Assembly: GCA_022072455.1 (NCBI GenBank)
Contig: JAJVHY010000022.1
Location: 1 to 64,000, forward strand
Origin: Verrucomicrobiia bacterium
GTDB lineage: Bacteria > Verrucomicrobiota > Verrucomicrobiia > Palsa-1439
Reading direction: 5' to 3'
DNA: 64,000 nucleotides
Both the position numbers and the translations under genes were made by a program. This document shows positions 1-64,000 of the stretch, piece after piece. Below the pieces are notes generated by a model. The model searched no databases. It saw only the letters and a list, made by a program, of their open reading frames with translations, and was not told where the DNA came from. How positions within the stretch are numbered: position 1 is the stretch's first letter; the number at the start of each line of letters is the position of its first letter.

Positions 1-47
1 TTACGCGAACAACGAAAGGTACAAATGGCACTAGCTGCCTGACCGAC

Positions 48-81
48 GAAAAATTTGCCCCTCCCCTCGGGGAGGGGCAAA
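48..81 (-). terminator. Rho-independent terminator
   Basis: A 12-bp perfect stem (TTTGCCCCTCCC paired with GGGAGGGGCAAA, 54-81) closes a four-base loop. On the minus strand it is followed directly by a run of five T. It lies just past the stop of the minus-strand gene ending at 102, so it should end that operon's transcript. Only bases are needed for this call; no family inference is involved. Confidence 0.85.
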
Positions 82-101
82 CGGGAGAACTACCAACTCA
101 A

Positions 102-767
102 TTACTGAACTTGACGGACACAACTCGCGTAGCCCGCCCCCGCCACCGTATTGCTCACCCCCACCACCGCGCTCGCACCCGCCACCACCAGCCCCAGCCC
201 CACCGGCCGCACCGCCTCCGCCAACCCCACCGGCCCCAGATACCCGTCTCCACCAACGCGATCCAATCGAGAACCGGGCTGCCAATCCAATGTCTCCAAC
301 TTCCCCTGCCCCCGCCGCGTCGCGATCACTAACCGCCCCACCGCATTCGTCGGCACGTACGTCGCAATGGAGAAGTTAGCATTGTCGCCGTCCGGCCGAA
401 TGTAGCGAATCCAATCGTTGCAGTTGAACGTGATGTCCCAAAGGTTCGTGGCACTACCGGGAACAATAGTCGTTTGCCATGCATCGTCCGACACCCATAG
501 CACGACCGGATTAGTGACCGAGTAGATGTCGTAGATTTTCACCTGCGTACACATCTCATTCCAGTTGGTCACGAGATTGGCGTTGTTCATCGCGCCAAGG
601 CCAAGAGTCAGACGCGCCAAGTCGCCCACAACGACGTAATTGCCGGCATTGGTGAGCGTGTGCGGATCGTTGTCGTTGTAGATGTCGATGATTGGCGTTT
701 GCGTTCCGGCAAGAGCGGCGGCCAGCAGGGCCGCGCCCACCGCCAAGTTGACGCACCATCGTTTCAT
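102..767 (-). CDS. Secreted protein of unknown function
   Basis: This 221-residue protein begins with MKRWCVNL and a hydrophobic stretch (residues 8-20), which looks like a signal peptide ending near the AGT at 20-22. The rest is Asn/Asp/Thr-rich and hydrophilic, with no motif I recognise. The open frame extends further upstream, but only as a shadow of the PIN toxin gene. I chose the ATG at 767 because it gives the signal peptide and overlaps the toxin stop by four bases (ATGA), which suggests translational coupling in one minus-strand operon (antitoxin, toxin, this gene). The first eight codons almost match the start of the remnant at 1567-1749, so the two genes share an origin. A strong terminator follows the stop. 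Confidence 0.65.
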   Translation of the reverse strand: MKRWCVNLAVGAALLAAALAGTQTPIIDIYNDNDPHTLTNAGNYVVVGDLARLTLGLGAMNNANLVTNWNEMCTQVKIYDIYSVTNPVVLWVSDDAWQTTIVPGSATNLWDITFNCNDWIRYIRPDGDNANFSIATYVPTNAVGRLVIATRRGQGKLETLDWQPGSRLDRVGGDGYLGPVGLAEAVRPVGLGLVVAGASAVVGVSNTVAGAGYASCVRQVQ

Positions 768-1189
768 GCCAACTTCAACCGGCCCGCCGCGCGCTCGCGT
801 TCGAGGAACATCCCGGGCTTGAGCACGGGCAACCCGTAGAACTCGCTCCCCAATACGCTCCCAAAATCCCCCCGGTCCAGCGTCAGCAGCACGTCCGCCC
901 ACGCCAACGCACCGAACAGGATCGGGCGGTCTTTGCCCGCTGGGAATACCGCGGGGCGATCCAGCGTCACCACGTCGTCCATCAGCACCAACCTCTGCCT
1001 CAATCGCGCCCACGCGGCACTGGCCGCGGCGGGAAAGGTCGGGAGGTTGCGCAGCACTTCGTCCACGACGTAGGGAGTGGCCAGCAACTACCAGCGGTTG
1101 CCGGGGGCGAGCCGGAAGATTTCATGGGACGCGCCCCGATCCGAGGCGCAGGCGGCGAGCAGAACGCTGGTGTCGAGGAACAGCTTCAC
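764..1189 (-). pseudogene. PIN-domain toxin with an in-frame stop
   Basis: Read from the GTG at 1189, the frame gives VKLFLDTSVLLAAC, the classic PIN start with its first catalytic Asp. After 33 codons there is a TAG stop (1088-1090, following NRW), and the same frame then continues for 107 codons to 764. The distal part keeps the later acidic residues (VVDEVLRN, then WADVLLTLDRGDF) of a VapC-type ribonuclease. Removing the stop gives about 141 residues, normal for the family. The GTG overlaps the antitoxin stop by four bases (GTGA). A single base change seems to have killed the toxin, or the base is a sequencing error. A re-start at the TTG just after the stop would lack the first catalytic Asp. 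Confidence 0.85.
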
Positions 1190-1386
1190 ACGCTCTTGCG
1201 GAACTGCTGGAGGTCGGCTTCATCCTCGGCGATCCACGCCGCCATTTGCTCGCGCGAGAACTGGCGCGGCTCCGGCAACTGCGCCCCCGCCGCCCGCAAC
1301 CGTGCCGCCAGAAACAGCATCAACTCCTGTTTCTGCGTCACCGGCAATTTCTCCGTGGCCTCTTCGATTTCCGTCAAGGTGCTCAT
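1186..1386 (-). CDS. Antitoxin of a PIN toxin-antitoxin pair
   Basis: This 66-residue protein starts MSTLTEIEEATEKLPVTQKQ and is mostly helical and acidic, with a central ELMLFLAARLR stretch. It resembles the small antitoxins that precede PIN toxins; I do not see a clear DNA-binding fold. The start is the ATG at 1386, since the longer frame upstream has no antitoxin character. Its stop overlaps the toxin GTG by four bases, the usual order for antitoxin then toxin. It still looks intact although the toxin carries a nonsense codon, so it may survive as an orphan antitoxin. Confidence 0.7.
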   Translation of the reverse strand: MSTLTEIEEATEKLPVTQKQELMLFLAARLRAAGAQLPEPRQFSREQMAAWIAEDEADLQQFRKSV

Positions 1387-1441
1387 GCGGTGGAACCTAG
1401 CACGGCCGGCGCGGGTCCGGCAAGCCGCGGGTAGGGCGCGA

Positions 1442-1463
1442 TTGCCGCACACGACGGCGGCGT
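1442..1463. repeat. 22-bp exact dispersed repeat, copy 1
   Basis: The 22 bases from 1442 (TTGCCGCACACGACGG and on) occur again, inverted, at 51381-51402. Both copies lie in gene-free DNA. The 180 bases between 1387 and 1566 hold no gene that I can support. Confidence 0.7.
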
Positions 1464-1566
1464 TTGCGTGCCCGCTTCTCGTCTGACTCGATTTCGCTCC
1501 GCTTCGGCTGTCCGGGTGCGCCGTGCCGTGAGTGATTCGCGATCGGCCCGGCGGTCCGACCCCACC

Positions 1567-1749
1567 TCACAACGGCCCGCGCACGCGCCAGAACTGCTGC
1601 TGGGTGTTGTGCACCGTGCCGGTCAGCGTCAACGTCGCGCCCGGGGCCACCCCATTGGTGACCGGCACCCAGCCCCCGGCCAGGCCGTTGGTCGCCGTCT
1701 CCAACGCGTAGCCCACCTCCGCCACCAAGTTGACGCACCGGCGTTTCAT
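1567..1749 (-). pseudogene. Remnant of a secreted protein (start fused to C-terminus)
   Basis: This 60-codon frame opens with MKRRCVNL, nearly the same as the start of the secreted protein at 767, including the bases around the ATG. After about ten codons it becomes a stretch (GYALETATNGLAGGWVPV ... QQQFWRVR) of the kind that ends many verrucomicrobial secreted proteins. The signal-peptide core and the body between them are missing. The simplest reading is a large in-frame deletion in a paralogue of the 102-767 gene, leaving the first codons and the last 50. A genuine small protein is possible but would have no export signal. The ATG at 1749 is chosen for the match to the paralogue. Confidence 0.5.
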
Positions 1750-1830
1750 GCCCGCGCATCCTTCCAGACCAGATTGCACAGGCTGTAATCCGCCTTCACG
1801 CGCGGGCTCTGCACCCGCCGATCAGACGAA

Positions 1831-2754
1831 TCAGCATGCACCGCTCCTGAGCCACTCCAACAATCTCGTCACTGCCAATTCCTTGGCTTTCGCTTCCACT
1901 TCCACTGTCAACTTGAGGCGTTTCCATGCCGACGGAAAATCACGCGGCTCGATGTAGTCGTGATGTCGTTCGGGTCGCGGACCGCGCCAGCCGTCGAGCG
2001 GACTGGACAGGTGAACCACCGGCTCGCAATTCCACGTCGCCCGCGCCCGCGCCGTCGCTGCCTCAATGCTCAAGCCGTCGGGCAAACAGCGATGATGGTG
2101 CACGTCATACACCAGCGGCACGGCGGTGTCCTCGCAGACTGGCAACAAATCCGCAGGCGTGTAGATCTTGTCGTCGTTTTCCAACGTCAGCCGCGAACGC
2201 ACCACCGCCGGCAGGCGGTTGATGTTCTTGCGCAGCGTCCGCAGGGCCGCAGGCTTATCGCCATACGCACCACCGCCGTGGATGTTGATTGTGTCCGCGC
2301 CAATCCAACTGGCCACCTCCGCCTGATAATCCAATTCCGCCAGCGAGTGCGCGAGCGTCGTCACGTTCGGCGAGTTCAAGACCACAAACTGGTCGGGATG
2401 AAAGGACAACCGGATGTCATGTGCCCGCGCCAACTCGCCACATTCCCGAAATCGGGCAATGATGTCGCCCCCCGCCGGCAACTCGCGCATATCGTAGCCG
2501 GCTTGCGGATGCGTCTTCACGGGCAGAATCTGACTGTTGACGCGAAACGCGCCGAAGCCGTGCCCCGCGCAGTAGCGCACCGCTGCCAGCAGCGCGGCGG
2601 CGTTGCTCCGACACAGTTCGCCCAAACGCGCCAGCCGGTCGCGCCGCGATAGCCGCAACATCGCCGTTGCCGTCGTCGTGCGAAACTTGATCGGCTCGCG
2701 CGCAAACTGGCAGCACAACCCGAGGCGAATCCCGCGCCATTCATTTTTTCGCAT
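1831..2754 (-). CDS. uvsE: UV DNA damage endonuclease UvsE
   Basis: This 307-residue TIM-barrel enzyme nicks DNA just 5' of UV photoproducts and starts a repair path separate from UvrABC. It has the family's metal-ligand stretches in order: SFHPDQFVVLNSP, TINIHGGGAYGDK, LTLENDDKIYTP and VPLVYDVHHHRC. Length is normal for UVDE proteins. I took the ATG at 2754, which follows a GAAGG ribosome site inside the preceding gene; its start overlaps the thioredoxin gene by 14 bases. It is the last gene of a five-gene minus-strand run beginning near 5030. With the photolyase at 22.4 kb it gives the organism two independent ways to handle UV damage. Confidence 0.95.
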   Translation of the reverse strand: MRKNEWRGIRLGLCCQFAREPIKFRTTTATAMLRLSRRDRLARLGELCRSNAAALLAAVRYCAGHGFGAFRVNSQILPVKTHPQAGYDMRELPAGGDIIARFRECGELARAHDIRLSFHPDQFVVLNSPNVTTLAHSLAELDYQAEVASWIGADTINIHGGGAYGDKPAALRTLRKNINRLPAVVRSRLTLENDDKIYTPADLLPVCEDTAVPLVYDVHHHRCLPDGLSIEAATARARATWNCEPVVHLSSPLDGWRGPRPERHHDYIEPRDFPSAWKRLKLTVEVEAKAKELAVTRLLEWLRSGAC

Positions 2755-3175
2755 CGACAAGCCTTCGCACCACTTCGGCGTCGAGCGTGCCCGTCCCGCG
2801 CCACTGCTCCTTCGCGGTCGCGTCGAACAAGATGAACGTCGGCGTCACCTCGATCGCGTACTGCTTCAGGAGTTGCCGGCCCTCAGCGCTTTGAATGTCC
2901 ACCCGGCGCACGGCAAGTTTGTCCCGCAACTCATTCTCCAACCGATCCACAACCGGCTTCACCGCAACGCAACCGAAACAGAACGGCGACTGCACCTCCA
3001 GCAACAGCGGCTGACCGGCCACCGCCGTGACTGGCGTTGCCACCGGCCGAAAAATCAACCACCCCACCACGTAAACAATCGCGATCCCCGTCAGAACCCG
3101 CCACCCCAATCGCCGACTGAAAATCAGCAGCAACACGCCGACGATCACCACGGAATAATGATTGAAAAATTGCAT
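2741..3175 (-). CDS. Membrane-anchored thioredoxin-like protein
   Basis: This is a 144-residue protein. Residues 7-42 are hydrophobic and should form one or two membrane segments (VVIVGVLLLIF, then GIAIVYVVGWLIF). The rest is a thioredoxin fold with the redox pair in SPFCFGC and the cis-Pro loop in VTPTFILFD, so the active site probably faces the periplasm. A role in disulfide exchange or in delivering electrons to secreted proteins is likely, but the partner is unknown. I chose the ATG at 3175, because the longer frame reads through the end of the methyltransferase gene. It sits one base away from that gene and overlaps uvsE by 14 bases, so the run is an operon. Confidence 0.85.
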   Translation of the reverse strand: MQFFNHYSVVIVGVLLLIFSRRLGWRVLTGIAIVYVVGWLIFRPVATPVTAVAGQPLLLEVQSPFCFGCVAVKPVVDRLENELRDKLAVRRVDIQSAEGRQLLKQYAIEVTPTFILFDATAKEQWRGTGTLDAEVVRRLVDAKK

Positions 3176-3176
3176 T

Positions 3177-3791
3177 TCAGTCGCGGAGTCTTGGCCAGAA
3201 CATACCCGATGTCGCCTGATACCGGCGATACTCATCCCCAAACTGCGCCAGCGCGTCCGCCTCCTCCTGCTTCGCGAGCCGGTAATAAACCACCACCAAC
3301 ACCGGCAACATCACCAGCGTGATCAACGTCGGCCAGTTGATGACGCTGCCAATCAAAAACAAAATGAACCCGGTATACTGCGGATGCCGGATTCGCCGAT
3401 ACAAACCGGTCCTCACCAACCCGCCACCACCCCGGTACACCTGCCGCCAACCGGCCAACCCCAACGCCGCGCCCATGACGATGCACAACTGGCCCAGGAC
3501 ATCACACATGATCGCGCCGGTCTCGCCCCAGCCAAACAAATACGCCCAAGCGTGTCCCCGAAAATGATCGGTCGCATACTCGGACTGTCCGGTCAGCCAC
3601 GCCACCAGATACATCGTCAACGGCAACCCATACATCTCCGCGTACAACGCAATCACCCACCCCTGCGCCATTCCCGCCGACCGCCATTCGGTCCGCCGCC
3701 GCGGCCGCAGGATCCCAAAAATGAAAACCCCAACCACCACCACATAAAACGTCACCAACCACCAGTTGTGATAACCCACCTGCCAGTTCAT
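3177..3791 (-). CDS. Isoprenylcysteine methyltransferase-like membrane protein
   Basis: A 204-residue polytopic membrane protein with about five hydrophobic segments. The C-terminal part holds the SAM-binding signature of the ICMT/PEMT family: RRIRHPQYTGFILF, followed by an acidic ...EEADALAQFGDEYRRY stretch. Bacterial members are mostly uncharacterised and methylate small lipophilic or thiol substrates, so the substrate here is unknown. The ATG at 3791 overlaps the stop of the upstream SRPBCC gene by four bases (ATGA). The operon also encodes a thioredoxin and UvsE, which gives no clear hint to the substrate. Confidence 0.8.
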   Translation of the reverse strand: MNWQVGYHNWWLVTFYVVVVGVFIFGILRPRRRTEWRSAGMAQGWVIALYAEMYGLPLTMYLVAWLTGQSEYATDHFRGHAWAYLFGWGETGAIMCDVLGQLCIVMGAALGLAGWRQVYRGGGGLVRTGLYRRIRHPQYTGFILFLIGSVINWPTLITLVMLPVLVVVYYRLAKQEEADALAQFGDEYRRYQATSGMFWPRLRD

Positions 3792-4261
3792 GGAAACAAC
3801 TCCGCCAGCTTCTGTTGCCGGTAAGCAAAAATCTTCGCCACATCCCGCCGCACAAACAACGCGTTTACCACCGCCCCACCCGGCACTGCATACCGCACCC
3901 GGTCACCCACCAATGTCCCGCCATCGCGCTCGACGAATGTGTGCGTGTGATGCCACAGCCGGTACGGCCCGCGCACTTGTTCATCCACGAATCTGACCGG
4001 CGGCAGCCACTCATTGATTCGCGTCCGCCACCGGATCGGCCACCCCCGCAGCCGCAGCCGGTAATCAATCAACGCCCCGGCTTTCATTTCAATCGGGCGC
4101 GGCGTCAAAATCTCAAACCGCAACCATGCCGGGGTCAGCCGGTCGAGATTCCCGGCATCCGCGAAAAATGAAAACACCTCGGCAACTGGCCGCGGCACCC
4201 ATTGCTCCACGGTCAAGGAAAACTGGTTTTCCGAACCAACTGTGATGGACAATGCATTCAT
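3788..4261 (-). CDS. SRPBCC-family ligand-binding protein
   Basis: This 157-residue soluble protein has the START/polyketide-cyclase-like (SRPBCC) pattern: QWVPRPVAEVFSFFADAGNL near the start, then RFEILTPRP, RLRLRGWPIRWRTRI and a hydrophobic final helix (VAKIFAYRQQKLAELF). Such proteins bind hydrophobic ligands or act as cyclases. In many bacteria this subtype is encoded near photolyase, cell-division inhibitor SulA-like or desaturase genes, but its own role is unknown. The ATG at 4261 is the first start with the fold; the frame upstream is antisense noise. It is translationally coupled to the methyltransferase gene by a four-base overlap. Confidence 0.75.
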   Translation of the reverse strand: MNALSITVGSENQFSLTVEQWVPRPVAEVFSFFADAGNLDRLTPAWLRFEILTPRPIEMKAGALIDYRLRLRGWPIRWRTRINEWLPPVRFVDEQVRGPYRLWHHTHTFVERDGGTLVGDRVRYAVPGGAVVNALFVRRDVAKIFAYRQQKLAELFP

Positions 4262-4271
4262 GAGGTCGCCG

Positions 4272-4297
4272 GCGGGGGGAGGCAACCCTCCCCCCGC
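4272..4297 (-). terminator. GC-rich hairpin, possible terminator
   Basis: An 11-bp perfect stem (GCGGGGGGAGG with CCTCCCCCCGC) closes a four-base loop. It sits between the DUF4397 gene stop (4317) and the SRPBCC start (4261). There is no T-run, so it may attenuate rather than end transcription. Confidence 0.4.
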
Positions 4298-4316
4298 AAT
4301 CGCGAACGCTCGGCCG

Positions 4317-5030
4317 CTATTTGCAGCTAAACGTCGGCAACTCGATTGTTTGGATGTAGACGGTGAACGTATCATCCGGCAGGGAACCGATTGCGTAGGC
4401 AATGTATGACACGCCGCCATCGAGTTTGAGCTTCCCACTGTCGAACGCCGACGTGGTCGTGCCGGCCACATACAACTGGGCGCGATACGTCCCCGACTTG
4501 AAGTCCACCGCTCCGCCCTGGTTGTTGCCACCGTCAGCGCTGGCGAGGTTTGGTGTACTTACAAAGTTCCGCGTGGTCGTGGCCCCACGCGAAACCACCG
4601 CGTCAACTGCCGGCGCGTTCGCGAGATGGCGGACAACCAACCGCGACTGTTTCTCGCAGAGCGGTGTCGTGGGATTCTCGAACACCGACAGTTTGATGCC
4701 GGGGGCGCCACCCGTGTACGTGAAATGCGCGACCACGGTGTAATCTTTCCCGTCTTCCACGTTCGCCGTGCCGCTCAACACCACGTTTGTCCCGAGTTTC
4801 ACTTCGAGATCGTAGCTGCCCGCCGGCAACTCCAGCGGCCCTTGCACGTCTTCGAAGTCAAACGCAAACAGGAAATTCCCGTTCGCATACACCCCCACCG
4901 CCTCGGGCAAACCCGAGATCCCGTGAATGACCGTCACCTTGGCCGGCGCACCTTGAGCCTCCAATTTCGGCACCCCTGCGAGCGCCACCATGACCGCCAG
5001 TCCTGACATAATAATCTGCAGCTTTTTCAT
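4317..5030 (-). CDS. Secreted DUF4397 domain protein
   Basis: A 237-residue exported protein. Residues 1-25 form a signal peptide (MKKLQIIMSGLAVMVALAG, cleavage near LEAQ). The mature part carries two DUF4397-like repeats. The first (30-110) has the typical VTVIHGISGLP and LELPAGSYDLEVKLGT stretches. The second (125-230) has RLVVRHLANAPAVDAVV and FKSGTYRAQLYVAG. These are beta-rich cell-surface modules of unknown function, also found in anti-sigma-like and adhesin-like proteins. The ATG at 5030 follows a purine-rich site (CAAAGGATCAG). Two cysteines in the mature region (CEKQ and the terminal SCK) could form a disulfide. Confidence 0.85.
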   Translation of the reverse strand: MKKLQIIMSGLAVMVALAGVPKLEAQGAPAKVTVIHGISGLPEAVGVYANGNFLFAFDFEDVQGPLELPAGSYDLEVKLGTNVVLSGTANVEDGKDYTVVAHFTYTGGAPGIKLSVFENPTTPLCEKQSRLVVRHLANAPAVDAVVSRGATTTRNFVSTPNLASADGGNNQGGAVDFKSGTYRAQLYVAGTTTSAFDSGKLKLDGGVSYIAYAIGSLPDDTFTVYIQTIELPTFSCK

Positions 5031-5137
5031 GTTTCTGATCCTTTGAGGTGGCTGGTTTTATTTTGTTATCGTTGCCGCAGTGGCCACCAAACTTTCACTG
5101 GGCAACGACGTCACAAGTGCAACTCCCTCGCGCTCCT

Positions 5138-5395
5138 CTACTTCACTGCGCGGTCAGCCAGACTGCGAAAATGATCACGCATGGATTGCCGGGCCAACCG
5201 CTCCCACTGCAACTCACGCCACGCGGGCACATTCTTCTCCAGCCATTCCGCTACCGCCCAATCGTAGCCAACGTCGCCACCCACCTCCAAACTGACAGCA
5301 CGTCGGTGCTCCTCAATTTGGTCTCGGTAGGCGACCACCAATGACTCAGCCGATTGGATTACTTCATTCGAGCGCTTGATTGATGCTCTCTTCAT
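5138..5395 (-). CDS. Small protein of unknown function divergent from the MerR regulator
   Basis: This 85-residue protein is rich in Trp, Arg and Glu and looks helical: ESLVVAYRDQIEEHRRA, then DVGYDWAVAEWLEKNVPAW and ELQWERLARQ. I do not recognise the family. It looks real because it has a normal start (ATG 5395) and shares the AT-rich regulatory region with the MerR gene in a divergent layout. A minus-strand TTGACA box lies about 35 bases before its ATG. Its promoter contains the same TAGACA-type motifs, so it may belong to the regulator's regulon. Confidence 0.55.
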   Translation of the reverse strand: MKRASIKRSNEVIQSAESLVVAYRDQIEEHRRAVSLEVGGDVGYDWAVAEWLEKNVPAWRELQWERLARQSMRDHFRSLADRAVK

Positions 5396-5501
5396 GACAC
5401 CTAGACAATTACCAGATGTCTAACTATTGTCAACTATTTGTTTACTTATTTTTAAATTTTTTCTTTGACTTTAATTAGACACACTCAATATTACTTAGAC
5501 C
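5396..5501. promoter_or_regulatory. Divergent promoter with repeated TAGACA-type operators
   Basis: This AT-rich stretch separates the 85-residue protein from the MerR-type regulator. TAGACA at 5402 and TGTCTA at 5417-5422 form an inverted pair; TTAGACA recurs at 5475-5481 and TTAGAC at 5495-5500. On the plus strand, TTGACT (5465) and TATTAC (5489) are 18 bases apart and would start RNA close to the ATG at 5502. On the minus strand, TTGACA (5433-5428) precedes a TAATTG box. The motifs lie in both promoters, as expected for autorepression by a CarH-type regulator. Box assignments are by eye. Confidence 0.6.
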
Positions 5502-6446
5502 ATGTCCCTAGGTAAGCATCCAATAAAGGTCGTGACCCGACGCACCGGTCTCTCACCCCACGTCATCCGCGTTTGGGAGCGCCGGTATCGCGCGGTTAAC
5601 CCTGAGCGGTCCGGCACCAACCGGCGTTTATATTCCGACGAAGAAATCGAACGCCTCGGGTTATTGCGGCGCCTGACTGAAAGCGGTCATGCGATCAGTC
5701 AAATCGCTGCCCTACCGGGAGTGGATCTGGAAAAATTGTTGGCGACGGACAGCAAATCTCGCGTGATCAGCGCCGCCCCCCTCGCCGCCCGCCCGGTTTC
5801 CGCCACCACCGTCGCCAAACCGCTCGACGCCATTCACGCGTGCCTGAGCGCCGTTGAACAACTCGACGCAACTGAATTGGACGCGCTCTTGCATCAGGCG
5901 GCCATCACCCACAGCCAGCCGGTCTTGCTCGAAAAAATTCTTGTGCCGCTGATGACCATCATCGGCGACCGCTGGCGGGATGGTTCTCTCCGCCCGGTTC
6001 ACGAGCACCTCGCCTCGGTCGTGGTGCGGAACTTCCTGACCTCCGTCGGCGGGGCCTACGCACCGCACGAAGCGGCACCCCGACTCATCGTGACCACGCC
6101 GGTCGGGCAGCTTCACGAAATCGGCGCGTTGCTGGTCACGGCCAGTGCCGCTGCGGAAGGTTGGCAGGTCATTTATCTCGGACCGAATCTGCCCGCAGAA
6201 GAGATTGCCGCCGCGACCGCTCAACACCAAGCCCGCGCCGTGGCGCTGAGTGTTGTTTACCCGGCCGACGACCCACGCGTGGAGCAGGAACTCCTCAAGC
6301 TCCGCCGGTTCCTGCCCGAACAGACCTTACTGCTGGTGGGTGGTCGGGCGGCGGGTGGCTACCGGCAAGCGGTGACTGCCGCCGGCGGCATCTTGATCGA
6401 AGACCTGACCGGCCTTCGCCGGCAATTGCAGCGCGGCAACAGCTGA
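5502..6446 (+). CDS. CarH/LitR-type MerR regulator with B12-binding domain
   Basis: A 314-residue regulator. Residues 8-75 are a MerR winged helix (TRRTGLSPHVIRVWERRYRA, RLYSDEEIERL). Residues 105-185 match the helical B12-binding linker, and 193-310 the Rossmann-like cobalamin-binding domain. It carries the Wx9EH signature of the CarH photoreceptor family (W158, E168, H169) and a lower-ligand-type histidine in QLHEIG (H205). In that family adenosylcobalamin holds a dark repressor tetramer that light breaks, turning on carotenoid genes. Two departures are visible: Arg159 follows the Trp where Thermus CarH has the light-state His, and Gln sits two before H205 instead of Glu/Asp. There is no ribosome site before the ATG, and a leaderless mRNA is plausible. 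A desaturase gene lies just downstream, convergent. Confidence 0.88.
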   Translation: MSLGKHPIKVVTRRTGLSPHVIRVWERRYRAVNPERSGTNRRLYSDEEIERLGLLRRLTESGHAISQIAALPGVDLEKLLATDSKSRVISAAPLAARPVSATTVAKPLDAIHACLSAVEQLDATELDALLHQAAITHSQPVLLEKILVPLMTIIGDRWRDGSLRPVHEHLASVVVRNFLTSVGGAYAPHEAAPRLIVTTPVGQLHEIGALLVTASAAAEGWQVIYLGPNLPAEEIAAATAQHQARAVALSVVYPADDPRVEQELLKLRRFLPEQTLLLVGGRAAGGYRQAVTAAGGILIEDLTGLRRQLQRGNS

Positions 6447-6452
6447 ATCAGA

Positions 6453-7946
6453 CTACAGCGCGGGGGCGAGTCCAAATTCTTCTAACAGCAACCGGCTGCT
6501 GATCTTGGCGGACTCGAAGATGACCGGCAGCCCGCTGCCGGGATGCGTGCCGCCACCGACCAAGTACATCCGTTCAAATTCCTCGAACCGATTCTGTGGC
6601 CGGAAATGGAGCATCTGGCCGAGATTATGCGCCAAGTTGAACGTCGCGCCTTTGTAGATGCCGACTTTGTTTTCCCAGTCAAACGGCGTGATCACGCGCT
6701 CGAACCGGATGCGTTTCTCGATGTCGTGAATGCCCACCTTGGCCATCTGCCGCAGCGCCACCTGCCGGTACCGGTCGCGCTCTTTCTTCCAATCAATGTT
6801 CGGATGTTGATGGCTGACCGGCAGCAGGACGTAGAGTGTGCTGTGCCCGGCCGGCGCAAGCGACGGGTCGGTGACGCTGGCGTTCTGGACGTAGAACGAC
6901 GGATCTTCCGTGAGGACGTGCCGGTTCTCGATCTCGTCGAGGTTCTGCCGATAGTTTTTGGTGACGTAAATGTTGTGGTGCGCGAGTTCGTCGTACCGGC
7001 CTTCGATGCCGAGATACAACATGAAAGTCGAACAAGAAAATCTCTTCTTCGCCAGCGTCAGATCGTTCCACCGCCGACGCAGCCGGTTGGGCACGAGCGT
7101 TTTCATCGCGTGACCGAAATCGGCGTTGATCACGACCGCGTCGGCGCGGTGTTCGCCGGTCGCCGTGCGGACGCCGACCGCCCGGCGGCCTTCAAACAAA
7201 ACTTCCTCGACCGGCTCGTTCAAACGGATCTTCGCGCCGAGTTCGGTGGCCACGCGCGCCATGCCGACCGAGAGCGCGTTACAGCCGCCCAGCGGGTGAA
7301 ACACACCGTGCTCGTATTCGAGGAACGACAGGATCGAGAAGAGGCTCGGGCATTGGAACGGTGACATGCCGAGGTATTTCGACTGGAACGTGAATGCCAG
7401 TTGCAGCCGCGGATCTTTGAAGTAGCCAGCCAGCTCCGCATGCAGCGACCGCCACGGTTTCAGGTACGGCAACACCGCGAGCAGGCGCGCTTGCAGCAGG
7501 CTCGACCAACCTAGGAACGGCGACTGGAGACAGGGCGCGAACTTCTCCAATTTCACCCGGTTGTAGTCCATGAACCGCCGAAACTGCGCCGCATCATCCG
7601 GCGCAATCTTCGCGATCTCCGCCACCATCCGCTCGACGTCAGGCGTGCAGTTCAGTTCGCCGCCCGCGCCGAAGATCAGCCGGTATTGCGGATCGAGCTT
7701 CTTCATCGGCACTTCGCGATGCAGGTCGCGGCCGACGGCAGCGAATATTTCTTCCAAGATTTGCGGGTACAGGAAAAAGGTCGGTCCGAGATCAAACCGG
7801 TAGCCCGCGCCTTCGAGCGCCGAGGTGCGTCCCCCAACGTGCGGTTGCTTCTCAATGATGGTGACGTCCAGCCCCGCCTTGGCCAACAACATTGCCGAAG
7901 CCAGCCCGCCCGGTCCCGCGCCGATGATGAGTACTTGCTTAGACAT
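6453..7946 (-). CDS. CrtI/CrtN-type carotenoid desaturase
   Basis: A 497-residue FAD amine-oxidase-like enzyme. The N-terminal dinucleotide fold is VLIIGAGPGGLASAM (5-19), then GGRTSALEGAGYRFDLGP, and the C-terminal FAD signature is YLVGGGTHPGSGLPVIFES. These mark phytoene/diapophytoene desaturases and relatives such as the hydroxysqualene oxidoreductase HpnE; length is typical. In this setting it most likely inserts double bonds into a C30 (or C40) precursor. I used the ATG at 7946, where the dinucleotide fold begins; the longer frame upstream has no matching content. It is convergent with the CarH-like gene (6 bases apart) and divergent from a phospholipase-D-family gene. The exact substrate cannot be read from the sequence. 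Confidence 0.85.
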   Translation of the reverse strand: MSKQVLIIGAGPGGLASAMLLAKAGLDVTIIEKQPHVGGRTSALEGAGYRFDLGPTFFLYPQILEEIFAAVGRDLHREVPMKKLDPQYRLIFGAGGELNCTPDVERMVAEIAKIAPDDAAQFRRFMDYNRVKLEKFAPCLQSPFLGWSSLLQARLLAVLPYLKPWRSLHAELAGYFKDPRLQLAFTFQSKYLGMSPFQCPSLFSILSFLEYEHGVFHPLGGCNALSVGMARVATELGAKIRLNEPVEEVLFEGRRAVGVRTATGEHRADAVVINADFGHAMKTLVPNRLRRRWNDLTLAKKRFSCSTFMLYLGIEGRYDELAHHNIYVTKNYRQNLDEIENRHVLTEDPSFYVQNASVTDPSLAPAGHSTLYVLLPVSHQHPNIDWKKERDRYRQVALRQMAKVGIHDIEKRIRFERVITPFDWENKVGIYKGATFNLAHNLGQMLHFRPQNRFEEFERMYLVGGGTHPGSGLPVIFESAKISSRLLLEEFGLAPAL

Positions 7947-8031
7947 GCTGCTCTTGTAGCCTAACTGTTCAATGCCGACAAGCTCAGTTCGGTTGTTGAT
8001 GAGCCCCACCGCGAGCTCGTGGATTTCCGCG

Positions 8032-8059
8032 TTGTCGCTCGACCTGATCGTCATATACT
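8032..8059 (+). promoter_or_regulatory. Candidate promoter of the cardiolipin-synthase-like gene
   Basis: TTGTCG (8032-8037) and TATACT (8054-8059) are 16 bases apart, about 40 bases before the ATG at 8100. The -10 box is followed by TAGAGC, weakly like the TAGAC motifs near 5.4 kb. By-eye assignment only. Confidence 0.35.
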
Positions 8060-8099
8060 TAGAGCGACCCATGCGCATGAAGACAACCAGTCGGTCGCC

Positions 8100-9281
8100 A
8101 TGACTGAAACCCACAGTTTCACTTGGCACGATACGGGGCAAAATTGGCTGAATGCGAAACTCCGCGCCATCGCAACGGCCCGGTTGTCGGTGTGCTTGGA
8201 GACGTTCACCTTCCAAGATTCGGACATCGGCAGGCGCTTTCGGGATGCACTGACGGCGGCGGCACGGCGGGGTGTGAACGTCCGTGTGATCGTGGACGCT
8301 TTCGGTTCGTTCGGATTGCGGCGGGATTATTTCGATGAACTGGTGGCGACCGGTGGAGCGATGCGCTGGTTCAATGAACTGCGTCTGGCGTCGTTCTCGT
8401 TCCGGGACCACCGCAAGTTGCTGGTCGTGGACAGCGAGTTAGCATTTGTCGGTGGGTGCAACATTGCCCGGGAATATGACGGCGACGGGATCACGACGGG
8501 CTGGCGCGATGGCGGTGTCAGCGTCCTCGGCCCGGTGGCCGCGGTGCTGGCAGCCGAGTTCGACCAGCAATGGGAACGCGCCACAGCTCGTCGCTGGACA
8601 TTTCCGCCCGGCGGCTTGCGCCAACCTGCCACAAGCGAAGTGGAAGCGTTGTTCATCAAACCCGGCTTTGGCCGCAATCCATTGCGCGACGCCCTGCGGC
8701 GGGATTTGGCGACCGCGCGCGACGTGGCGATCACCGCCGCGTATTTTCTGCCCTCGCACCGACTGCGCCAACGACTCGCGCAAGCCGTGGCCCGCGGCGC
8801 GCGGGTGCGCGTGTTGCTGGCGGGCAAAAGCGACGTTTACCTGATGCAACTCACTTCCCGTTCACTCTACCGGCACCTGGTGCATAAGGGCCTCGAGATC
8901 TGGGAATATCTGCCGCAAGTGTTGCATGCGAAATTGATCATCATGGACGACATCGTGTATGTCGGCTCGTCGAACCTCGACCCGCGCAGTCTGCGGATCA
9001 ACTTCGAGATCATGTTGCGCATCCAGAACTCGGACTTGGCGGCTGCCGCCCGGCAACAGTTTGAAGCCGATTTGGCGCAGCGCGCCATTCCGATCACGCG
9101 CGACGCATTGCAAGCGAGAGGCTCCCGGTGGCTGAGGTTGAAGCAACGGCTGGCCTACTGGCTATTCGCCCGGCTCGATGCCGACGTGGCGGCGCTCAAG
9201 CTGCAGAAATGGCGCCATCGCAAGGCCCGGCTTCTCCACCAGATGAAACGCGTCCGCCATAGCGCGACTCACCCCGCTTGA
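8100..9281 (+). CDS. Phospholipase-D family protein, cardiolipin synthase-like
   Basis: A 393-residue protein with two HKD motifs: H104, K106, D111 (DHRKLLVVD) and H276, K278, D283 (LHAKLIIMD), each followed by the expected VGGCN or VGSSN. This is the layout of cardiolipin synthases (two phosphatidylglycerols, or PG and PE, to cardiolipin). It lacks the N-terminal membrane hairpin of ClsA, so it is closer to the ClsB type. The C-terminal tail is strongly basic (KWRHRKARLLHQMKRVRH), suitable for binding acidic membranes. I prefer the ATG at 8100 to one 81 bases upstream because the family fold starts there. It is divergent from the desaturase gene. Confidence 0.88.
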   Translation: MTETHSFTWHDTGQNWLNAKLRAIATARLSVCLETFTFQDSDIGRRFRDALTAAARRGVNVRVIVDAFGSFGLRRDYFDELVATGGAMRWFNELRLASFSFRDHRKLLVVDSELAFVGGCNIAREYDGDGITTGWRDGGVSVLGPVAAVLAAEFDQQWERATARRWTFPPGGLRQPATSEVEALFIKPGFGRNPLRDALRRDLATARDVAITAAYFLPSHRLRQRLAQAVARGARVRVLLAGKSDVYLMQLTSRSLYRHLVHKGLEIWEYLPQVLHAKLIIMDDIVYVGSSNLDPRSLRINFEIMLRIQNSDLAAAARQQFEADLAQRAIPITRDALQARGSRWLRLKQRLAYWLFARLDADVAALKLQKWRHRKARLLHQMKRVRHSATHPA

Positions 9282-9299
9282 ATCTGGCGGCCCGCGAGT

Positions 9300-10415
9300 T
9301 CAGATGCCGTTCTGCGCCACCACGGGTGGCACAAGAGCCGTCCCGCGGCCTTTCAGCGCCGCTTGGATCATCAGAAACTCGCCGATGTTCTCGGAGGTCA
9401 CCAGACCGGCCAGTGTGCCGTTGCGCGTCACGGGCACGGTGTGGCACTGGCATTCCTGCAAGCGAGCAAACAAGCCCTCCAACATCTCGCCCGCTTCGAC
9501 TTGGGGAAAGTCACGGCGCATCACCGCGCTGACCGGCGTGGTCGGCGACTGTTGGGCCAGCGCCTTGAGTAAATCGGCCCGCGTCAAAATGCCGGCCACT
9601 GCACCGTTGTCCACCACCGGAAAATCCTGTTGCGAACCTTGCACGAGCAGTTCCATGCCTCGCGCCAGCGGGTCGGTGGGCGCGAGTGTCTTGAAATCGG
9701 TGAGCATGGCGCGGCTGACAGGGATCCCAGCCAAGGCGGATTTCATCTGGACCATGCTGGCTTCCTGAGCCGCACCGATCCAGACAAACAACGCGATGAA
9801 CAGCAGCATCGGGTTGCCAACCAATCCCCACAAGCCAAACAGCAATGCCGTCCCCTGTCCGATGCCGGCCGCGATCCCGGTGGCGCGGGTGTATTCCAAC
9901 TTCATCGCCAGCAACGCCCGCAAGACCCGGCCGCCGTCCATCGGAAACGCCGGAATCAGGTTGAACCCGACCAACAACAGATTCGTCACCAGCAACCGTT
10001 CGAGAAATGGCCCGCCGGTCACCGTCAATTCACCAAACGGCCGGAACGCGTGAGCCGCCACCAGCCAGAAGTACAACACGCCGGCAATCACCACGTTCAC
10101 CGCCGGCCCAGCCAGCGCGACCCAGAGTTCCTGAATCGGTTTGTCCGGCATCCGTTCCAGCCGCGCCACGCCGCCGATCGGGTAGAGCGTGATGTCACGC
10201 GTCTTGATGCCGAACTTGCGCGCGGTCAGCGCGTGACCGTACTCGTGCGCGACCACGCAGGCGAAAATCGCCAGCACGAACACGACCCCGTCCACAACCC
10301 GGGCCGCGCCTTGCGACCAGTGACTCCATGCCACGAACGCAATGATCAGCAGGAACGTCGCGTGAATGTAAACATCGATGCCGAAAAACCGTCCGAGTTT
10401 CCATTGCCATTTCAT
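9300..10415 (-). CDS. Site-2 protease (M50) with CBS domains
   Basis: A 371-residue intramembrane zinc metalloprotease. The zinc site is HEYGH (H57, E58, H61) in a membrane segment, with the third ligand in FNLIPAFPMDGGRVLRA (D160). There are about six hydrophobic segments. Two CBS domains follow (about 235-290 and 297-350), and these usually bind adenine nucleotides and regulate activity. This architecture matches SpoIVFB/Rv2869-like proteases with CBS, which cut membrane-bound regulators; no substrate gene is apparent nearby. Length and start (ATG 10415, after AGGTGCATTC) fit the family. Confidence 0.93.
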   Translation of the reverse strand: MKWQWKLGRFFGIDVYIHATFLLIIAFVAWSHWSQGAARVVDGVVFVLAIFACVVAHEYGHALTARKFGIKTRDITLYPIGGVARLERMPDKPIQELWVALAGPAVNVVIAGVLYFWLVAAHAFRPFGELTVTGGPFLERLLVTNLLLVGFNLIPAFPMDGGRVLRALLAMKLEYTRATGIAAGIGQGTALLFGLWGLVGNPMLLFIALFVWIGAAQEASMVQMKSALAGIPVSRAMLTDFKTLAPTDPLARGMELLVQGSQQDFPVVDNGAVAGILTRADLLKALAQQSPTTPVSAVMRRDFPQVEAGEMLEGLFARLQECQCHTVPVTRNGTLAGLVTSENIGEFLMIQAALKGRGTALVPPVVAQNGI

Positions 10416-10490
10416 GAATGCACCTCGTTAGATTTCTATCATGCGGAGAAAATGTGATCAACCCAGTGGCCCAGCGGCCCGCCGACCGGG

Positions 10491-12356
10491 TCACCGGACG
10501 CTGACCGCCAGCCGGCGCAGCAGGTCGCGCTTCTTGTATTGGTGGGCTTGCATGCGCAGCAGGACGCCGTTCAAGAAACGCACCGCGGACAAGATGTGCG
10601 GACCTTTGTTGAGCATGACGCAATCGGCGCGCGCGCTCATGGCAGCGTCGGTGATTTCGGCGCGCGACGGCAAACCTTTCTTGGCCAATCCTTCGAGCAC
10701 CTGCGTCGCCCAGATCACCGGCACATGGGCGGCCTCGCAAATCCACAGGAGATCTTCCTGCAATTCGGGAAGTTGTTCCCAACCGGCCTCGACCGCGAGA
10801 TCGCCCCGGGCCACCATCACGCCCAGCGGCACGCGCTGCATGCCGGCCAGCAGAATCCGGGGCAGATCGCGGACGGCGGTCCGGGTTTCCATCTTCAACA
10901 CGACCGCCATGTCCGGCCGCCCCAACTCCGCCAGATGCCGACGGAGCAGTAAGACGTCCTCGGGGCGCTGCACAAACGACAAGCTCACAATGTCGGCGTG
11001 CTGCACCGCAAATTGGAGATCGGCAATGTCCTGCGTGCTGAGGGCCGGCACGGAAAGCTGCGTATCGGGCAGGTTGATGCCTTTCTCGGGGCGCAGCTTC
11101 GCGCCTTGGGCGGCGGCGCGGACGATCTCAACCCGTAAGCGAGCCGGCTCCACCGCGCGAATGACCCCCTCGATCTTGCCGTCGTCAAACAAGATCCGCT
11201 GCCCGACCCGCGCATCGCGGAACACCGCGTCCAGCGTGCACGGAATCCGGGCTGGCTCGGCGGGGCGGCCCTTGGTGGCGGGCCGCGCGTTGCGCCCCGT
11301 CTCGGCCTCGGTGGTCACCCACAACGCGTCGCCGACGCGCAACACGATGGCGCGTGGCTGGGCCGGCACCGCCCCAATCCGCGCTCGGGCCAGCAACCGG
11401 CCATCGCGCCATAACTCGACCGGCGTGTGCGCCTCGACCCAGGTGGAATCCCAACACTCGCCGCGCACCACCCCGTCCGCCTCCAGCGCCGCCACCCGCA
11501 ACGACCGGCGCCGCCGCCGCGAATCCTTGAACCGGAACTCGTCGTCCACCCGCGCCCGCCCCACCAGGTCGCCCGTGATCGGCAACACCGCGTCCAATTG
11601 TTCTCGCAGCGCCACCGCCGCTCCCGGCCGATGCAGCAGCACCAGCGCGGGCGCGATCGGCCAACGGCGCTCGTCGCGTTCCGGCTGGAAACTCACGATG
11701 GGCGCGCCCAATTCCACCGCACCGGTGCGCAACTTCGGCCCGGCCAGGTCCAGCATGGCCCGGCAGGAGACGCCCAGTTCGGTCTCGGCCCGGCGGATGT
11801 GGGCGATCATGCGTTGCCAAAGAGCCGGGTCGTCGTGGGCGCAGTTGATGCGCGCCACATTCATGCCGGCGGCGATCAAATCCCGCACCAGCCGGTAATC
11901 CGCCGCCGCCGCGGACGGCAGCGTCACCATGATCCGCACGCTCCGGCCCGCCGGCGCGCGACCAAACAATCGCCCGACATGACGCCGCAGCCGGCCAGTA
12001 CCGGCCGCCAAATCCACCGGCGCCAGCGACGGTTCGCGGTGTCCGCCGCTTGCGCCCGGCAATCGGGCCAGCACCGCCAGCAGCGCTTCGAGCGCCGCCA
12101 TCACGTGCGAATCGCAGCGGCCGAGCGACGACAACCCGCGCGCGGAGAGATCGTGTTGCAAGTCCCGCAAATCCTCTTGGCGGAGTCCGACGTAATGCAA
12201 CAGGTTGCGTGCGCTGGGCCGCAACGACGGATGCACCTGCGCGACGAGGTCGGCGCAACGCTGTTCGAGCGTCCAACACCGGTGGCGGATCAATTGAATC
12301 CGACGGGCCAGCGCGCGGTTCGCGCGGCGATCCAGCAGCGGCGCGGCTTGGCTCAT
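10491..12356 (-). CDS. Pyruvate kinase-like protein with a long N-terminal extension
   Basis: A 621-residue protein. Residues 1-135 are an Arg/Leu-rich extension not found in classical pyruvate kinases. The barrel follows: RIMVTLPS, AGMNVARINCAHDD, MLDLAGPKLRTG, then LPDTQLSVPALSTQD, LKMETRTAVRDLP with the catalytic Lys, MVARGDLAVEAGWEQLP and PVIWATQVLE. The segment that would form the B domain is expanded and divergent. The protein ends without the C-terminal allosteric domain. Several signatures differ from the standard enzyme (KMET for KIEN, GPKLRTG for GPEIRTG), so phosphoenolpyruvate may or may not be its substrate. It is coupled by a four-base overlap to the cation ATPase upstream. Confidence 0.75.
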   Translation of the reverse strand: MSQAAPLLDRRANRALARRIQLIRHRCWTLEQRCADLVAQVHPSLRPSARNLLHYVGLRQEDLRDLQHDLSARGLSSLGRCDSHVMAALEALLAVLARLPGASGGHREPSLAPVDLAAGTGRLRRHVGRLFGRAPAGRSVRIMVTLPSAAAADYRLVRDLIAAGMNVARINCAHDDPALWQRMIAHIRRAETELGVSCRAMLDLAGPKLRTGAVELGAPIVSFQPERDERRWPIAPALVLLHRPGAAVALREQLDAVLPITGDLVGRARVDDEFRFKDSRRRRRSLRVAALEADGVVRGECWDSTWVEAHTPVELWRDGRLLARARIGAVPAQPRAIVLRVGDALWVTTEAETGRNARPATKGRPAEPARIPCTLDAVFRDARVGQRILFDDGKIEGVIRAVEPARLRVEIVRAAAQGAKLRPEKGINLPDTQLSVPALSTQDIADLQFAVQHADIVSLSFVQRPEDVLLLRRHLAELGRPDMAVVLKMETRTAVRDLPRILLAGMQRVPLGVMVARGDLAVEAGWEQLPELQEDLLWICEAAHVPVIWATQVLEGLAKKGLPSRAEITDAAMSARADCVMLNKGPHILSAVRFLNGVLLRMQAHQYKKRDLLRRLAVSVR

Positions 12357-15046
12357 CCGTGCCCCGCCGGTTTCTGCGCGGACGCGGCAGACCGCGTCAG
12401 GCGTTTTTGGACCTCAACCAGGAGGAAGGCAGCCGCGCCCGCGCCGATGATCCGCAGCCATTCGTCGAGGCCAATTGGCGCGGTGCGAAAAATTCTGTTC
12501 AGCACCGGGAGGTAGGTCAACGCCAGTTGCAATCCCAACACGCCGGCAATTCCCGCCCACAGCCAGCCGTTGCGGAACAGGCCGATGGACAGCACGCTGT
12601 GCCGCAGCGACCGGCAGTTTGCCAGATAAAACGCCTGGATTACCGCCACTGTGTTCACCGCCACTGTCCGCGCCGCGTCCACGCTCGCGCCCCGCGCCAG
12701 TTCCCATTTGAACAAGCTGAACGCCGCCACTAGGATCAGCGCGCCCACCAGAACCACCCGTCCCAGCAACGCCGCGTTCAAAAGCGGCGCGCCCGGTGAC
12801 CGCGGCGCGTGCTGCATCAGGTCGCGCTCCTTTGGTTCGAGCGCGAGGAACAAGCCCAGCACCCCGCCCGTCGTCATGTTGATCCACAACACCTGGATCG
12901 GCAGCATCGGCAACGCCGCCCCGACCATCGCCGCCGCCAAAATCACCAAGCCCTGCCCGAGGTTGCTCGGCAACGCCCAGACGATGATCTTCGTCAGGTT
13001 GTCGAACACGTTGCGCCCTTCCTCGACCGCCGCCTCGATGGACGCAAAATTGTCATCGGTCAACACCATCGCCGCCGCTTCCTTGGCGACTTCCGTGCCG
13101 GTAATGCCCATCGCCACGCCGATGTTGGCCTGCTTCAATGCCGGGCCGTCGTTGACGCCGTCGCCGGTCATGGCCACCACGTGCCCGCGCGACTGCAACG
13201 CCTCCACCAACCGCAGCTTCTGCTCCGGCGACACGCGCGCAAACACCGACACCTTCTCCGCCGCATCGATCAACTCGCTATCCGACAACGCCGCCAGTTC
13301 GCGGCCCGTCAAGGACGGCGGGCCGTCTGCCCCGCGCACCAGGCCGAGTTGCCGGCCGATGGCCACCGCCGTGCCGGCATGATCGCCGGTAATCATCTTC
13401 ACCTGAATACCGGCCTGATGACACGCCGCCACCGCCTGGATCGCTTCCGGGCGCGGCGGATCAATCATGCCCTGCAAACCGAGGAACGTGAACGTTGCCG
13501 GCAGGCTCTGCGTCTGGATGCGTGTCGTCGCCGCTGGCAGCTCCGCCCGCGCGAACGCCAGCACCCGCAGCCCGGCCGCCGCCAACGCTTCCACCCGGCG
13601 CGCCACCGCCTCGCGGTCGAGCGCGACGGTCTGCCCGCCGGCATTCAACGCGTTCCCGCAGCGTTGCAACACCACCTCGACCGCGCCCTTCAGGCACACC
13701 ACGCCACCATCGTGCAACGTCGCCATGAATTGGTGCTGCGACTCGAACGGAATCGAGTCGCGCCGGGGCAACTCCCGCTGCACGGCGTCCGCCTCCAGCC
13801 CGGCCTTGTGCGCCGCGACAATCAACGCGACTTCGGTCGGGTCGCCCTGTGCGTCCCACCGGCCGTCCTTCTGCACGAGCTTGCTGTCGTTGCACAACAA
13901 CCCGGCGCGCAGGCATTCGCGCACGCCCGGCTGGCCGTTGGCGGCGAGCTCGCCCACCGGCTCGTAGCCATTGCCGGCAACGTCGAACACCTGGTCGCCC
14001 ACGACGACATGCCGGACCGTCATCTGGTTTTGCGTTAGCGTTCCGGTCTTGTCGGAACAAATCACCGTCGTGCTGCCGAGCGTTTCCACCGCCGGCAGCT
14101 TGCGGATGATCGCACGCCGCCGCGCCATGCGCGCCACGCCAATCGCCAGCGTCACCGTCACCGCGGCCGGCAGGCCTTCCGGGATTGCGCCCACGGCGAG
14201 CGCGATGGCGGCGGACAGCACTTCATCGAGCGTTTCGTCCCGCGCGAGGCCAATGCCAGCCACAATCCCCGCGAGCACGAGAATCGCGATGAGCAGTTTG
14301 TGGCTGAACGCCGCCATTTTTTTCGTCAGCGGCGTCTGCAGATCCGGCACGGCGGAGATCATCTGCGAAATCCGACCAATCTCGGTGTGGTCGCCCGTGC
14401 CGGTGACCACGCCGCGGCCCTGGCCGTAGGTCACGAGCGTCGAGGCGTAGGCCATGTTGACGCGGTCGGCCAGCGGCGTGCCCGGCTCTACCTGCAGTTC
14501 GGCATCCTTTTCCACAGCCGTGGATTCGCCGGTCAACGCCGCCTCGGCCACTTGCAGGTTGCGTGTGGCGACGAGCCGCAAATCCGCCGGCACCTTGTCG
14601 CCCGAACTCAACAGCACGACATCGCCCGGCACGAGCGCGGTCGAGGGCACGCGCTGGGTCTGGCCGGCGCGAACGACGGTGGTTTCGGTGACGAGGCTCT
14701 TGGCGAGCGCCTCAATGGCGCGTTCGGCTTTGGCTTCCTGGAGGTAACCGATCCATGCGTTGATGAGGACCACCGCGAAAATGACGCCGGCATCCACGAA
14801 GCCGCCCATGAGAAACTTGATCACTGTCGCGGCCAGCAGGATGTACACGAGCGGGTTGTGGAATTGCAGGAGGAAACGCATCCATTCGCTGCGCGCCTTG
14901 CGTCGGGTCAATTCATTCGGCCCAAAGTGCTCCTGCCGGTGCTTGATCGCGAAGAGGTCGAGGCCCTTGTCCGGGTCGGTTTCCAGCAGGTCGCGCACTT
15001 CGCGGACCGGCAGGTGATGCCAATGATGACTGAGGAGATCTTGCAT
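12353..15046 (-). CDS. P-type cation-transporting ATPase (P2-like)
   Basis: An 897-residue P-type ATPase. It has the N-terminal cation-ATPase domain (HHLPVREVRDLLETD), about ten membrane segments, TGES (172-175) in the actuator domain, PEGLPA (289-294) in M4, the phosphorylated D332 in SDKTGTLT, and TGDGVNDGPALK in the hinge. PEGLP and overall layout place it with PMA1/PacL-like P2 ATPases. M6 reads LWINMTTGGVLGLFLALEP, without the Asp that Ca2+ pumps have at that point, so calcium specificity is not assured. The downstream pyruvate-kinase-like gene overlaps it by four bases, and the upstream channel gene begins after it on the same strand. The group looks like an ion-homeostasis operon. Confidence 0.92.
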   Translation of the reverse strand: MQDLLSHHWHHLPVREVRDLLETDPDKGLDLFAIKHRQEHFGPNELTRRKARSEWMRFLLQFHNPLVYILLAATVIKFLMGGFVDAGVIFAVVLINAWIGYLQEAKAERAIEALAKSLVTETTVVRAGQTQRVPSTALVPGDVVLLSSGDKVPADLRLVATRNLQVAEAALTGESTAVEKDAELQVEPGTPLADRVNMAYASTLVTYGQGRGVVTGTGDHTEIGRISQMISAVPDLQTPLTKKMAAFSHKLLIAILVLAGIVAGIGLARDETLDEVLSAAIALAVGAIPEGLPAAVTVTLAIGVARMARRRAIIRKLPAVETLGSTTVICSDKTGTLTQNQMTVRHVVVGDQVFDVAGNGYEPVGELAANGQPGVRECLRAGLLCNDSKLVQKDGRWDAQGDPTEVALIVAAHKAGLEADAVQRELPRRDSIPFESQHQFMATLHDGGVVCLKGAVEVVLQRCGNALNAGGQTVALDREAVARRVEALAAAGLRVLAFARAELPAATTRIQTQSLPATFTFLGLQGMIDPPRPEAIQAVAACHQAGIQVKMITGDHAGTAVAIGRQLGLVRGADGPPSLTGRELAALSDSELIDAAEKVSVFARVSPEQKLRLVEALQSRGHVVAMTGDGVNDGPALKQANIGVAMGITGTEVAKEAAAMVLTDDNFASIEAAVEEGRNVFDNLTKIIVWALPSNLGQGLVILAAAMVGAALPMLPIQVLWINMTTGGVLGLFLALEPKERDLMQHAPRSPGAPLLNAALLGRVVLVGALILVAAFSLFKWELARGASVDAARTVAVNTVAVIQAFYLANCRSLRHSVLSIGLFRNGWLWAGIAGVLGLQLALTYLPVLNRIFRTAPIGLDEWLRIIGAGAAAFLLVEVQKRLTRSAASAQKPAGHG

Positions 15047-15049
15047 GGA

Positions 15050-15871
15050 TTACTGTTTTCCGGATTTGTCTTCCATGCCGGCCCGACGGAGACGGCGCAC
15101 GCTTTCTTGCAGCGCCGCCAGCTTGGCTTCGACTTCGGCCAGTTCCGGGTTGCTTGCGGCGGTGCGCGCTTTTTCGATCTCGGCGTGCGTCTCGGACATG
15201 CTGTTGAGAATGATGCCGATGAACAGGTTCAGGATGATCATCGTGCCGAAGACGATGAACGACACGAAATAGACGACCACCTTCAGCACCGGCGCGACCT
15301 CGGCGGCGCGGCGGTAGATGTCGCCCCAGTTGTCCAGCGTCACGATCTGGAACAGCGTCAACAACGCCGCCCCCAGCGAGCCGAAATCCGCGTCTGACCC
15401 GCCGAACAAGTGCACGCCAGCCACCGCGTAGATGTAGAACAACAGCGACAACAGCAAACTGACGTAGCCCATCGCGGAGAGGCTTTTCAGCAGCGCGCCG
15501 ACGAGCAACTGCAGCTTCGGCAACGCCGTCACCAACCGCAGCAACCGCAGCACGCGCGCCAGCCGCAACACCGCGCCGAACGAACCGGCTCCGGGTATGA
15601 GCAACAACGCCACAATCAAAAAATCAAACACGTTCCAGCCGTCCCGGAAGTAGTCGAAGGGCCGTCGTCCATGCGCGGTGATTTTCAGGGCGATTTCAAC
15701 GATGAACACCACGAGCACCGCCGCATCCAGCAACCGGAAGAACTCACCCCAGCGCGCGACCAGTCCCGCGTTCGTTTCCAGCCCGGCCAAAACACCTGCC
15801 AGCAGGATCACTAGAATGATGAACAGCCGAAACAGCCTGGCGCCGGTTATTCGCTTTGCCACCGCGATCAT
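15050..15871 (-). CDS. Voltage-gated cation channel (NaChBac-like)
   Basis: A 273-residue single-domain channel. S1-S3 occupy about 12-95, and S4 carries four regularly spaced arginines (R103, R106, R109, R112 in RLARVLRLLRL). S5, the pore and S6 follow, and a C-terminal coiled coil (about 232-266) should hold the tetramer. The selectivity filter reads TLDNWGD (178-184), where bacterial sodium channels have TLESW. The Asp in place of Glu recalls the TxDxW type seen in CatSper pores, so ion preference is uncertain. The ATG at 15871 fits the S1 start. It lies three bases from the P-type ATPase gene and is co-transcribed with it. Confidence 0.88.
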   Translation of the reverse strand: MIAVAKRITGARLFRLFIILVILLAGVLAGLETNAGLVARWGEFFRLLDAAVLVVFIVEIALKITAHGRRPFDYFRDGWNVFDFLIVALLLIPGAGSFGAVLRLARVLRLLRLVTALPKLQLLVGALLKSLSAMGYVSLLLSLLFYIYAVAGVHLFGGSDADFGSLGAALLTLFQIVTLDNWGDIYRRAAEVAPVLKVVVYFVSFIVFGTMIILNLFIGIILNSMSETHAEIEKARTAASNPELAEVEAKLAALQESVRRLRRAGMEDKSGKQ

Positions 15872-16014
15872 ATCAACCACCCCGCCGGAATCTCCGCCCC
15901 CGCGAGCAGTTGTGGGTATGGAAGTTTGTGAGCCATCGGAAAAATTTCGGCAACTATAGTCAGACCGCCCCGGTTTGCCACCGGCATTTTCTGCCAATCC
16001 GCGGGCGCGCCGGC

Positions 16015-17397
16015 TCAGCCCCCAATGAGAAACCGGTAGACCTTCTTCAATTTCTCCAAGGACAACTTCGGTGGCGGATAACGGAAACGAGAATCTAACG
16101 CTGTCAAACGCCGCACCACCACGCGCCGGTGACTGAAACAATCGAAGCTCGCCTTCCCATGATACGCGCCCATACCGGACTCACCCAACCCACCAAACGG
16201 CAATTCTTTGCCGGCGATGTGAACCACGGTGTCGTTGATGCAGACGCCGCCACTGCGGGTACCAGCCAGCACGTGCTCCTGCGTGGCCCGGTCGTGGGTG
16301 AACAGATACAACGCCAACGGAATCGGTCGCTGCCTTAATTGCGTCAGCGCCGCATCGAGATTCTCAAATTCCACGACCGGCAGGATCGGCCCGAATATTT
16401 CCTCCTGCATCACCGGCGAATCCCAAGAAACCTCCGGCAGAATCGTCGGCGGAATATACAAATCGCCGGCATCGCCGGTCGCAAATGCGCTGAGGCGGTC
16501 GAAATGCCGGCGATTCACGATGCGTCCGTAATCGGGGTTGCGCTGCGGATCGTCGCCGTAGAACTCGCGGACGGCTTGCCGGAGCGCGTCTGTCAGCGGT
16601 TGCCGGATGCGGCGGTCGACGAGGACGAAGTCCGGCGCCACGCAAGTCTGACCGGCGTTCATGAACTTGCCCCACGCGATGCGCCGAGCAGTGACGTCGA
16701 GCGGGGCGTCGGCGCAGACAATGGCCGGGCATTTGCCGCCGAGTTCAAGCGTGACCGGCGTGAGATGTTTGGCGGCGGCAGACATCACGGCGCGCCCCAC
16801 AGCGGTGCTACCGGTAAAGAAAATGGTGTCGAACTTTTCGCGCAGCAGTGACTCCGCGACTTCGCGTTCGCCTTCGACGACAGTGATGTATTCAGCCGGG
16901 AACGTATCGGCGATGAGTTTGCTGATGACAGCGGAAGTCTGCGGGGCAAACTCGGATGGTTTGAGGACGGCACAGTTACCGGCGGCGATTGCCCCTACCA
17001 GTGGCGAGACGAGGAGTTGAAACGGATAGTTCCACGGGCCGATGATGAGCGCGACGCCGAATGGTTCCGGATGGATCGCCGCGCGGCCCGGCCACGCCAT
17101 GAGCGGCACGCTGCGGCGTTGCGGCGTCATCCAGGCCGGCAGGTTTTTGAGGGCGTGCCGGATATCGCTGAGAACGAAGCCGATTTCGGAGGTGTAGGCT
17201 TCGCTGGCCGGTTTGTGGAGGTCGGCGTGAAGGGCAGCGAGCAACGCCGATTCACGGGCTTCGATGGCCGCTTGGAGCCGGCGGAGCTGTTCCTGCCGGT
17301 AAGCCGGCGCGCGCGTGCCTCCGGTTTGGAAGTATTGACGTTGCCGGCCGATGAGCGGAGCGTAATCCATTTTTAACAGCTGAATTGTCGGCGGCAT
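16015..17397 (-). CDS. Class-3 aldehyde dehydrogenase, candidate carotenoid aldehyde dehydrogenase
   Basis: A 460-residue NAD(P)-dependent aldehyde dehydrogenase. It has the cofactor stretch IIGPWNYPFQLLVSPLVGA, FTGSTAVGRAVM, the general-base region LELGGKCPA and the catalytic Cys in NAGQTCVAP. The EEIFGP motif and the hydrophobic C-terminal end are those of the class-3/fatty-aldehyde group. That group includes the AldH that oxidises 4,4'-diaponeurosporenal in Staphylococcus aureus, a protein of almost the same length. A CrtP-, CrtQ- and CrtO-like set begins 1.6 kb away, so the same role is likely here but not proven. Two ATGs are possible (17397 or 17370); neither has a good ribosome site. 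Confidence 0.9.
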   Translation of the reverse strand: MPPTIQLLKMDYAPLIGRQRQYFQTGGTRAPAYRQEQLRRLQAAIEARESALLAALHADLHKPASEAYTSEIGFVLSDIRHALKNLPAWMTPQRRSVPLMAWPGRAAIHPEPFGVALIIGPWNYPFQLLVSPLVGAIAAGNCAVLKPSEFAPQTSAVISKLIADTFPAEYITVVEGEREVAESLLREKFDTIFFTGSTAVGRAVMSAAAKHLTPVTLELGGKCPAIVCADAPLDVTARRIAWGKFMNAGQTCVAPDFVLVDRRIRQPLTDALRQAVREFYGDDPQRNPDYGRIVNRRHFDRLSAFATGDAGDLYIPPTILPEVSWDSPVMQEEIFGPILPVVEFENLDAALTQLRQRPIPLALYLFTHDRATQEHVLAGTRSGGVCINDTVVHIAGKELPFGGLGESGMGAYHGKASFDCFSHRRVVVRRLTALDSRFRYPPPKLSLEKLKKVYRFLIGG

Positions 17398-17416
17398 TGT
17401 GTATCATCGTCAAGCG

Positions 17417-18175
17417 ATGATTTGGCGACTGCTGATCTTGGTGCTGCTACTCCCACCGCTGGCGCCGGCCGCGGACCCGACGCTCAGTCTGGTGGCCACC
17501 GGTATCGTTGAATTCACGGCAGCGTATCAAGCGTGGGATGCGGATGGGTTTGCCCGCGCAGCCGAGACGTTTGGGCGGGCCTACGCGAAACAACCGGACT
17601 CGGGGACAAACTTGTACTGGAAAGGCGTGGCGGAATTTCACCGACTGTTGCACTTGCTCGGGACGGCGACAAATCAGACCGCGGCGACCAAGGCGTTGAA
17701 TACAGCGGTCGCCACCTTGACGAAGGCGGTGAAGTTGGACGGGCGCAACGCGGAGAGTCACGCGTTGCTCGGCACCGTGTATGGAATGAGCATTGCGGAA
17801 AGTCCCGTGCGGGCTGTTTGGCTGGGTCGGCGGGTGATGAGTGAACAGGCGCTGGCGGTGGAGTTCGGACCGGCCAACCCGCGAGTTCAATACCTGCTCG
17901 GCATGAGCCACTATCACGCGCCGGCCATGTGGGGTGGCAAGACCGAGGCGCTGGCCTGCTTGCTGAAGGCGGAAAAACTCTTTGCCGCCGAGGCCGAGCA
18001 ACCGGCGGGGCCGATTGAACCGCGCTGGGGACGAAGTAATTGCCTCGCTTTCATCGGCAAAACCTATGACGCCCTCGGCAAGACGGACGAAGCGGAACAG
18101 TATTTTCGCAAGGCGCTCGCCGTGAATCCGCACGACAAACTCGCGAAGGCGGAGTTGGAGAAACGCAAGAAATAG
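17417..18175 (+). CDS. Exported TPR protein
   Basis: A 252-residue protein with a signal peptide (MIWRLLILVLLLPPLAPAAD). The mature part contains helical repeats: FTAAYQAWDADGFARAAETF, then ATLTKAVKLDGRNAESHALL and a clear TPR near the end (AFIGKTYDALGKTDEAEQYF, ALAVNP). TPR proteins act as scaffolds for other proteins; no partner is visible. The ATG at 17417 gives the signal peptide; the six codons upstream are not needed. It is divergent from the aldehyde dehydrogenase with almost no spacer, so the two promoters overlap. Confidence 0.75.
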   Translation: MIWRLLILVLLLPPLAPAADPTLSLVATGIVEFTAAYQAWDADGFARAAETFGRAYAKQPDSGTNLYWKGVAEFHRLLHLLGTATNQTAATKALNTAVATLTKAVKLDGRNAESHALLGTVYGMSIAESPVRAVWLGRRVMSEQALAVEFGPANPRVQYLLGMSHYHAPAMWGGKTEALACLLKAEKLFAAEAEQPAGPIEPRWGRSNCLAFIGKTYDALGKTDEAEQYFRKALAVNPHDKLAKAELEKRKK

Positions 18176-18240
18176 AGGTCAGCGCCGCGTTCAGCCGGCA
18201 CGCCTTGCCAACGGTCAACAGTTTGTCGGGCGCAGCGAGA

Positions 18241-18276
18241 TTGACGCTTGCCGGGTAAGACGCTATCTTACCCCGC
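18241..18276 (+). promoter_or_regulatory. Autoregulated promoter of the MazE/VapC-type operon
   Basis: TTGACG (18241-18246) and TATCTT (18264-18269) are 17 bases apart, an excellent sigma-70 match. An 8-bp perfect inverted repeat (GGGTAAGA 18253-18260, TCTTACCC 18266-18273) covers the -10 box, a typical operator for an antitoxin. RNA would start right at the ATG (18277), so the message is probably leaderless. Confidence 0.65.
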
Positions 18277-18507
18277 ATGACAACGATGGTTTCCACCAAG
18301 GGGCAGATCATTCTGCCCGCCAAGATTCGGCAGCAGGACGGGATCGAACCAGGGCAGGAATTCGAGGTCGAGCGCATTGACCGGGGCGAATACCGGCTCG
18401 TCCGCCGGCAGCCGCGTCCCAACGAAGGGCTGGTGGATTGGTTGTTGGCCTGTCCGCAAAAGGGATTCTTCGTCCCGATTGAATCCGAATCCACGGATAG
18501 CCTGTGA
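18277..18507 (+). CDS. AbrB/MazE-type antitoxin
   Basis: A 76-residue protein. Residues 4-45 are the swapped-hairpin AbrB fold: MVSTKGQIILPAKIRQQDGI, then PGQEFEVERIDRGEYRL. The C-terminal 25 residues should wrap around the toxin. It binds DNA as a dimer, and the inverted repeat over its own -10 box is the likely target. The downstream PIN toxin begins with GTG overlapping its stop by four bases. Confidence 0.92.
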   Translation: MTTMVSTKGQIILPAKIRQQDGIEPGQEFEVERIDRGEYRLVRRQPRPNEGLVDWLLACPQKGFFVPIESESTDSL

Positions 18508-18911
18508 CTTACCTCGTTGACGCCAATGTACTGAGCGAGCCGACCAAACCCGTCCCGGAGCCGACTGTGGTCGAGTGGTTGCGCCGTCATGAACGCGAGA
18601 TTGCGATTGACCCCATCATTCTTGGCGAAATTCGGTTTGGCATTCATCTACTACCCTCAGGGAAACGCCGGCAGCAATTGGATCGCTGGTTCCGGGAGGG
18701 TGTCACCCGAATTGCCTGTGTGCCGTGGGATGCCGCCTGCGGGTTGCGCTGGGCACAACTGCTGGCCGATTTGCGCCGGCAAGGCCAAGCGATGCCGATT
18801 AAAGACAGCCTGATTGCGGCGACAGCGCTCGTTCATGGCTTCACGGTTGTGACCCGCAATGAGGCTGACTTCAAGAAGGCCGGTGTGAAAGTCGTCAATC
18901 CCTTTGCATGA
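18504..18911 (+). CDS. VapC-type PIN-domain ribonuclease toxin
   Basis: A 135-residue PIN-domain endoribonuclease with all expected acidic residues: D6 in YLVDANVLSE, the Glu in ILGEIRFGI, the Asp in MPIKDSLIAATA and the last acidic pair in TRNEADFKK. Such toxins cut tRNA or rRNA when the antitoxin is lost. The GTG start (18504) overlaps the antitoxin stop by four bases. Unlike the PIN gene at 764-1189, this one is intact. Confidence 0.92.
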   Translation: MTYLVDANVLSEPTKPVPEPTVVEWLRRHEREIAIDPIILGEIRFGIHLLPSGKRRQQLDRWFREGVTRIACVPWDAACGLRWAQLLADLRRQGQAMPIKDSLIAATALVHGFTVVTRNEADFKKAGVKVVNPFA

Positions 18912-19021
18912 CCATCGGACAGGTCGTGGCCGGCGTCATTCCAGCGGCAAAAGGAAAAGCCGGATCGGCGTGCGTCAAGCGTTGAGTTTGGTATATGTTC
19001 GGCGGGTGCAGGAGGTTTGAA

Positions 19022-20503
19022 ATGATAAAGAACGTCATCGTCATCGGAGCCGGACTGGGCGGAATTTCCACGGCGATCTCGCTGCGGCAGGAAGGCTACG
19101 ATGTCACCATCCACGAGAAGAACCCGCAGATCGGCGGCAAGCTCAACGTGCTCAAGGAGCGTGGCTACACGTTCGACCTTGGGCCGTCCATCTTGACCTT
19201 GCCGCACATCTTCGAGCGTTTGTTTGAGCGCTCCGGCAAGAAGCTGAGCGATTACATCCCGATCCGCACGCTCCGGCCACACTGGCGCAACTTTTTCGAG
19301 GACGGCACAATCGTGGACCTCGATCCCGATCCAGCCGTGATGGCCGCTGAGGCGCGCAAGGCCGGCGAAGACCCGGTCAATGTGCAACGTTTCCTCGACT
19401 ACTCCGCCCGGCTTTACGACCTGTGCAATGCCGGTTACTTCGAGCAAGGACTCGACACTTCGGAGGACTTCCGCAACTTTTACGGCTTGGCAAAATTCCC
19501 GCAGTTCGACCTCTTCCGCTCGATGCACGGCGGGACGAAACGGTTTCTGAAGACCCAGAAGATGCAGGACATCTTCGATTACTTCATCAAGTACGTCGGC
19601 TCATCGGCGTACCGCGCCCCGGCGTTCATGAACTGCCTGCCGACGATTCAGTTCCGGTACGACCTCTGGTACGTGGACGGCGGGCTCTACGGCATCGGGC
19701 TCGGGTTGCGGCGGTTGATGGAAGAGATCGGCGTCACGGTTCACCTCAACAGCGAAACCACCGGCATCCGGAACGAAAACGGCAAGGTGACCGGCATCAC
19801 CACCAAGGACGGCGCGTTTCATGCGGCCGACATCGTCGTCTCCAACATGGAAGTTATCCCCGCCTACCGGGAACTGCTCAAGGAAGACGCCACGTTCGTC
19901 GGTAAGCTGGAAAAAAAATACGAGCCCGCCTGTTCCGGTCTTGTGCTCGATCTCGGCCTCGACTGTAAGTATCCCCAACTCGCACACCACAACTTCTTTT
20001 TCTCCGGCCACCAGCGCGAACATTTCCGGACCGTGTTCCAGAAACACCAACTCCCGCCGGATCCGACAATCTACCTCGTCGCCGCGTCGAAGACCGACCC
20101 GACCGTCGCTCCGCCCGGCTGCGACTGCCTCAAGATTCTACCGCACATTCCGTACATCAACGACGAGCACCCGCTGACGCGCGACGACTACCTCGCGTTC
20201 AAGGAACGCATCGTGGACAAGCTCGAACGCATGGGCCTCAAAGATCTCCGCAAACACACCGTGTACGAACACGTCTGGACGCCGCTCGACATCCGCGCCA
20301 ACTACTATTCGAACAAAGGCTCAATTTACGGCGTCGTCAGCGACCGGTGGAAAAACCTCGCCTTCAAAGCCCCGAAGCAAAGCACGAAATACGAAAACCT
20401 TTTCTTCGTCGGTGGCAGCGTCAACCCCGGCGGCGGTATGCCGATGGTGGTGTTGTGCGGCCAAAACGTCGCCAAGAAAGTCGTGGCGTGGGATCGTCGC
20501 TGA
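19022..20503 (+). CDS. crtP: CrtP-type diaponeurosporene oxidase / carotenoid desaturase-like FAD enzyme
   Basis: A 493-residue FAD enzyme of the CrtI/CrtN/CrtP family. It begins VIVIGAGLGGISTAI and continues GGKLNVLKERGYTFDLGPS. Stretches such as FIKYVGSSAYRAP, SNMEVIPAYREL, YPQLAHHNFFF, PTIYLVAASKTDPT, LPHIPYIND and FVGGSVNPGGGMPMV follow the CrtP (4,4'-diaponeurosporene oxidase) pattern more closely than plain desaturases. CrtP oxidises the terminal methyl of the C30 carotenoid. A strong ribosome site (GGAGG, 7 bases before the ATG at 19022) fixes the start. The glycosyltransferase and acyltransferase genes follow with overlaps, so the three form one operon that modifies the end group. Confidence 0.88.
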   Translation: MIKNVIVIGAGLGGISTAISLRQEGYDVTIHEKNPQIGGKLNVLKERGYTFDLGPSILTLPHIFERLFERSGKKLSDYIPIRTLRPHWRNFFEDGTIVDLDPDPAVMAAEARKAGEDPVNVQRFLDYSARLYDLCNAGYFEQGLDTSEDFRNFYGLAKFPQFDLFRSMHGGTKRFLKTQKMQDIFDYFIKYVGSSAYRAPAFMNCLPTIQFRYDLWYVDGGLYGIGLGLRRLMEEIGVTVHLNSETTGIRNENGKVTGITTKDGAFHAADIVVSNMEVIPAYRELLKEDATFVGKLEKKYEPACSGLVLDLGLDCKYPQLAHHNFFFSGHQREHFRTVFQKHQLPPDPTIYLVAASKTDPTVAPPGCDCLKILPHIPYINDEHPLTRDDYLAFKERIVDKLERMGLKDLRKHTVYEHVWTPLDIRANYYSNKGSIYGVVSDRWKNLAFKAPKQSTKYENLFFVGGSVNPGGGMPMVVLCGQNVAKKVVAWDRR

Positions 20504-21423
20504 CCATCATCATCCCGGCACGGAATGAAGAACACAATCTCCCGGCCTTACTGTGCTCCATCAACGCGCAGGCATCCCATCCGCTCGAAGTCCTCGTCGT
20601 GGACGATGGCTCGACTGATCGCACCGCTGCCGTGGCACGCGAACTCGGCGCGACGGTGATTGCGTCGCAGCCGTTGCCGGATGGCTGGCGCGGGAAGACT
20701 TGGGCGTGTCATCAAGGCGCGCAGGCGGCGCGCGGGGAACTGTTGCTGTTCTTGGATGCGGATACTTGGTTCGAGCCGGGCGGGTTGGCGAAAATCCTTG
20801 CGGCGCATCACGGCGGGGCGTTTTCGGTTGGGCCGTATCATGCGGTGCGCGAGCCGCATGAACAGTTGTCGCTGTTCTTCAACCTCAACATGACCGCGGG
20901 CACGGTGCCGCGTGGGTTGTTCGGACAGGTATTGCTGGTGGACCGGGCGAGTTACCGGCAAGTGGGCGGACACGAGGCGGTGAAGGGACGCATCTTGGAG
21001 AATTTTTGGTTGGCCGGGCAATTTCGCGCGGCCGGGGTGCCGGTGCGAAGCATGACCGGGCGCGGGATGATTTCGTTGCGGATGTATCCGGGGGGGGTGC
21101 GCGAGTTGGTGGAGGGCTGGACGAAAGGGTTTGCGTCGGGAGCCGGTCAGACGCCGCGCGGGAAGTTGGTCGGCTTGGTGTGTTGGATGATCGGGTTGAT
21201 GCTGCCGGTGGTGTTCTTGCCGTTCACGGTTTGGGCGTGGCCGGTGTATGCGGTGTGCGCGGCCCAAGTGGCTTGGGCGAGCCGGCAGGTCGGGGCGTTT
21301 CGGTGGTATGCGGCGGCATTGTATCCGGTGCCGTTGATTTTCTTCTTCGCGGTGTTCGCCCGCTCGGCCATGCGGTCGGGCAAACAAGTGACGTGGAAAG
21401 GCCGGTCGATTCGTGCTGATTGA
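20488..21423 (+). CDS. crtQ: CrtQ-type family 2 glycosyltransferase
   Basis: A 311-residue GT2 glycosyltransferase. It starts LTIIIPARNEEHNLPAL, has LEVLVVDDGSTDRT, a DxD-like LLLFLDADTWFEPGG and about three C-terminal membrane segments (CWMIGLMLPVVFLPFTVW and following). Its place between CrtP- and CrtO-like genes makes it the likely CrtQ, which joins glucose to the carboxyl of the C30 carotenoid acid. The family match alone would leave the acceptor open. The GTG at 20488 overlaps crtP by 16 bases and is the first start with the fold; the frame upstream is antisense to nothing useful. Confidence 0.85.
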   Translation: MGSSLTIIIPARNEEHNLPALLCSINAQASHPLEVLVVDDGSTDRTAAVARELGATVIASQPLPDGWRGKTWACHQGAQAARGELLLFLDADTWFEPGGLAKILAAHHGGAFSVGPYHAVREPHEQLSLFFNLNMTAGTVPRGLFGQVLLVDRASYRQVGGHEAVKGRILENFWLAGQFRAAGVPVRSMTGRGMISLRMYPGGVRELVEGWTKGFASGAGQTPRGKLVGLVCWMIGLMLPVVFLPFTVWAWPVYAVCAAQVAWASRQVGAFRWYAAALYPVPLIFFFAVFARSAMRSGKQVTWKGRSIRAD

Positions 21424-21889
21424 ACTGCCCATCGGCTGGGTCATCGCACTTAACGTTGGCGGCTGGCTGGTCATTCAGCTTGGCTTGGCGTGGGCGTTCA
21501 CGCAGATGCCGGTCGCGTGGTTTAAGCCGGGGCCACCGGGCACATGGGAGCGGGGTGGCCGGTTCTATGAGCAGGTCTTCGCGATCAAGCGGTGGAAAGA
21601 TTTTCTGCCCGACGCGGCGCGCTGGTTTGCCGGTGGCTTTGCCAAGGGCGAAATCACCGGCAAGGGCGCGGACTACTGGGAGCGGTTCAGCCGCGAGACG
21701 TGGCGCGGCGAGTTGTGTCATTGGTGTGCGCTAGCCTGCGCGCCGGTGTTCTTCCTCTGGAATCCGTGGTGGGGTGACGTAATCATTGTCGCCTATGCTC
21801 TCGCGGCGAATCTGCCCTGCATCCTGGCCCAACGCTATAATCGCCTCCGGCTCAGGCGGGTCGCCTCACGCCGCCGGATGCGGCAATGA
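21413..21889 (+). CDS. crtO: CrtO-type glycosyl-carotenoid acyltransferase
   Basis: A 158-residue membrane protein with an N-terminal segment (VIALNVGGWLVIQLGLAWAF) and a second near residues 105-135. The central stretch FAIKRWKDFLPDAARWF followed by FSRETWRGELCHW is the signature of the glycosyl-4,4'-diaponeurosporenoate acyltransferase family, the last step of staphyloxanthin synthesis. Length is normal. It starts with GTG 21413, overlapping crtQ by 11 bases. A basic tail (RYNRLRLRRVASRRRMRQ) ends the protein. Confidence 0.88.
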   Translation: MLIELPIGWVIALNVGGWLVIQLGLAWAFTQMPVAWFKPGPPGTWERGGRFYEQVFAIKRWKDFLPDAARWFAGGFAKGEITGKGADYWERFSRETWRGELCHWCALACAPVFFLWNPWWGDVIIVAYALAANLPCILAQRYNRLRLRRVASRRRMRQ

Positions 21890-21944
21890 TCGCCCAGTAC
21901 CGCTCGTCTTGGCTCACGGAAAAAAGCCTGCTATAGTCTGCGCC

Positions 21945-22367
21945 ATGAAACGCATCGAAGAAGTCGCCGGTTACATGAACTTGCTAGCCGCCATGGAGCG
22001 CGCGTTGCAGGGCGCGAACATCCCCATCATCATCACCGAAGCCGGACTCAAGCGTCCCGGGCCGCGCATCGTCTTTGCCAACCGGGCCTTCTGTGCCAGT
22101 ACCCGCTATAGCGAGAAGGAACTGATTGGCCAGACGCCCCGGATTCTCCAAGGCCCGCTGACGGATCGGGAATTATTGAAGCGCCTCGCCGAACGCTTGA
22201 AAAATGGTGAACCGTTTACCGGCCAGACAATCAACTACCGCAAGGACGGCACGGCGTACCAAGCGTCGTGGAACATCAGCCCCATCTGCGACGATAACGG
22301 CTACATCACCCACTACGTCTCGTTCCAGTTGCACACCCCCGCCCCGCGCGAAACGCCACCAAAGTAG
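21945..22367 (+). CDS. Stand-alone LOV-like PAS protein without the photoactive cysteine
   Basis: A 140-residue single PAS domain. It is LOV-like over most of its length: FANRAFCASTRYSEKELIGQ, the loop GQTPRILQGPLTD, INYRKDGTAYQASWNISPI and YVSFQLHTP with the flavin-type Gln. In photoactive LOV domains the loop reads GxNCRFLQG; here Pro takes the Cys position, so a cysteinyl-flavin adduct cannot form there. It may still bind flavin or a different ligand. There is no output domain, so it must act through a partner. It is convergent with, and 15 bases from, the photolyase gene. The ATG at 21945 is followed by a helical cap (RIEEVAGYMNLLAAMERAL). Confidence 0.8.
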   Translation: MKRIEEVAGYMNLLAAMERALQGANIPIIITEAGLKRPGPRIVFANRAFCASTRYSEKELIGQTPRILQGPLTDRELLKRLAERLKNGEPFTGQTINYRKDGTAYQASWNISPICDDNGYITHYVSFQLHTPAPRETPPK

Positions 22368-22382
22368 TTGCCGGAGTGGTTT

Positions 22383-23654
22383 TCAGCTTTTGATCTGTTG
22401 CAACGCTGCCAGTGCCCGGTCCCGCGCCATCGCATGATCCAGCATCGGCGTGACCGGCGCCGTCGCCCACCGGCGCACATACTCCCCGGTCGGGTCGAAC
22501 TTCTCCGCCTGTGATGCCGGATTGAAGATCCGGAAAAACGGGGCCGCATCCGCGCCGCAGCCGGCCACCCATTGCCAGCCGAGCGTGTTGTTCGCGAGAT
22601 CCGCATCCACAAGCGTATCCCAAAACCAGCGCGCGCCCGCTTGCCACGAGATCAGCAAATCTTTCACGAGAAACGACGCCACCACCATCCGCACCCGGTT
22701 ATGCATCCAGCCGGTTGTCCACAGCTCCTGCATCCCGGCATCGACGAGCGGAAACCCGGTCGCCCCCCGCTGCCACGCCCGCAAGCTCTTCGCATCCTTA
22801 CGCCACGGAAACTTCTCGAACTCCCGACGCAGCGGTTGCTCTGGCGTGTGCGGAAAGTGATAGAGCAAGTGATGCGCAAACTCGCGCCAGATCAACTGCC
22901 GCCGGTAATCCTCGTTCCCAGTCTCCCAAACGTGCCGGGGCGAAATCTCCCCAAAATGCAAATACGGCGACAACCGCGAAGTCCCTCCCACCGCCGGTAA
23001 ATCACGTTTCTCCAAGTAGCCTGCCGGCGAAAACGCACTGAGTAGTTTGTGAGCGCCCGCTTCGCCAGGCTCCCAATCGAAGCCCTTCGCCCAGTCGAGT
23101 TTCGGGAGCAAATTCAGTTGATCCAATCGGAGGGACGCGCTTCCGCGCGTCCGCGGCTTCACGACATCGGCCACGCGGAAGCGTGGCTCTCCGACTTTGG
23201 ATAAACACGCCCGGTAAAACGGCGTGAACACCTTGTACGGCCCACCGCTCCCGGACTTGATCTCCCACGGCTCGAACAACAATGCCGAATTGAAGCTTTC
23301 AACTTTCAGTCCGTCAGCAATCAGCGCCTGCTTTACCTTCGTGTCACGGGCGATGAGCGCGGGTTCGTACCGGCGATTCCAGAACACGGCCGTCGCGCCG
23401 GTTTCCTTCACGAGTTGCCGGAGCGCGGCGAGCGATGGGCCGCGCCGGATCACCAACCCGCCTAAATCCTTCGCCAACGCCTGCAGCGAATGATGCAACC
23501 ACCACCGGCTCGCGGCGCCGGGCGGCCATGCGCCCTCTTCTTCGGGCGCCCAAATGAATACCGGAACGACTTCACCAAGTTTCGCGGCAGCTTCGAGAGC
23601 CGGATTGTCGCGAAGCCGGAGGTCAAGACGGAACCAGACGATCGAAACACTCAC
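22383..23654 (-). CDS. phrB: Deoxyribodipyrimidine photolyase
   Basis: A 423-residue class I photolyase/cryptochrome. It has the N-terminal antenna fold (VSIVWFRLDLRLRDNPAL) and the FAD domain: SRLSPYLHFGEISPRHVW, REFAHHLLYHFP, GFPLVDAGMQELWTTGWMHN and LVDADLANNTLGWQWVAG. It uses blue light to split cyclobutane dimers. Residues about 154-176, in the linker between the two domains, are encoded by a GC-rich palindromic repeat (23127-23194), which keeps the frame. Length is a little under the usual 450-480. The GTG start overlaps the upstream gene stop by four bases (GTGA), so it is translationally coupled to a hypothetical protein. Confidence 0.95.
   Translation of the reverse strand: MSVSIVWFRLDLRLRDNPALEAAAKLGEVVPVFIWAPEEEGAWPPGAASRWWLHHSLQALAKDLGGLVIRRGPSLAALRQLVKETGATAVFWNRRYEPALIARDTKVKQALIADGLKVESFNSALLFEPWEIKSGSGGPYKVFTPFYRACLSKVGEPRFRVADVVKPRTRGSASLRLDQLNLLPKLDWAKGFDWEPGEAGAHKLLSAFSPAGYLEKRDLPAVGGTSRLSPYLHFGEISPRHVWETGNEDYRRQLIWREFAHHLLYHFPHTPEQPLRREFEKFPWRKDAKSLRAWQRGATGFPLVDAGMQELWTTGWMHNRVRMVVASFLVKDLLISWQAGARWFWDTLVDADLANNTLGWQWVAGCGADAAPFFRIFNPASQAEKFDPTGEYVRRWATAPVTPMLDHAMARDRALAALQQIKS
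23127..23194. repeat. Palindromic repeat inside the photolyase gene
   Basis: A 68-bp element with imperfect inverted ends: TCGGAGGGACGCGCTTCC at one side and the complement of TCGGAGAGCCACGCTTCC at the other. The same element lies outside genes at 34626-34692 and, shortened, at 41792-41824. Here it is in frame within phrB. Confidence 0.85.
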
Positions 23655-25057
23655 CGCTCCACCGTGAAAGTGATGTCCTTCTTTCCGTCACCGCCATCGT
23701 CCACTGCATCGCGGCCAATGCTATAAACAGTATATCCTGTCGCCAATTTCTTAAACCTCAGTGGCCGGCCAGTAAATGGATCTGACTCGGCAAATAGTTG
23801 ACTAGGAATCTCCGCCGATAAGCTCGGCAACTCGCCAGTCGCTATGCGGCGTCGTTCAATCGCCAGCGCTGCTCTGGCGCATCGAATCCAAGACGCCGTC
23901 CTTGCTTCACGCTGGACCATCCAATGTTGCTCATTAAAAAGTATTCGAGAGAAATAATGAGTTAGGCCATACACGATTCCCGGCTTCGAGTCCTCAATCT
24001 GCTCAAGACGTTGCGGGAACGGTAACTCAGCGGCAGTCAGATTCATCTCCGTCACGCGCAGGTACATCAGCCAATCCATGTCCACCAATCCGGACACTCG
24101 TAGTGCCGTATTGAACGCTCGCCCCCAAAACGGAAGTTCTGAACTGCGCGTACGACGCGGAGGACTACTGAGGTTAGTGATGACGGTCTTCATAAGCCAC
24201 GGATCGGTTCGATATGCTTCATTCGCCATGCAACGCTGACCGACGATGGCAGGCCGAATTTGCTCATCGGCTTCCAATTGTTTTAGAACCGCATCCAGTT
24301 CAGATAACTGGGTATCGCGGAATACAAGTCGGTTTAGCGCTCGCTGAAGCGTGTAAACAGCATCCTCCTCTACGTGCGCACGCACATGTACACTCAAGTC
24401 CCGTGGCTCGTCCTTCAATGAGCGCGCCAAAGTCCCAAGAGCGGCGAACGAATCCACAGTCGATTGCACGTCACCGTTTTCTACGCCATTGACGATCTCA
24501 AGTCGCAGGAGATCGGCACAGCAGCGCAGGCTGGTCAGGTGGTCATTCTCATCTTCGAACCACCGTCGAAAATCGATTGGGTAGCGGCAGCCAGCAGTGG
24601 GCGGCACACTGTGTAACATTCCCAATGTCTCTTGGTAATCAGAGATATACTCAGCCAGAGGTTGCCTCAACGCGCGCGGCAATGGTGGCCCACTGGCCGG
24701 TAGCGTTAGCATTCCAATCACCGGAAGCAACTGCCGCTGCATCCACACTTGGCCGATCCAGTACGGCCACGAGTTTGTCACGGCCAGCGCGGACTGGCTA
24801 AGTGTATTTGTACCCCAAGAGCGATTGCACCGAGCAAACGCTCGCATGTACTCACTCGCAACGTTCGCTGTCAGCGGAGCAGTCGAGTACCAACTGTTGA
24901 GTTCTGCAAGCGTAACTGGGCAGCCTTGCTTGCGAATCTCGCTTAACTTCGCCTCGATCATCCAGCGCAGCGTGAGTCGATACCCAATATACAGCACGGC
25001 AAACACAAGACAGACACGCAGAACACGGCGCGCTTTATGTAGTGTGACTTGGGCCAT
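23651..25057 (-). CDS. Membrane-anchored protein of unknown function
   Basis: A 468-residue protein. One N-terminal membrane segment (VLRVCLVFAVLYIGYRLTL, about 12-30) is followed by a large, mostly helical, probably periplasmic domain. I see no enzyme motif. Near the C-terminus the stretch SDPFTGRPLRFKKLATGYTV and GRDAVDDGGDGKKDITF resembles the end of secreted proteins common in Verrucomicrobiota and Planctomycetes, often found after a pseudopilin-like start. It begins one base from the end of the sugar-binding protein gene and overlaps phrB by four bases. Codon use is somewhat more AT-rich than its neighbours. Confidence 0.75.
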   Translation of the reverse strand: MAQVTLHKARRVLRVCLVFAVLYIGYRLTLRWMIEAKLSEIRKQGCPVTLAELNSWYSTAPLTANVASEYMRAFARCNRSWGTNTLSQSALAVTNSWPYWIGQVWMQRQLLPVIGMLTLPASGPPLPRALRQPLAEYISDYQETLGMLHSVPPTAGCRYPIDFRRWFEDENDHLTSLRCCADLLRLEIVNGVENGDVQSTVDSFAALGTLARSLKDEPRDLSVHVRAHVEEDAVYTLQRALNRLVFRDTQLSELDAVLKQLEADEQIRPAIVGQRCMANEAYRTDPWLMKTVITNLSSPPRRTRSSELPFWGRAFNTALRVSGLVDMDWLMYLRVTEMNLTAAELPFPQRLEQIEDSKPGIVYGLTHYFSRILFNEQHWMVQREARTASWIRCARAALAIERRRIATGELPSLSAEIPSQLFAESDPFTGRPLRFKKLATGYTVYSIGRDAVDDGGDGKKDITFTVER

Positions 25058-26035
25058 TTACGGCAACTTCAGATATTCTTCCGGCACATCCGTAAAACCC
25101 CACGCCTTCAACTGCCGGGCCCACGCGCCAAGATTCTCTTTGCTCACGCGCACCAACTCCATCTTGTTGACCACCGGCACTTCCTTCTTGAGCACGATCT
25201 TGTCCACAATTCGCTCCACCGACACGTAACCCCACAAATACGTGGACTGTGCGAGCAACACCGGCGCGATGCCCTTCGCGATGTACGGCAACTCCGCCGG
25301 CAACGCGTCCACCGACACGATCTTCACCTTGTTCGGGTCGAGATCCGTGAGCAACGTCTTCGTGAACAACGGCCAGCCGCCGATCATTGCCCACGCGTTG
25401 ACTTCGGGGTACGCCCGCATCACGCGCAACACTTCCGCGGCGGCATCTTGCGGCGTCTCGATATGATTAAACACGCCGACGATCTTGATGCCGGGATGTT
25501 TCGCGGCTTCCTTCTTCACGCCGTCCACGCGCTTGCGAAGATTCGGCGCATTCTGATTGCCGGCCAGAATCGCGACGTTGCCTTTCCCATCGAGTTGTTT
25601 TGCCAACTCGGCCATCGTCTGCTCGCCGGTCGCCATGTCGTCCACACCATAAAACGCAAACCGCTTCGACTGCGGTGCATCGCTGTCGAACGTCATCACC
25701 GGCACACCGCGCGCCACCGCGTCGTTGATCGCGCCGGTAATCTTGCCGGCATCGGAACACGACACCAAAACCGCATCCACTCCCTCGTTGACAGCTTGCG
25801 CGAGGCGCTGCGCCTGCACTTGGCCGTCTTCCGTCGGCGGGGTGCGCCAATCAATCACGATTTCCACGCCGAGTTTCTGGGAAAGATCTTTCGCGGCGGC
25901 TTCCGCGCCGGTGCGCGCCGAGAGAAAGACCGGGTTGGTCGAACTCTTCGCGATCATCGCGATCTTGTACGACTTCTTCTCCGCACCAAACGCCACTGTT
26001 GCCAGACAGCACATGACTGCGATCCATTTCTTCAT
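25058..26035 (-). CDS. Periplasmic sugar-binding protein of an ABC transporter
   Basis: A 325-residue RbsB-type substrate-binding protein. It has a signal peptide ([20 protein letters not shown]) and two Rossmann-like lobes (YKIAMIAKSSTNPVFLSARTG, then DAVLVSCSDAGKI and VPVMTFDSDAP). It captures a sugar and passes it to the permease encoded just upstream (four-base overlap). Sugar identity cannot be read from this sequence. The neighbouring ThuA/ThuB-like pair, transcribed in the other direction, hints at a disaccharide or modified sugar. The ATG at 26035 fits the signal peptide. Confidence 0.9.
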   Translation of the reverse strand: MKKWIAVMCCLATVAFGAEKKSYKIAMIAKSSTNPVFLSARTGAEAAAKDLSQKLGVEIVIDWRTPPTEDGQVQAQRLAQAVNEGVDAVLVSCSDAGKITGAINDAVARGVPVMTFDSDAPQSKRFAFYGVDDMATGEQTMAELAKQLDGKGNVAILAGNQNAPNLRKRVDGVKKEAAKHPGIKIVGVFNHIETPQDAAAEVLRVMRAYPEVNAWAMIGGWPLFTKTLLTDLDPNKVKIVSVDALPAELPYIAKGIAPVLLAQSTYLWGYVSVERIVDKIVLKKEVPVVNKMELVRVSKENLGAWARQLKAWGFTDVPEEYLKLP

Positions 26036-27069
26036 GACTTGCCTCCTGAGGTTAACCGCCGGGTTGCCAGCCGCGCGCTCGCTTGGTCGAGCACGACCGC
26101 GATGATGATCGCGCAGCCGATGATGATCCATTCGTAGTTCTGGTCAAATCGCAATTGGCGGATGGCGACCCGGATGAGGACAATGAGCACCGCGCCCAAC
26201 ATCGCGTTGATCGCGCTCCCCTTGCCGCCGCTCAGACTCGCGCCGCCCACCACTGCCGACGCAATCACGTAAAGCTCATACCCTGTCGCATCGGCGCACG
26301 ACGCAGACCCGTAGTAGCTCGTCCCGATGAACGCCGCGATACCGGCCGTCAAGCCGGATAAAACATAGACCCCGATCAAAATTCGATTCACGTTCAACCC
26401 CGAATACCGGGCGGCGTTCACATTGCAGCCGACCGCGTAGACGTACCGGCCCGGCACCGACCGGCTCAGGTACACCGCCCCGACTGCTGTCACCACCAGC
26501 ATCAACAGCATCGGCACCGGATACAACGCCGCGCCGAGGCCGAGGTTCGCCTTCGCCACCTCCGTCAACGCATCCGGCACCAGAATGCTTTCCGCCTGAC
26601 TCGTCACGAACGCGACTCCGCGCAACACCCACATCGTCCCCAGCGTGATGATAAACGGATGCACCTTCAACCCGGTCACCATCAACCCGTTCACCAACCC
26701 GCTCGCCAAACCGATCCCCACACAAATCCCCGCCGCCAACCAGACCGAGTCCACCGCAAACCTCCGCAACACCAACGCCATCGTCACCCCCGCCAGCGCG
26801 TAGATCGAGCCAACCGACAAATCAATCCCGCCCGAAATGATCACCAACGTCGCCCCGACCGCCATGATTGCGAAGAAACTCGCATCCGTCGCGGTCTGCA
26901 TCAGCGTGTACGAGTTCAAAAAATTGTTGATTGGCTTCCCCGTGAGCCGGTCGGGATGCGACCCGGCAAAGATTGTCAGCACCGCGCCAAGCAGGAGAAT
27001 GACCAGGACCAAGCCGGTCTGCTGCGAATTGAAGAGTCGGCGGAACATGCGGTGCGTCGTTTTTATCAC
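26032..27069 (-). CDS. Sugar ABC transporter permease (RbsC-like)
   Basis: A 345-residue inner-membrane permease with 8-10 hydrophobic segments. Family stretches are [34 protein letters not shown] and [16 protein letters not shown]. It should form the channel for the sugar caught by the binding protein. The ATP-binding subunit (RbsA-like) is not in this operon or anywhere in the window. The GTG at 27069 gives the longest form; the ATG at 27048 is an equal alternative. It is divergent from the ThuA-like gene across 47 bases. Confidence 0.9.
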
Positions 27070-27116
27070 GCCGCTTCAGTGTTGCCAAGCGCACTCCCAC
27101 CCGGTATCACTCCGCC

Positions 27117-27899
27117 ATGAATTCCAAACTCCGCGTCACCGTTTGGGGCGAAAACGTCCACGAACATAAAAACAAACTCGTCGCCCAAGCGTACCCGAAA
27201 GGTATGCACACCTGCATTGCCGATGCGCTCAACAAAGACGCCAGCATCGTCGCCCGCACTGCCACGCTCGACCAACCGGAACACGGTCTCACCGAAGCAG
27301 TCCTCGAAAAGACTGATGTGCTGACGTGGTGGGGGCACTGCGCCCACGGCCAAGTCCAGGACGCTGTCGTGGATCGCGTCCAAAAACGCGTCCTCGAAGG
27401 GATGGGCTTGATCGTTCTCCATTCCGGTCACTACTCGAAAATCTTCAAGCGTCTCCTCGGCACGACGTGCAGCCTGACCTGGCGCGAAGCCGGTGAGAAG
27501 GAACGCATCTGGGTCTGCAATCCCGGTCACCCGATCGCGGCGGGGATTGATAAGTATTTTGAGATCGAGCAGGAAGAAATGTACGGCGAGCCGTTCGCGA
27601 TTCCGAATCCTGACGAGATCGTGTTCCTCTCGTGGTTTCAAGGCGGCGAAGTCTTCCGCAGCGGCGCGACGTTCAAGCGCGGCAACGGCAAGATTTTTTA
27701 CTTCCGCCCCGGCCATGAAGTTTATCCGACGTATCATCACCCCCAGGTGCAACGCGTCATCCAAAACGCCGTCCGCTGGGCCGCCCCCGAGGGAAAATGG
27801 ATTGATAGCTGTCCGAATGTGCCGGCGGACAAAGCTCCGGAAAAAATCACCGCCCGCGGCCCGACCCTACACAAAGCAGGCGAAGCAGGCCTCCGATGA
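27117..27899 (+). CDS. ThuA-like protein (trehalose utilisation family)
   Basis: A 260-residue glutamine-amidotransferase-like protein of the ThuA family: [45 protein letters not shown] and [17 protein letters not shown]. ThuA proteins take part in the oxidation of trehalose and related sugars to 3-keto forms, together with ThuB. Here the ThuB-like gene follows with a four-base overlap (ATGA). The family is broad in this phylum and its exact substrate is seldom known. Confidence 0.88.
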
Positions 27900-28972
27900 A
27901 AACCATCAAACTCGGCATAGTCGGCACCGGCGGCATGGCCAATCACCACGCCCAATCCTTTCAAAAAATGGCCGGCGTTGAACTCACCAGTTGCCTCGAC
28001 GTCGTCCCGGGTCGCGCGGACGAATTTGCCAAGAAACACAACGTCAAACACTCTGCCAAAGACATCGCGCAACTGCTCGACCAAGTGGACGCCGTCGCCG
28101 TCGTCACGCCCGACCGCTTTCACGCCGAGCCGGCGCTCGCCGTCCTGAAAGCCGGCAAGCATTTGCTCTGCGAAAAACCGCTCTGCCCCACGTTGGCGGA
28201 AGCAAAAAAAGTCGCGCAAGCCGCCGAGAAAGCGGCGCGCAAAGGCGCGATTCACATGATCAATTTCAGCTACCGGTATTCGGCCGCGTTTCAACAGGCG
28301 ATTCGGATGGTGCGCGACGGAAAACTCGGCGCACTCCGGCATGTCCACAGTTACTACCTCCAATCGTGGCTCAGCGGCGATGGCTGGGGCAATTGGTCGA
28401 AAGAAGGATTCCTCTGGCGGCTCCAGACCACCGCCGGCTCCGGTGGTGTTCTCGGCGATGTCGGCTGTCACATCCTTGATCTTACCACCGGTGTGGCCGG
28501 TGAAGTCGCCCGCATCCGCTGCGAACTCCGCACCTTCCCCAAACGCGCCCCCACCGGCGACTTCGTCACCGAATGGCAAGGCACGGCGCTCGACGCCAAT
28601 GACACCGCGATCATCGAATTGGAATTTACCGACGGCGCAATCGGGATTGTCCACACCACTCGCTGGGCGACCGGCCACAACAATTCGCTGCGCCTCGAAG
28701 CTCACGGGACCGAAGGCGCGCTCATGTTCGACCTCGACCGCGACTTCCATAAACTCGACCACTGCCTTGGTGACGCCCGGCACAAGGCGGCGTGGACAAC
28801 CGAGACTCTCACGCCGACACCAAGCAACTACGAACGTTTCATCACGGCAATTCGCACCGGCCAACCCGACCAACCAGACATCGTCCGCGGCGCGCAAGTC
28901 CAAGCCTACCTCGACGCCTGCGAACGCTCCGCCAAGTCGGGCCGGTGGGAAAAAATCCGCGCCTGGGATTGA
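27896..28972 (+). CDS. Gfo/Idh/MocA oxidoreductase (ThuB-like)
   Basis: A 358-residue NAD(P)-dependent sugar oxidoreductase. The N-terminal fold has [18 protein letters not shown], followed by [14 protein letters not shown] with the catalytic Lys and a C-terminal substrate domain containing [13 protein letters not shown]. It probably oxidises the sugar delivered by the divergent ABC system or processed by the ThuA partner. It is coupled to that gene by a four-base overlap. Downstream, GTGACA appears twice, the second facing TGTCAC at 28987-29002, which may be a small regulatory or terminator hairpin. Confidence 0.9.
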
Positions 28973-29101
28973 CCGTGACAAAAATGGTGACATTTCTGTC
29001 ACGCAGCCTGTTAGTCGTACAAAAGTGACGCCCAAATCTCCCGCTCAAGTGGAATTATTCAGCTAACGCAAAGGGCACGCGGGCTGCTGTTTAGCTTGGG
29101 C

Positions 29102-29593
29102 ATGATGATGGCCATGTTTCTCTGGATGGGGTTGACGATGATCGTTGCGATGCTTTTCACTCTCGCAGCCGTCCGGTCGACCTCAAAACGCGTACCCGAT
29201 TTCGACCCCCAGCCCGACACGATCCTCGCGATTGACGATGACCCCGAGTTCCTGAACATCACCAAACTCGCGCTCGAACACCAAGGGTATCACGTCCACG
29301 CCGTCACCAATCCGACGGACGGCATCCACTATTACGAGCGCCACCGGCAAAGCATCGGGCTTGTGCTCTTGGATTATTTCATGCCTCAGATGAACGGCGA
29401 CCAGGTATTCGCACAACTCCGCGAGGTTGACCCACACGTACCCGTCCTGCTCGTGACCGGTGCAAGCGACCGCGTCACAACCGGCCTCCTTCGCGAAGCC
29501 CCCTGCGGCTACCTCCCCAAACCGTTCCGCTTTGAAGACCTCCTCGTCCGCGTCAACGACGAGATCTGGCCGCAACCGGTCGCAATCCGCTAA
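29102..29593 (+). CDS. Membrane-tethered single-domain response regulator
   Basis: A 163-residue protein. Residues 1-24 (MMMAMFLWMGLTMIVAMLFT) form a membrane anchor. A receiver domain follows (about 40-155) with the acidic pocket ILAIDDDPEF, the phospho-acceptor in VLLDYFMPQMNG, the switch Thr in LLVTGAS and the Lys in LPKPF. There is no output domain, so it probably passes phosphate or binds a partner at the membrane. A decayed paralogue with the same start and end lies at 34782-34990. The ATG at 29102 is chosen because the paralogue starts at the same point. Confidence 0.85.
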   Translation: MMMAMFLWMGLTMIVAMLFTLAAVRSTSKRVPDFDPQPDTILAIDDDPEFLNITKLALEHQGYHVHAVTNPTDGIHYYERHRQSIGLVLLDYFMPQMNGDQVFAQLREVDPHVPVLLVTGASDRVTTGLLREAPCGYLPKPFRFEDLLVRVNDEIWPQPVAIR

Positions 29594-29812
29594 CCAAGCG
29601 CAGCGCAACACCGGCCGCTCCGTGACCTGAAACAAATTGTTATTGCGTCACCGTTTGGCAATGCGTATTACCTGATCAAGAAGTTTGTGGTGGCCAGGAG
29701 AGTTACGTACGCGCTTGAAAGATAGTCGTGTGGCCATCGCAGTGGCAACCGTCTTGGTTGCCGCCGATCTCCCCTTTTTCCCGGCCCGTTCCCCCACTGG
29801 GAGAGGCACGTC

Positions 29813-31132
29813 ATGATCAACTCCGCAACTCGCCGGCTGGTGATGATTATCGGGTGGGCGTGTCTGGCGCTGATGGCAGTCCTGAGCTTCGTCGCGCTCT
29901 GCGTCTGGATCGAGAACCGGTTTCCGGCGGATGAAAACCAACCAACCATGGCTCCGGTTGCGCAACGGTGGGTGACCAAACCGGTCGTCAACGCACTCAG
30001 CCGCCAAGTCTCCCGGTATGTTCGCCACCGGCTCGAAACGCTCTATCTGAGCACCGGCCTGACCCTGGAAGAAACCATCGCCCGGTTTCTCGATGAAACC
30101 GTCCCCCTCGCGGACCGGCGCGTGTATGCGTACCGCCTCGCGCGGGTCGGCACCCCGCCGGCGCTGGCCGCTTTGCTCAAGGTCTTCCAGACCGCCCCCC
30201 CCGAACACCAAGCGTTCATGGCACAGCTCATCGGCAGCACCGGCAACCCGGCCGTGAAACCATGGCTGCTCCCTCTGCTCAACGATCCGAATCCACAACT
30301 GGCGCAGGCGGCGTTACGCGGCTTGTGCGTGATTGGTGGCGCCGATGTCACCGAATTGGTCACAGCCATCCTCGGCGACGCGCAGCGACCGGAGTCTGTG
30401 CGTGTTGAGGCGGCGCTGGGGTTGGGCACCCTCGGCACGCCACCGGCCCGCGCGGCGTTGGTCGCGGCGCTGCGAGAAACTCCGAGTGAGACGATGGCCA
30501 CCACGCTTCTGCGCAGTCTGGGGCGCTTCGATTTTCCGGCCATCGAGGAAGTCTTCACTGAGTTTCTGGCCGCCCCGGATATACCGGCGGGTCTGCGCGA
30601 GGTGGCCGTTGAGGCGCTGGCGCAATCCTCGACTGCTGCGGTCCCGTTCCTCATGGGCACCGCCGCGCACGATGCCGATGAAACTGTCCGGGCAGCGGCA
30701 GCGTGGGCCATCAGCGCACATGGCGAGGTCCGGCATCTCGGTCCCGAGCTGGCGCAACTGGCGCAACGGGAGCAAGACCCCGACGTTCGCCGGCGACTCT
30801 ATGAAGCCATGCTGCCCCAGTCCGCGTTACCGGCGGATGAACTCTTGCCGGTCGTGCTGGCGGAAGCCGACGTGGCGGCGCGGGTGGCCGGCTTCAACGC
30901 CCTCGGCCGCGCCGTGGCCAGCCAACCGGCGTCCCCGCTCCGTGCCCAATTTGATCAGGCCATTGTCCCGGAGTTGCAGCAGATCGCCAGCAGCGAGAAC
31001 ACGCTAAATATCCGCATGCGCGCCGTCTTTGCCTTACGGCGTGCCGGCACCCCCGGCGCCCGGGAGGCGCTGGTTGTCATCGCCCAAAACTCAACCCCAC
31101 AAATTGCCGTGGCCGCCAGCCGCGGCTTGTAA
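29813..31132 (+). CDS. Membrane-anchored HEAT-repeat protein
   Basis: A 439-residue protein with one N-terminal membrane segment (MIIGWACLALMAVLSFVALC). From about residue 100 it is a run of HEAT-like helical pairs, visible as ALAALLKVFQTAP, AVKPWLLPLLNDPNPQLAQA, VRVEAALGLGTLGTPPARA and VRAAAAWAISAHGEVR. Such solenoids bind other proteins. The secreted protein gene 28 bases downstream is probably co-transcribed. No enzymatic motif is present. Confidence 0.8.
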   Translation: MINSATRRLVMIIGWACLALMAVLSFVALCVWIENRFPADENQPTMAPVAQRWVTKPVVNALSRQVSRYVRHRLETLYLSTGLTLEETIARFLDETVPLADRRVYAYRLARVGTPPALAALLKVFQTAPPEHQAFMAQLIGSTGNPAVKPWLLPLLNDPNPQLAQAALRGLCVIGGADVTELVTAILGDAQRPESVRVEAALGLGTLGTPPARAALVAALRETPSETMATTLLRSLGRFDFPAIEEVFTEFLAAPDIPAGLREVAVEALAQSSTAAVPFLMGTAAHDADETVRAAAAWAISAHGEVRHLGPELAQLAQREQDPDVRRRLYEAMLPQSALPADELLPVVLAEADVAARVAGFNALGRAVASQPASPLRAQFDQAIVPELQQIASSENTLNIRMRAVFALRRAGTPGAREALVVIAQNSTPQIAVAASRGL

Positions 31133-31159
31133 AACCAACCAACCAAGGACAGAAACCCC

Positions 31160-32362
31160 ATGAAAATCCACCTGAACAACCCCCTCCGCAGTTGTCGCTG
31201 GCTGCTTAGTTTGGTCGGCCCGGCCATGCTGGCAGTCAGCGCCACGACGCAAGCCGCGAGCGTGAACTGGACGGTCAGTATCAATCCCAAAAACAGCGGG
31301 ACCGTTGCCTGGAGCACCACCGCGCCGGTGGCGAACGGCGTGCTGACCCAATCCGGCAAGATTACCTTTGATCAATACTCATTCGTGGATCTGACGTTTC
31401 ACCCCAACGCCGGCGGCTCAATCGTGAAGGTCATGAAGAACGCCGATGACGTCACTCTCTGGCTCGACCCGTCCAACCACATCCAGTTCGGGCCGGTCGG
31501 CAGTCCACATCTGATCAGCGTCACCTTCGCGGGCGGAGCCGCCCCGAGTGCTCCCACCGGCACTTTCGGTTTTGCGTTCCCCACGAACAACGCCAGCCTC
31601 ACCGCCATCGCCGATGTCACCGGCAATTATTCCGGGGCCGCCAACTTCACCATCCCGCGCAATTACAACATTGATGTGGCCCAGGATGAAAGCGGCAAAC
31701 TCGCTTACATCGGCACCATTGACGGTTTCACCCCCACCGGAGGCGGCGAACTGGCCGGCGGCGTCGGCGCCGTCACAACCGTCAACGGCAAGCCAACCGC
31801 CCAACTCCAAGGTTCGTTTGCCGGCACGCGCGATGGCGTCGCCACCACCGGCAGCGGGACCGCCACGGGCCCGTTGGAAATCTCCAACGTCGGCACCGGC
31901 ACCAGTGGCGTGACGGGCACGGCCAGTTACAAAGCCAAAGTCGCCGGCGTCCCCGCGTCCGAGAGCAACGTCCCCATCGCCATGCCGGTCACTCCCGCCG
32001 AACGCGCCAACCTCCATAAAAACTGGAGCCTGAGCCTCACCATCACCAACATCCCCACCAGCACCGGCAAAGCGGTGATCATGGCCACAGCCCAACTCAC
32101 TCTGCCCAACGGCAATGTCATCGTCTATCCCCTCAAGAAAACCAAATACTCCAGCACGGCCGGCTACAAACTCTCGTTTAAGAAAGGCCAGAACATCTCC
32201 GTCATCCCTACCGCCCTCGACAAACGGTCCACCATCACCATCACCGGGATGATGCTCACCCCCAGCGGCGGCACCAGCTACACGCCGACCGGCGGAACGC
32301 TCACGTACCAATTCCTCGGGCAAAGCGGGACCGGCAACCTGACCGACTTCCTCGTCGAATAA
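31160..32362 (+). CDS. Secreted beta-rich protein of unknown function
   Basis: A 400-residue exported protein with a signal peptide (residues 1-32, ending TTQAAS). The mature part is Thr/Gly/Ser-rich with alternating hydrophobic residues, as expected of beta-sandwich surface proteins. It has one basic stretch (KKTKYSSTAGYKLSFKKGQ). I recognise no family. It follows the HEAT-repeat gene after a run of ACCA repeats and a short AAGGA ribosome site, and a strong hairpin lies just beyond its stop. Confidence 0.7.
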   Translation: MKIHLNNPLRSCRWLLSLVGPAMLAVSATTQAASVNWTVSINPKNSGTVAWSTTAPVANGVLTQSGKITFDQYSFVDLTFHPNAGGSIVKVMKNADDVTLWLDPSNHIQFGPVGSPHLISVTFAGGAAPSAPTGTFGFAFPTNNASLTAIADVTGNYSGAANFTIPRNYNIDVAQDESGKLAYIGTIDGFTPTGGGELAGGVGAVTTVNGKPTAQLQGSFAGTRDGVATTGSGTATGPLEISNVGTGTSGVTGTASYKAKVAGVPASESNVPIAMPVTPAERANLHKNWSLSLTITNIPTSTGKAVIMATAQLTLPNGNVIVYPLKKTKYSSTAGYKLSFKKGQNISVIPTALDKRSTITITGMMLTPSGGTSYTPTGGTLTYQFLGQSGTGNLTDFLVE

Positions 32363-32372
32363 CGAGGCGCAC

Positions 32373-32400
32373 GAGCCGGGGAGACGCGCCTCCCCGGCTC
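32373..32400 (+). terminator. Strong GC hairpin after the secreted protein gene
   Basis: An 11-bp perfect stem (GAGCCGGGGAG with CTCCCCGGCTC) closes a six-base loop, 11 bases past the stop at 32362. No T-run follows, so it may protect the RNA 3' end rather than terminate. Confidence 0.45.
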
Positions 32401-32410
32401 CCGTGCCACC

Positions 32411-32953
32411 ATGTCACCCGTGCTCCAAAACCTACCGGCCGCGCTCACCCTGTCGCGCATCGGCTGCGGCATCGGCGTCCTCCTGGCGTTGCTCGCGCGG
32501 CAAGACCGGCTGGCGCTGGGCCTTTACGTGGCCGGCGCCGTCACCGATGCGCTGGATGGCGCGGTGGCGCGGCGGTGGCGCTGTGCCAGCGCGCGCGGCA
32601 GCCTGCTCGACGCGGTGGCGGATCGGATATTCTTTCTGCTGGTGATCGTCGGCTTGGGGATTTCTGGAAAACTGACCCCGTTCATCCATTGCGCGGCGTG
32701 TCTCTGGATTCCCGGTGAAATGATCGTCGGCGCGTGCATCACCCGCAAGACCGGCCGGTTCTATCTGTATGCCCCGCACCGCCAGAGCATCCGCTTGACG
32801 GCGTGTTTGGTGTTCCTCGGGCTTGGCTGGAGTCTGCTGAAATGGCCGTGGGCGGAAGTGATCTTCGCACTTTTCATCAGCGCGACAATCGCGACCGGCC
32901 TTGATTACGCGTACTGGCTCAAAGCCCGGCAGCCCGCGCCGTCGGCCCCCTGA
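32411..32953 (+). CDS. CDP-alcohol phosphatidyltransferase
   Basis: A 180-residue membrane enzyme with the full CDP-alcohol motif: DALDGAVARRWR, then GSLLDAVAD, i.e. D-x2-DG-x2-AR-x8-G-x3-D-x3-D. It moves a phosphatidyl group from CDP-diacylglycerol to a small alcohol such as glycerol phosphate. The substrate could be that of PgsA or another headgroup, and the sequence alone does not decide. With the cardiolipin synthase-like gene at 8.1 kb it could supply acidic phospholipids. Its stop is only a few bases from the convergent FAD oxidoreductase gene. Confidence 0.88.
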   Translation: MSPVLQNLPAALTLSRIGCGIGVLLALLARQDRLALGLYVAGAVTDALDGAVARRWRCASARGSLLDAVADRIFFLLVIVGLGISGKLTPFIHCAACLWIPGEMIVGACITRKTGRFYLYAPHRQSIRLTACLVFLGLGWSLLKWPWAEVIFALFISATIATGLDYAYWLKARQPAPSAP

Positions 32954-32956
32954 AAA

Positions 32957-34552
32957 TCACGGCCCGGTGATCGTCAACACCTGCCCAGCCGCGACCAACC
33001 GCTCCCGCAATGACCGGTAATCCACCTCCTGCACCGCACACTGCGCGCTCAACGCGAGGACGGCCGCTTCGGCGGTGGATTCACCCAACACCATGAACAC
33101 CGGCTCCATCCGCACCGAGCCATAGCAAATGTGGCTGGCCGAGAGGCAAACCGGCACGAGCAGATTCTCGCATTCGCCGCGTTTCGGAGTGATGCTCCGG
33201 TACGAGACGGGGTACGGCCCGGCCGGCAGTTGCTGGACATCGCCCTCGTTGACCACGCGCGCTTTCCCGTTTTCAATTTTCACAAACCGGGCACAGTTGT
33301 GCGAATCCATCTGATAACTCCCCATGCCAACCGAATCGTCAACGATCCGCTTCAACAGGCAATCCGCCTCCGTCAACACGTAGTCGCTGACCATGCGCCG
33401 CGCTTCACGGATGTAGAGCTGATGCGGCCAGTGGCCGGTGTCCGTGAATTCGTCCTTCGGCAATCCCCACCGCCGATACGCCTGGCGGTACCGCTCGGGA
33501 ATCTCCGGCGCGTTGGCCATGTGCCAGTAGTACCCCATCTGATAGTTGACGTGCCGCTGGAAGATTATCTCGCGTGTCGCGTAGTCGGCCTGAGGCCAGT
33601 CGTGGTTCGCGCCAATGAAATCGCTGGAGACCGGACCGTGGTTGTTCGTGTCCGTCTTGAAAAATCCGCCGGGAGTTTTTGTCTCTAAAATATCGAACTT
33701 CTCCGGCACGGTTTCCCGTCCGGCGCGAATCTGCTCGTTATAATCGTCCTTCGCGCCATTGAACCAGCGCGTCGCCAGCACATAGTGCAGCGGATCGAAG
33801 TCCACCGGCTTCGGCCACGCGATCTTCAAGGCCGGATCGTCGGTCATGCACATGCGGAAATTGTAGGCCTGGACGCGTTGGTCGCCTTCGCCTTGCCGGC
33901 GGGAGAGATCTTCGGCCACGATGCCCGGCAAGAGTTTGCCATCCAAGTACGGATCCACCGGATGACTGAACTGGTGCTTGGAGTGGATTTGGATGCCGTT
34001 GATCGTCTCGCCGTACTTGGCGTTGCCTTCGCGGCCGACAGTGTAGGTCACCCCGGTTTTCGCCATTAAATCGCCTTCATACGACGCATCAATGAACATC
34101 GCCGCCTCGACACGCAACCCGCCGAGCAGTGTGATCGCCGTGATGCGTTTTCCGGACATTTCGACCTTGTCGAGATACTGACAAAACCGGACCGGCACTT
34201 TCGCTTCCGCGACATACCGGTTGATGACGCGTTCGGCGGTGCTCGGCCAGAATGCCCATTCCTCCTCCTTGCCCGTTTCGCGTCCGAGATCACGGTAAAA
34301 CTGCCGGGCCATGCCGCCGATGACGTGCTTCTTGCCGTAATCCGTCCAACCAAGACCACCAGTCGTCAATCCGCCGAGGTGTTTGCCGGGTTGCAGCAGG
34401 ATGACCGATTTGCCAAGTCGTGCCGCTTTAACCGCGGCGATGACGCCCGATGCGTTCCCCCCGTACACACAAATTTCGGCGCGAACCGTTTCGTTTGTGC
34501 GGTGAATCCAAGTGGGGTCGTAGTAGTGCAAACCGGTCAGATCAATGGGCAT
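32957..34552 (-). CDS. FAD-dependent oxidoreductase
   Basis: A 531-residue flavoprotein of the FAD-dependent oxidoreductase family common in planctomycetes and verrucomicrobia. The dinucleotide fold is at 26-55 (AEICVYGGNASGVIAAVKAA, with GGNASG in place of the usual GxGxxG). It is followed by GGLTTGGLGWTD, AMFIDASYEGDLMAKTGV and a C-terminal STAEAAVLAL near the FAD site. Substrate is unknown; related proteins sit in polysaccharide- and sugar-degradation loci. I used the ATG at 34552 because the frame upstream has no fold content. The GH4 glycosidase gene lies further along on the same strand. Confidence 0.85.
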   Translation of the reverse strand: MPIDLTGLHYYDPTWIHRTNETVRAEICVYGGNASGVIAAVKAARLGKSVILLQPGKHLGGLTTGGLGWTDYGKKHVIGGMARQFYRDLGRETGKEEEWAFWPSTAERVINRYVAEAKVPVRFCQYLDKVEMSGKRITAITLLGGLRVEAAMFIDASYEGDLMAKTGVTYTVGREGNAKYGETINGIQIHSKHQFSHPVDPYLDGKLLPGIVAEDLSRRQGEGDQRVQAYNFRMCMTDDPALKIAWPKPVDFDPLHYVLATRWFNGAKDDYNEQIRAGRETVPEKFDILETKTPGGFFKTDTNNHGPVSSDFIGANHDWPQADYATREIIFQRHVNYQMGYYWHMANAPEIPERYRQAYRRWGLPKDEFTDTGHWPHQLYIREARRMVSDYVLTEADCLLKRIVDDSVGMGSYQMDSHNCARFVKIENGKARVVNEGDVQQLPAGPYPVSYRSITPKRGECENLLVPVCLSASHICYGSVRMEPVFMVLGESTAEAAVLALSAQCAVQEVDYRSLRERLVAAGQVLTITGP

Positions 34553-34625
34553 GCGGGTTCTATAACAACGAATTCGGCCACCGGCAATCTCCCGGATTGG
34601 CCGGTAGTGTCCGAATTTATGCGCA

Positions 34626-34692
34626 TCGGAGGGACGCGCTTCTGCGCGTGTCCATTCACGAAAAGAGGCCATGCAGAAGCGTGGCCCTCCGA
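34626..34692. repeat. Palindromic repeat, intergenic copy
   Basis: A 67-bp element with ends TCGGAGGGACGCGCTTCT and the complement of TCGGAGGGCCACGCTTCT. It is the same element as that inside phrB and lies between the FAD oxidoreductase gene and the receiver remnant. Confidence 0.8.
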
Positions 34693-34781
34693 ATCAGGCA
34701 CTACCGACTGGCCAAGCGGACAAAACGCCCAACGTCCTACGGCGCAAGCAGTGGGGGATGCCGCCTGCTATTGAACCCGGC

Positions 34782-34990
34782 ATGATGCTGGCAATGTTTT
34801 TGTGGATGGGGGTGGTCTTCTGTCTCGCCGCGGCGCGACCGGCACCGAAACGCATTCCCGAAAACGATCCGCGCGCCGAAATTCACCAAGCGGGCATCTC
34901 GCGAAACCATTCCGCAGCGAGACACTGATTGACCGGGTGCATCACGAAGTGCTGCCCCAGCCGGTCAGTCCGCAGCTAGTGCCGGCGTAA
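34782..34990 (+). pseudogene. Deletion remnant of a membrane-tethered receiver protein
   Basis: The first codons read MMLAMFLWMGVVFCLAAARP, nearly the same as the protein at 29102. After about 40 codons this frame meets a stop at 34926. In the next frame the end of a receiver domain is plain: GHLAKPFRSETLIDRVHHEV, then LPQPV, matching GYLPKPFRFEDLLVRVNDEI of the intact gene. The middle of the receiver, including the phospho-acceptor Asp, is gone, and the two ends are out of frame. This is a clear internal deletion, so no functional receiver can be made. Confidence 0.8.
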
Positions 34991-36550
34991 TTACTTCCCC
35001 TTCGCCGCATCCTTCGCCCGCTGCGCGGCGGCTTTGTCGGCCGCGAGAACACTTGCTTCCTTCGTCTTGCGCAACTCGGTCACCGATTTGACCTTGAGCC
35101 GCGCGGCGCCGCGCCACTTCAACAGTTTCACGCGTTTGCATTTCGCCAGCCGCTTTTTCGCCGCGGCCACAGAACCGTTGGCGCGATATTGCGGCAGCCA
35201 CTGCGCTTGCGCGACGAGCATTTCGTCCACCATCTGCCAGATTTGTTCCGGGTCGCAAATGGCCGCGGTCAACGGATCGTGCAACACCGCCTGTTTGAGC
35301 AGCAGCGCGTCGCCGGTCACCGCCGCGCGGACGCTCATGCGCTGAACGTTGATGCTGGCGGTGCAAGTCGCGGCGCACGCCAGCGGCAAATCGCCGACGG
35401 GCGTGAGATGGATGCCGAACTTGTCCACATAACCCGGCGCTTCAATGATCGAATCCGCCGGCAAGTTCGAGATGCACCCGTGATTGCGGAGGTTGAAATG
35501 ACCGCGGTACACACGGCCGGTTTCCTGCGCCTCGATGATATAGCTGCCGTGTTCGCTGCTGCGTTCATCCTGGGTGATGGGCTTGCCGGCTTCGGCGAGC
35601 CACTTCGGGAAATCGGTCTTGAACCAACCCTGCCCTTCCGTGCAGACGCGCAGGTAACCGCCGGTCTCACCATTGATCCACGATGAGAGATCAATCCAGT
35701 GGTGGATCTTCTTCGGGTCTTTGCGATACCACGGAACGTATTCGCTGAGATGACCGTTGGACTCGGTGCTGTAGTAGCCAAACCGGCGCAGCACATCAAT
35801 CCGCACCTTCTCCGTCTGGCGCAGGTGCGGATGTTTCTCGAACGCTTCCAACAATTCCGCGCCAGTCACCGGCCGCCCGTTGTAGAGGATGGACGTGTAC
35901 CACGTCTGGTGATTGATGCCGGCGCAGATGATCTCCGTGCGTTGCCGGCGGCGCGCGCGATCGTGCCAGCCGAAATCGGGGTCGCCATGCAGCCGCGCCA
36001 GCACCATGTCAATCTGCGCCCAACCGCCTTCGACGCCATGACAGAGACCGACGACGTTCACGCCGCCGTAATCAATCGCCGCCCAAGTGTTCATCGCCAT
36101 CGGGTTGGCGTAATTGAGAAACAACGCGCCCGGCTTCGCGACTTCCCGGATGTCGCGACAAAAGTCGAGCACTTGCACGATATTCCGCTGCCCGTACATG
36201 ATGCCGCCGATGCAAAGCGTGTCGCCGACGCATTGGTCCACGCCGTACTTCAAGGGAATATCAATGTCCGTCGCGAACGCTTCGAGACCGCCGATGCGGG
36301 TGCAGTTGATGATGTAGTCCGCGCCTTCGAGCGCGCGGCGCCGGTCAGTCGTGCTGGTGATGGTGGCCGGGATTTTATTTTCGCGCAGATCCTTCTCGCA
36401 GAGTTGCGCGACCCGGCTGAGATTGTCTTTTGAAATGTCGGTGAACGCGAACTTCGTGTCCTGCAACTCCGGCACGCTGAGCATGTCGCGAAACAAACGC
36501 CGCGTGAAGCCAACGCTACCGGCGCCGATGAAAGCTACTTTGATGGGCAT
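34991..36550 (-). CDS. GH4 family glycosidase (alpha-galactosidase/glucosidase type)
   Basis: A 519-residue NAD- and metal-dependent glycosidase of family GH4. The N-terminal NAD fold is VAFIGAGSVGFTRRLF. Family stretches are INCTRIGGLEAF, FLNYANPMAMN and the metal site VVGLCHGVEGG (C170, H171), with H214 in GINHQTW. It should cleave alpha-galactosides or alpha-glucosides by an oxidation-elimination path. About 60 residues at the C-terminus are Lys/Ala/Arg-rich (KKRLAKCKRVKLLKWRGAAR and on), an addition not usual for the family. The start is the ATG at 36550, with the fold at once. Confidence 0.92.
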   Translation of the reverse strand: MPIKVAFIGAGSVGFTRRLFRDMLSVPELQDTKFAFTDISKDNLSRVAQLCEKDLRENKIPATITSTTDRRRALEGADYIINCTRIGGLEAFATDIDIPLKYGVDQCVGDTLCIGGIMYGQRNIVQVLDFCRDIREVAKPGALFLNYANPMAMNTWAAIDYGGVNVVGLCHGVEGGWAQIDMVLARLHGDPDFGWHDRARRRQRTEIICAGINHQTWYTSILYNGRPVTGAELLEAFEKHPHLRQTEKVRIDVLRRFGYYSTESNGHLSEYVPWYRKDPKKIHHWIDLSSWINGETGGYLRVCTEGQGWFKTDFPKWLAEAGKPITQDERSSEHGSYIIEAQETGRVYRGHFNLRNHGCISNLPADSIIEAPGYVDKFGIHLTPVGDLPLACAATCTASINVQRMSVRAAVTGDALLLKQAVLHDPLTAAICDPEQIWQMVDEMLVAQAQWLPQYRANGSVAAAKKRLAKCKRVKLLKWRGAARLKVKSVTELRKTKEASVLAADKAAAQRAKDAAKGK

Positions 36551-36605
36551 GAGGAAATCTCCCTGTGGTGATAATTTCGCGGCATCTTAGGCGCCGCACC
36601 ACCAT

Positions 36606-37901
36606 TTACAATTTCTTTCTCGGCACCTGGTGAGCCGCCTGGGCCGCGATCATCAATTCGATGGTGCGTTGCGTGGCGCCGACGTTGCGGGCGATGACCG
36701 CTTGCGCGGCGGTCACGATTTTCGCGCGGAGTTGCTCATCTCGGCCAAGGTCGCGCACGGCGTGTTGGAGTTCGTACGGGTCTTGCACCTGGACGACGGC
36801 GCCGGCAGTCAGAAATTCGGCGGTGATCGCTTTGAAGTTTTGCATGTTCGGACCACAGATGACCGGGTGTCCACTGGCGGCAGCTTCGACGATGTTCTGG
36901 CCGCCAATCCCGACGAGACTCTTCCCGACGAAAATCACCGTCGCGACACGGTAGAACGATTTCAATTCGCCGGTGGTGTTGACGAGGAGGCAGGCCGGCG
37001 AATGAACCGGCCCGCCGTTTTTTCGCAAGGTCATGACGACCCCCTTGCGCTTGGCCAATTCGATGATTTCCGGGGTGCGCTCGACGTGCCGGGGGACGAG
37101 CACGAGAAAAACTTCCGGCATTTGTTTCAGGAGATCGAACAGAATGTCCTCCTCGCCCGGATGCGTGCTGCCGGCGACCAGCACGGGGCGCGATTCGGCA
37201 ACACCGAGGTCGCGCAGGATTTGCCGGGGATCAATGGTCTGGTGGCCGGGCTGGGGCAGCGAAGCGTCGTATTTGAGGTTGCCGGTGAGTTCCACGCGCG
37301 GGGCGCCAAACCGCCGGAAGTTCGCGGCATCTTCAGCGCTCTGTGCGCAGACGAGGGTGAGGTTGGCGAAGACGGACCGGAAGAGCCAGCCGAGCTTCGC
37401 ATGCCGGCGGGCGGACCGCGGCGACATGCGGGCGTTAATGAGAAAGACCGGCACCCGACGGCGCGCGGCTTCCCAGACGTGGTTCGGCCAGATTTCTGAT
37501 TCCATCAGCACGACCAAGTCCGGCGCGATGAGATCGTAGGCGCGGCGCACGGGCGCCGGGAAGTCTTGTGGGAAGTACAATAACGTGACGTCAGCCGGCA
37601 GTCGTTCGCGAGCGAGCGCGTAGCCGGTCGAGGTCGTGGTGGTGAGGACGACTTGGAGGCCGCGTTCGCGGAGCGCGGCGATGATGAGCAGCGCAATGTT
37701 GACTTCGCCGACGCTGACGGCTTGCAGCCAGGCGCGCCGGCCGGGCTTGGCAGCGAGACGTTGGCGGAGTTCGGGCGAATAGCACCCGAACCGTTGCGTG
37801 AAATTTTCCCGGTACTTGCCGCGTTTCCACATCTTGTAGAGGAAACCGGGGCTGAGCAGGACGAATCCCAGCGTATACAAGATAGTATAAAGCAACCGCA
37901 T
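36606..37901 (-). CDS. waaA: 3-deoxy-D-manno-octulosonic acid transferase WaaA
   Basis: A 431-residue GT-B enzyme that adds Kdo to lipid A at the inner face of the cytoplasmic membrane. It has one N-terminal membrane segment (LYTILYTLGFVLLSPGFLY), the acceptor half with WLQAVSVGEVNIALLI and LLYFPQDFPAPVRRAYD, then LVLMESEIWPN, and the CMP-Kdo half with GSTHPGEEDILFDLL and FVGKSLVGIGGQNIVEAAA. Length is normal. It shows that the organism makes LPS. It is last of a three-gene run (DUF167, hydrolase, waaA). Confidence 0.95.
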   Translation of the reverse strand: MRLLYTILYTLGFVLLSPGFLYKMWKRGKYRENFTQRFGCYSPELRQRLAAKPGRRAWLQAVSVGEVNIALLIIAALRERGLQVVLTTTTSTGYALARERLPADVTLLYFPQDFPAPVRRAYDLIAPDLVVLMESEIWPNHVWEAARRRVPVFLINARMSPRSARRHAKLGWLFRSVFANLTLVCAQSAEDAANFRRFGAPRVELTGNLKYDASLPQPGHQTIDPRQILRDLGVAESRPVLVAGSTHPGEEDILFDLLKQMPEVFLVLVPRHVERTPEIIELAKRKGVVMTLRKNGGPVHSPACLLVNTTGELKSFYRVATVIFVGKSLVGIGGQNIVEAAASGHPVICGPNMQNFKAITAEFLTAGAVVQVQDPYELQHAVRDLGRDEQLRAKIVTAAQAVIARNVGATQRTIELMIAAQAAHQVPRKKL

Positions 37902-37913
37902 GCCGCGGCGACT

Positions 37914-38657
37914 TTAACGGAAGATTTCCGCAAAAAACAACTTCATTGCTTCCCACGACCGTTTGTCGGCGCGTTCGTTGTAGGCGGCACCTTTGGAATT
38001 CGCCTGGGGATTGGTGAAGGAATGGACGGCGCCGCTGTACTTGATCAGTTGCCAGTCCACGCCGGCATCGGTCATTTCCTTCTCGAATCCGGCCACTTCC
38101 GCCGGCGGAACATACGGGTCGTCGGCACCGTGGAGAACGAGCACTTTGCCTTTGATCTGTTTCGCGTCCGCCGGTGTCGGCGAGTCGAGTCCGCCGTGAA
38201 AACTGACGACGCCGGCAACCTCGGCGCCGCTGCGGGCGAGTTCGAGTACGGTGGTGCCGCCGAAACAATAACCGATGGCGGCCATGCGTTTGGGGTCGAC
38301 GGCGGCATTATTTCGCAAATAGTCATGCGCCGCGCGGATCCGGGCGCGCAAGAGTGCGCGGTCAGCCTTGAACTTGCCGGCTTGGGCGCCGGCTTCCTGC
38401 GCGTTTGCCGGGCGGACGCCTTTGCCGTAGATGTCCACGGCAAACGCGACGTAGCCGAGTTTCGCCAGTTCATCGGCCTTGGCCATCGAGAACGGGCCGT
38501 TGCCCATCCAGTCGTGGACGATGAGGACGGCGGGATGTTTGCCGGGGACAGTTGCGCCGGCGAGGTAGCCTTCGCACGTGGTGTCGCCGGCCTTGTATTC
38601 GATCAAGCCGGCGTGGCAGTTGAGGGCGACCAAGAGGATGATGCTGAGGTATTTCAT
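37914..38657 (-). CDS. Exported dienelactone hydrolase family protein
   Basis: A 247-residue alpha/beta hydrolase. A short signal peptide (MKYLSIILLVALNCHAG) places it outside the cytoplasm; dienelactone hydrolases of aromatic degradation are cytosolic. The nucleophile Cys is in IGYCFGGTTVLEL, the Asp in VLHGADDPYVPP and the His in YSGAVHSFTN. The physiological substrate is unknown. It overlaps the DUF167 gene by four bases and precedes waaA by 12 bases. Confidence 0.9.
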   Translation of the reverse strand: MKYLSIILLVALNCHAGLIEYKAGDTTCEGYLAGATVPGKHPAVLIVHDWMGNGPFSMAKADELAKLGYVAFAVDIYGKGVRPANAQEAGAQAGKFKADRALLRARIRAAHDYLRNNAAVDPKRMAAIGYCFGGTTVLELARSGAEVAGVVSFHGGLDSPTPADAKQIKGKVLVLHGADDPYVPPAEVAGFEKEMTDAGVDWQLIKYSGAVHSFTNPQANSKGAAYNERADKRSWEAMKLFFAEIFR

Positions 38658-38875
38658 GATTGGATCTCCACCAGTTTATGGCGACTCGTTTGACCGTGAA
38701 CGATTGTCACCGCGCGTTTCGCGACACCAAAATGTCCGGCCACAGCTTCAATCACGGCGGCATTTGCGCGGCCGTCGGTGGCGGGCTCGCGGACCTTGAC
38801 GGCCAGCGCTCCAGCCGCGGTTAGTTCGATGTGGGGTCGTTTCGCGCGCGGCGTGACCTTCACTTGGATTCGCAT
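38654..38875 (-). CDS. DUF167 (YggU-like) protein
   Basis: A 73-residue protein with the DUF167 pattern: RIQVKVTPRAKRPHIEL, then VKVREPATDGRANAAVIEAV and KRAVTIVHGQTSRHKLVEI. The family is conserved and small, with unknown function. Its stop overlaps the hydrolase ATG by four bases, so the two are coupled. The start is the ATG at 38875. Confidence 0.9.
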   Translation of the reverse strand: MRIQVKVTPRAKRPHIELTAAGALAVKVREPATDGRANAAVIEAVAGHFGVAKRAVTIVHGQTSRHKLVEIQS

Positions 38876-39024
38876 ACGGGGATAAGTTTAGCGCACTTAA
38901 GCGGAAATGGCTATGGCCGACAGGTTGGCACGATTTTGACAAGTTGGCAGGCAGAACGACCGGTTTTGACGGGTTCGCAAGTGAGATTATCCGCGGCATG
39001 CGTCCTGCAAAAGGGGGACATACC

Positions 39025-41760
39025 ATGCAGACCAAGAATGATGCGACCAAGCCGGCCTGGTCTCCGTCACGGAGCCGGCGGGATTTATTCAGCATCAGTC
39101 TTCTGGCCGTCTTTGTCTTTACAATGGCCTACTATTTCGAAGTGCATGCTCGGTTGGAGGTGTGGGTCTTGAGTCTGGGGATTGACCGGTGGCAGTTGAA
39201 TGCCTTGGAGTTGTTCGTGGCGATTGCCGGGCTGGCCGTGGCGGTGTTCGCGTGGCGCCGCTGGCAGGAATTGCGCCGGACGCTCCGGCTCCAGCAAGTG
39301 ACGGAAGCAAAATTGCACGACCGGACCGCCTACCTCGAACTCCAACAAGTCCTGGCCACCACCGCCAACGAAGCCACCAGTCCCACCGCGGCCTTACAAG
39401 ATGCATTGGACAGTGTCTGCGCCTATACCGGCTGGCAGGTGGGCCATGTTTTTTTCGTGAACCCAGGTCCGCCCGTGACCCTCACCCCGGCGGATATCTG
39501 GCATCTCAACGACCCGACCCGCTACGCTGCCTTTCAGGAACAGACGCGTGCCAGCCGGTTCACTCCCGGCACCGGACTGCCGGGCTTGGTGTTCACGCAG
39601 CGCAAGGCGGTTTGGATGGAGGATGTCGATTGGCTCGCCGGCATCACCCGCGCCAGCAGCGCCCAAGCGGCCGGCTTGCGGGCCGGGTTTGCGTTCCCGG
39701 TCTGGATCGGCACTGAAATCGTCGCCGTGCTGGAGTTCTTCGCGGACCGGCCCGTACCGGCGAACCACCAGTTGCTGGCAGTGCTCAATTACGTCGGCAC
39801 GCAATTGGGCCGCGTCATCGAACGCGACCGGGCGGCGACGGCCCGGCAGCGGAGTGAAGCCACGTTTCGCGCGTTGATCGAGAACGCTTCGGACATCATC
39901 ACGATTTTGGCAGCGGATGGAACGATCCGCTATCAAAGCCCGGCCACCGAACGGTTGCTCGGGTACAAGCCTGACGAATTGGTGGGCACCAATGCGTTTA
40001 CGCTCGTCCACCCGGACGATCTCGCCCGGCTCCGGCAGACTTTTGCTGAAGGCCTGAGTCAGCCCGGCTGCATCCGCATGGCGGAATATCGCTACCGGCA
40101 CAAGGACGGGTCCTGGCGGACGCACGATGGGATCGGCCGCAACCTGCTCGACGATCCGACCATTGCCGGCATCGTCGTGAACTCGCGCGATATCACCGAC
40201 CGCAAACTGGCCGAAGACCAATTACACCTGCAAAGCTCCGCCCTCAGCGCCGCCGCCAACGGCATCGTCATCACCGGCGTGGACGGAACAATTCTGTGGG
40301 TCAACCCGGCTTTCACCACCCTGACCGGCTACACCAGCGCGGAAGTGATCGGCCAAAACCCGCGCCTGCTCAAATCCGGCACCCAACCCCCGGAATTCTA
40401 CGCCACCATGTGGCGGACGATCCACAGCGGGCAGGTCTGGCGCGGCGAAGTCACCAACCGCCGGAAAGACGGCACCGCTTACACGGAAGACATGACCATT
40501 ACCCCGGTCCGCGATGCGCAGGGCACCATCACGCATTTCATCGCCATCAAACAAGACGTCACCGACCGCCAACGCGATGCCAACGCCTTGCGTGAAAGCA
40601 ATCGCCGGTTGACCGCCGCCTTGGCCGAACTCAAAACCGCCGAGCAGCAAGTCATCCAGCAGGAACGCCTCCGCGCCCTGGGCACGATGGCCAGCGGCAT
40701 CGCGCATGATTTCAACAACTCACTGGCCTCGATCCTCGGCTTCAGCGAACTGCTCCTCCAGCGCCCCGCCAATTTGGATGACCGGGCCAAAACCCGCCGG
40801 TATCTGGAGTTGATGAACATCGCCGCCCGCGATGCCGGCACCATCGTCAGCCGCCTCCGCACGTTTTACCGGCACCGCGAGGATGATGAAGTGTTTCTCC
40901 CGGTGGATTTCAACCAACTGATTACCGAAGCCATCGCCCTCACCCGGCCCAAATGGGAAGCCGAATCGCAATCCCTGGGGCGCACCATCACGATGCACAC
41001 GGAGTTGGCGCCCCTGCCCTTGATTATCGGGAGCGGCGCCGACTTGCGCGAAGCGCTGACCAATTTGATCTTCAACGCCGTGGATGCGCTGCCGGCCGGC
41101 GGGAAGATCACGGTGCGCAGCCGCCGCTGTGACGGCCACATCGTCATCGAAGTCGCCGATACCGGCATCGGCATGTCCGCGGATGTCCGCCGGCGCTGTC
41201 TCGAACCGTTTTTCTCGACAAAGGGCGAAGGCGGAACCGGCCTGGGCTTGTCGATGGTCTACGGCATCCTCCAACGGCATGCCGGCCGGCTCGACATCCA
41301 GAGCGAACCGGGGCGCGGCACGACTTTCAGTCTGCAACTGCCCGTTCCGACCGAAGCCAAACTCACCGCCCTCAGCAAGACCACCCCGCCCGGGGCGCTC
41401 CGCCCCCTCCGGGTTCTGGTGGTGGACGACGAACCGGCCGTCCGCGACATCCTCGCCGAGTTTTTGGCCGGCGACGGTCACACCGTCCGGGTGGTGGCGG
41501 ACGGCCAGACCGCCCTCGCCGAATTTCGGGCCGACGCGTTCGACGTCGTCGTGATTGACCGTGCCATGCCGGGGATGAATGGCGACCAGCTCGCCGTTGC
41601 CTTGAAAGCCGACGCGCCCGACGTGCCGGTCATCATGTTGACGGGATTCGGCGCCATGATGCAAGCGGTCGACGAACAACCGGCTGGCGTGGATTTGGTC
41701 GTGTCGAAGCCGGTCACCATCCAGCAACTCCGCATCGCCCTCGCCCAAGTGACCGCGTAG
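39025..41760 (+). CDS. Hybrid sensor histidine kinase (GAF-PAS-PAS-HisKA-ATPase-receiver)
   Basis: A 911-residue sensor. Two membrane segments (21-39, 59-77) are followed by a GAF domain (about 105-265), two PAS domains (280-395, 405-515), the dimerisation helix with the phospho-His H561 in GIAHDFNNSLAS, an ATP-binding domain (to about 790; DTGIGMS, GTGLGLSMVYGI) and a C-terminal receiver (VLVVDDEPAVRD, VVIDRAMPGMNG). Signals unknown. I set the start at ATG 39025, right after a GGGGGA ribosome site. Upstream DNA (38925-38940) contains a sequence one base pair off the sigma-54 consensus. Confidence 0.92.
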   Translation: MQTKNDATKPAWSPSRSRRDLFSISLLAVFVFTMAYYFEVHARLEVWVLSLGIDRWQLNALELFVAIAGLAVAVFAWRRWQELRRTLRLQQVTEAKLHDRTAYLELQQVLATTANEATSPTAALQDALDSVCAYTGWQVGHVFFVNPGPPVTLTPADIWHLNDPTRYAAFQEQTRASRFTPGTGLPGLVFTQRKAVWMEDVDWLAGITRASSAQAAGLRAGFAFPVWIGTEIVAVLEFFADRPVPANHQLLAVLNYVGTQLGRVIERDRAATARQRSEATFRALIENASDIITILAADGTIRYQSPATERLLGYKPDELVGTNAFTLVHPDDLARLRQTFAEGLSQPGCIRMAEYRYRHKDGSWRTHDGIGRNLLDDPTIAGIVVNSRDITDRKLAEDQLHLQSSALSAAANGIVITGVDGTILWVNPAFTTLTGYTSAEVIGQNPRLLKSGTQPPEFYATMWRTIHSGQVWRGEVTNRRKDGTAYTEDMTITPVRDAQGTITHFIAIKQDVTDRQRDANALRESNRRLTAALAELKTAEQQVIQQERLRALGTMASGIAHDFNNSLASILGFSELLLQRPANLDDRAKTRRYLELMNIAARDAGTIVSRLRTFYRHREDDEVFLPVDFNQLITEAIALTRPKWEAESQSLGRTITMHTELAPLPLIIGSGADLREALTNLIFNAVDALPAGGKITVRSRRCDGHIVIEVADTGIGMSADVRRRCLEPFFSTKGEGGTGLGLSMVYGILQRHAGRLDIQSEPGRGTTFSLQLPVPTEAKLTALSKTTPPGALRPLRVLVVDDEPAVRDILAEFLAGDGHTVRVVADGQTALAEFRADAFDVVVIDRAMPGMNGDQLAVALKADAPDVPVIMLTGFGAMMQAVDEQPAGVDLVVSKPVTIQQLRIALAQVTA

Positions 41761-41791
41761 CCGGTCGGCTGACGCGCGGCGGCCCCGCCAC

Positions 41792-41824
41792 CGAGGGACG
41801 CGCAGGCGGGAGCGTGGCCCTCCG
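41792..41824. repeat. Shortened copy of the GGAGGGACGCGC palindrome
   Basis: CGAGGGACGCGC opens and GCGTGGCCCTCCG closes this 33-bp fragment, the two ends of the element at 23127 and 34626 with the middle missing. Confidence 0.6.
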
Positions 41825-41842
41825 AATGCGACGCGAGCCGGC

Positions 41843-41910
41843 TTGTAGCCGCGAGCCGGCTCGCGGCCTCCCCTGTACCCGCGAACCGCGAGCAGGCTCG
41901 CGGCTACAAA
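41843..41910. repeat. TTGTAGCCGCGAGC palindromic repeat
   Basis: TTGTAGCCGCGAGC at 41843 faces its complement, GCTCGCGGCTACAA, ending at 41909. Each arm also contains an inner inverted repeat (GCGAGCCGGCTCGC). It lies in the gene-poor stretch 41761-41919 next to a fragment of another repeat. Confidence 0.7.
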
Positions 41911-41919
41911 ACTGCCCCC

Positions 41920-42567
41920 TCACGCAATCGGCGTCACGCCGTTGTTACTCACCGCCGCTGCCAACCGGTCAATCGCCTCCGCCATCGTCGCCGGTGGACT
42001 ACCGGCCCAGTGACCGGGATTGCCGGGTGAATACGCGCCGGTACTGAACGCATTCCCGGCCCCGTCCTTCAATGTCCCATCCGCCCACGTCGCCGCCACC
42101 GTCAATCCGTCGTTGCCGATCAACGTCCGCAACTGCGGATTCAGAAACCCCTGCCCCGCCCCGTCGTTGAGTTGCGCCGCGGGATCGTCCACGCCGGGAA
42201 TGTAACCGCGGAACCCGACAATCGGCTGGCCGGCCGCATTGCAGAGGGCATGTTGCGCGGTGTTGAGGACCGGCGTGTTGGTCGCGGCACTGTTCACCGA
42301 GTTTTTTACTCCGACGTGCCCGGCATTCACGATGTCGTGTTCATCGCACAGCACCGCCCCGGTCAAGGGACTCGTCAACGCCGCGTCGAGCCGCGCCTTG
42401 TCGCCGGGCACGAACTGCGCCGCTTCCGACGCCGCGAACACCGGGTCGGTTTCCGGGGTCGGCCCCGGCAGGTTATCAATCAAGTCTTTGAGCCCGGTGA
42501 ATTGGTTGCGCATCTCGGCGGAACTGAGTTCGGAGTGATCGACCGGTAAGAGTGGGTCAAAGGGCAT
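41920..42567 (-). CDS. Protein of unknown function, tail-fibre-like composition
   Basis: A 215-residue protein beginning MPFDPLLPVDHSELSSAEMR followed by QFTGLKDLIDNLPGPTP. Openings of this kind are found in a set of verrucomicrobial proteins next to fibronectin-type genes; I know of no assigned function. The rest is Gly/Ala/Asn/Asp-rich (LCNAAGQPIVGFRGYIPG, GWADGTLKDGAGNAF-like stretches) and resembles phage tail or surface fibre proteins, but no motif proves this. The ATG at 42567 follows a GGAG ribosome site. It is last of three co-oriented genes. Confidence 0.6.
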   Translation of the reverse strand: MPFDPLLPVDHSELSSAEMRNQFTGLKDLIDNLPGPTPETDPVFAASEAAQFVPGDKARLDAALTSPLTGAVLCDEHDIVNAGHVGVKNSVNSAATNTPVLNTAQHALCNAAGQPIVGFRGYIPGVDDPAAQLNDGAGQGFLNPQLRTLIGNDGLTVAATWADGTLKDGAGNAFSTGAYSPGNPGHWAGSPPATMAEAIDRLAAAVSNNGVTPIA

Positions 42568-42593
42568 GGGGTTCTCCAATGATGAATGCAGAG

Positions 42594-42884
42594 TTAGGGA
42601 GCGGAGTCTGACGACACGCCGCAGTTGTTGGCGGCAATTATGAAAGTGGCTGTTGGGCGGGCGGGACGCTGGTGGCAGTACCGACAACCCCGGTCACTGC
42701 ACACCGATTCGAGCCAACAGTTGCAGGCGGGACAGAAGCTGGCGTCATAGCGCGCGTTGTAGAACTCGCCGGCCCCGCACTGCGGGCAGGAGCCGCCGGT
42801 CGCGCTGCTCGTGTCGTCCGCGTCCGCGCGCGGTGGGCTTGCTGGCGTGGAATCACTGGCGGGGAGAGTGGCGTTCAAGGGCAT
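42594..42884 (-). CDS. Small cysteine-rich zinc-ribbon-like protein
   Basis: A 96-residue protein. After a low-complexity start (MPLNATLPASDSTPASPPRA) it has nine cysteines, eight of them in pairs: CPQCGAGEFYNARYD, FCPACNCWLESVC and GCRYCHQRP. The spacing suggests two zinc sites. An AGGAAAA ribosome site precedes the ATG at 42884. It lies between two genes of the same orientation and is probably co-expressed. Function unknown. Confidence 0.55.
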   Translation of the reverse strand: MPLNATLPASDSTPASPPRADADDTSSATGGSCPQCGAGEFYNARYDASFCPACNCWLESVCSDRGCRYCHQRPARPTATFIIAANNCGVSSDSAP

Positions 42885-42909
42885 CTGGATTTTCCTTTCG
42901 GATGATCTC

Positions 42910-42979
42910 GGTAGGGACGACCCGCCGGGTCGTCCGCTTTGCGTTTTGGATTCGGGCGAGCCGGCGGCTCGCCCCTACC
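42910..42979. repeat. Nested GC-rich palindrome (GGTAGGG...CCCTACC)
   Basis: GGTAGGG (42910) faces CCCTACC (42979). Inside are two perfect hairpins: GGACGACCC/GGGTCGTCC (42915-42935) and GGGCGAGCC/GGCTCGCCC (42954-42974). It fills most of the gap between two minus-strand genes. Confidence 0.7.
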
Positions 42980-43020
42980 CTGTGGCGGTGCGCGGCGCGA
43001 GTACCCGACCGGGCTCGCGG

Positions 43021-43053
43021 CGCCCCGGTCACTGCCGCCCAGTGACCGGGGCG
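43021..43053 (-). terminator. 14-bp perfect hairpin
   Basis: CGCCCCGGTCACTG pairs with CAGTGACCGGGGCG around a five-base loop. It lies 12 bases beyond the stop of the minus-strand gene ending at 43066. No T-run is present, so it is a possible terminator or RNA-stabilising stem. Confidence 0.45.
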
Positions 43054-43065
43054 CGCGCGCGGCTT

Positions 43066-43722
43066 TCACACGGCCATCAGGTTGGCGACATCCGACCAGG
43101 CGCCGTAGCCATCCTTGCCGATGGCCCGGACCCGGAAGTAATACATGGTGCCCGGCGTCAACCCCGGAAAGATGATTTCCGAGGCCTTGGTGGAGAGGAT
43201 GCCGTTCTTCCAGTTGGCCGGGACGTTGGGATCGCCACTGGCGTACTCGCCGATCCAGGCGGTCGCGCCGGTCAGCCGTTTCACCCGGCCGACCACGATG
43301 CCGCTGAGGGTGCCGCGGCGCACCGTCAGCAGCGGGGCCGGCAACGTGTCGCTCTCCGTCGTCACGCCTTGGACGACCGGCTGCCGCAAGTCATAGCCGG
43401 TGGTTTCGAGCATGGCCGGATCGCCGGCGGCTTCGGCGACCGACTCCAAATATGGCGCGAGCCGTTTCAGGATGAGCGTCAACTCCGCCCGGCGCTCATT
43501 GCGGACGGCGATGGCGTGTTTGTCGCCGTTCTCGGCGTCATAGGCGGTCTCGAACGCCGTGAAGGCCGCCGCCAGGTTGGCGCGCGACGGGAACGTGACC
43601 GGCCACGGCTCCGGGAACAAGGTCAGGGCCGGCTCCGAGGTCAGGGAGTTTTCGATGCGTTGCGTCTGCGTGAGGAACTTCGGCAGGTTCAGCCGGTCGA
43701 ACGCGATGATGAGTTTTTGCAT
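43066..43722 (-). CDS. Protein with C-terminal fibronectin type III domain
   Basis: A 218-residue protein. The first half is helical (KLIIAFDRLNLPKFLTQTQR, then AAFTAFETAYDAENGDKHA). The second half is a fibronectin type III module ending PGTMYYFRVRAIGKDGYGAW. Related two-part proteins occur widely in Bacteroidetes and Verrucomicrobiota, with no known role. A strong AGGAAAGGAT ribosome site fixes the ATG at 43722. An in-frame ATG at 43812 would add MRWDTPSYTWDSGLTWDQ, a stretch that might be a separate peptide or an N-terminal extension. It is first of a three-gene set. Confidence 0.65.
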   Translation of the reverse strand: MQKLIIAFDRLNLPKFLTQTQRIENSLTSEPALTLFPEPWPVTFPSRANLAAAFTAFETAYDAENGDKHAIAVRNERRAELTLILKRLAPYLESVAEAAGDPAMLETTGYDLRQPVVQGVTTESDTLPAPLLTVRRGTLSGIVVGRVKRLTGATAWIGEYASGDPNVPANWKNGILSTKASEIIFPGLTPGTMYYFRVRAIGKDGYGAWSDVANLMAV

Positions 43723-44058
43723 ATGGATCCTTTCCTGTGGGCCGATGGGGTTGGGCGGTTGGTCCCAGGTGAGTCCCGAGTCCCAAGTGTACGATGGCGT
43801 GTCCCAGCGCATGAGGATTATCCTCGCCGTCCGGCCAGTCTGCCGTTGAAGAATGTTCGTCGGTAGCGCATCGGCTGCTCCGCATTCCAGAGCAAATGGC
43901 GTGCCATGGCTCGTTCCCACACCACCAGCGCAGGCGGTCCAGCCGCCGAACCGGCTCGCCCGTCACTCTACCCGATGGAGTTCGCGAGCCAGCAGCACCA
44001 CCGAGCGTGGAAACAACCCCACCACACATGAAAAACGGCGCGGTAAGCATGGAAACGA
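43723..44058. other. Gene-poor DNA before the tandem array
   Basis: I find no convincing gene here apart from the possible N-terminal extension of the fibronectin-type protein (to 43812). Near 44005-44058 degenerate pieces of the tandem unit appear (GAGCGTGGAAACAA, then AGCATGGAAACGA), so the array once extended further left. Confidence 0.5.
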
Positions 44059-44359
44059 GACCATCAAGCGTGGTCACATGGTCGACCAAGCTTGGAAACG
44101 AGACCACCACGCGTGGGCGCCTGGTCGACCAAGCTTGGAAACGAGACCACCACGCGTGGACGCTTGGTCGACTAAGCTTTGAAACAAGACCACCACGCGT
44201 GGGCGCTTGGTCAACTAAGCTTGGAAACAAGACCACCAAGCGTGGGCGCTTGGTCAACTAAGCTTGGAAACGAGACCACCACGCGTGGACGCTTGGTCGA
44301 CTAAGCTTTGAAACAAGACCACCCAGCGTGGACGCTTGGTCGACCAAGCATGGAAACAA
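44059..44359. repeat. 43-bp tandem array, seven units
   Basis: Seven head-to-tail units of exactly 43 bases. Each contains a GACCACC start, the palindrome CCACGCGTGG or a one-base variant, TGGTCGACCA or TGGTCAACTA, AAGCTT and a GGAAACGA end. Units 3 (44145-44187) and 6 (44274-44316) are identical. Because 43 is not a multiple of three, reading frames rotate through the array and it is not coding in any simple way. There are no unique spacers, so it is not CRISPR. Confidence 0.93.
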
Positions 44360-44745
44360 TAATAGTTGTCGCGGGTGCAGACGCAGGTGTTTCTCTCACC
44401 GGTGCGCATCGCCGGTGAGAATTCGTCGCAATCTTGCGACTTGGGAAGATCCGCGGTCGACCGAACCTGGCAACTTAAACAGGCGTACCTGTCCGCGCGT
44501 TTTCGCGCACCGGCACTTCGTCCTCGTGAACGACGGTAGAGCCAACGGCTCCCGGCTTTACGGTCTGGCTGACTGCTCACCGCCGACTGCCTTGTCCGCC
44601 AAAGCTTGTCATTCCCTCACGGCCTGCCCGCTCACCTCTCACCGCTGACCTCTGATCGCTAACCGCTGACTGCTCTCCCCCCACATCTATATCGTGTCGC
44701 TATGATTCTTGCCGAATATGCATTGGCTCCTTACACTGCGCGCCC
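44360..44745. other. Gene-free region upstream of the restriction gene
   Basis: No gene is supported in these 386 bases. Two hairpins are plain: TCTCACCGG facing CCGGTGAGA around 44394-44420, then GTCGCAA facing TTGCGAC just after. From about 44565 the DNA becomes a run of short imperfect repeats related to ACCGCTGAC. No clear promoter box for the gene at 44746 could be assigned. Confidence 0.5.
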
Positions 44746-47439
44746 ATGGGGAATCCTGCGACGTTCGTCTCATTCGAGAAGGAACTGAATCGGCTGATTA
44801 TCATCTTCGAGCGTAACTTACCGGCGCTTAAAAGTGCTGGGTATGACGAAGCCAGTCTCCGGCAGGAGTTTCTCAATCCATTTTTCCGCGCTCTTGGTTG
44901 GGATATGGAAAACAAGGCCGGGTTGATACTCGCCCATCGTGAGGTGATCGCCGAAAGTCGGACAGATACGGGCCGAGCTGATTATCTTTTTCAGACCGAC
45001 CGCAAACGTCGTTTCGTCTGTGAGGCGAAAAAACCTGCCGAAGAACTTCACCCGCATGCCCAGCAAGCCAAAGGTTATGCTTGGACAATCGGAGTGCCGT
45101 TCGCTGTACTGACAGATTTTGAAGAACTAAGGATTTACATCGTCGGCAGCGAGCCGGAAGAGGACGAGCCGTTGGTTGGGCTTTGGAAGACCTACCAGTT
45201 CCGCGAGTATCTAGCCAAGGCGCGCGAACTTTGGGATTTACTGGCCCGCGACAACGTGGCCTGTGGCAGTATTGACCGGGCAATTGAGTCGCTACCGAAA
45301 AAACCTCTCCGACTGGGCAAGGGCCAATTTGTTATCCGACCCGACCCGACACAGAGCTTCGACGCCAAGTTCCTTGGCTTTCTCGATGATGCCCGTCGCT
45401 CGCTTGCCTCCGACTTGATCCGTCAGAACGACCGTGCCGATCTGCTGGAAGGCACCCGGCTCAACGATGCCGTCCAATGTATTCTCGACCGCCTCCTGTT
45501 CATCCGCATTTCGGAAGCGCGCGGCATTGACATGGGTACGAAGCTCGAGTCGTTGTTGGAGACTTGGCAGCGGCGGAATGAACAGGCGAATTCCGTGCGC
45601 GAACCGCCGGCCCATTGGGGTGGTGCCGGCTTGAAAGCTCCAAAGGGATCACTGTGGCATGTTATCGTACGCCACAAACGAAAGAAAGATGTGTGCTGGT
45701 TTGACGCCAAGACCAATACACTCCATTTGACCGTCCGGACCAAACGCCGAATACTGCGCGAGACAATTTACGGCGTGGATATTGATCGGCAGGCGGTAGA
45801 AGTGACTCAGCTTTCGCTCTACCTAAAAATGTTGGAAGGCGAGACAAGTGAAACACTCCAACGCGAACAAGATCTATTCGGCGCCGACGAGCCGATTCTT
45901 CCGTCGTTGCAGGAGAACATCAAGAATTTCAATTCGCTGATTGGCCATGACTTTTCCATAATTCCCGAAGATTTGGTACGGGTGAATGCCAAGGACTGGG
46001 ATGTTCAATTCGCATCAATTATGAAGAGCGGCGGGTTTGATGCCGTGGTTGGAAATCCCCCATACATCCGCATTCAGACAATGCAGGAAAGCGATCCGGA
46101 ATCAGTAGCGTACCTGAATCAACACTATACAGCGGCAAAGAAGGGAAACTACGATATCTACGTTTGCTTTGTCGAACGGGTACTTTCACTTGTGAATAAA
46201 CATGGAACGATGGGATTCATTCTTCCGCATAAGTTCTTCAACGCTCAATATGGAGAAGGGCTTCGCGAAGTGATTTCGAATGGGAAGCATCTCCGTCGAG
46301 TTGTGCATTTCGGGCATCAGCAGGTTTTCGAGGGTGCGACGACCTATACCTGTCTATTGTTCCTCGACAAATCACCTCAAGAAAGCTTCACATTTGCATC
46401 TGTCAGTAACTTAGCTACTTGGTCTGAAAAGGGAGTAAGCCAAGAGCGAAAATTTCCACACTCAGACACACAGGCTTCTGAATGGAACTTTAATTCTGGT
46501 CCGGACGCCGGACTTATCGAGCGGCTTTTCAAGCTGCCAGTTAAGCTTTCTGATGTCGCTCACTTGTTTGTCGGACTTCAAACCGATGCTGACGACGTAT
46601 TCATACTCGAATTGGTCAGGCAGTCATCAAACGAACTCGTTTGTTTCTCTAGGGCGACCGAAAAGGAACATAAGTTTGAGCGGGAACACTTGAAACTTCT
46701 CCTGAAGGGCTCACTAAACGTGCGCCGGTACGAGTTGGATTCAGTTACAAAGCGACTGATTTTCCCGTATGAAATTATCGATAACTCCTCGGTCGTGATT
46801 TCAGAAAGAGACTACAAGAAGCGCTTCCCAAAGACCTGGCGCTACTTGGAAGAGAATCGCGGCCGGTTGTCGAAACGGAACAAGGGAAAGCAGCCTGACG
46901 GCTGGCATGGCTATGTGTACAAAAAGAATCACACCCGGCTTGGGAGCCCCAAAATAGTTGTTCCGTCGTTGGGCACAGGAAGTTGCTTCGCATTGGACAG
47001 TACCGGTCAGCACTATTTTGTAGGGAGTGGTGCAGGCGGTGGCGGTGGTTATGGCATAGTACCAACGAACAGTGACATAGGAGACATCCGCTTCCTTCTT
47101 GGATTGCTGAACTCCCGCCTTCTCAGCTTCCTAATTAAGAAAACCTCGACTCCATTTCGCGGCGGCTATATTGCTTTGAATCGCCAATACATTGAGCGAC
47201 TTCCAATTCAACTCGTTGATCTTAAGACAACCACCGGCAAAGGCCAGCACGACAAGCTAGTGGGGCTGGTGGACAAGATGTTGGTATTGACGCCGAAGCT
47301 GCGCGCGGCAAAATCGGACGCGGAGCGCGCGACGTTGCAAAACGCCGTCACCGCCACCGACCGGCAGATTGACCGGCTCGTTTACGAACTGTACGGATTG
47401 ACCGACGAGGAAATTCAACTTGTAGAGGAAACGGCTTAA
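44746..47439 (+). CDS. Type IIG restriction-modification protein lacking methyltransferase motif I
   Basis: An 897-residue fusion of nuclease, methyltransferase and target-recognition parts. The N-terminal PD-(D/E)XK site is D79 in TGRADYLF with E93 and K95 in VCEAKKP. The methyltransferase catalytic motif is VVGNPPYIR (437-440), preceded by LRETIYGVDIDRQAVEVTQL. The SAM-binding motif I (DPACGSGSF type), which should lie about 100-200 residues before NPPY, is absent. The helical domain (250-300) passes almost directly into KRKKDVCWFDAKTNTLHL. Normal members have some 150 more residues here. An internal in-frame deletion near residue 310 (about 45670) explains this. SAM binding, and so methylation, should be lost; nuclease residues remain. 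G+C falls visibly from about 46 kb on. Confidence 0.85.
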   Translation: MGNPATFVSFEKELNRLIIIFERNLPALKSAGYDEASLRQEFLNPFFRALGWDMENKAGLILAHREVIAESRTDTGRADYLFQTDRKRRFVCEAKKPAEELHPHAQQAKGYAWTIGVPFAVLTDFEELRIYIVGSEPEEDEPLVGLWKTYQFREYLAKARELWDLLARDNVACGSIDRAIESLPKKPLRLGKGQFVIRPDPTQSFDAKFLGFLDDARRSLASDLIRQNDRADLLEGTRLNDAVQCILDRLLFIRISEARGIDMGTKLESLLETWQRRNEQANSVREPPAHWGGAGLKAPKGSLWHVIVRHKRKKDVCWFDAKTNTLHLTVRTKRRILRETIYGVDIDRQAVEVTQLSLYLKMLEGETSETLQREQDLFGADEPILPSLQENIKNFNSLIGHDFSIIPEDLVRVNAKDWDVQFASIMKSGGFDAVVGNPPYIRIQTMQESDPESVAYLNQHYTAAKKGNYDIYVCFVERVLSLVNKHGTMGFILPHKFFNAQYGEGLREVISNGKHLRRVVHFGHQQVFEGATTYTCLLFLDKSPQESFTFASVSNLATWSEKGVSQERKFPHSDTQASEWNFNSGPDAGLIERLFKLPVKLSDVAHLFVGLQTDADDVFILELVRQSSNELVCFSRATEKEHKFEREHLKLLLKGSLNVRRYELDSVTKRLIFPYEIIDNSSVVISERDYKKRFPKTWRYLEENRGRLSKRNKGKQPDGWHGYVYKKNHTRLGSPKIVVPSLGTGSCFALDSTGQHYFVGSGAGGGGGYGIVPTNSDIGDIRFLLGLLNSRLLSFLIKKTSTPFRGGYIALNRQYIERLPIQLVDLKTTTGKGQHDKLVGLVDKMLVLTPKLRAAKSDAERATLQNAVTATDRQIDRLVYELYGLTDEEIQLVEETA

Positions 47440-47462
47440 GCTAGACACACGTTGAAAGGATT

Positions 47463-48947
47463 ATGAGTGCTATACCAAGCAAACGTCCAACCAAAGTCTA
47501 CTTCTCTGATTTCTTCGACGTTTCGCCAGAATCACTTGCTAAGTATGGTGCATTCAATGTGGCGTGCATAGTAGATCTTCCGCTCTTCGTTGACCCCTTC
47601 CTCCTCTTTACAAGCAGAAAGCCCGAGTACCAAGTTCTGCATGAGGAAATAATTTGTTATCTTAGTTTTCTCCGAGACAAATCAGTTAAAGGTGGAATTA
47701 GCAACGGATTGCTGACCGCTTGGTATTGCTTCCCGGAAGTTCATCAAAACCAACTTGGATTCTGCCTTTCAGGAAACAGAGGCAGAGGGTTAGGAATGGA
47801 TTTCGCTCGGGCCTTGAATGATAACTTGCACAAGTTATTTAGCGATTTTGGGAAGGAAAAGGTAACGAAGGGCTCGCACTTAGAGAAACTCGTGCTCATT
47901 CGAAACCGAGTTGGCCGAGATAATATCAGCGATTTCACCACAAATCTTATCAAGGGCTTCTTGCTCGAATACACACAGCGCTTTGCTCAAAAGCATATTG
48001 ATCCCACCAAGCTTCAAGAAGTAGCAGTGTCCAATACTCGTTTCAATTACACTGCTGGTTCTTGGGAGAGCGCCACGTTCAATCTTCCTTGGCTATTCGG
48101 GGATTACGTCCTGCTGACCCCTGAAGATATCCTAACAAAAGACGATACATGGATTAACAAAGAAGATCTTCGTAAGGACTTCCCGAAGATTAGGGACTCA
48201 ATACCGGACGAAGCTCTACGGGCGCAGATTGATGAGTACTTTAGGAGCGTACTCCCGAAGAAGCCCACAGAAGGCGAGAAAAAGGAAGCGACTGAAAAAA
48301 CTCTCCGACAATTTCACGAGCTCATTGATTATTACATTCGCAACAAAGAAGACAATGGCGCTGAAGCGGTCCGAAAGAGCGCTCAAAAAGTCCAAGAAGT
48401 AGACAATCTTTTCGTCCATAACATTTGCCACCTCATTGAACTAATTGCGGCGAAAAGCCAGTTCTACGGACTACCTGGCAACACATTGTCCGAAACGAAG
48501 CGTAAGATTGAGTATTTGAAACACGTAATCGAAGATCAGGATGGGTATCGAATCTTTTACGTGAAGGGTAAGCCAGTTGAGCGGGAAAAGGATTTACAAA
48601 TCCTTTTCAAGCTAGTTTGGGAGGGCTCTCCAAGCTCTGTTGATGCGGAAGTAAATAACGGTCGTGGCCCTGTTGACTTCAAAGTCTCGCGGGGCTCTGC
48701 CGACAAAACGTTGGTAGAATTTAAGTTGGCTAGTAACAACCAGCTTGAACGCAATCTTGAGAATCAAGTGGCGATTTATGAAAAAGCCAACAAGTCCACG
48801 CAATCCTTCAAAGTCATTCTATTCTTTTCACAAATTGAGCAGGTTAGAGTTCAGGGGATATTGAAACGTCTTCAGGCAACTGAGGCAACCGGTATAATCT
48901 TGATTGATGCGCGACCAGACAACAAACCATCCGCTTCAAAAGCGTAA
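47463..48947 (+). CDS. Uncharacterised protein with a PD-(D/E)XK-like C-terminus
   Basis: A 494-residue protein I cannot assign to a named family. It starts with VYFSDFFDVSPESLAKYGAF; the middle is helical and charged. Near the end NGRGPVDFKVSRGSADKTL, then VEFKLASNNQLERNLENQ, has the D...(E)xK spacing of a restriction-like nuclease core (Asp of PVDFK, Glu and Lys of EFK). A strong AAGGATT ribosome site precedes the ATG 24 bases after the type IIG gene, so the two are co-transcribed. Its base composition is the lowest in G+C of the region, a sign of recent transfer. A role as a partner or second effector in restriction is inferred from position. Confidence 0.7.
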   Translation: MSAIPSKRPTKVYFSDFFDVSPESLAKYGAFNVACIVDLPLFVDPFLLFTSRKPEYQVLHEEIICYLSFLRDKSVKGGISNGLLTAWYCFPEVHQNQLGFCLSGNRGRGLGMDFARALNDNLHKLFSDFGKEKVTKGSHLEKLVLIRNRVGRDNISDFTTNLIKGFLLEYTQRFAQKHIDPTKLQEVAVSNTRFNYTAGSWESATFNLPWLFGDYVLLTPEDILTKDDTWINKEDLRKDFPKIRDSIPDEALRAQIDEYFRSVLPKKPTEGEKKEATEKTLRQFHELIDYYIRNKEDNGAEAVRKSAQKVQEVDNLFVHNICHLIELIAAKSQFYGLPGNTLSETKRKIEYLKHVIEDQDGYRIFYVKGKPVEREKDLQILFKLVWEGSPSSVDAEVNNGRGPVDFKVSRGSADKTLVEFKLASNNQLERNLENQVAIYEKANKSTQSFKVILFFSQIEQVRVQGILKRLQATEATGIILIDARPDNKPSASKA

Positions 48948-49368
48948 CCGCAGCCAACGCACCGGTGGTGCATCCTTACCAACGGCTCGCACTGCGTATC
49001 GCGCATGGCGCGGCTCGCAGCCCACTCAACTGGAGCAAGACACGTTGCTCTGGCCGGAAGCGATTGCAGAAAGCGTCGTTCTCGAAGCGAGCCGGTATCT
49101 TGGCGCGGCCTTGCCGGCGGACTACCCGGCACGGCTGGCGGCCAAAGCGTATTACCTCTACCCGCGCCACCGGCATTTCCACGAAGTCTTGAACCGTCCC
49201 GGCAATCGCGGACGACACAATCTCTACGTCTACATGCGGCATTGGACGGCGAGTTGGCTCAAGCGCGAGCGTTCACCATTGTTTCGTCGGCTCCCATGGG
49301 AATACGCGCTCGGCCGAGCGTTGCCGGTGATGATTTCCGAAAGAGATGCTTCGACACGCTCAGCATGA
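48907..49368 (+). CDS. Small basic protein coupled to the membrane nuclease gene
   Basis: A 153-residue basic protein with no recognised domain. The conserved-looking core is AAKAYYLYPRHRHFHEVLNR, then GRHNLYVYMRHWTASWLKRE, rich in Tyr, His and Arg. Proteins like it occur as small hypotheticals in this phylum. The start is uncertain: the ATG at 48907 overlaps the previous gene by 41 bases, and no ribosome site decides. Its stop overlaps the nuclease ATG by four bases (ATGA). The last codons lie in a repeat also found at 51446. Confidence 0.55.
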   Translation: MRDQTTNHPLQKRNRSQRTGGASLPTARTAYRAWRGSQPTQLEQDTLLWPEAIAESVVLEASRYLGAALPADYPARLAAKAYYLYPRHRHFHEVLNRPGNRGRHNLYVYMRHWTASWLKRERSPLFRRLPWEYALGRALPVMISERDASTRSA

Positions 49369-49370
49369 CA
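49342..49370 (+). repeat. Direct repeat at the left edge of the membrane nuclease gene
   Basis: AGAGATGCTTCGACACGCTC followed by AGCATGACA matches AGAGATTCCTCGATAAGCTC plus GGAATGACA at 51446-51474 in 23 of 29 positions, same orientation. The nuclease ATG (49365) lies within this copy. Confidence 0.6.
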
Positions 49371-51068
49371 CCGGGACGGATACTGTTTGCCGCGTTGCTT
49401 GGCTTGAGCCTGCTCCGAAGCGTTCTCGCCGATGACGTTGTCACATTGAATTCAGGCGAGGCAATTACCGGCCACATTACCTCGGAAACTGGTGCCCAAG
49501 TTGTGATTGATGTACCCAACGCGAGCCGAACGATTTTCACGCCTAGAACAATCTCAAAGTCCGAGATCAAGACAGTCCAGCGCGAGACAGCCGAGGCTAA
49601 ACAGGAACGCCTTGCCTATGAAGCATTGCAGAAGTACCGGCTGAACCCTGATCAAGAGTGGACGGTCGCGCAATACAATGCCGCCCTTGCCGTTTGTCAG
49701 CAATTCCTTGGCCTATACCCCGATGGAGAGCATGCTGCAGCAGTGCGGCAGAAAAACGAGCAGTGTCAGAAGGAGAAGGAGCAGGTTGAGAAGGGTTTGG
49801 TGAAGTTTGACAACCGGTGGATGAGCGCCAGTCAAAAAGCAGCGGAGCGAGAGTTGCGGACTAATTTTGACAAACTGGAGCAGATGGAGCGCAGTGTGGC
49901 TTATCTGGGAAGACAACGGGCGTCGCCCGACAAGATCAGCCGCGCGAAGTCAGATTTGGCGCGAGTCCAACGCGACTATGACAATGCCAAGGCAAAGCGT
50001 GACCAGATCGTAGCCAGTGCAGTTCAGGCACAAAAGACGGCATTAGCCCAAAAGGCGGTGCTGGCGGCGAAAGCGGCAGTTCCGGCACCGCTACCGGTAG
50101 TACAGCCCGCACCGCCGCCGGTAGTGCAGCCGGCCCCGGCTCCGAAGCCGGCCGCAGTTGTCCCGCATCCTACCAATGCCGAGCGCCAGCGCCAGCTTCA
50201 CGAGGCGCGGATTCAGGCAGAAATGAATCGCGTCCGTGAGACGCAAGCCCGGCAACTCCTCCAGCAGAAACAAAATACCGCACGCGGACCGGGGTGGCCA
50301 TATTGGGGACTGGTCGTAGTCGTATTGTTGGTGGGCGGGGCCGTCGCCTTAGTGATGATCAGTTCCGGTCAACTAAGCCCGGCGCGGGGCGCAATTCCTC
50401 CTTACATCCCCACGCCAAAGAGAGCTAACGTCTCGCCCCGTTCTGCATCTCCGCCGCCACTGACTGGCGAGTCGTGGCGTTTTGAAGAAGTCCGGCAGCA
50501 GGAACCTTCGAATCCTGACATGTGTGAGCCGCGCAGTGTTATCGAGAAGCTCAGACGTATTGATTGGTACAAATTCGAGAAGGTCGTTGGTCTGATTTAT
50601 CAATCACAGGGCTATCGGGTCAAGCTACGGGGTGGAGCCAAGGCGGATGGCGGCATTGATTTAGAGGTTCAAAAGGACGGGGACAAGGTTGCGGTTCAAT
50701 GCAAGCACTGGAAGACATATAAAGTGCGATTGCGGGTGGTAAAAGAGCTATTCGCCTCGATGACGGACGAACATTTCTCACGCGGTATGATTGTTGTCCT
50801 CGACAAATTCACGTCGGAAGCGAAAGCGTATGCTATTCAGCATACGATTGACTTTGTGACAGCCGCTGACCTTGAACGGATGATCGCGCAACTCGATTCC
50901 ATCGATCAGCACCGGATACACGCGATGCTGGACGATCCAACGGTGAATTGTCCGAAGTGTGATTCCGTAATGAATTGGAAAGCGCCCCCGCATGGAAAGG
51001 TTTGGAAGCGGAAACCATTCTGGGGATGTACCCGGTTTCCTTCGTGTGACGGTAAGATTGAAGTGTGA
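49365..51068 (+). CDS. Membrane-tethered Mrr-type nuclease with zinc ribbon
   Basis: A 567-residue protein with an unusual order. Residues 1-22 are a signal peptide (RILFAALLGLSLLRSVLADD). Residues 70-230 are a charged coiled coil. A Pro/Ala linker (240-266) and a second helix follow, then a membrane segment at 312-332 (YWGLVVVVLLVGGAVALVMI). The cytoplasmic part is an Mrr-like PD-(D/E)XK nuclease (398-510) with D432 in GGIDLEV and Q445/K447 in VAVQCKHW. It ends in a four-Cys topoisomerase-type ribbon (C529, C532, C555, C561). Mrr nucleases cut foreign or modified DNA, and here the enzyme would sit at the inner membrane with a periplasmic sensor. The start overlaps the preceding stop by four bases. 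Confidence 0.85.
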   Translation: MTPGRILFAALLGLSLLRSVLADDVVTLNSGEAITGHITSETGAQVVIDVPNASRTIFTPRTISKSEIKTVQRETAEAKQERLAYEALQKYRLNPDQEWTVAQYNAALAVCQQFLGLYPDGEHAAAVRQKNEQCQKEKEQVEKGLVKFDNRWMSASQKAAERELRTNFDKLEQMERSVAYLGRQRASPDKISRAKSDLARVQRDYDNAKAKRDQIVASAVQAQKTALAQKAVLAAKAAVPAPLPVVQPAPPPVVQPAPAPKPAAVVPHPTNAERQRQLHEARIQAEMNRVRETQARQLLQQKQNTARGPGWPYWGLVVVVLLVGGAVALVMISSGQLSPARGAIPPYIPTPKRANVSPRSASPPPLTGESWRFEEVRQQEPSNPDMCEPRSVIEKLRRIDWYKFEKVVGLIYQSQGYRVKLRGGAKADGGIDLEVQKDGDKVAVQCKHWKTYKVRLRVVKELFASMTDEHFSRGMIVVLDKFTSEAKAYAIQHTIDFVTAADLERMIAQLDSIDQHRIHAMLDDPTVNCPKCDSVMNWKAPPHGKVWKRKPFWGCTRFPSCDGKIEV

Positions 51069-51193
51069 CACTTTGCTGGAGGTCAACTCAGCACGCGTGA
51101 CGGAATTGGTTTTGTGCTTTCTGCCAAGCTGGCCCGGACCACAACTTGCCGGGGCTGCGACCGGTCGTTGGCTTGTCGGTTTTGCAGGGGAAT

Positions 51194-51214
51194 GAACGGG
51201 CGGGACGCCCGTTC
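51194..51214. repeat. GAACGGGCG/CGCCCGTTC palindrome
   Basis: A 9-bp perfect inverted repeat around three bases, in non-coding DNA behind the membrane nuclease gene. Its layout resembles the other GC-rich palindromes of the window. Confidence 0.6.
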
Positions 51215-51380
51215 CACTAAGACGATCCTCCAGCACGACGGTATCGAGGGGGTTGCCAGAATAGATGCGTTCCGGTGATTCCGGGTACCGGGTCGGCTTC
51301 GCGGGTGCGGTCTTGGTCTTTTTCGCCACGAGGCGGATCGATCACTTTTCGGCGGAAATGATCAAGCCGAATCGGATGAG

Positions 51381-51402
51381 ACGCCGCCGTCGTGTGCGGC
51401 AA
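51381..51402. repeat. 22-bp exact dispersed repeat, copy 2 (inverted)
   Basis: The complement of this stretch equals 1442-1463 in all 22 bases. Further weak similarity continues outward on one side. Confidence 0.7.
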
Positions 51403-51445
51403 ATCATTCGGATCATTTTTTCTGGCGAACAAACCCGGCAACGAC

Positions 51446-51474
51446 AGAGATTCCTCGATAAGCTCGGAATGACA
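51446..51474 (+). repeat. Direct repeat at the right edge of the nuclease region
   Basis: AGAGATTCCTCGATAAGCTC then GGAATGACA; 23 of 29 bases agree with 49342-49370, and CCGGGA follows both. Same orientation as the left copy. Confidence 0.6.
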
Positions 51475-51498
51475 ACCGGGAGGCGGAGGCGGATCGGT

Positions 51499-52062
51499 CT
51501 ACTTCTTGGGGAATGAGGCCAGAACTACCTCAGCGGCGTTTTGGCCCTGTTGCACCTCGGCAGAACTCATTTTGAGGATGAGGGAATCGCGATAAATCTT
51601 GGCCGTCAAGTCGCCGAGTTTGTCCGCGGCGGTGTAGTACTTGTACGCCTCAACGTTGTTTTGTTTTACGCCTTTGCCATCTTTGTAGCAGTGCGCGAGA
51701 CTCAGGAGAGCCGGTTTGTAACCATGATTGACCGCTTTCACATACCATGAAACTGCTTGGGCAGGGTCGGGCTTCCGATAGACCGTCTTCCCGTTAACAG
51801 TCTTCGAAGTCTGCAGCATCAGAATCTCGCCGTAGGCGTGCTCAGCTTCCGGCAATCCCTGCGTGGCGGCGAGACGAAACCAGTTTTCAGCTTCACCAAA
51901 CTGGACGTGACTTCGGCAAGTTTTCCCGTACGCGTATTGCGCCTTGGGATCGCCTCGCTCGGCAGCAAGCTTGAGTTCGGCCAAGTCCGGTACTTTCGAA
52001 TCGGCACTCCAACACCGACCGGCAATCAATCCCACAAGGACGACGAGGAAGAGTGGTTTCAT
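51499..52062 (-). CDS. Exported Sel1-repeat protein
   Basis: A 187-residue protein with a signal peptide (MKPLFLVVLVGLIAGRCWSA). Three Sel1-type repeats follow: LKLAAERGDPKAQYAYGKTC, EAENWFRLAATQGLPEAEHA and AVSWYVKAVNHGYKPALLSL with AHCYKDGKGV. These repeats make protein-protein contacts. The ATG at 52062 gives the signal peptide; the twelve residues before it are not needed. It is the last gene before a gene-poor gap and faces the nuclease region. Confidence 0.8.
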   Translation of the reverse strand: MKPLFLVVLVGLIAGRCWSADSKVPDLAELKLAAERGDPKAQYAYGKTCRSHVQFGEAENWFRLAATQGLPEAEHAYGEILMLQTSKTVNGKTVYRKPDPAQAVSWYVKAVNHGYKPALLSLAHCYKDGKGVKQNNVEAYKYYTAADKLGDLTAKIYRDSLILKMSSAEVQQGQNAAEVVLASFPKK

Positions 52063-52387
52063 TTCTGAATCAATGCCAAGTCGGAACTGACGTGGCAAGC
52101 TTAGAAGAAATGAGTTGGTCGGCCATCGGCCTTTCCATCCGTGACATCCGCGTAAGCCGCGGTCAACCGGTTGGCAGGTTACAGCCCCCAGTTACCCCTT
52201 CCCTATCCCCAGCCCGGTCGCGGCGCAGAGGACGCTCCCACCTTCTGCCTTTCGTGTCATTTCGTGCATTCCCGCCGTCGCCTGGCCTTTGGCGGGCAAG
52301 CCGTGGTTAACCGGAGCGGGCGAGGCTGAGCTTGCACCGGCCGCGGGTGGTGCGTATCTTAGCCACCTTGGTTCGCGTCCCGACCAG
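52063..52387. other. Divergent intergenic region
   Basis: These 325 bases separate the Sel1 gene (minus) from the sensor kinase (plus). I see no gene and no confident promoter. The only small feature is GGTTAACC (a short palindrome) near 52303. Confidence 0.4.
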
Positions 52388-53413
52388 ATGAGAACTGCCC
52401 TGTCGCAGCGTGCCGTCGTGGTGGCCAGTGTGTATGCCGTACTGGCACTGGTGTGGATTGTCTTTAGCGACCAGTTTCTGGTTTTTCTGGTTCACGACAC
52501 TGTCTGGCTGACCCTGCTGCAAACCGTCAAAGGATGGTTCTTCGTGGGCGTGACGGCCGCGCTGTTGTACTTCACGTTGCGTCGCAGCGAACAGTCTGAA
52601 CCAGAGCCTGCCACCCCACCCCGCCCGTTCCGCGGCAGCCTGCGGGGCCGGGTGGTCGCGTTGGTCGTGTTGACGACGGTTCCCTTGGTCGTCCTGACGG
52701 TCTACAATGGGTTGGAACAACAACGCAACGATCGCGCCCAAGCTCGCGAGCAGGTTCTGCGGCTGGCCCGGCAAGCAGTCCTCCGCCAAGAGCGGGTCTT
52801 GGATTCGATCCGCGAAATGTTGTTCACCCTCACCAAACTGCCGGCTGTCCACCAGATCGATGCCGCCGCGTGCAACCAGCTCTTCACGGAACTCCTGCCC
52901 TTGTCCGGCCGGCCGGCCCGGATCGGCGCGACCACCCCGGCGGGCACTCTCTTCGCCGCGGCCCCGGCCGTGGTCGACTACGAGAATTTCGCCACCCGCC
53001 CCTGGTTTCAGCAGGTCCTGGCGCAACGCGATTTTACGGTATTTCATGGCCAGGAGTTGGTCTGCGCCCAACCGGTCTACGATGCCGCCCAGGAACTCAA
53101 GGCGGTTGTGTTCGCGCAGGTCGACCGCCAGTGGCTGGCGCAATTTGCCGGCGAATCACACCTCCCGGACGGGGCTGTGGTGACAGTGGTGAATCGGTCC
53201 GGGCGGATTACCGGGCGGACCGCCGACGCCGCCCAATGGGTCGGCCGCCTCACCCCACTCGCAGCGGAATTGACCGGGCGGGCCAGCGTCGTGCGGGAAG
53301 GGCCGGACATTGATGGCGCAAACGCATCCAAGCCGGCCTCCCGACCGGCAAGGACTGGATCATCGTCGGCTTGCCGTCAACGTTGGTCACGATGGACTCC
53401 TCCCGGGAACTGA
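52388..53413 (+). pseudogene. Sensor histidine kinase, 5' half of a frameshifted gene
   Basis: From ATG 52388 there are two membrane segments (ASVYAVLALVWIVFSDQFLV; FVGVTAALLYFTL), a third (VVALVVLTTVPLVVLTVYNG) and an extracytoplasmic dCache-like sensor with FATRPWFQQVLAQRDFTVF and VFAQVDRQWLAQF. Around 53320-53322 (GGCGCAAACGCATCC) the frame slips. The true continuation, RIQAGLPTGKDWIIVGLP, lies in the next frame and leads into the 3' half without a gap. One lost A (GCAAAC for GCAAAAC) restores DGAKRIQAGL. Codons after about 53322 in this frame are therefore not genuine. Confidence 0.85.
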
Positions 53414-54687
53414 TCCGCAATCTGTTCAGCATCCTTCTGGTGGCCTGCGCCGCCATCGGGGCGGCGTCGGGGATGGCCGAGCTGTCCATCTTCCGGCATC
53501 TGCGGGAGTTGACGGCGGCAACGCGCCGGCTCTCCGCCGGCAACCTGACGACCCGCGCGCGGCTACAGGACGCGCCGAGTGAATGGCGGGAACTGGCCAA
53601 GGAATTTGATGCCATGGCGGCCTCGCTGGAACAACGCACCCGCGAACGCGATCATGTCGAGCAGATGTTGCGCGCCGCCGAAGCGCGCTTGACCGCGGCG
53701 ATTGAAAGTCTGCCGTTTGAATTTTGGCTGGCCGATTTGGAGGCCCGGATTGTCACGCAGAACGCCACGTCGTTGCGCCGGTGGGGGAACCTGATCGGGA
53801 AACGACCGGCGGAGAGCGGCTTGTCGGTGGATGTGGTGCGGACATGGCAGCGCAACTACCGGCGCGCGTTGGCCGGTGAGATCGTCACCCGCGAAGTCCG
53901 CGATGAAGAGGCGGGCCGGCATTACCACAACATCATCGCCCCCGTCCTCATGGACGGGCGGCCGACCGGGGTGTTGGGTGTGAGCATTGACACGACGGAT
54001 CACCGGCGGGCCGAGGAGACGTTGCGGGCGCTGACGCGCCGGTTGCGCGCCGTGCGCGAAGAGGAAAGCACCCGGATCGCGCGGGCGGTGCATGATGATC
54101 TCGGCCAGGCGATGACGGCCCTGAAATTCGACCTCGCGTGGTGCCGCCAGCAGGTCACCGCCCCAGCCGTCACCGACAAACTGATCACGATGACGCGCAC
54201 GGTGGACGCCACGCTGCAAACGGTGCGCCGCATTGCGGCGGAGTTGCGGCCCGGGGTTTTGGACAATCTGGGGTTGGTGGCGGCCATCGAATGGCAAGCC
54301 CAGGATTTCCAGCGCCGCACCGGCATCGCCTGTCACACCAACCTTCCCGAAGCGCCCCTCAATCTCGAACCGGCGCGCGCGACGGCGGTGTTTCGCATTT
54401 TTCAGGAAGCCCTCACCAACGTCGCCCGCCATTCGCAAGCCAGCGAAGTCGGCGTCGCGCTCGTGCAGGCCAACAATCATGTGATTCTCGAAGTCGCCGA
54501 CAACGGCATCGGGTTGCGGACGGATCCGTGGCAGGATGCGCATTCGTTGGGGTTGCTCGGCATGCGGGAACGGGCGCGCAGCCTGCAAGGCGATGTCACC
54601 GTCAGTCCCGGCCCGATCCATGGCACCGTCGTGTGCGTCAGCTTGCCGACAAAGGAGTCACCGCACCACAGGGAATTTGCGTTATGA
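53371..54687 (+). pseudogene. NarL-type sensor kinase, 3' half of a frameshifted gene
   Basis: The frame has no proper start; it continues the gene begun at 52388. A membrane segment (NLFSILLVACAAIGAASGMA) leads to a HAMP domain (FRHLRELTAATRRLSAGNLT), a PAS domain, the HisKA_3 helix with the phospho-His in RIARAVHDDLGQAMTAL and an ATP-binding domain (FQEALTNVARHSQAS, DNGIGL, GLLGMRERARSL). This is the NarX/UhpB class. If a re-start at ATG 53392 is used, it would make a kinase without sensor. Its stop overlaps the response-regulator ATG by four bases. Confidence 0.85.
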
Positions 54688-55313
54688 GATTTCTCCTCGT
54701 GGATGACCATGCCGTGGTGCGGGCCGGTGTCCGGCTCATTCTGGCCGCGGCGTACCCGGCGGCAACCTTCGGGGAAGCCGGCACCGTCAGCCAGGCCGTG
54801 GATCTGTTGAGCAGTGCGCCGTGGGATGTTGTGATCACCGACATCACCATGCCGGGCCGCAGTGGACTGGATTTGCTCAAGACCATCAAGGTCGTGCGCC
54901 CGCGGTTGCCGGTTCTGGTCTTGAGCGTCCATGCGGAAGACCAGTTTGCGATTCGCGTGATCAAGGCCGGCGCGGCCGGCTACCTCAACAAGGATAGCGC
55001 CCCGGACGAACTCGTCGGCGCCGTAAAAAAAGTCATGGCCGGCCATAAATATATCAGCGGCACCCTGGCCGAAACTCTCGCCGCGGATTTGTTGAACCAA
55101 TCGGATGGCGCGCCCCACACCCAGTTGTCCGATCGCGAATACGAAGTCTTTCGGCTCCTCGCCGCCGGCAAGACGGTCAAGGAAATCGCCTTCGAGCTTG
55201 TCCTCAGTGTCAAAACCATCAGCACCTACCGGACGCGGATTCTGACCAAGCTCAACCGCCACAACAACGCCGATCTCATGCGGTACGCCGTGCAACACGG
55301 GTTGCTGGACTGA
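54684..55313 (+). CDS. NarL/LuxR-type response regulator
   Basis: A 209-residue regulator. The receiver has D7, D8 and the phospho-acceptor D53 in VVITDITMPGRSG; the Lys is in GYLNKDSAP. The LuxR-type helix-turn-helix is at about 145-205 (LSDREYEVFRLLAAGKTVKE, IAFELVLSVKTISTYRTRI). It is the partner of the kinase just upstream (ATGA overlap). If the frameshift is real, the regulator is left without its sensor. Targets unknown. Confidence 0.93.
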   Translation: MRFLLVDDHAVVRAGVRLILAAAYPAATFGEAGTVSQAVDLLSSAPWDVVITDITMPGRSGLDLLKTIKVVRPRLPVLVLSVHAEDQFAIRVIKAGAAGYLNKDSAPDELVGAVKKVMAGHKYISGTLAETLAADLLNQSDGAPHTQLSDREYEVFRLLAAGKTVKEIAFELVLSVKTISTYRTRILTKLNRHNNADLMRYAVQHGLLD

Positions 55314-55431
55314 CCGGTCGTGTAGGACAAACACTGACACGCTTTTCAGCCACCGGACGGCTGCATCCCGGCAGCCCTTTCGCTACAAGGGAGGCGACGA
55401 GCAACCCAACGCCTGCGCTTGGAGAATCACC

Positions 55432-58071
55432 ATGGACTCAAGACGGTCGACCAACCACGCGACGCCAGCGAGTGAACTCAACACGGACCTGCGCAGCTAT
55501 GCGTTTTTGGATGCCAAATGCGAAGCCGCTTTGCAGGAGTTGGCGCAGCTCGCGGCCCGGACCACCGGCATGCCCTTCGCCGCCATCACGCTCGGTGAAC
55601 CGACCCGGCTCTGGTTCAAGGCCGCGTGTGGGTTCGACGCGCAATTGGTCTCTGCCGGTATCGAGCTTTGCCGCACGGTCGTCGGTCAACGCGCGCCGCT
55701 CCACGTGGCGGACGCCACGCGGTGGCCTGAATTCGCCACCTCGGCCGGGGTGCAGACGTACCCGCACTTGCGCGCCTTTGCCGGGATCCCACTGCAAAAT
55801 GGCCATGTGCATCCCATTGGCAGTCTGTTCGTCGGTGACACGCAGGCCGGCAGTCTGACCGATGACCAACAGGACGTGCTCCGGATCCTCGCCCGGCAAG
55901 TCGTCACCCAGCTTGAATTGGCGCGGCGGATGAATGAAGTGCATCGCGCGGAACAGACTTGCGTCCTCGCCGAGAGCCGGTTGCGCCACCAGCACCGGCT
56001 GCTTCAGCTGCAACAGCAAATCGCCGTTGCCGCCAATGAAGCGACCTCCGCGGTCACGGCGCTGCAAACCGGGTTGGAACTGGTCTGCGCCCACACCGGC
56101 TGGCCAGTCGGGCACTGCTATGTCATCGATTATCAGCGCCGCAGTGAACTCGTCACCCTCGGGGCCTGGCACCTGCGCGACCCGGAGCGGTTTGCCAACT
56201 TTCGCCGTGTCACCGAAGCGCTGCGCTACGCCGCCGGGTGTGGCATATCGGGCGAGGTGTTGCGAACCGGCGCGGCCTTGTGCGTCGAGAATCTCGGCAC
56301 CGAGGAGCAGTTTCGCCGGGCCGACATCGCGCGCGAGGCGGGCTTGCGGTACGGCCATTTTATTCCATTGAAATATGGCGGGGCGACCGTGGGCATTCTG
56401 GAGTTCTTCAGTGAATTCCCCGCCGCCGCGCATGAAGACCTGGGGGCGGTGCTCAACTACGTGGGACTCCAATTCGGTCAGGTCATCGGCCGCGACCGGA
56501 CCAACCACGTGATGCGCGAAAGCGAACGCCGCCTCCGCGACCTGTTTGAAAGTTCGCCGGACGCGATCTTTGTTGAAGACGGCAACGGGAACGTCCTCGA
56601 CGTCAATCCGGCGGCCTGTGCGCTGCACGAAACAACGCGCGATTGGCTCATCGGCAAGAACGTCCTCGACCTGGTCCCGCCGGCCCACCGCGAAGCCGTG
56701 CGGAAAGACTTCGCCCGGCTCGCGCGGCTCGAACTCGATTATGTCGAAGGCGAAAGTTTGACACAAACCGGCCGGATCGTCCCGGTCGAGATCCGCGCCA
56801 ACCGCGTCGAGTATGCCGGGCAACCGGCGTTGTTGTTACACGTCCGGAGTGTCAGCGACCGGAAACAACTTCAACAGCAGTTTCTCCAAGCCCAACGCAC
56901 GGAAGCCATCGGCCAACTGGCGGGTGGCGTGGCGCATGACTTCAACAACATCCTCACCGTCATTACCGGGTACAGCGAGTTGTTGTTGATGCGCGCGGAA
57001 TTGCCGGCGGGCGTTCGGCACAGGTTGCGGGAAATCGAACAAGCCGGGTTCCGCGGCGCGAATCTCACCCGCCAACTCCTCGCGTTCAGCCGCAAACAGG
57101 TGTTGCAACCGCACGTGCTCGACCTGAACACCGTGGTGGCCGACATTGAGAAGATGTTGCGGCGGCTCATTGGCGAGAACATTGAGCTGGTCACGTATCT
57201 CCAAGCCGGCCTGGGACACATCAAAGCCGACCCGTCACAACTTGAGCAAGTTTTGATGAATCTGGCGGTCAACGCGCGCGACGCGATGCCGGACGGCGGG
57301 TCGCTGGTCATCGGCACCGCCGACGTGGAATTGACCGCGGCGGCCGCCTGGCGCATCGGGAATCTGCCGGCCGGCCGGTATGTGGTGTTGAGCGTAACGG
57401 ATACCGGCTGCGGAATGCCGCCGGCAATCATTGGCCGGATTTTTGAACCATTCTTCACGACAAAACCCGCCGGCAAGGGAACCGGCTTGGGACTGGCGAC
57501 TTGTTACGGCATCGTGAAACAAAGCGGCGGTCACATCATCGTCGAGAGCACCCCCGGCCAGGGCACAAAGTTTCGGATTTACCTTCCCCGCGTGACGGAA
57601 GCCGCCACCCCAATCGTGGTCCATGCGTTGCCGGAGGATGCGGAATTGCGCGGCACCGAGACGATTCTGCTGGTGGAAGATGAAACCACCGTGCGGTTGC
57701 TTGCCGCGGAAACGCTACGCGGGTACGGCTACACCGTCCTCGAAGCCGGCAACGGCGAGGAGGCGTTGGTGCTCGCGCAGACGACACCGCGCCAGCCATT
57801 TGATTTGTTATTGACCGATGTCGTCATGCCCCAGGTCAGCGGGCCAGAATTGGCGAAGCTCTTTCAGAAAACATATCCCGGCGCGCGGGTGTTGTTCACG
57901 TCCGGCTACACGAATGACAATACAGTGATTCAAAACATTCTGCAGCAGGGCGTGGGCTTCCTGGAGAAGCCGTACACAGGCACAGCCCTGGCGCGCAAGA
58001 TTCGGGAAGTCCTGGGCAGCAGCGGAAACAACCGGAGTGACAACCATGGCCAAGATCCTGATCGTCGATGA
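55432..58071 (+). CDS. Cytoplasmic hybrid histidine kinase (GAF-GAF-PAS-HisKA-ATPase-receiver)
   Basis: An 879-residue sensor without membrane segments. Two GAF domains (about 25-165 and 200-350), a PAS domain (365-480), the phospho-His in LAGGVAHDFNNILTVITGY, an ATP-binding domain (TDTGCGMPP, GTGLGLATCYGI) and a receiver (ILLVEDETTVRLLAAETL, LLTDVVMPQVSG) are in the usual order. The second GAF is similar in wording to that of the kinase at 39025 (both contain VAANEATS or TTANEATS followed by AALQ), so the two kinases share ancestry. The ATG at 55432 follows a GGAG site. The stop overlaps the following regulator's start region. Confidence 0.92.
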   Translation: MDSRRSTNHATPASELNTDLRSYAFLDAKCEAALQELAQLAARTTGMPFAAITLGEPTRLWFKAACGFDAQLVSAGIELCRTVVGQRAPLHVADATRWPEFATSAGVQTYPHLRAFAGIPLQNGHVHPIGSLFVGDTQAGSLTDDQQDVLRILARQVVTQLELARRMNEVHRAEQTCVLAESRLRHQHRLLQLQQQIAVAANEATSAVTALQTGLELVCAHTGWPVGHCYVIDYQRRSELVTLGAWHLRDPERFANFRRVTEALRYAAGCGISGEVLRTGAALCVENLGTEEQFRRADIAREAGLRYGHFIPLKYGGATVGILEFFSEFPAAAHEDLGAVLNYVGLQFGQVIGRDRTNHVMRESERRLRDLFESSPDAIFVEDGNGNVLDVNPAACALHETTRDWLIGKNVLDLVPPAHREAVRKDFARLARLELDYVEGESLTQTGRIVPVEIRANRVEYAGQPALLLHVRSVSDRKQLQQQFLQAQRTEAIGQLAGGVAHDFNNILTVITGYSELLLMRAELPAGVRHRLREIEQAGFRGANLTRQLLAFSRKQVLQPHVLDLNTVVADIEKMLRRLIGENIELVTYLQAGLGHIKADPSQLEQVLMNLAVNARDAMPDGGSLVIGTADVELTAAAAWRIGNLPAGRYVVLSVTDTGCGMPPAIIGRIFEPFFTTKPAGKGTGLGLATCYGIVKQSGGHIIVESTPGQGTKFRIYLPRVTEAATPIVVHALPEDAELRGTETILLVEDETTVRLLAAETLRGYGYTVLEAGNGEEALVLAQTTPRQPFDLLLTDVVMPQVSGPELAKLFQKTYPGARVLFTSGYTNDNTVIQNILQQGVGFLEKPYTGTALARKIREVLGSSGNNRSDNHGQDPDRR

Positions 58072-59455
58072 TGACCCCTGCATGTTGGTGGTGTTGACGG
58101 AATTGTTGCGCACCTGGCAGCACACGGTGCTGGCGGCACCGGCCCCGGCGCGGGCGCTGGAGCTGGTGAAGACCAAGGCGCCGGACCTGGTGATCACTGA
58201 TATCGAGATGCCAGATGGCAAACCCGCCGGGCTGAAACTGCTCAGCGAAATCAAAGACCACGACCGCACGATCCCGGTAATCGTGGTGACCGGTCAGGGC
58301 ACGAAGGAACGTGCTGTCACCGCCTTACGGGCCGGCGCGCAAGACTTCATCGAAAAACCGTTTCACCTGGATGAACTGGGCAAACGCATCGAGAACGCCC
58401 TGCTCCAACGGCTGGGGATGCGGGCGTTGGAGGAAAACGTGGCGTTGAAGAAACAACTCACCGACAAGTTTCAGATCGATAACATCGTGGGCAACAGCCA
58501 GCCGATGCAGAATGTTTACCGGCTGATCCGGCGGGTCGCAGACACCGATGTGACCGTGTTGATCCTCGGCGAGAGCGGCACCGGCAAGGAACTCGTCGCG
58601 AAGGCGCTGCATCACACCAGCCGGCGCGCGGCCCGCCCGTTCATTGCCGTCAACTGCGCCGCCATGCCGGAACATTTGCTCGAATCAGAATTGTTCGGCC
58701 ACCGCAAAGGCGCGTTTACCGGCGCGACGTTCGACAAACCCGGCCTGTTTCAGGCGGCGGAAGGCGGGACAATTTTCCTCGACGAAATCGGTTCCATGCC
58801 GGCCAATCTGCAAGGTAAACTGCTCCGGTTTCTCCAAGAAAAAGAAGTCCGGCACGTCGGCGATACCGAAACGGTCAAGGTGGACGTGCGGGTGTTGGCC
58901 GCGACCAACGAACCGCTCGAAGCCAAGCTGCGCGACAAATCATTCCGGGAAGACCTCTACTACCGGCTCAATGTGATTGCGATCCAGGTGCCGGCGTTGC
59001 GGCAACGGCCCGATGACATTCCCCTCCTGGCGGCGCATTTTATTCAGGAAATTGCGAAACGCGCCGGCGGGCCACCGGTGCGTCTTTCCCCCGCCGCGGC
59101 CCAGACGTTGGCCGCGTACCACTGGCCCGGCAACGTCCGCGAACTTCAGAACGCCATCGAACGCGCCGCCGTGTTGTGCGACGACGGTGTGATCGCGCCG
59201 CACGATTTGCCCGAGCCGACGCCGAGCAGCGACAACTCGCCACGAGACGCGGCGGCGGCGGTACGGGAAGATGGCGGGTTGATCCCCTTAAAGGATTATC
59301 TGCACCTGCAAGCCGTTGCGTACATCAAACGCGCGCTCAGCGTCACCGACAGCCGGGAAAAAGCTGCGCGCATGTTGGGCGTGAGTCCGACAACGTTGTA
59401 CCGGCGACTCAACCCCGACGTGCCGCAGGAGGAACTCGCCGAGACTCAGGCGTAG
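58046..59455 (+). CDS. NtrC-type sigma-54-dependent response regulator
   Basis: A 469-residue activator. Receiver (1-120) with D52 in [13 protein letters not shown]+ domain (145-385) with Walker A GESGTGKE (175-182), the sigma-54 contact loop GAFTGA (222-227) and [13 protein letters not shown]; and a Fis-type helix-turn-helix at the end ([20 protein letters not shown]). It should open sigma-54 promoters when phosphorylated, most likely by the hybrid kinase just upstream (start lies within that gene's last codons). The ATG at 58046 has GGAG at the right distance. Confidence 0.95.
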
Positions 59456-61026
59456 TAGTGATAGTTGACGTCGGGGAAGATGTTGTCGCGCCATTCGAGG
59501 GACGCGAGCCACGGTTCGTCAATGCGGCCGGCTTTGATCTGCTCGTAGAGGCGGGTGAAACGGAGGATGTGATCTTTGGTGCGTTTGACGGCGTACTGGA
59601 CGGTCGTGCCGGTCTTCATGATGAACGCCCAATCGCTGGATTGCGCGAGGAGCAGTTCGCGGGCGGCTTGTTTGAGTGCGCGTTGCATCAGGGCGTCGCC
59701 GTGTTGGTAATGCCGGGCGAGTTCGGTCATCCGGTCAGCGGCAACGTGGAGGTGCTGGTAAATCCACGCGTTGGAGCCTTCGAGCCAAACTTCCCAATAG
59801 CCTTTATGCCCCCAACTCGATGCGCTGGGTTGGGCGACCTGCTGGGTGGGGTGGTGCCGCAGGTATTCGGTCGGGGTGGTTAGCTTGAAGACGGACTGGT
59901 CGAATGCGGCTTTGCGCATGAAGAAATTCAGGAACTCCGGTCCTTCAAACCACCAGTGGCCGTAAAGTTCGGCGTCGTACGGGGAGAGGATGAGCGGCTC
60001 GCGTTTCATGACGCCGTAGAGATGTTGCACCTGCTTCTCGCGGTTGAACATGAAGTTGCCGGCGTGACTGGCGGCTTTGTCCATCGCCCATTGTCGGACG
60101 TAGAATTCTTTGTAAGGTGATTTACCGGTGATGCGATGGTACTTCACGCCGGTAAAACAGCGAATGCCGTCGGGATGGATGTAGGGTTTGATGTAGTCGA
60201 ATTCGAGGTCGAAGCCGACATCCCGGTAGAAATCCCGGTAATCGACGTCGCCGGGATAGCCTTCTTCGGAGCTCCAGACTTGTTTGGAGGATTCAACGTC
60301 GCGCCCAAAGGCGGCGACACCATTCGGAGCGAAGATCGGGGCGAAATTGCCATAGCGGGGCCGCGGGTGGGCGAAGGCGACTCCATGGGTGTCGGTGATG
60401 AACCAGCGGATATTGGCTTCCGCGAGGAAGTTTTCGATACCGGGAACATAGGCACACTCCGGCAACCAGATGCCACGCGGGTCGCATCCGAAGCAGGCCC
60501 GGTAATGATCGCGGGCAATCAGGATTTGGGCGCGGATGGATTCCGGGTGTTCAACCATCAGCGGGAGGAAGCCGTGGGTGGCGCCGCAGGTGATGATTTC
60601 GAGTTTGCCGAGTTCCTGAAATTTGCGGAAGGCGCCGACGAGGTTGCGGCCATAGCGGTCGCAGAAGGTGGTCCGGGCTTCCTGGAAGCGGTTGTGGTAG
60701 AACCAAGCGAGCTCGTGAAAGGGGCGGTCCCACTTGGTGCGTTCGATTTCTTTTTCGGTCAACTCGATGAGTTTGTTGAGGTGCCGGAGGTAGCGGTCTT
60801 GGAGGAGCGGGTCGAGCAGCATCGAGCAGAGCGGCGGGGTCATGGACATCGTGAGCCGGAAGTCCACGTTGTCGCGGACGAGGCCTTCCATCACTTTGAT
60901 GAGGGGAATGTAGGTCTCAGTGATGGCCTCGAAGAGCCAGTCTTCTTCGAGAAATTGGTCATACTCGGGATGGCGCACAAACGGCAAGTGCGCGTGCAAG
61001 ACGAGCGCTACGTATCCTTGAGCCAC
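59446..61026 (-). CDS. GH57 1,4-alpha-glucan branching enzyme
   Basis: A 526-residue GH57 protein (DUF1957 type). It begins GYVALVLHAHLPFVRHPEY. The catalytic nucleophile is E190 in GIWLPECAYVPG and the acid D351 in LILSPYDAELYGHWWFEGPE, at the distances known for the branching enzymes of Thermus and Thermococcus. It forms alpha-1,6 branches in glycogen. The GTG at 61026 follows AGGA. The DUF4912 gene lies just upstream in the same operon, a pairing seen in many verrucomicrobia. Its 3' end overlaps the converging NtrC gene by ten bases. Confidence 0.92.
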   Translation of the reverse strand: MAQGYVALVLHAHLPFVRHPEYDQFLEEDWLFEAITETYIPLIKVMEGLVRDNVDFRLTMSMTPPLCSMLLDPLLQDRYLRHLNKLIELTEKEIERTKWDRPFHELAWFYHNRFQEARTTFCDRYGRNLVGAFRKFQELGKLEIITCGATHGFLPLMVEHPESIRAQILIARDHYRACFGCDPRGIWLPECAYVPGIENFLAEANIRWFITDTHGVAFAHPRPRYGNFAPIFAPNGVAAFGRDVESSKQVWSSEEGYPGDVDYRDFYRDVGFDLEFDYIKPYIHPDGIRCFTGVKYHRITGKSPYKEFYVRQWAMDKAASHAGNFMFNREKQVQHLYGVMKREPLILSPYDAELYGHWWFEGPEFLNFFMRKAAFDQSVFKLTTPTEYLRHHPTQQVAQPSASSWGHKGYWEVWLEGSNAWIYQHLHVAADRMTELARHYQHGDALMQRALKQAARELLLAQSSDWAFIMKTGTTVQYAVKRTKDHILRFTRLYEQIKAGRIDEPWLASLEWRDNIFPDVNYHYYA

Positions 61027-61042
61027 CGGTAATCCTTTCGAC

Positions 61043-62383
61043 TTACGCCGTCGGCGCCTTGAGATGCGCGGGCGCGCGGACTTGACCGACGTCGCCAGAG
61101 GTTTTGGTTTTGCGTTCGAAGCGCAGGTCAGCGCTCCGTTTTTCCCCGTGTTTTCCGGAGACAGCCACGACGGGCAGCCGGTACTGGCCATCCGGGAAGG
61201 CGTAATGGAACGAGAATGTCCCGTCACTGCGGAGTTTGATCGGCTGACCGTCAATGGTGACTTTCGCGTCGGGTTCGGTCGCGCCGTAGATGACCAGTTC
61301 GGCGTTGACGGCAAACCAGAAGCCTTGCTGGGGCTGGCCGGACCAACTCGCGCCGGCAGGGCTGAAGCCACTGAACATGCCGGAACTGGTTTCCTCGAGG
61401 AGCCGGCGGCGGAGCCATTCGGTCATTTCCAGCGAACCAACTTGCGTCTTGCGCAGGATATCACCGTTGATGATGTGCTGGAGTTGTGCCGTCTGTTCCC
61501 GGGTCCACGGACCGAGTTCGACCTCAACGCGGAAGGGGAACTGATAGCCAGTGGATTGCAACCGGTGGAGGGTTTCTGCCAACTTTTCTCCGCCAGTCAC
61601 ATGTTGACGGATCAGGCCGAGCAATTCATTAAAGCGAACGTCAACAGGAAGTGTGGCAAACCGGGCCGTAGTGTCGGCTGATACGCCCGCGGACGGTGTG
61701 GTCGCTTCGCGTGAGCGGCTGATAACATTGAAGGCGCCGTCGGGCCGCCAGTAGCCAAGTTCGGCATGATAGGTGGTGGCGGCCTTGTGGGCCGGGATAT
61801 ACCAGTTGCGCGAATCATGACCGAGGGTGATTTCTTGCGCTGGGTAAGCGTGATTTTTCTCAAACACACGCAGGACGACCCGGCCATCGGAGGCTTGTTT
61901 CCGAAATTCGGCGAGTTGCTGCCAATGAAAATCCCAATACGCAAACAGCCAATGCAGGTCACGAGCGGAGAGAAAGAGTCGTCCCGTTCCATAGCTGTCC
62001 GGCAATTCACCGAGGTTTTCTTCCAAGAAAACCTGCTTGGGCTGCCGTTTGGCGGGCGCGACATCGAATTTGTGAGCGGCCAAATCGGCAACCACCGGTG
62101 GCGGAGTTGGAATTGCTTTTCTGGGTGACGCTTTCCGCTTCGTCTTGGATAGTGGTGGAAGAGTGTTGCGCTTTCGAACAGCGCGCCGCTTAATGGCGTT
62201 GGCAGCTTTTTGTGCGAGGGCGACGGCTTGCTTCTTCAGGGGAATAGACCGCCGTTGTTTAGCGCGGCTGATGGTTTCGACGAGTTCCGGCTTGTTCATG
62301 GTGGAAATACCGCGTAAGCCAAGCCGGTCGGCCAATTTCAGGAGCTCCGCTTTCGTTTTTGTCTTTAAGTCAGTCTTACTCAT
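61043..62383 (-). CDS. DUF4912 protein with SAP/Rho-N-like N-terminus
   Basis: A 446-residue protein. Residues 1-40 look like a Rho-N/SAP helical module (KTKAELLKLADRLGLRGIST, MNKPELVETISRAK). A Lys/Arg-rich linker follows (60-105). The DUF4912 domain (about 140-240) has ARDLHWLFAYWDFHWQQLAE and RVVLRVFEK. The C-terminal third is beta-rich with a carbohydrate-binding look (FWFAVNAELVIYGATEPDAK, VTIDGQPIKLRSDGTFSFHY). Because it is always close to a GH57 branching enzyme, a role in glycogen organisation is likely but unproven. ATG 62383 follows GGAG. Confidence 0.85.
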   Translation of the reverse strand: MSKTDLKTKTKAELLKLADRLGLRGISTMNKPELVETISRAKQRRSIPLKKQAVALAQKAANAIKRRAVRKRNTLPPLSKTKRKASPRKAIPTPPPVVADLAAHKFDVAPAKRQPKQVFLEENLGELPDSYGTGRLFLSARDLHWLFAYWDFHWQQLAEFRKQASDGRVVLRVFEKNHAYPAQEITLGHDSRNWYIPAHKAATTYHAELGYWRPDGAFNVISRSREATTPSAGVSADTTARFATLPVDVRFNELLGLIRQHVTGGEKLAETLHRLQSTGYQFPFRVEVELGPWTREQTAQLQHIINGDILRKTQVGSLEMTEWLRRRLLEETSSGMFSGFSPAGASWSGQPQQGFWFAVNAELVIYGATEPDAKVTIDGQPIKLRSDGTFSFHYAFPDGQYRLPVVAVSGKHGEKRSADLRFERKTKTSGDVGQVRAPAHLKAPTA

Positions 62384-62518
62384 ATCCGATCTCCGCCCCA
62401 CTTCTCCAAGTGCGGTTACCATAGGCAAAAGCGTCGCAGAAAGTAAACCGCTTTTTTGGATACTCAAAGTCGAGCTTGATATATTGGCACCGGAGCCGAG
62501 TGAAACCACTCTCAATCA

Positions 62519-63805
62519 TCAGAAGGTGTAGTTTATCCGAATGGAGAGTCGATTAACATCATAGTTTGAGTCAGGTTGATTAGAACTCCTGAGCACATAT
62601 TGATAATTAAAATTACCAGTTAGATTCGCTGTAAATCTCCGTCTTAACCCCAACTGTATAGCAAACAGATCCGTAACCTCTCCACTGCTGTCACGGCCAA
62701 GACTTTCAGCATGCGTCCAAGTAAACGCTGGACTCAGGGTGACAGTCGGGGTGAGTAAATGGTTAATACGGAGCGTGGCCCCATAGACCTCGGTGACACT
62801 TGAGCTCTTCAAAACAGCCGTGACTCCGGGACTGTTGAACATTGAGATCGAGTAAGTTGTATTGGGATTGAGTTCATTGGCGTATGATAGTCCAATTGAT
62901 GACGTAATCCCATCAACGTTATCAGCCCGCAAAACTTCCTTGTCAAAAATCCCACCAAAGATGCCGTCCCCTGGTCCAAGTACTTGTGACTTAATCCGTG
63001 AATGTGAAAAACCAATGGAAATAACCCCGCTCAATCGTGGTGTTAGTAGACCCGAAACGCCAATCGAGCTGCTCCAGCCTTCCGAATCTTGTAAGTCTGG
63101 GTCTGCTTGATAGGTTAATGCGTAAGTATTCGCCCAAAACAGCGAGTACCTATCGCGAATCAGCAGCGACGGAGTGAAGGAAAACTGATAAACTGTTGTC
63201 TCTTGGTCGGGATCGGTTGGCGAGATTGTGTCCGTGCGATCGCCCCGCAGACTGATCGTAGCTTTCCCAAAGTTTCTGGATGCATTCACAGCGACAAGGT
63301 TGCGATACTGCTCTGTGGTAGCTTCATTCAGTCCAACCGCCAATTCCAATTCATCATTTTTGAAGGAAAAGGAGTCAGACAGTGAGAGACGCCAAAGACC
63401 GACTGTCAAGGGAACAAAGAGTTCCGCTGTCACCGGAGAGCTAAAACTGCGAGTATGGCCATTTCCATTCAATGAATATTTCTCATTGTATGCGAAACCG
63501 GTTCTGATGGTCATCTGCTCACCACCCGTGCCTGCGATATGAATAGGTAATGTCAGTCCACCGTTGAATGTTGGGCCCAAAATCCAGTCAACATTCGAAA
63601 TCCGGTCGGATTCGCTGTTATTAAGGTTGTCAGTGAACTCCAAGCCAGCCTGAACACCGAGTGTTCCTCTGAGCAATCCGAAGTTGATTGTGTCAGCCAA
63701 ACAGGCTAGAGGCAACAATTCCAAAAGAACCACAGAAAATAACCACCGGAGTATCCGAGGTCGAACATGTAACAAGGAGGAAGTTGTTGAATCAACCGTC
63801 ACCAA
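62519..63805 (-). CDS. Outer-membrane beta-barrel protein
   Basis: A protein of about 428 residues with an N-terminal signal peptide (ILRWLFSVVLLELLPLACLA). The mature part alternates hydrophobic and polar residues in some 16 or more strands, and ends in SIRINYTF. The C-terminal Phe is the BAM recognition mark of outer-membrane barrels. Family not certain; similar proteins are annotated as surface or exopolysaccharide-related outer-membrane beta-barrels. The start is uncertain (TTG 63805 or GTG 63802), with no good ribosome site. Its G+C is clearly below the window average, unlike the GH57 genes next to it. Confidence 0.75.
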   Translation of the reverse strand: MVTVDSTTSSLLHVRPRILRWLFSVVLLELLPLACLADTINFGLLRGTLGVQAGLEFTDNLNNSESDRISNVDWILGPTFNGGLTLPIHIAGTGGEQMTIRTGFAYNEKYSLNGNGHTRSFSSPVTAELFVPLTVGLWRLSLSDSFSFKNDELELAVGLNEATTEQYRNLVAVNASRNFGKATISLRGDRTDTISPTDPDQETTVYQFSFTPSLLIRDRYSLFWANTYALTYQADPDLQDSEGWSSSIGVSGLLTPRLSGVISIGFSHSRIKSQVLGPGDGIFGGIFDKEVLRADNVDGITSSIGLSYANELNPNTTYSISMFNSPGVTAVLKSSSVTEVYGATLRINHLLTPTVTLSPAFTWTHAESLGRDSSGEVTDLFAIQLGLRRRFTANLTGNFNYQYVLRSSNQPDSNYDVNRLSIRINYTF

Positions 63806-63844
63806 TTATCAGTATCCGAGTGCTCAAAGACCACCCAGACCTCC

Positions 63845-64000
63845 TTAATTTGCAGGTTGAATGCGTAGCGGCGCCCCGCCAGTAGAAATTTTGGCGCGCA
63901 TCACCAAGCCAGTGGTTCCATTTAAGTCGCCCGGGCGATTATCGACAAACACTCCAGTAGCTGCTCCCTTCAACCGTGCCGGGACGCCATTGACCATACG
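63845..64000 (-). CDS. C-terminal end of a protein cut by the window edge
   Basis: The minus strand is open from the window end to TAA at 63845, giving 51 codons (MVNGVPARLKGAATGVFVDN, then GDLNGTTGLVMRAKISTGG). It lacks an internal start of normal form and is probably the end of a longer protein. No family can be named from this tail. It precedes the outer-membrane protein gene on the same strand by about 40 bases. Confidence 0.5.
   Translation of the reverse strand, partial: RMVNGVPARLKGAATGVFVDNRPGDLNGTTGLVMRAKISTGGAPLRIQPAN

What the first reader, a model, noticed from the sequence alone, without database searches (positions are those of the whole stretch)
44059..44359. 43-bp tandem array made of palindromic six-base sites, next to a restriction gene
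Seven units repeat with 43-base period and each holds ACGCGT-, GTCGAC- and AAGCTT-like palindromes. Two separated units are identical, so units are exchanged. The period shifts the reading frame by one each time, and no start or ribosome site is tied to it. It could be a binding array for a protein, a recombination site or a decoy for the adjacent restriction system.
Basis: seen in the sequence. Interest (0 to 1): 0.6.

Follow-up and report, generated by a model that had tools for sequence, protein, structure and literature searches.

The report
Two-turn repeat arrays beside defence genes
The 43-base repeat array is one of a family of intergenic arrays in Verrucomicrobia whose repeat letters differ from place to place while the spacing of about 21 bases (two DNA turns) is kept; it sits upstream of a particular small gene family and, in this genome, next to anti-phage defence genes that appear to be swapped around it.

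Summary
The array is real (window 44044-44357, 7.3 copies of 43 bp, 90% match) and is not coding. It is not a private decoy of the neighbouring restriction gene. Each 43-bp unit is a 21+22 doublet. Arrays of the same design (about 21 bp per unit, i.e. 41-44 bp doublets, two helical turns) lie upstream of homologues of the adjacent fn3-domain gene in 57 of 77 loci of Verrucomicrobiota and some Acidobacteriota, against 11 of 765 control genes. Their sequences mostly have nothing in common. At one orthologous site the flanks are 69-78% identical while the arrays match no better than shuffled sequence, yet both keep period 42. Unit consensuses tend to be dyad-symmetric (21 of 47), with uneven column conservation but no compensatory changes: this looks like protein sites rather than hairpins. 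In this genome, 8 of 11 known intergenic arrays border PADLOC defence genes. In two places near-identical array+fn3 and partner ends enclose different 3-kb R-M cargoes. In relatives defence neighbours are rare. Best reading: a helically phased array of dimer-type protein sites at the fn3 upstream region, which here anchors exchangeable defence cargo. The binding protein and the function are unproved.

The parts
44044..44357 (.). Tandem array, 7.3 units of 43 bp (each a 21+22 doublet), dyad-symmetric consensus, non-coding
44001..44043 (.). Degenerate flank of the array (core-like match at 44008-44023); homology to the C7:191k copy begins near 43974
44358..44580 (+). Conserved tail between array and cargo; whole at C7:191386-191603 (94%), 3' part at C3:406884-406983 (94%) and C16:10378-10472 (91%), diverged or cut at C14:859-886
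44708..44739 (+). Stretch ctTGCCGAA..TACACTGC just before the type IIG start codon; by eye an alignable stretch precedes hsdM at C16; possible shared promoter (inference)
   Evidence: sequence; the promoter scan found no consensus site
43066..43920 (-). fn3-domain gene whose upstream region holds the array; conserved core 43069-43725, possible start at 43812 (MRWDTPSYTWDSGLTWDQ)
41920..42567 (-). Partner gene (MPFDPLLPVDHSELSS...); homologues lie beside fn3 or across the array or cargo in other loci
44746..47439 (+). Cargo: type IIG restriction enzyme-methyltransferase (Eco57I, TaqI_C)
47463..48947 (+). Cargo: PDC-M36A-like candidate defence protein
49005..51068 (+). Possible further cargo: ORF with Mrr_cat restriction endonuclease domain

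Best explanation
The array is a cis-acting DNA element: a row of dimer-type protein binding sites set two helical turns apart, so that all sites face the same side of the DNA, in the intergenic region upstream of an fn3-domain gene. Its letters turn over fast while spacing and dyad symmetry are kept. A protein bound along the array would act as a cooperative operator or architectural block for the promoters on either side. In this species the fn3/array/partner module also serves as the flank of exchangeable defence cargo (R-M, DSR2, candidate systems), probably spread and swapped by homologous recombination between module copies. Shown: array, period, gene association, turnover, dyad consensus without covariation, cargo differences between near-identical flanks. 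Inferred: the binding protein, regulation, and the route of exchange.
For: Best self-match lag (10-60 tried) upstream of fn3-family genes is 21, 22, 42, 43 or 44 in 28 of 35 loci (24 at identity 0.55 or more), against 0 of 202 other genes of the same loci. In named genomes it is 20-23 or 42-45 at 0.55 or more in 28 of 47 (11 of the 47 are the same records as). Gene association: 57 of 77 loci against 11 of 765 control genes. Turnover: L096/L098 fn3 71%, inner flank 78%, outer gene 69%, array 40% (shuffled 39-45%), both period 42; only 49 of 1081 array pairs are similar. Dyad symmetry beyond column permutation in 21 of 47 arrays; uneven column conservation in 28 of 34; pairing within units 0.554, across units 0.556 in 43 arrays. 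Periods 22, 41, 43 and 44 and stops in all frames of the window array argue against coding. Defence cargo by PADLOC at 8 of 11 own-genome arrays. C4 and C7:127k share array+fn3 (1192 bp, 98.8%) and partner (833 bp, 96.4%) around different R-M cargo.
Against: No binding protein is known, and a trans-acting regulator is hard to square with units that differ at almost every locus. Dyad symmetry is not significant in 26 of 47 arrays. 20 of 77 fn3 loci have no array. Arrays also occur away from fn3 genes. In relatives the nearest outer gene matched PADLOC in only 3 of 30 tested, one of these convincing (PifA), so the defence link is mainly of this genome. No sigma-70-type promoter was found near the array. 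At C3 and C7:191k no fn3 gene was found beside the array. The 21-bp arrays are in phase with codons, and the codon-phase test was mixed.
Confidence: 0.42

Rival explanations
1. Neutral minisatellites: slippage or unequal crossing-over makes intergenic arrays; the 21-bp step reflects a mutational mechanism and there is no function.
For: Arrays also lie away from fn3 genes; sequences turn over completely; some arrays are nearly perfect recent expansions (L133, L148); dyads are not significant in 26 of 47.
Against: A narrow period around 21 across unrelated units; 74% against 1.4% gene association; uneven column conservation in 28 of 34; none of the three arrays in 200 kb of E. coli K-12 is near 21.
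Confidence: 0.25
2. Recombination platform: the array and tail are a hot spot at which defence cargo is inserted and exchanged, integron-like in outcome.
For: Different cargo between near-identical flanks at C4 and C7:127k; array+tail shared by C3/C14 and by window/C7:191k in different contexts; 8 of 11 own arrays border defence genes; an integrase C-terminal fragment (read by eye) lies beside the array at C23.
Against: No intact recombinase was noticed at the loci examined; most relatives have the array without defence cargo; ordinary homologous recombination between module copies explains the sharing; no attachment-site or target-duplication test was made.
Confidence: 0.17
3. Transcribed repeat hairpins: the array works as structured RNA or as an array of terminators.
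For: RNA folding energy lower than column-permuted controls (z < -2) in 27 of 47 sense and 28 of 47 antisense strands; two terminator-like sites inside the array.
Against: Both strands fold about equally, as any palindrome would; no compensatory changes within units; terminator count not above shuffles (3 against 2.0 +/- 1.8); no Rfam match in the window.
Confidence: 0.08
4. Decoy or target array for the adjacent restriction enzyme.
For: Restriction-type palindromes in most units and an adjacent type IIG gene.
Against: The same array type is beside other systems or none, and each locus has other palindromes.
Confidence: 0.03

Closest known systems
Plasmid iterons
   Same: Tandem sites of about 17-22 bp at about two-turn spacing bound by a protein (recalled)
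   Different: Chromosomal; no replication initiator seen among the neighbours searched; unit sequence differs at almost every locus
Bacterial intergenic satellites (Subirana and Messeguer 2019, PMC6749651; abstract and three sections read)
   Same: Short non-coding tandem arrays
   Different: The parts read describe no helical period, no association with one gene family and no verrucomicrobial arrays
Intergenic tandem repeats of lake Planctomycetota (PMC9426551; passages read)
   Same: Unstable intergenic tandem repeats in a related phylum
   Different: No period, dyad or gene family reported in the passages read
REP/REPIN palindromes
   Same: Intergenic palindromic repeats (recalled; search listing and abstract starts only)
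   Different: REPs share a sequence across a genome; these arrays mostly do not (49 of 1081 pairs similar)
CRISPR arrays
   Same: Regular repeats, here beside defence genes
   Different: Units abut without unique spacers; no Cas match among the window proteins scanned
Integron cassette platforms
   Same: Variable cargo behind a conserved flank (recalled)
   Different: No intact integrase seen; no attC test made

Membership tests
CRISPR array | Repeats separated by unique spacers | tested here: not met
   43-bp units abut, 90% match, 0% indels
CRISPR array | cas genes nearby | tested here: not met
   No Cas match shown for six window proteins scanned with PADLOC (for one of them only the best 25 of 59 families are listed); other neighbours not all scanned
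Plasmid iteron | Tandem sites at about two-turn spacing | tested here: met
   21-22 bp spacing
Plasmid iteron | Adjacent replication initiator gene | tested here: inconclusive
   No Rep match by Pfam among six window neighbours; neighbours of other loci were scanned with the defence library only
Operator array for a dimeric regulator | Dyad-symmetric consensus with conserved half-sites | tested here: inconclusive
   Dyad beyond permutation in 21 of 47, uneven columns in 28 of 34
Operator array for a dimeric regulator | A protein that binds and regulates | not testable with these tools
   Needs footprinting or pull-down
REP/REPIN | Same sequence dispersed in many copies in the genome | tested here: not met
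   Window array sequence found only at C25 and C7 of its genome
Plain minisatellite | No gene association, no preferred period | tested here: not met
   57 of 77 against 11 of 765; narrow period
Integron | Integrase gene with attI and attC sites | tested here: inconclusive
   One integrase C-terminal fragment read by eye at C23; attC not searched
Structured RNA in Rfam | Match to a curated family | tested here: not met
   No gathering-threshold match in the window

The most novel reading that the evidence does not exclude
A class of bacterial DNA elements under selection for geometry instead of sequence: intergenic arrays whose units are rewritten at almost every locus but re-form as dyad sites two helical turns apart, attached to a phage-tail-like fn3 gene cassette that in some lineages works as a platform for swapping whole anti-phage defence systems. 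A rewriting or amplifying machinery with a step of about 21 bp is not excluded.
Probability: 0.2. Interest if true: 0.88.

Novelty: new variant of a known kind. Interest (0 to 1): 0.7.

Why it matters
Bacterial repeat families are normally recognised by shared sequence. Here sequence is not kept while spacing, dyad design and gene context are, so sequence-based annotation would miss the class. If the array is functional it poses a direct question about what reads the geometry of DNA rather than its letters, and in this genome it marks where defence systems are exchanged, which would give a way to find new defence genes. Close strains and a footprint would settle it.

Tried and rejected
Coding heptads: 21 bp is 7 codons and some 21-bp arrays are open in a frame, but periods of 22, 41, 43 and 44 exist, the window array and L095 are closed in all six frames, and mismatches show no consistent third-codon excess. 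Phased A-tract bending: no excess 10.5-bp A/T harmonic. Hairpin/cruciform selection: no covariation. Phage or plasmid origin: no match of an fn3-family protein in phages, plasmids or viral contigs, nor of the array DNA. Fold search: the listed best matches are fn3-domain proteins, in the viral library many of them phage tail or receptor-binding proteins; no clear match for the N-terminal helical half was seen. A defence link in all relatives was expected and not found. Array period was also surveyed over all fetched sequence: multiples of about 21 in 22 of 34 (relatives' fn3 contexts), 24 of 30 (named) and 8 of 9 (random stretches) intergenic arrays; the others include 9-, 14-, 51- and over 100-bp repeats. 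L101, L103 and L259 were put to PADLOC because they looked like defence genes by eye and are not counted in the 3 of 30. Of 49 outer neighbours listed, 30 of the relatives' were scanned. Four loci without an fn3 call on the expected strand and three at contig ends were left out of 57 of 77. Paper searches showed no description of these arrays in the held library.

Full report
Observation. The array is at 44044-44357, 7.3 copies of 43 bp, 90% matches, no indels, in seven register copies. Two stretches of 64 bp, 44131-44194 and 44260-44323, are identical. The named palindromes are exact in 4, 5 and 6 of the seven units. TRF also reports 21- and 22-bp sub-periods, so each unit is a 21+22 doublet. 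All six frames have stops.

Own genome. The window lies in a 4.82-Mb genome of 36 contigs. The array with its tail recurs in short form at C7:191k beside a fragment that I read as an hsdM remnant. The tail without this array recurs at C3:406k and C16:10k beside arrays with other units, and at C14 a diverged tail follows a 22-bp array like that of C3. Window and C14 are 96% identical over part of the fn3 gene and its upstream flank, but their arrays have nothing in common.

Gene association. The gene upstream of which the array lies encodes a helical half and an fn3 domain. Of 57 genomes searched with the DNA itself only the own genome matched, but protein homologues (10 of 39 genomes incl. the own) have arrays of other sequence at the same place. 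Best lag is 21, 22, 42, 43 or 44 in 28 of 35 upstream regions and in 0 of 202 control regions at the 0.55 threshold. A scan of named genomes gave 55 loci, mostly Verrucomicrobiota, several Acidobacteria gp5; 28 of the 47 measurable show the same, three Limisphaerales have 41 (11 of the 47 repeat relatives already counted). Pooled without those repeats: 57 of 77 loci have such an array; 11 of 765 genes in random stretches do. In a draw of 240 genomes of the phylum 95 matched the fn3 profile, most of the listed matches by the fn3 domain alone; full-length copies were in few genomes but often many per genome.

A wider class. In 0.80 Mb of control stretches of relatives 8 of 9 intergenic arrays have lags that are multiples of about 21, and no fn3 gene was apparent beside those looked at. 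In 0.40 Mb of control stretches of the own genome there was one. In 0.20 Mb of E. coli K-12 there were three arrays, at lags 101, 115 and 120.

Design and turnover. Only 49 of 1081 array pairs share sequence, many of these through one GGACAAA..TTTGTCC-like type. At the L096/L098 site, where the genes on both sides correspond, flanks are 69-78% identical and the arrays 40%, as for shuffled arrays, yet both have period 42. Dyad symmetry exceeds column permutations in 21 of 47 arrays. Pairing of arms within a unit (0.554) equals pairing across units (0.556) over 43 arrays: symmetry belongs to the consensus, as in protein sites, and is not maintained by compensatory change, as in hairpins. Column conservation is uneven in 28 of 34 arrays. 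There is no 10.5-bp A/T phasing, but a strong 21-bp purine/pyrimidine asymmetry.

Defence cargo. PADLOC matches next to the array: type IIG and PDC-M36A in the window; type I R, M and S at C16, DSR2 (1319 bits) with HNH and PDC-M19 at C14, PDC-M30/M41 at C3; PDC-M70A and a methyltransferase at C12, a C5 methyltransferase with REase and Vsr at C4, a 900-aa methyltransferase at C7:127k, a type IIG C-terminus at C23. That is 8 of 11 intergenic arrays known in this genome; C7:191k had no match for its next gene, and C23b and C1 were not scanned. These 11 were mostly found through the shared tail or the fn3 gene, so they are not a random sample. On the far side of the fn3 gene 1 of 10 proteins matched, a DinG helicase (eight of these ten are from the own genome). 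C4 and C7:127k share array+fn3 (1192 bp, 98.8%) and partner gene (833 bp, 96.4%) with different 3-kb R-M cargo between. In other loci the partner lies directly across the array with no cargo (L099, L113, L125, L117). In relatives only 3 of 30 nearest outer genes matched PADLOC: PifA at L265, a weak PDC-M41A at L113, and at L148 a match that I take for a shared protease domain. L101, L103 and L259, chosen by eye, matched HEC-06, type I REase and type I methyltransferase models.

Interpretation. The geometry is conserved, the letters are not. I favour a phased array of dimer-type sites acting on the fn3 upstream region, with defence cargo riding on the module in this species, at confidence 0.42. 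The main weakness is that a trans-acting reader of such variable sites is unknown. Neutral minisatellites with a 21-bp mutational step and a recombination platform remain open. No searched paper was seen to describe the class in the held library; iterons, REPs and integrons are compared from general knowledge.

Limits. Genes were called by a simple ORF heuristic in my scripts; most genomes are MAGs; the array threshold (identity 0.55 over 126 bp) was chosen by me; one search looked only at lags near multiples of 21, so the period claim rests.

Noticed in passing
L253 2521-7768 and L254 2658-7680 (G000 C4 and C7): Two chromosomal copies with near-identical ends (partner gene; array plus fn3 gene) enclosing different 3-kb R-M systems: a natural cargo-exchange pair.
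   Followed up: partly
L092 2802-6596: Full-length DSR2 defence gene (PADLOC 1319 bits) with an HNH gene upstream, next to a 22-bp array.
   Followed up: partly
L255 11349-11624: C-terminal fragment of a tyrosine recombinase, integron-integrase-like by eye, beside the 21-bp array at C23.
   Followed up: no
G008:C97, L112 about 8335-8626 of the reverse complement: The 21-bp array reads in frame into the fn3 gene, in place of part of its N-terminal half.
   Followed up: no
window 43730-43815 (-) and homologous loci: A conserved leader 'LTWDGKD..G.PF.WD..GLTWDG' is encoded just upstream of or in frame with the fn3 core in many loci.
   Followed up: no
L058 10463-13236 against L092 2569-6888: C7:191k keeps fragments of the C14 cargo around other NTPase-like genes, suggesting replacement of defence genes inside a cargo.
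   Followed up: no
L059 10149-10240: Perfect 36-bp and 21-bp direct repeats near the C3 locus.
   Followed up: no

Follow-up and report, generated by a model that had tools for sequence, protein, structure and literature searches.

Eco57I-like Type IIG enzymes share one domain order: nuclease, helical connector, gamma-class methylase and target-recognition domain (TRD). Laboratory point mutants in which the SAM-binding region or the NPPY motif is damaged show reduced or abolished cleavage. The SAM-binding-deficient RM.BpuSI N406A neither methylates nor cleaves (PMC3817140); TspGWI V356M and N473A, mutants of motif I or IV, cut weakly, N473A without methylation, and the double mutant does not cut (PMC2700111). 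Sinefungin restores TspGWI N473A, an effect that suggests allosteric regulation through the SAM pocket (PMC3968444). Digestion by TspDTI is alike with and without added SAM, so that SAM dependence varies among relatives (PMC3384240). Type IIG cleavage is thought to require transient pairing of molecules (PMC3874165), and restriction enzymes also exist in solitary form (PMC3488263). Haloferax volcanii carries a natural remnant of a Type IIG enzyme, HVO_A0006, whose PD-(D/E)XK nuclease is intact (PMC4389544).

The window analyzed here is a stretch of 64,000 nucleotides from a Verrucomicrobiia bacterium. It contains a stop-free 897-aa ORF (44746-47439, forward strand) which has the domain order of Eco57I-like enzymes (Eco57I, 997 aa), but is without 156 residues that comprise motif X, motif I and a part of the connector. 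As in the BpuSI and TspGWI mutants, it is the SAM part that is damaged; here, however, the lesion is a natural 156-aa deletion and the NPPY motif is intact. Unlike HVO_A0006, which consists of the N-terminal 219 aa only, the window protein also keeps the NPPY core and the TRD. Its features are as follows:

44746..47439, + strand: R-M gene of the Eco57I-like Type IIG, shortened by an internal in-frame deletion to 897 aa (~1020-1050 aa in relatives)
44746..45165, + strand: N-terminal PD-(D/E)XK nuclease domain; D79/E93/K95 kept, 0/22 family-conserved columns changed
45166..45675, + strand: residues 141-310, N-terminal part of the helical connector; the C-terminal part, YxFGYVAVEILGTIYERFLGK in relatives, falls within the deletion
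45675..45676, + strand: deletion junction H310/K311; 468 bp (156 codons) gone
45676..46380, + strand: remaining methyltransferase core; motif II GVDID and motif IV VVGNPPYI kept, motif III region changed from CGNSL to NFNSL
46381..47436, + strand: target-recognition (TaqI_C-like) and C-terminal domain; aa identity to L026 up to ~96% per 50-residue window

The ORF matches the Pfam families Eco57I (PF07669, E = 1.4e-44), N6_Mtase, TaqI_C and HSDR_N, and the PADLOC Type IIG model REase_MTase_IIG PDLC03604 aligns with it in two stretches interrupted mid-protein (E = 1.9e-191). The N6_Mtase match starts only at profile position 73, whereas in full-length relatives it starts at position 3-20; what is missing is thus the start of the methylase domain. 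D79, E93 and K95 occupy invariant or nearly invariant columns of the family, the catalytic motif IV is present, and the TRD matches PF12950 (TaqI_C-like, E = 1e-07) and is closely similar to that of L026. No DPACGSG-type motif I occurs in the protein, motif X (GGVYYTP) is absent, and the connector between nuclease and methylase lacks its C-terminal part. The protein is an Eco57I-type IIG descendant without two defining features and is classed as a defective member of the family.

We aligned the protein with its close relatives L026 (Verrucomicrobia MAG, ~80% aa identity), L027 (81%) and L028 (73%), and with the full-length paralog L003 from contig C10 of the same genome (55%). The gap is exactly 156 residues against each of the four, between H310 and K311, with the window gene reading CGC CAC before the junction and AAA CGA after it. 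The original prediction had described a Type IIG enzyme with its SAM-binding segment lost near residue 310 without a break of the frame, with the D79/E93/K95 site and VVGNPPY kept and no DPACGSGSF-type motif. The alignment with full-length relatives, which it had itself proposed, bears out each of these points and makes the position exact: the 468-bp in-frame gap holds both motif X and motif I. In the relatives, the segment completes the helical connector (VEILGTIYERFLGK) and also contains motif X and, as LDPACGSGSF, motif I; identity between the relatives is 87-90% here, and ~41 of the invariant or near-invariant positions of the family fall within the segment. With the flanks of the relatives (CAC ATC and GAC AAA), a 3-bp match (ACA) would be possible at the breakpoint. 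A chimeric or recombinational junction was considered and rejected, as windowed identity shows the nearest relative to be unchanged across residue 310. Transfer of the segment to another contig was likewise rejected: among the contigs searched, it occurs elsewhere in the genome only in the distinct C10 paralog.

We predicted the structures of the window protein and of full-length L027 with AlphaFold2, using the alignments from this analysis. The mean pLDDT and pTM are 81.7 and 0.62 for the window protein, and 86.7 and 0.81 for L027. The difference resides in the connector (residues 201-310, block-mean pLDDT 32-73) and the methylase core (311-420, 46-80), where the same parts of L027 are mostly at 80-96; nuclease and TRD are predicted equally well in both proteins. 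The L027 model shows what the window protein lacks: connector helices and a strand pair, the helix of motif X and, from the methylase, its first strand plus the helix following motif I. The confidence values are no measure of stability and support damage to the connector and core without proving it. The remainder of the window model superposes on CamA, M.BseCI, M.TaqI, MmeI and BpuSI, so the fold assignment is sound.

Conservation outside the gap is high. Among the 102 columns conserved at 95% or more in the family, the window protein departs from consensus at one: 0/22 in the nuclease, 0/13 in the connector, 1/46 in the remaining methylase and 0/21 in the TRD and C-terminus. The single change, G395F, stands beside C394N and converts CGNSL to NFNSL. 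By its position, and by analogy with the motif order of TspDTI (PMC3384240), the site would belong to the motif III region, a part of the SAM pocket. The methylase part carries 12 unique amino acid changes in the window protein, compared with 3 in L026 and 6 in L027, an excess that hints at relaxed selection without proving it. Against L026 and L027, the gene has a dN/dS of 0.06-0.08; dS is saturated, and dating from this ratio gives a bound only. A neutral period longer than ~5% amino acid change after the deletion seems unlikely from a Poisson bound on the 102 columns. The conserved remainder (dN/dS ~0.07) indicates that the deletion is recent or that the protein is still in use. The conservation data fit both, and the open frame, the single changed column and the low dN/dS support the earlier statement that the event is recent or some use remains.

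To place the protein within its family, we collected homologs from genome contigs (the best 80 of 138 relatives), from 57 relatives and from 294-400 genomes sampled per phylum in four phyla. A first regular-expression test for motif I flagged ~13 homologs, nearly all of which are D-M/I/K-[AS]-C-G-S-G variants. With the pattern D-x-[ACST]-[ACS]-G-[ST]-G, motif I is kept in 134 of the 136 distinct near-full-length family proteins of this collection. The window protein and L037 make up the two exceptions, ~1.5% of the near-full-length open copies surveyed, and they alone among the 136 have internal, non-terminal gaps of over 25 core columns. No viral copies of the family were found in the survey. 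The lost segment is present in the close relatives and in the same-genome paralog, and motif I in 134 of the 136 homologs; the deletion is not ancestral.

L037 (positions 201-3161 of its locus; Planctomycetaceae MAG, SKKK01000031.1) resembles the window gene in family and in the in-frame loss of motif I with the rest kept. Its deletion is independent and smaller (62 aa), leaves motif X in place, and is bounded by a 4-bp repeat, GTAC. The genome of L037 also encodes a near-identical full-length paralog, L204 (G423:C346), which matches it at 95-96% identity to either side of the gap but has a different TRD; the pair is suited to dating and testing motif I losses. Other copies are broken by a frameshift, a stop or an out-of-frame deletion (L054, L090, L036 and L127, versus 144 intact), and two further copies with an internal stop occur in the phylum samples. 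L127 (G329:C392) combines a large internal deletion with a frame change. A locus of the same genus as the window (L016, G001:C72:4271-5323) holds a related Type IIG gene reduced to short ORFs, which seems to be a copy in more advanced decay. An arrangement of another kind is found in Dolichospermum (L038:2635-9042), where two complete Type IIG genes of the family form a direct tandem.

We consider it likely that a complete, horizontally acquired Eco57I-type IIG enzyme was inactivated by one 468-bp in-frame deletion, leaving a recently killed gene with a silent nuclease. The GC content of the window drops from ~0.66 to 0.46-0.54 over 45-49 kb, consistent with acquisition. The intact gene would have undergone a single deletion, probably between the short (~3-bp) match, that took part of the connector together with the SAM-binding elements: motif X, the first strand and the helix with motif I. 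With SAM binding lost and the connector cut, the nuclease would stay out of its cutting state; marking and cutting would be silenced together, and the host could survive without self-marking. Little time would have passed since, with the gene now in early decay. The few changes in conserved columns suggest a recent event, if evolution has been neutral since the deletion. As for methylation, judged from the sequence it is almost certainly abolished, because motif I and motif X are absent and with them the SAM pocket. The earlier conjecture that the whole protein is dead if it needs SAM is favored by the behavior of BpuSI N406A (PMC3817140) and the TspGWI mutants (PMC2700111), and by the drop of AlphaFold confidence in the connector and core.

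Three observations count against the gene being dead. The lack of a second lesion, the perfect nuclease and the low dN/dS are equally expected of a protein in use; L037, where motif I was lost independently and also in frame, makes a selected state possible; and TspDTI cuts without added SAM (PMC3384240). A retained role for the window protein thus has a real but small chance. Its best-surviving form, though an unlikely one, is a non-catalytic or accessory function, in which the truncated protein would bind sites through its TRD, pair with the C10 enzyme for cleavage or serve as a silent TRD recombination cassette. The full-length paralog in the same genome, the similar company of L037 with its full-length paralog of different TRD, the intact frame with low dN/dS, and the pairing of molecules proposed for Type IIG cleavage (PMC3874165) would all agree with such a function. 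Against it, the C10 paralog is only 55% identical overall and has an unrelated TRD, and the junction bears no sign of conversion, the nearest relative being constant there.

Continued cutting by a SAM-independent nuclease, tolerated by the host as its sites are protected, rare or repaired, is improbable. In its favor, the nuclease domain of the window protein is fully conserved, TspDTI is indifferent to SAM (PMC3384240), TspGWI N473A retains weak cutting without methylation (PMC2700111), and solitary restriction enzymes are known (PMC3488263). However, the deletion has also cut the connector that couples the domains, and BpuSI fails to cut without SAM binding (PMC3817140). The genome contains no methylase or other protein with a TRD similar to that of the window protein, so an active nuclease would probably face unprotected sites and attack its host. 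The unprotected active cutter envisaged in the original prediction is unlikely on the same grounds. If the protein were active after all, it would offer a rare natural test of Type IIG cleavage escaping SAM control.

We regard as equally improbable that Type IIG enzymes lose the SAM site repeatedly and under selection, in which case separate in-frame deletions would create a SAM-blind DNA-binding or DNA-cutting protein that works with, or is restrained by, a full-length paralog. Both large internal in-frame deletions (2/2) remove motif I; with n = 2 plus the out-of-frame L127, counted post hoc, this gives a weak indication of deletion bias towards motif I, and we do not rely on it. The presence of several broken copies against 144 intact ones shows that background decay is normal, and two in-frame deletions are not surprising.

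An assembly or binning artefact, with a real full-length gene from which 468 bp were dropped, is less probable still. The source genome is a draft of 36 contigs with 95.6% completeness, which leaves room for such an error. But the clean in-frame junction shows no ambiguous or duplicated sequence, no contig carries the missing piece apart from the one with the distinct C10 paralog, the nearest relative does not change at the junction, and G395F at motif III fits a loss of SAM binding. Finally, a natural subfamily of short proteins with an alternative SAM site, named beforehand as the finding that would speak against a lesion, was searched for and has next to no probability, since motif I is retained in 134/136 proteins and the sole other short protein, L037, arose by an independent and different deletion.

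The inactivating deletion that we favor represents a real but ordinary case of decay, in which the two in-frame losses are mildly interesting. It illustrates a decay route of bifunctional R-M genes, where one deletion in the SAM part can stop marking and cutting together. Because cutting depends on the SAM-binding part, a cell can survive such a deletion, unlike one that removes a separate methylase gene. Annotation pipelines label ORFs of this kind as Type IIG systems, despite an almost sure lack of methylation.

The R-M gene is followed at a distance of 23 bp by a second gene:

47463..48947, + strand: PDC-M36A-like gene, with a PD-(D/E)XK-like motif (GRGPVDFK...VEFK) recognized by eye

The original prediction had allowed that the truncated enzyme now works only with this neighboring protein, an idea that the distribution of the neighbor does not uphold. 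It has no match in any examined locus of the Type IIG family, and among the 57 relatives it shows a weak match in one genome besides that of the window itself. Its near-full-length plasmid homologs are ~39-51% identical and lie mostly away from Type IIG and R-M genes, standing alone on plasmids of rhizobia, Roseomonas and Janthinobacterium. A Paenarthrobacter plasmid (L214) has a homolog after an MmeI-family enzyme, a helicase and a GIY-YIG protein. We rejected the neighbor as a conserved partner; it is a co-located member of a defence-like cluster. Rfam, tRNA and promoter scans yielded nothing exceeding chance. Just upstream of the R-M gene, at positions 44044-44357, a 43-bp unit that includes the palindrome GCTTGGTCGACCAAGC occurs seven times in tandem, and a short piece related to this repeat is found at G000:C7:191273-191390. 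The same cluster includes an ORF at 49005-51068 in which a likely signal or membrane segment precedes a nuclease domain of the Mrr type and a weak match to a topoisomerase-type zinc ribbon.
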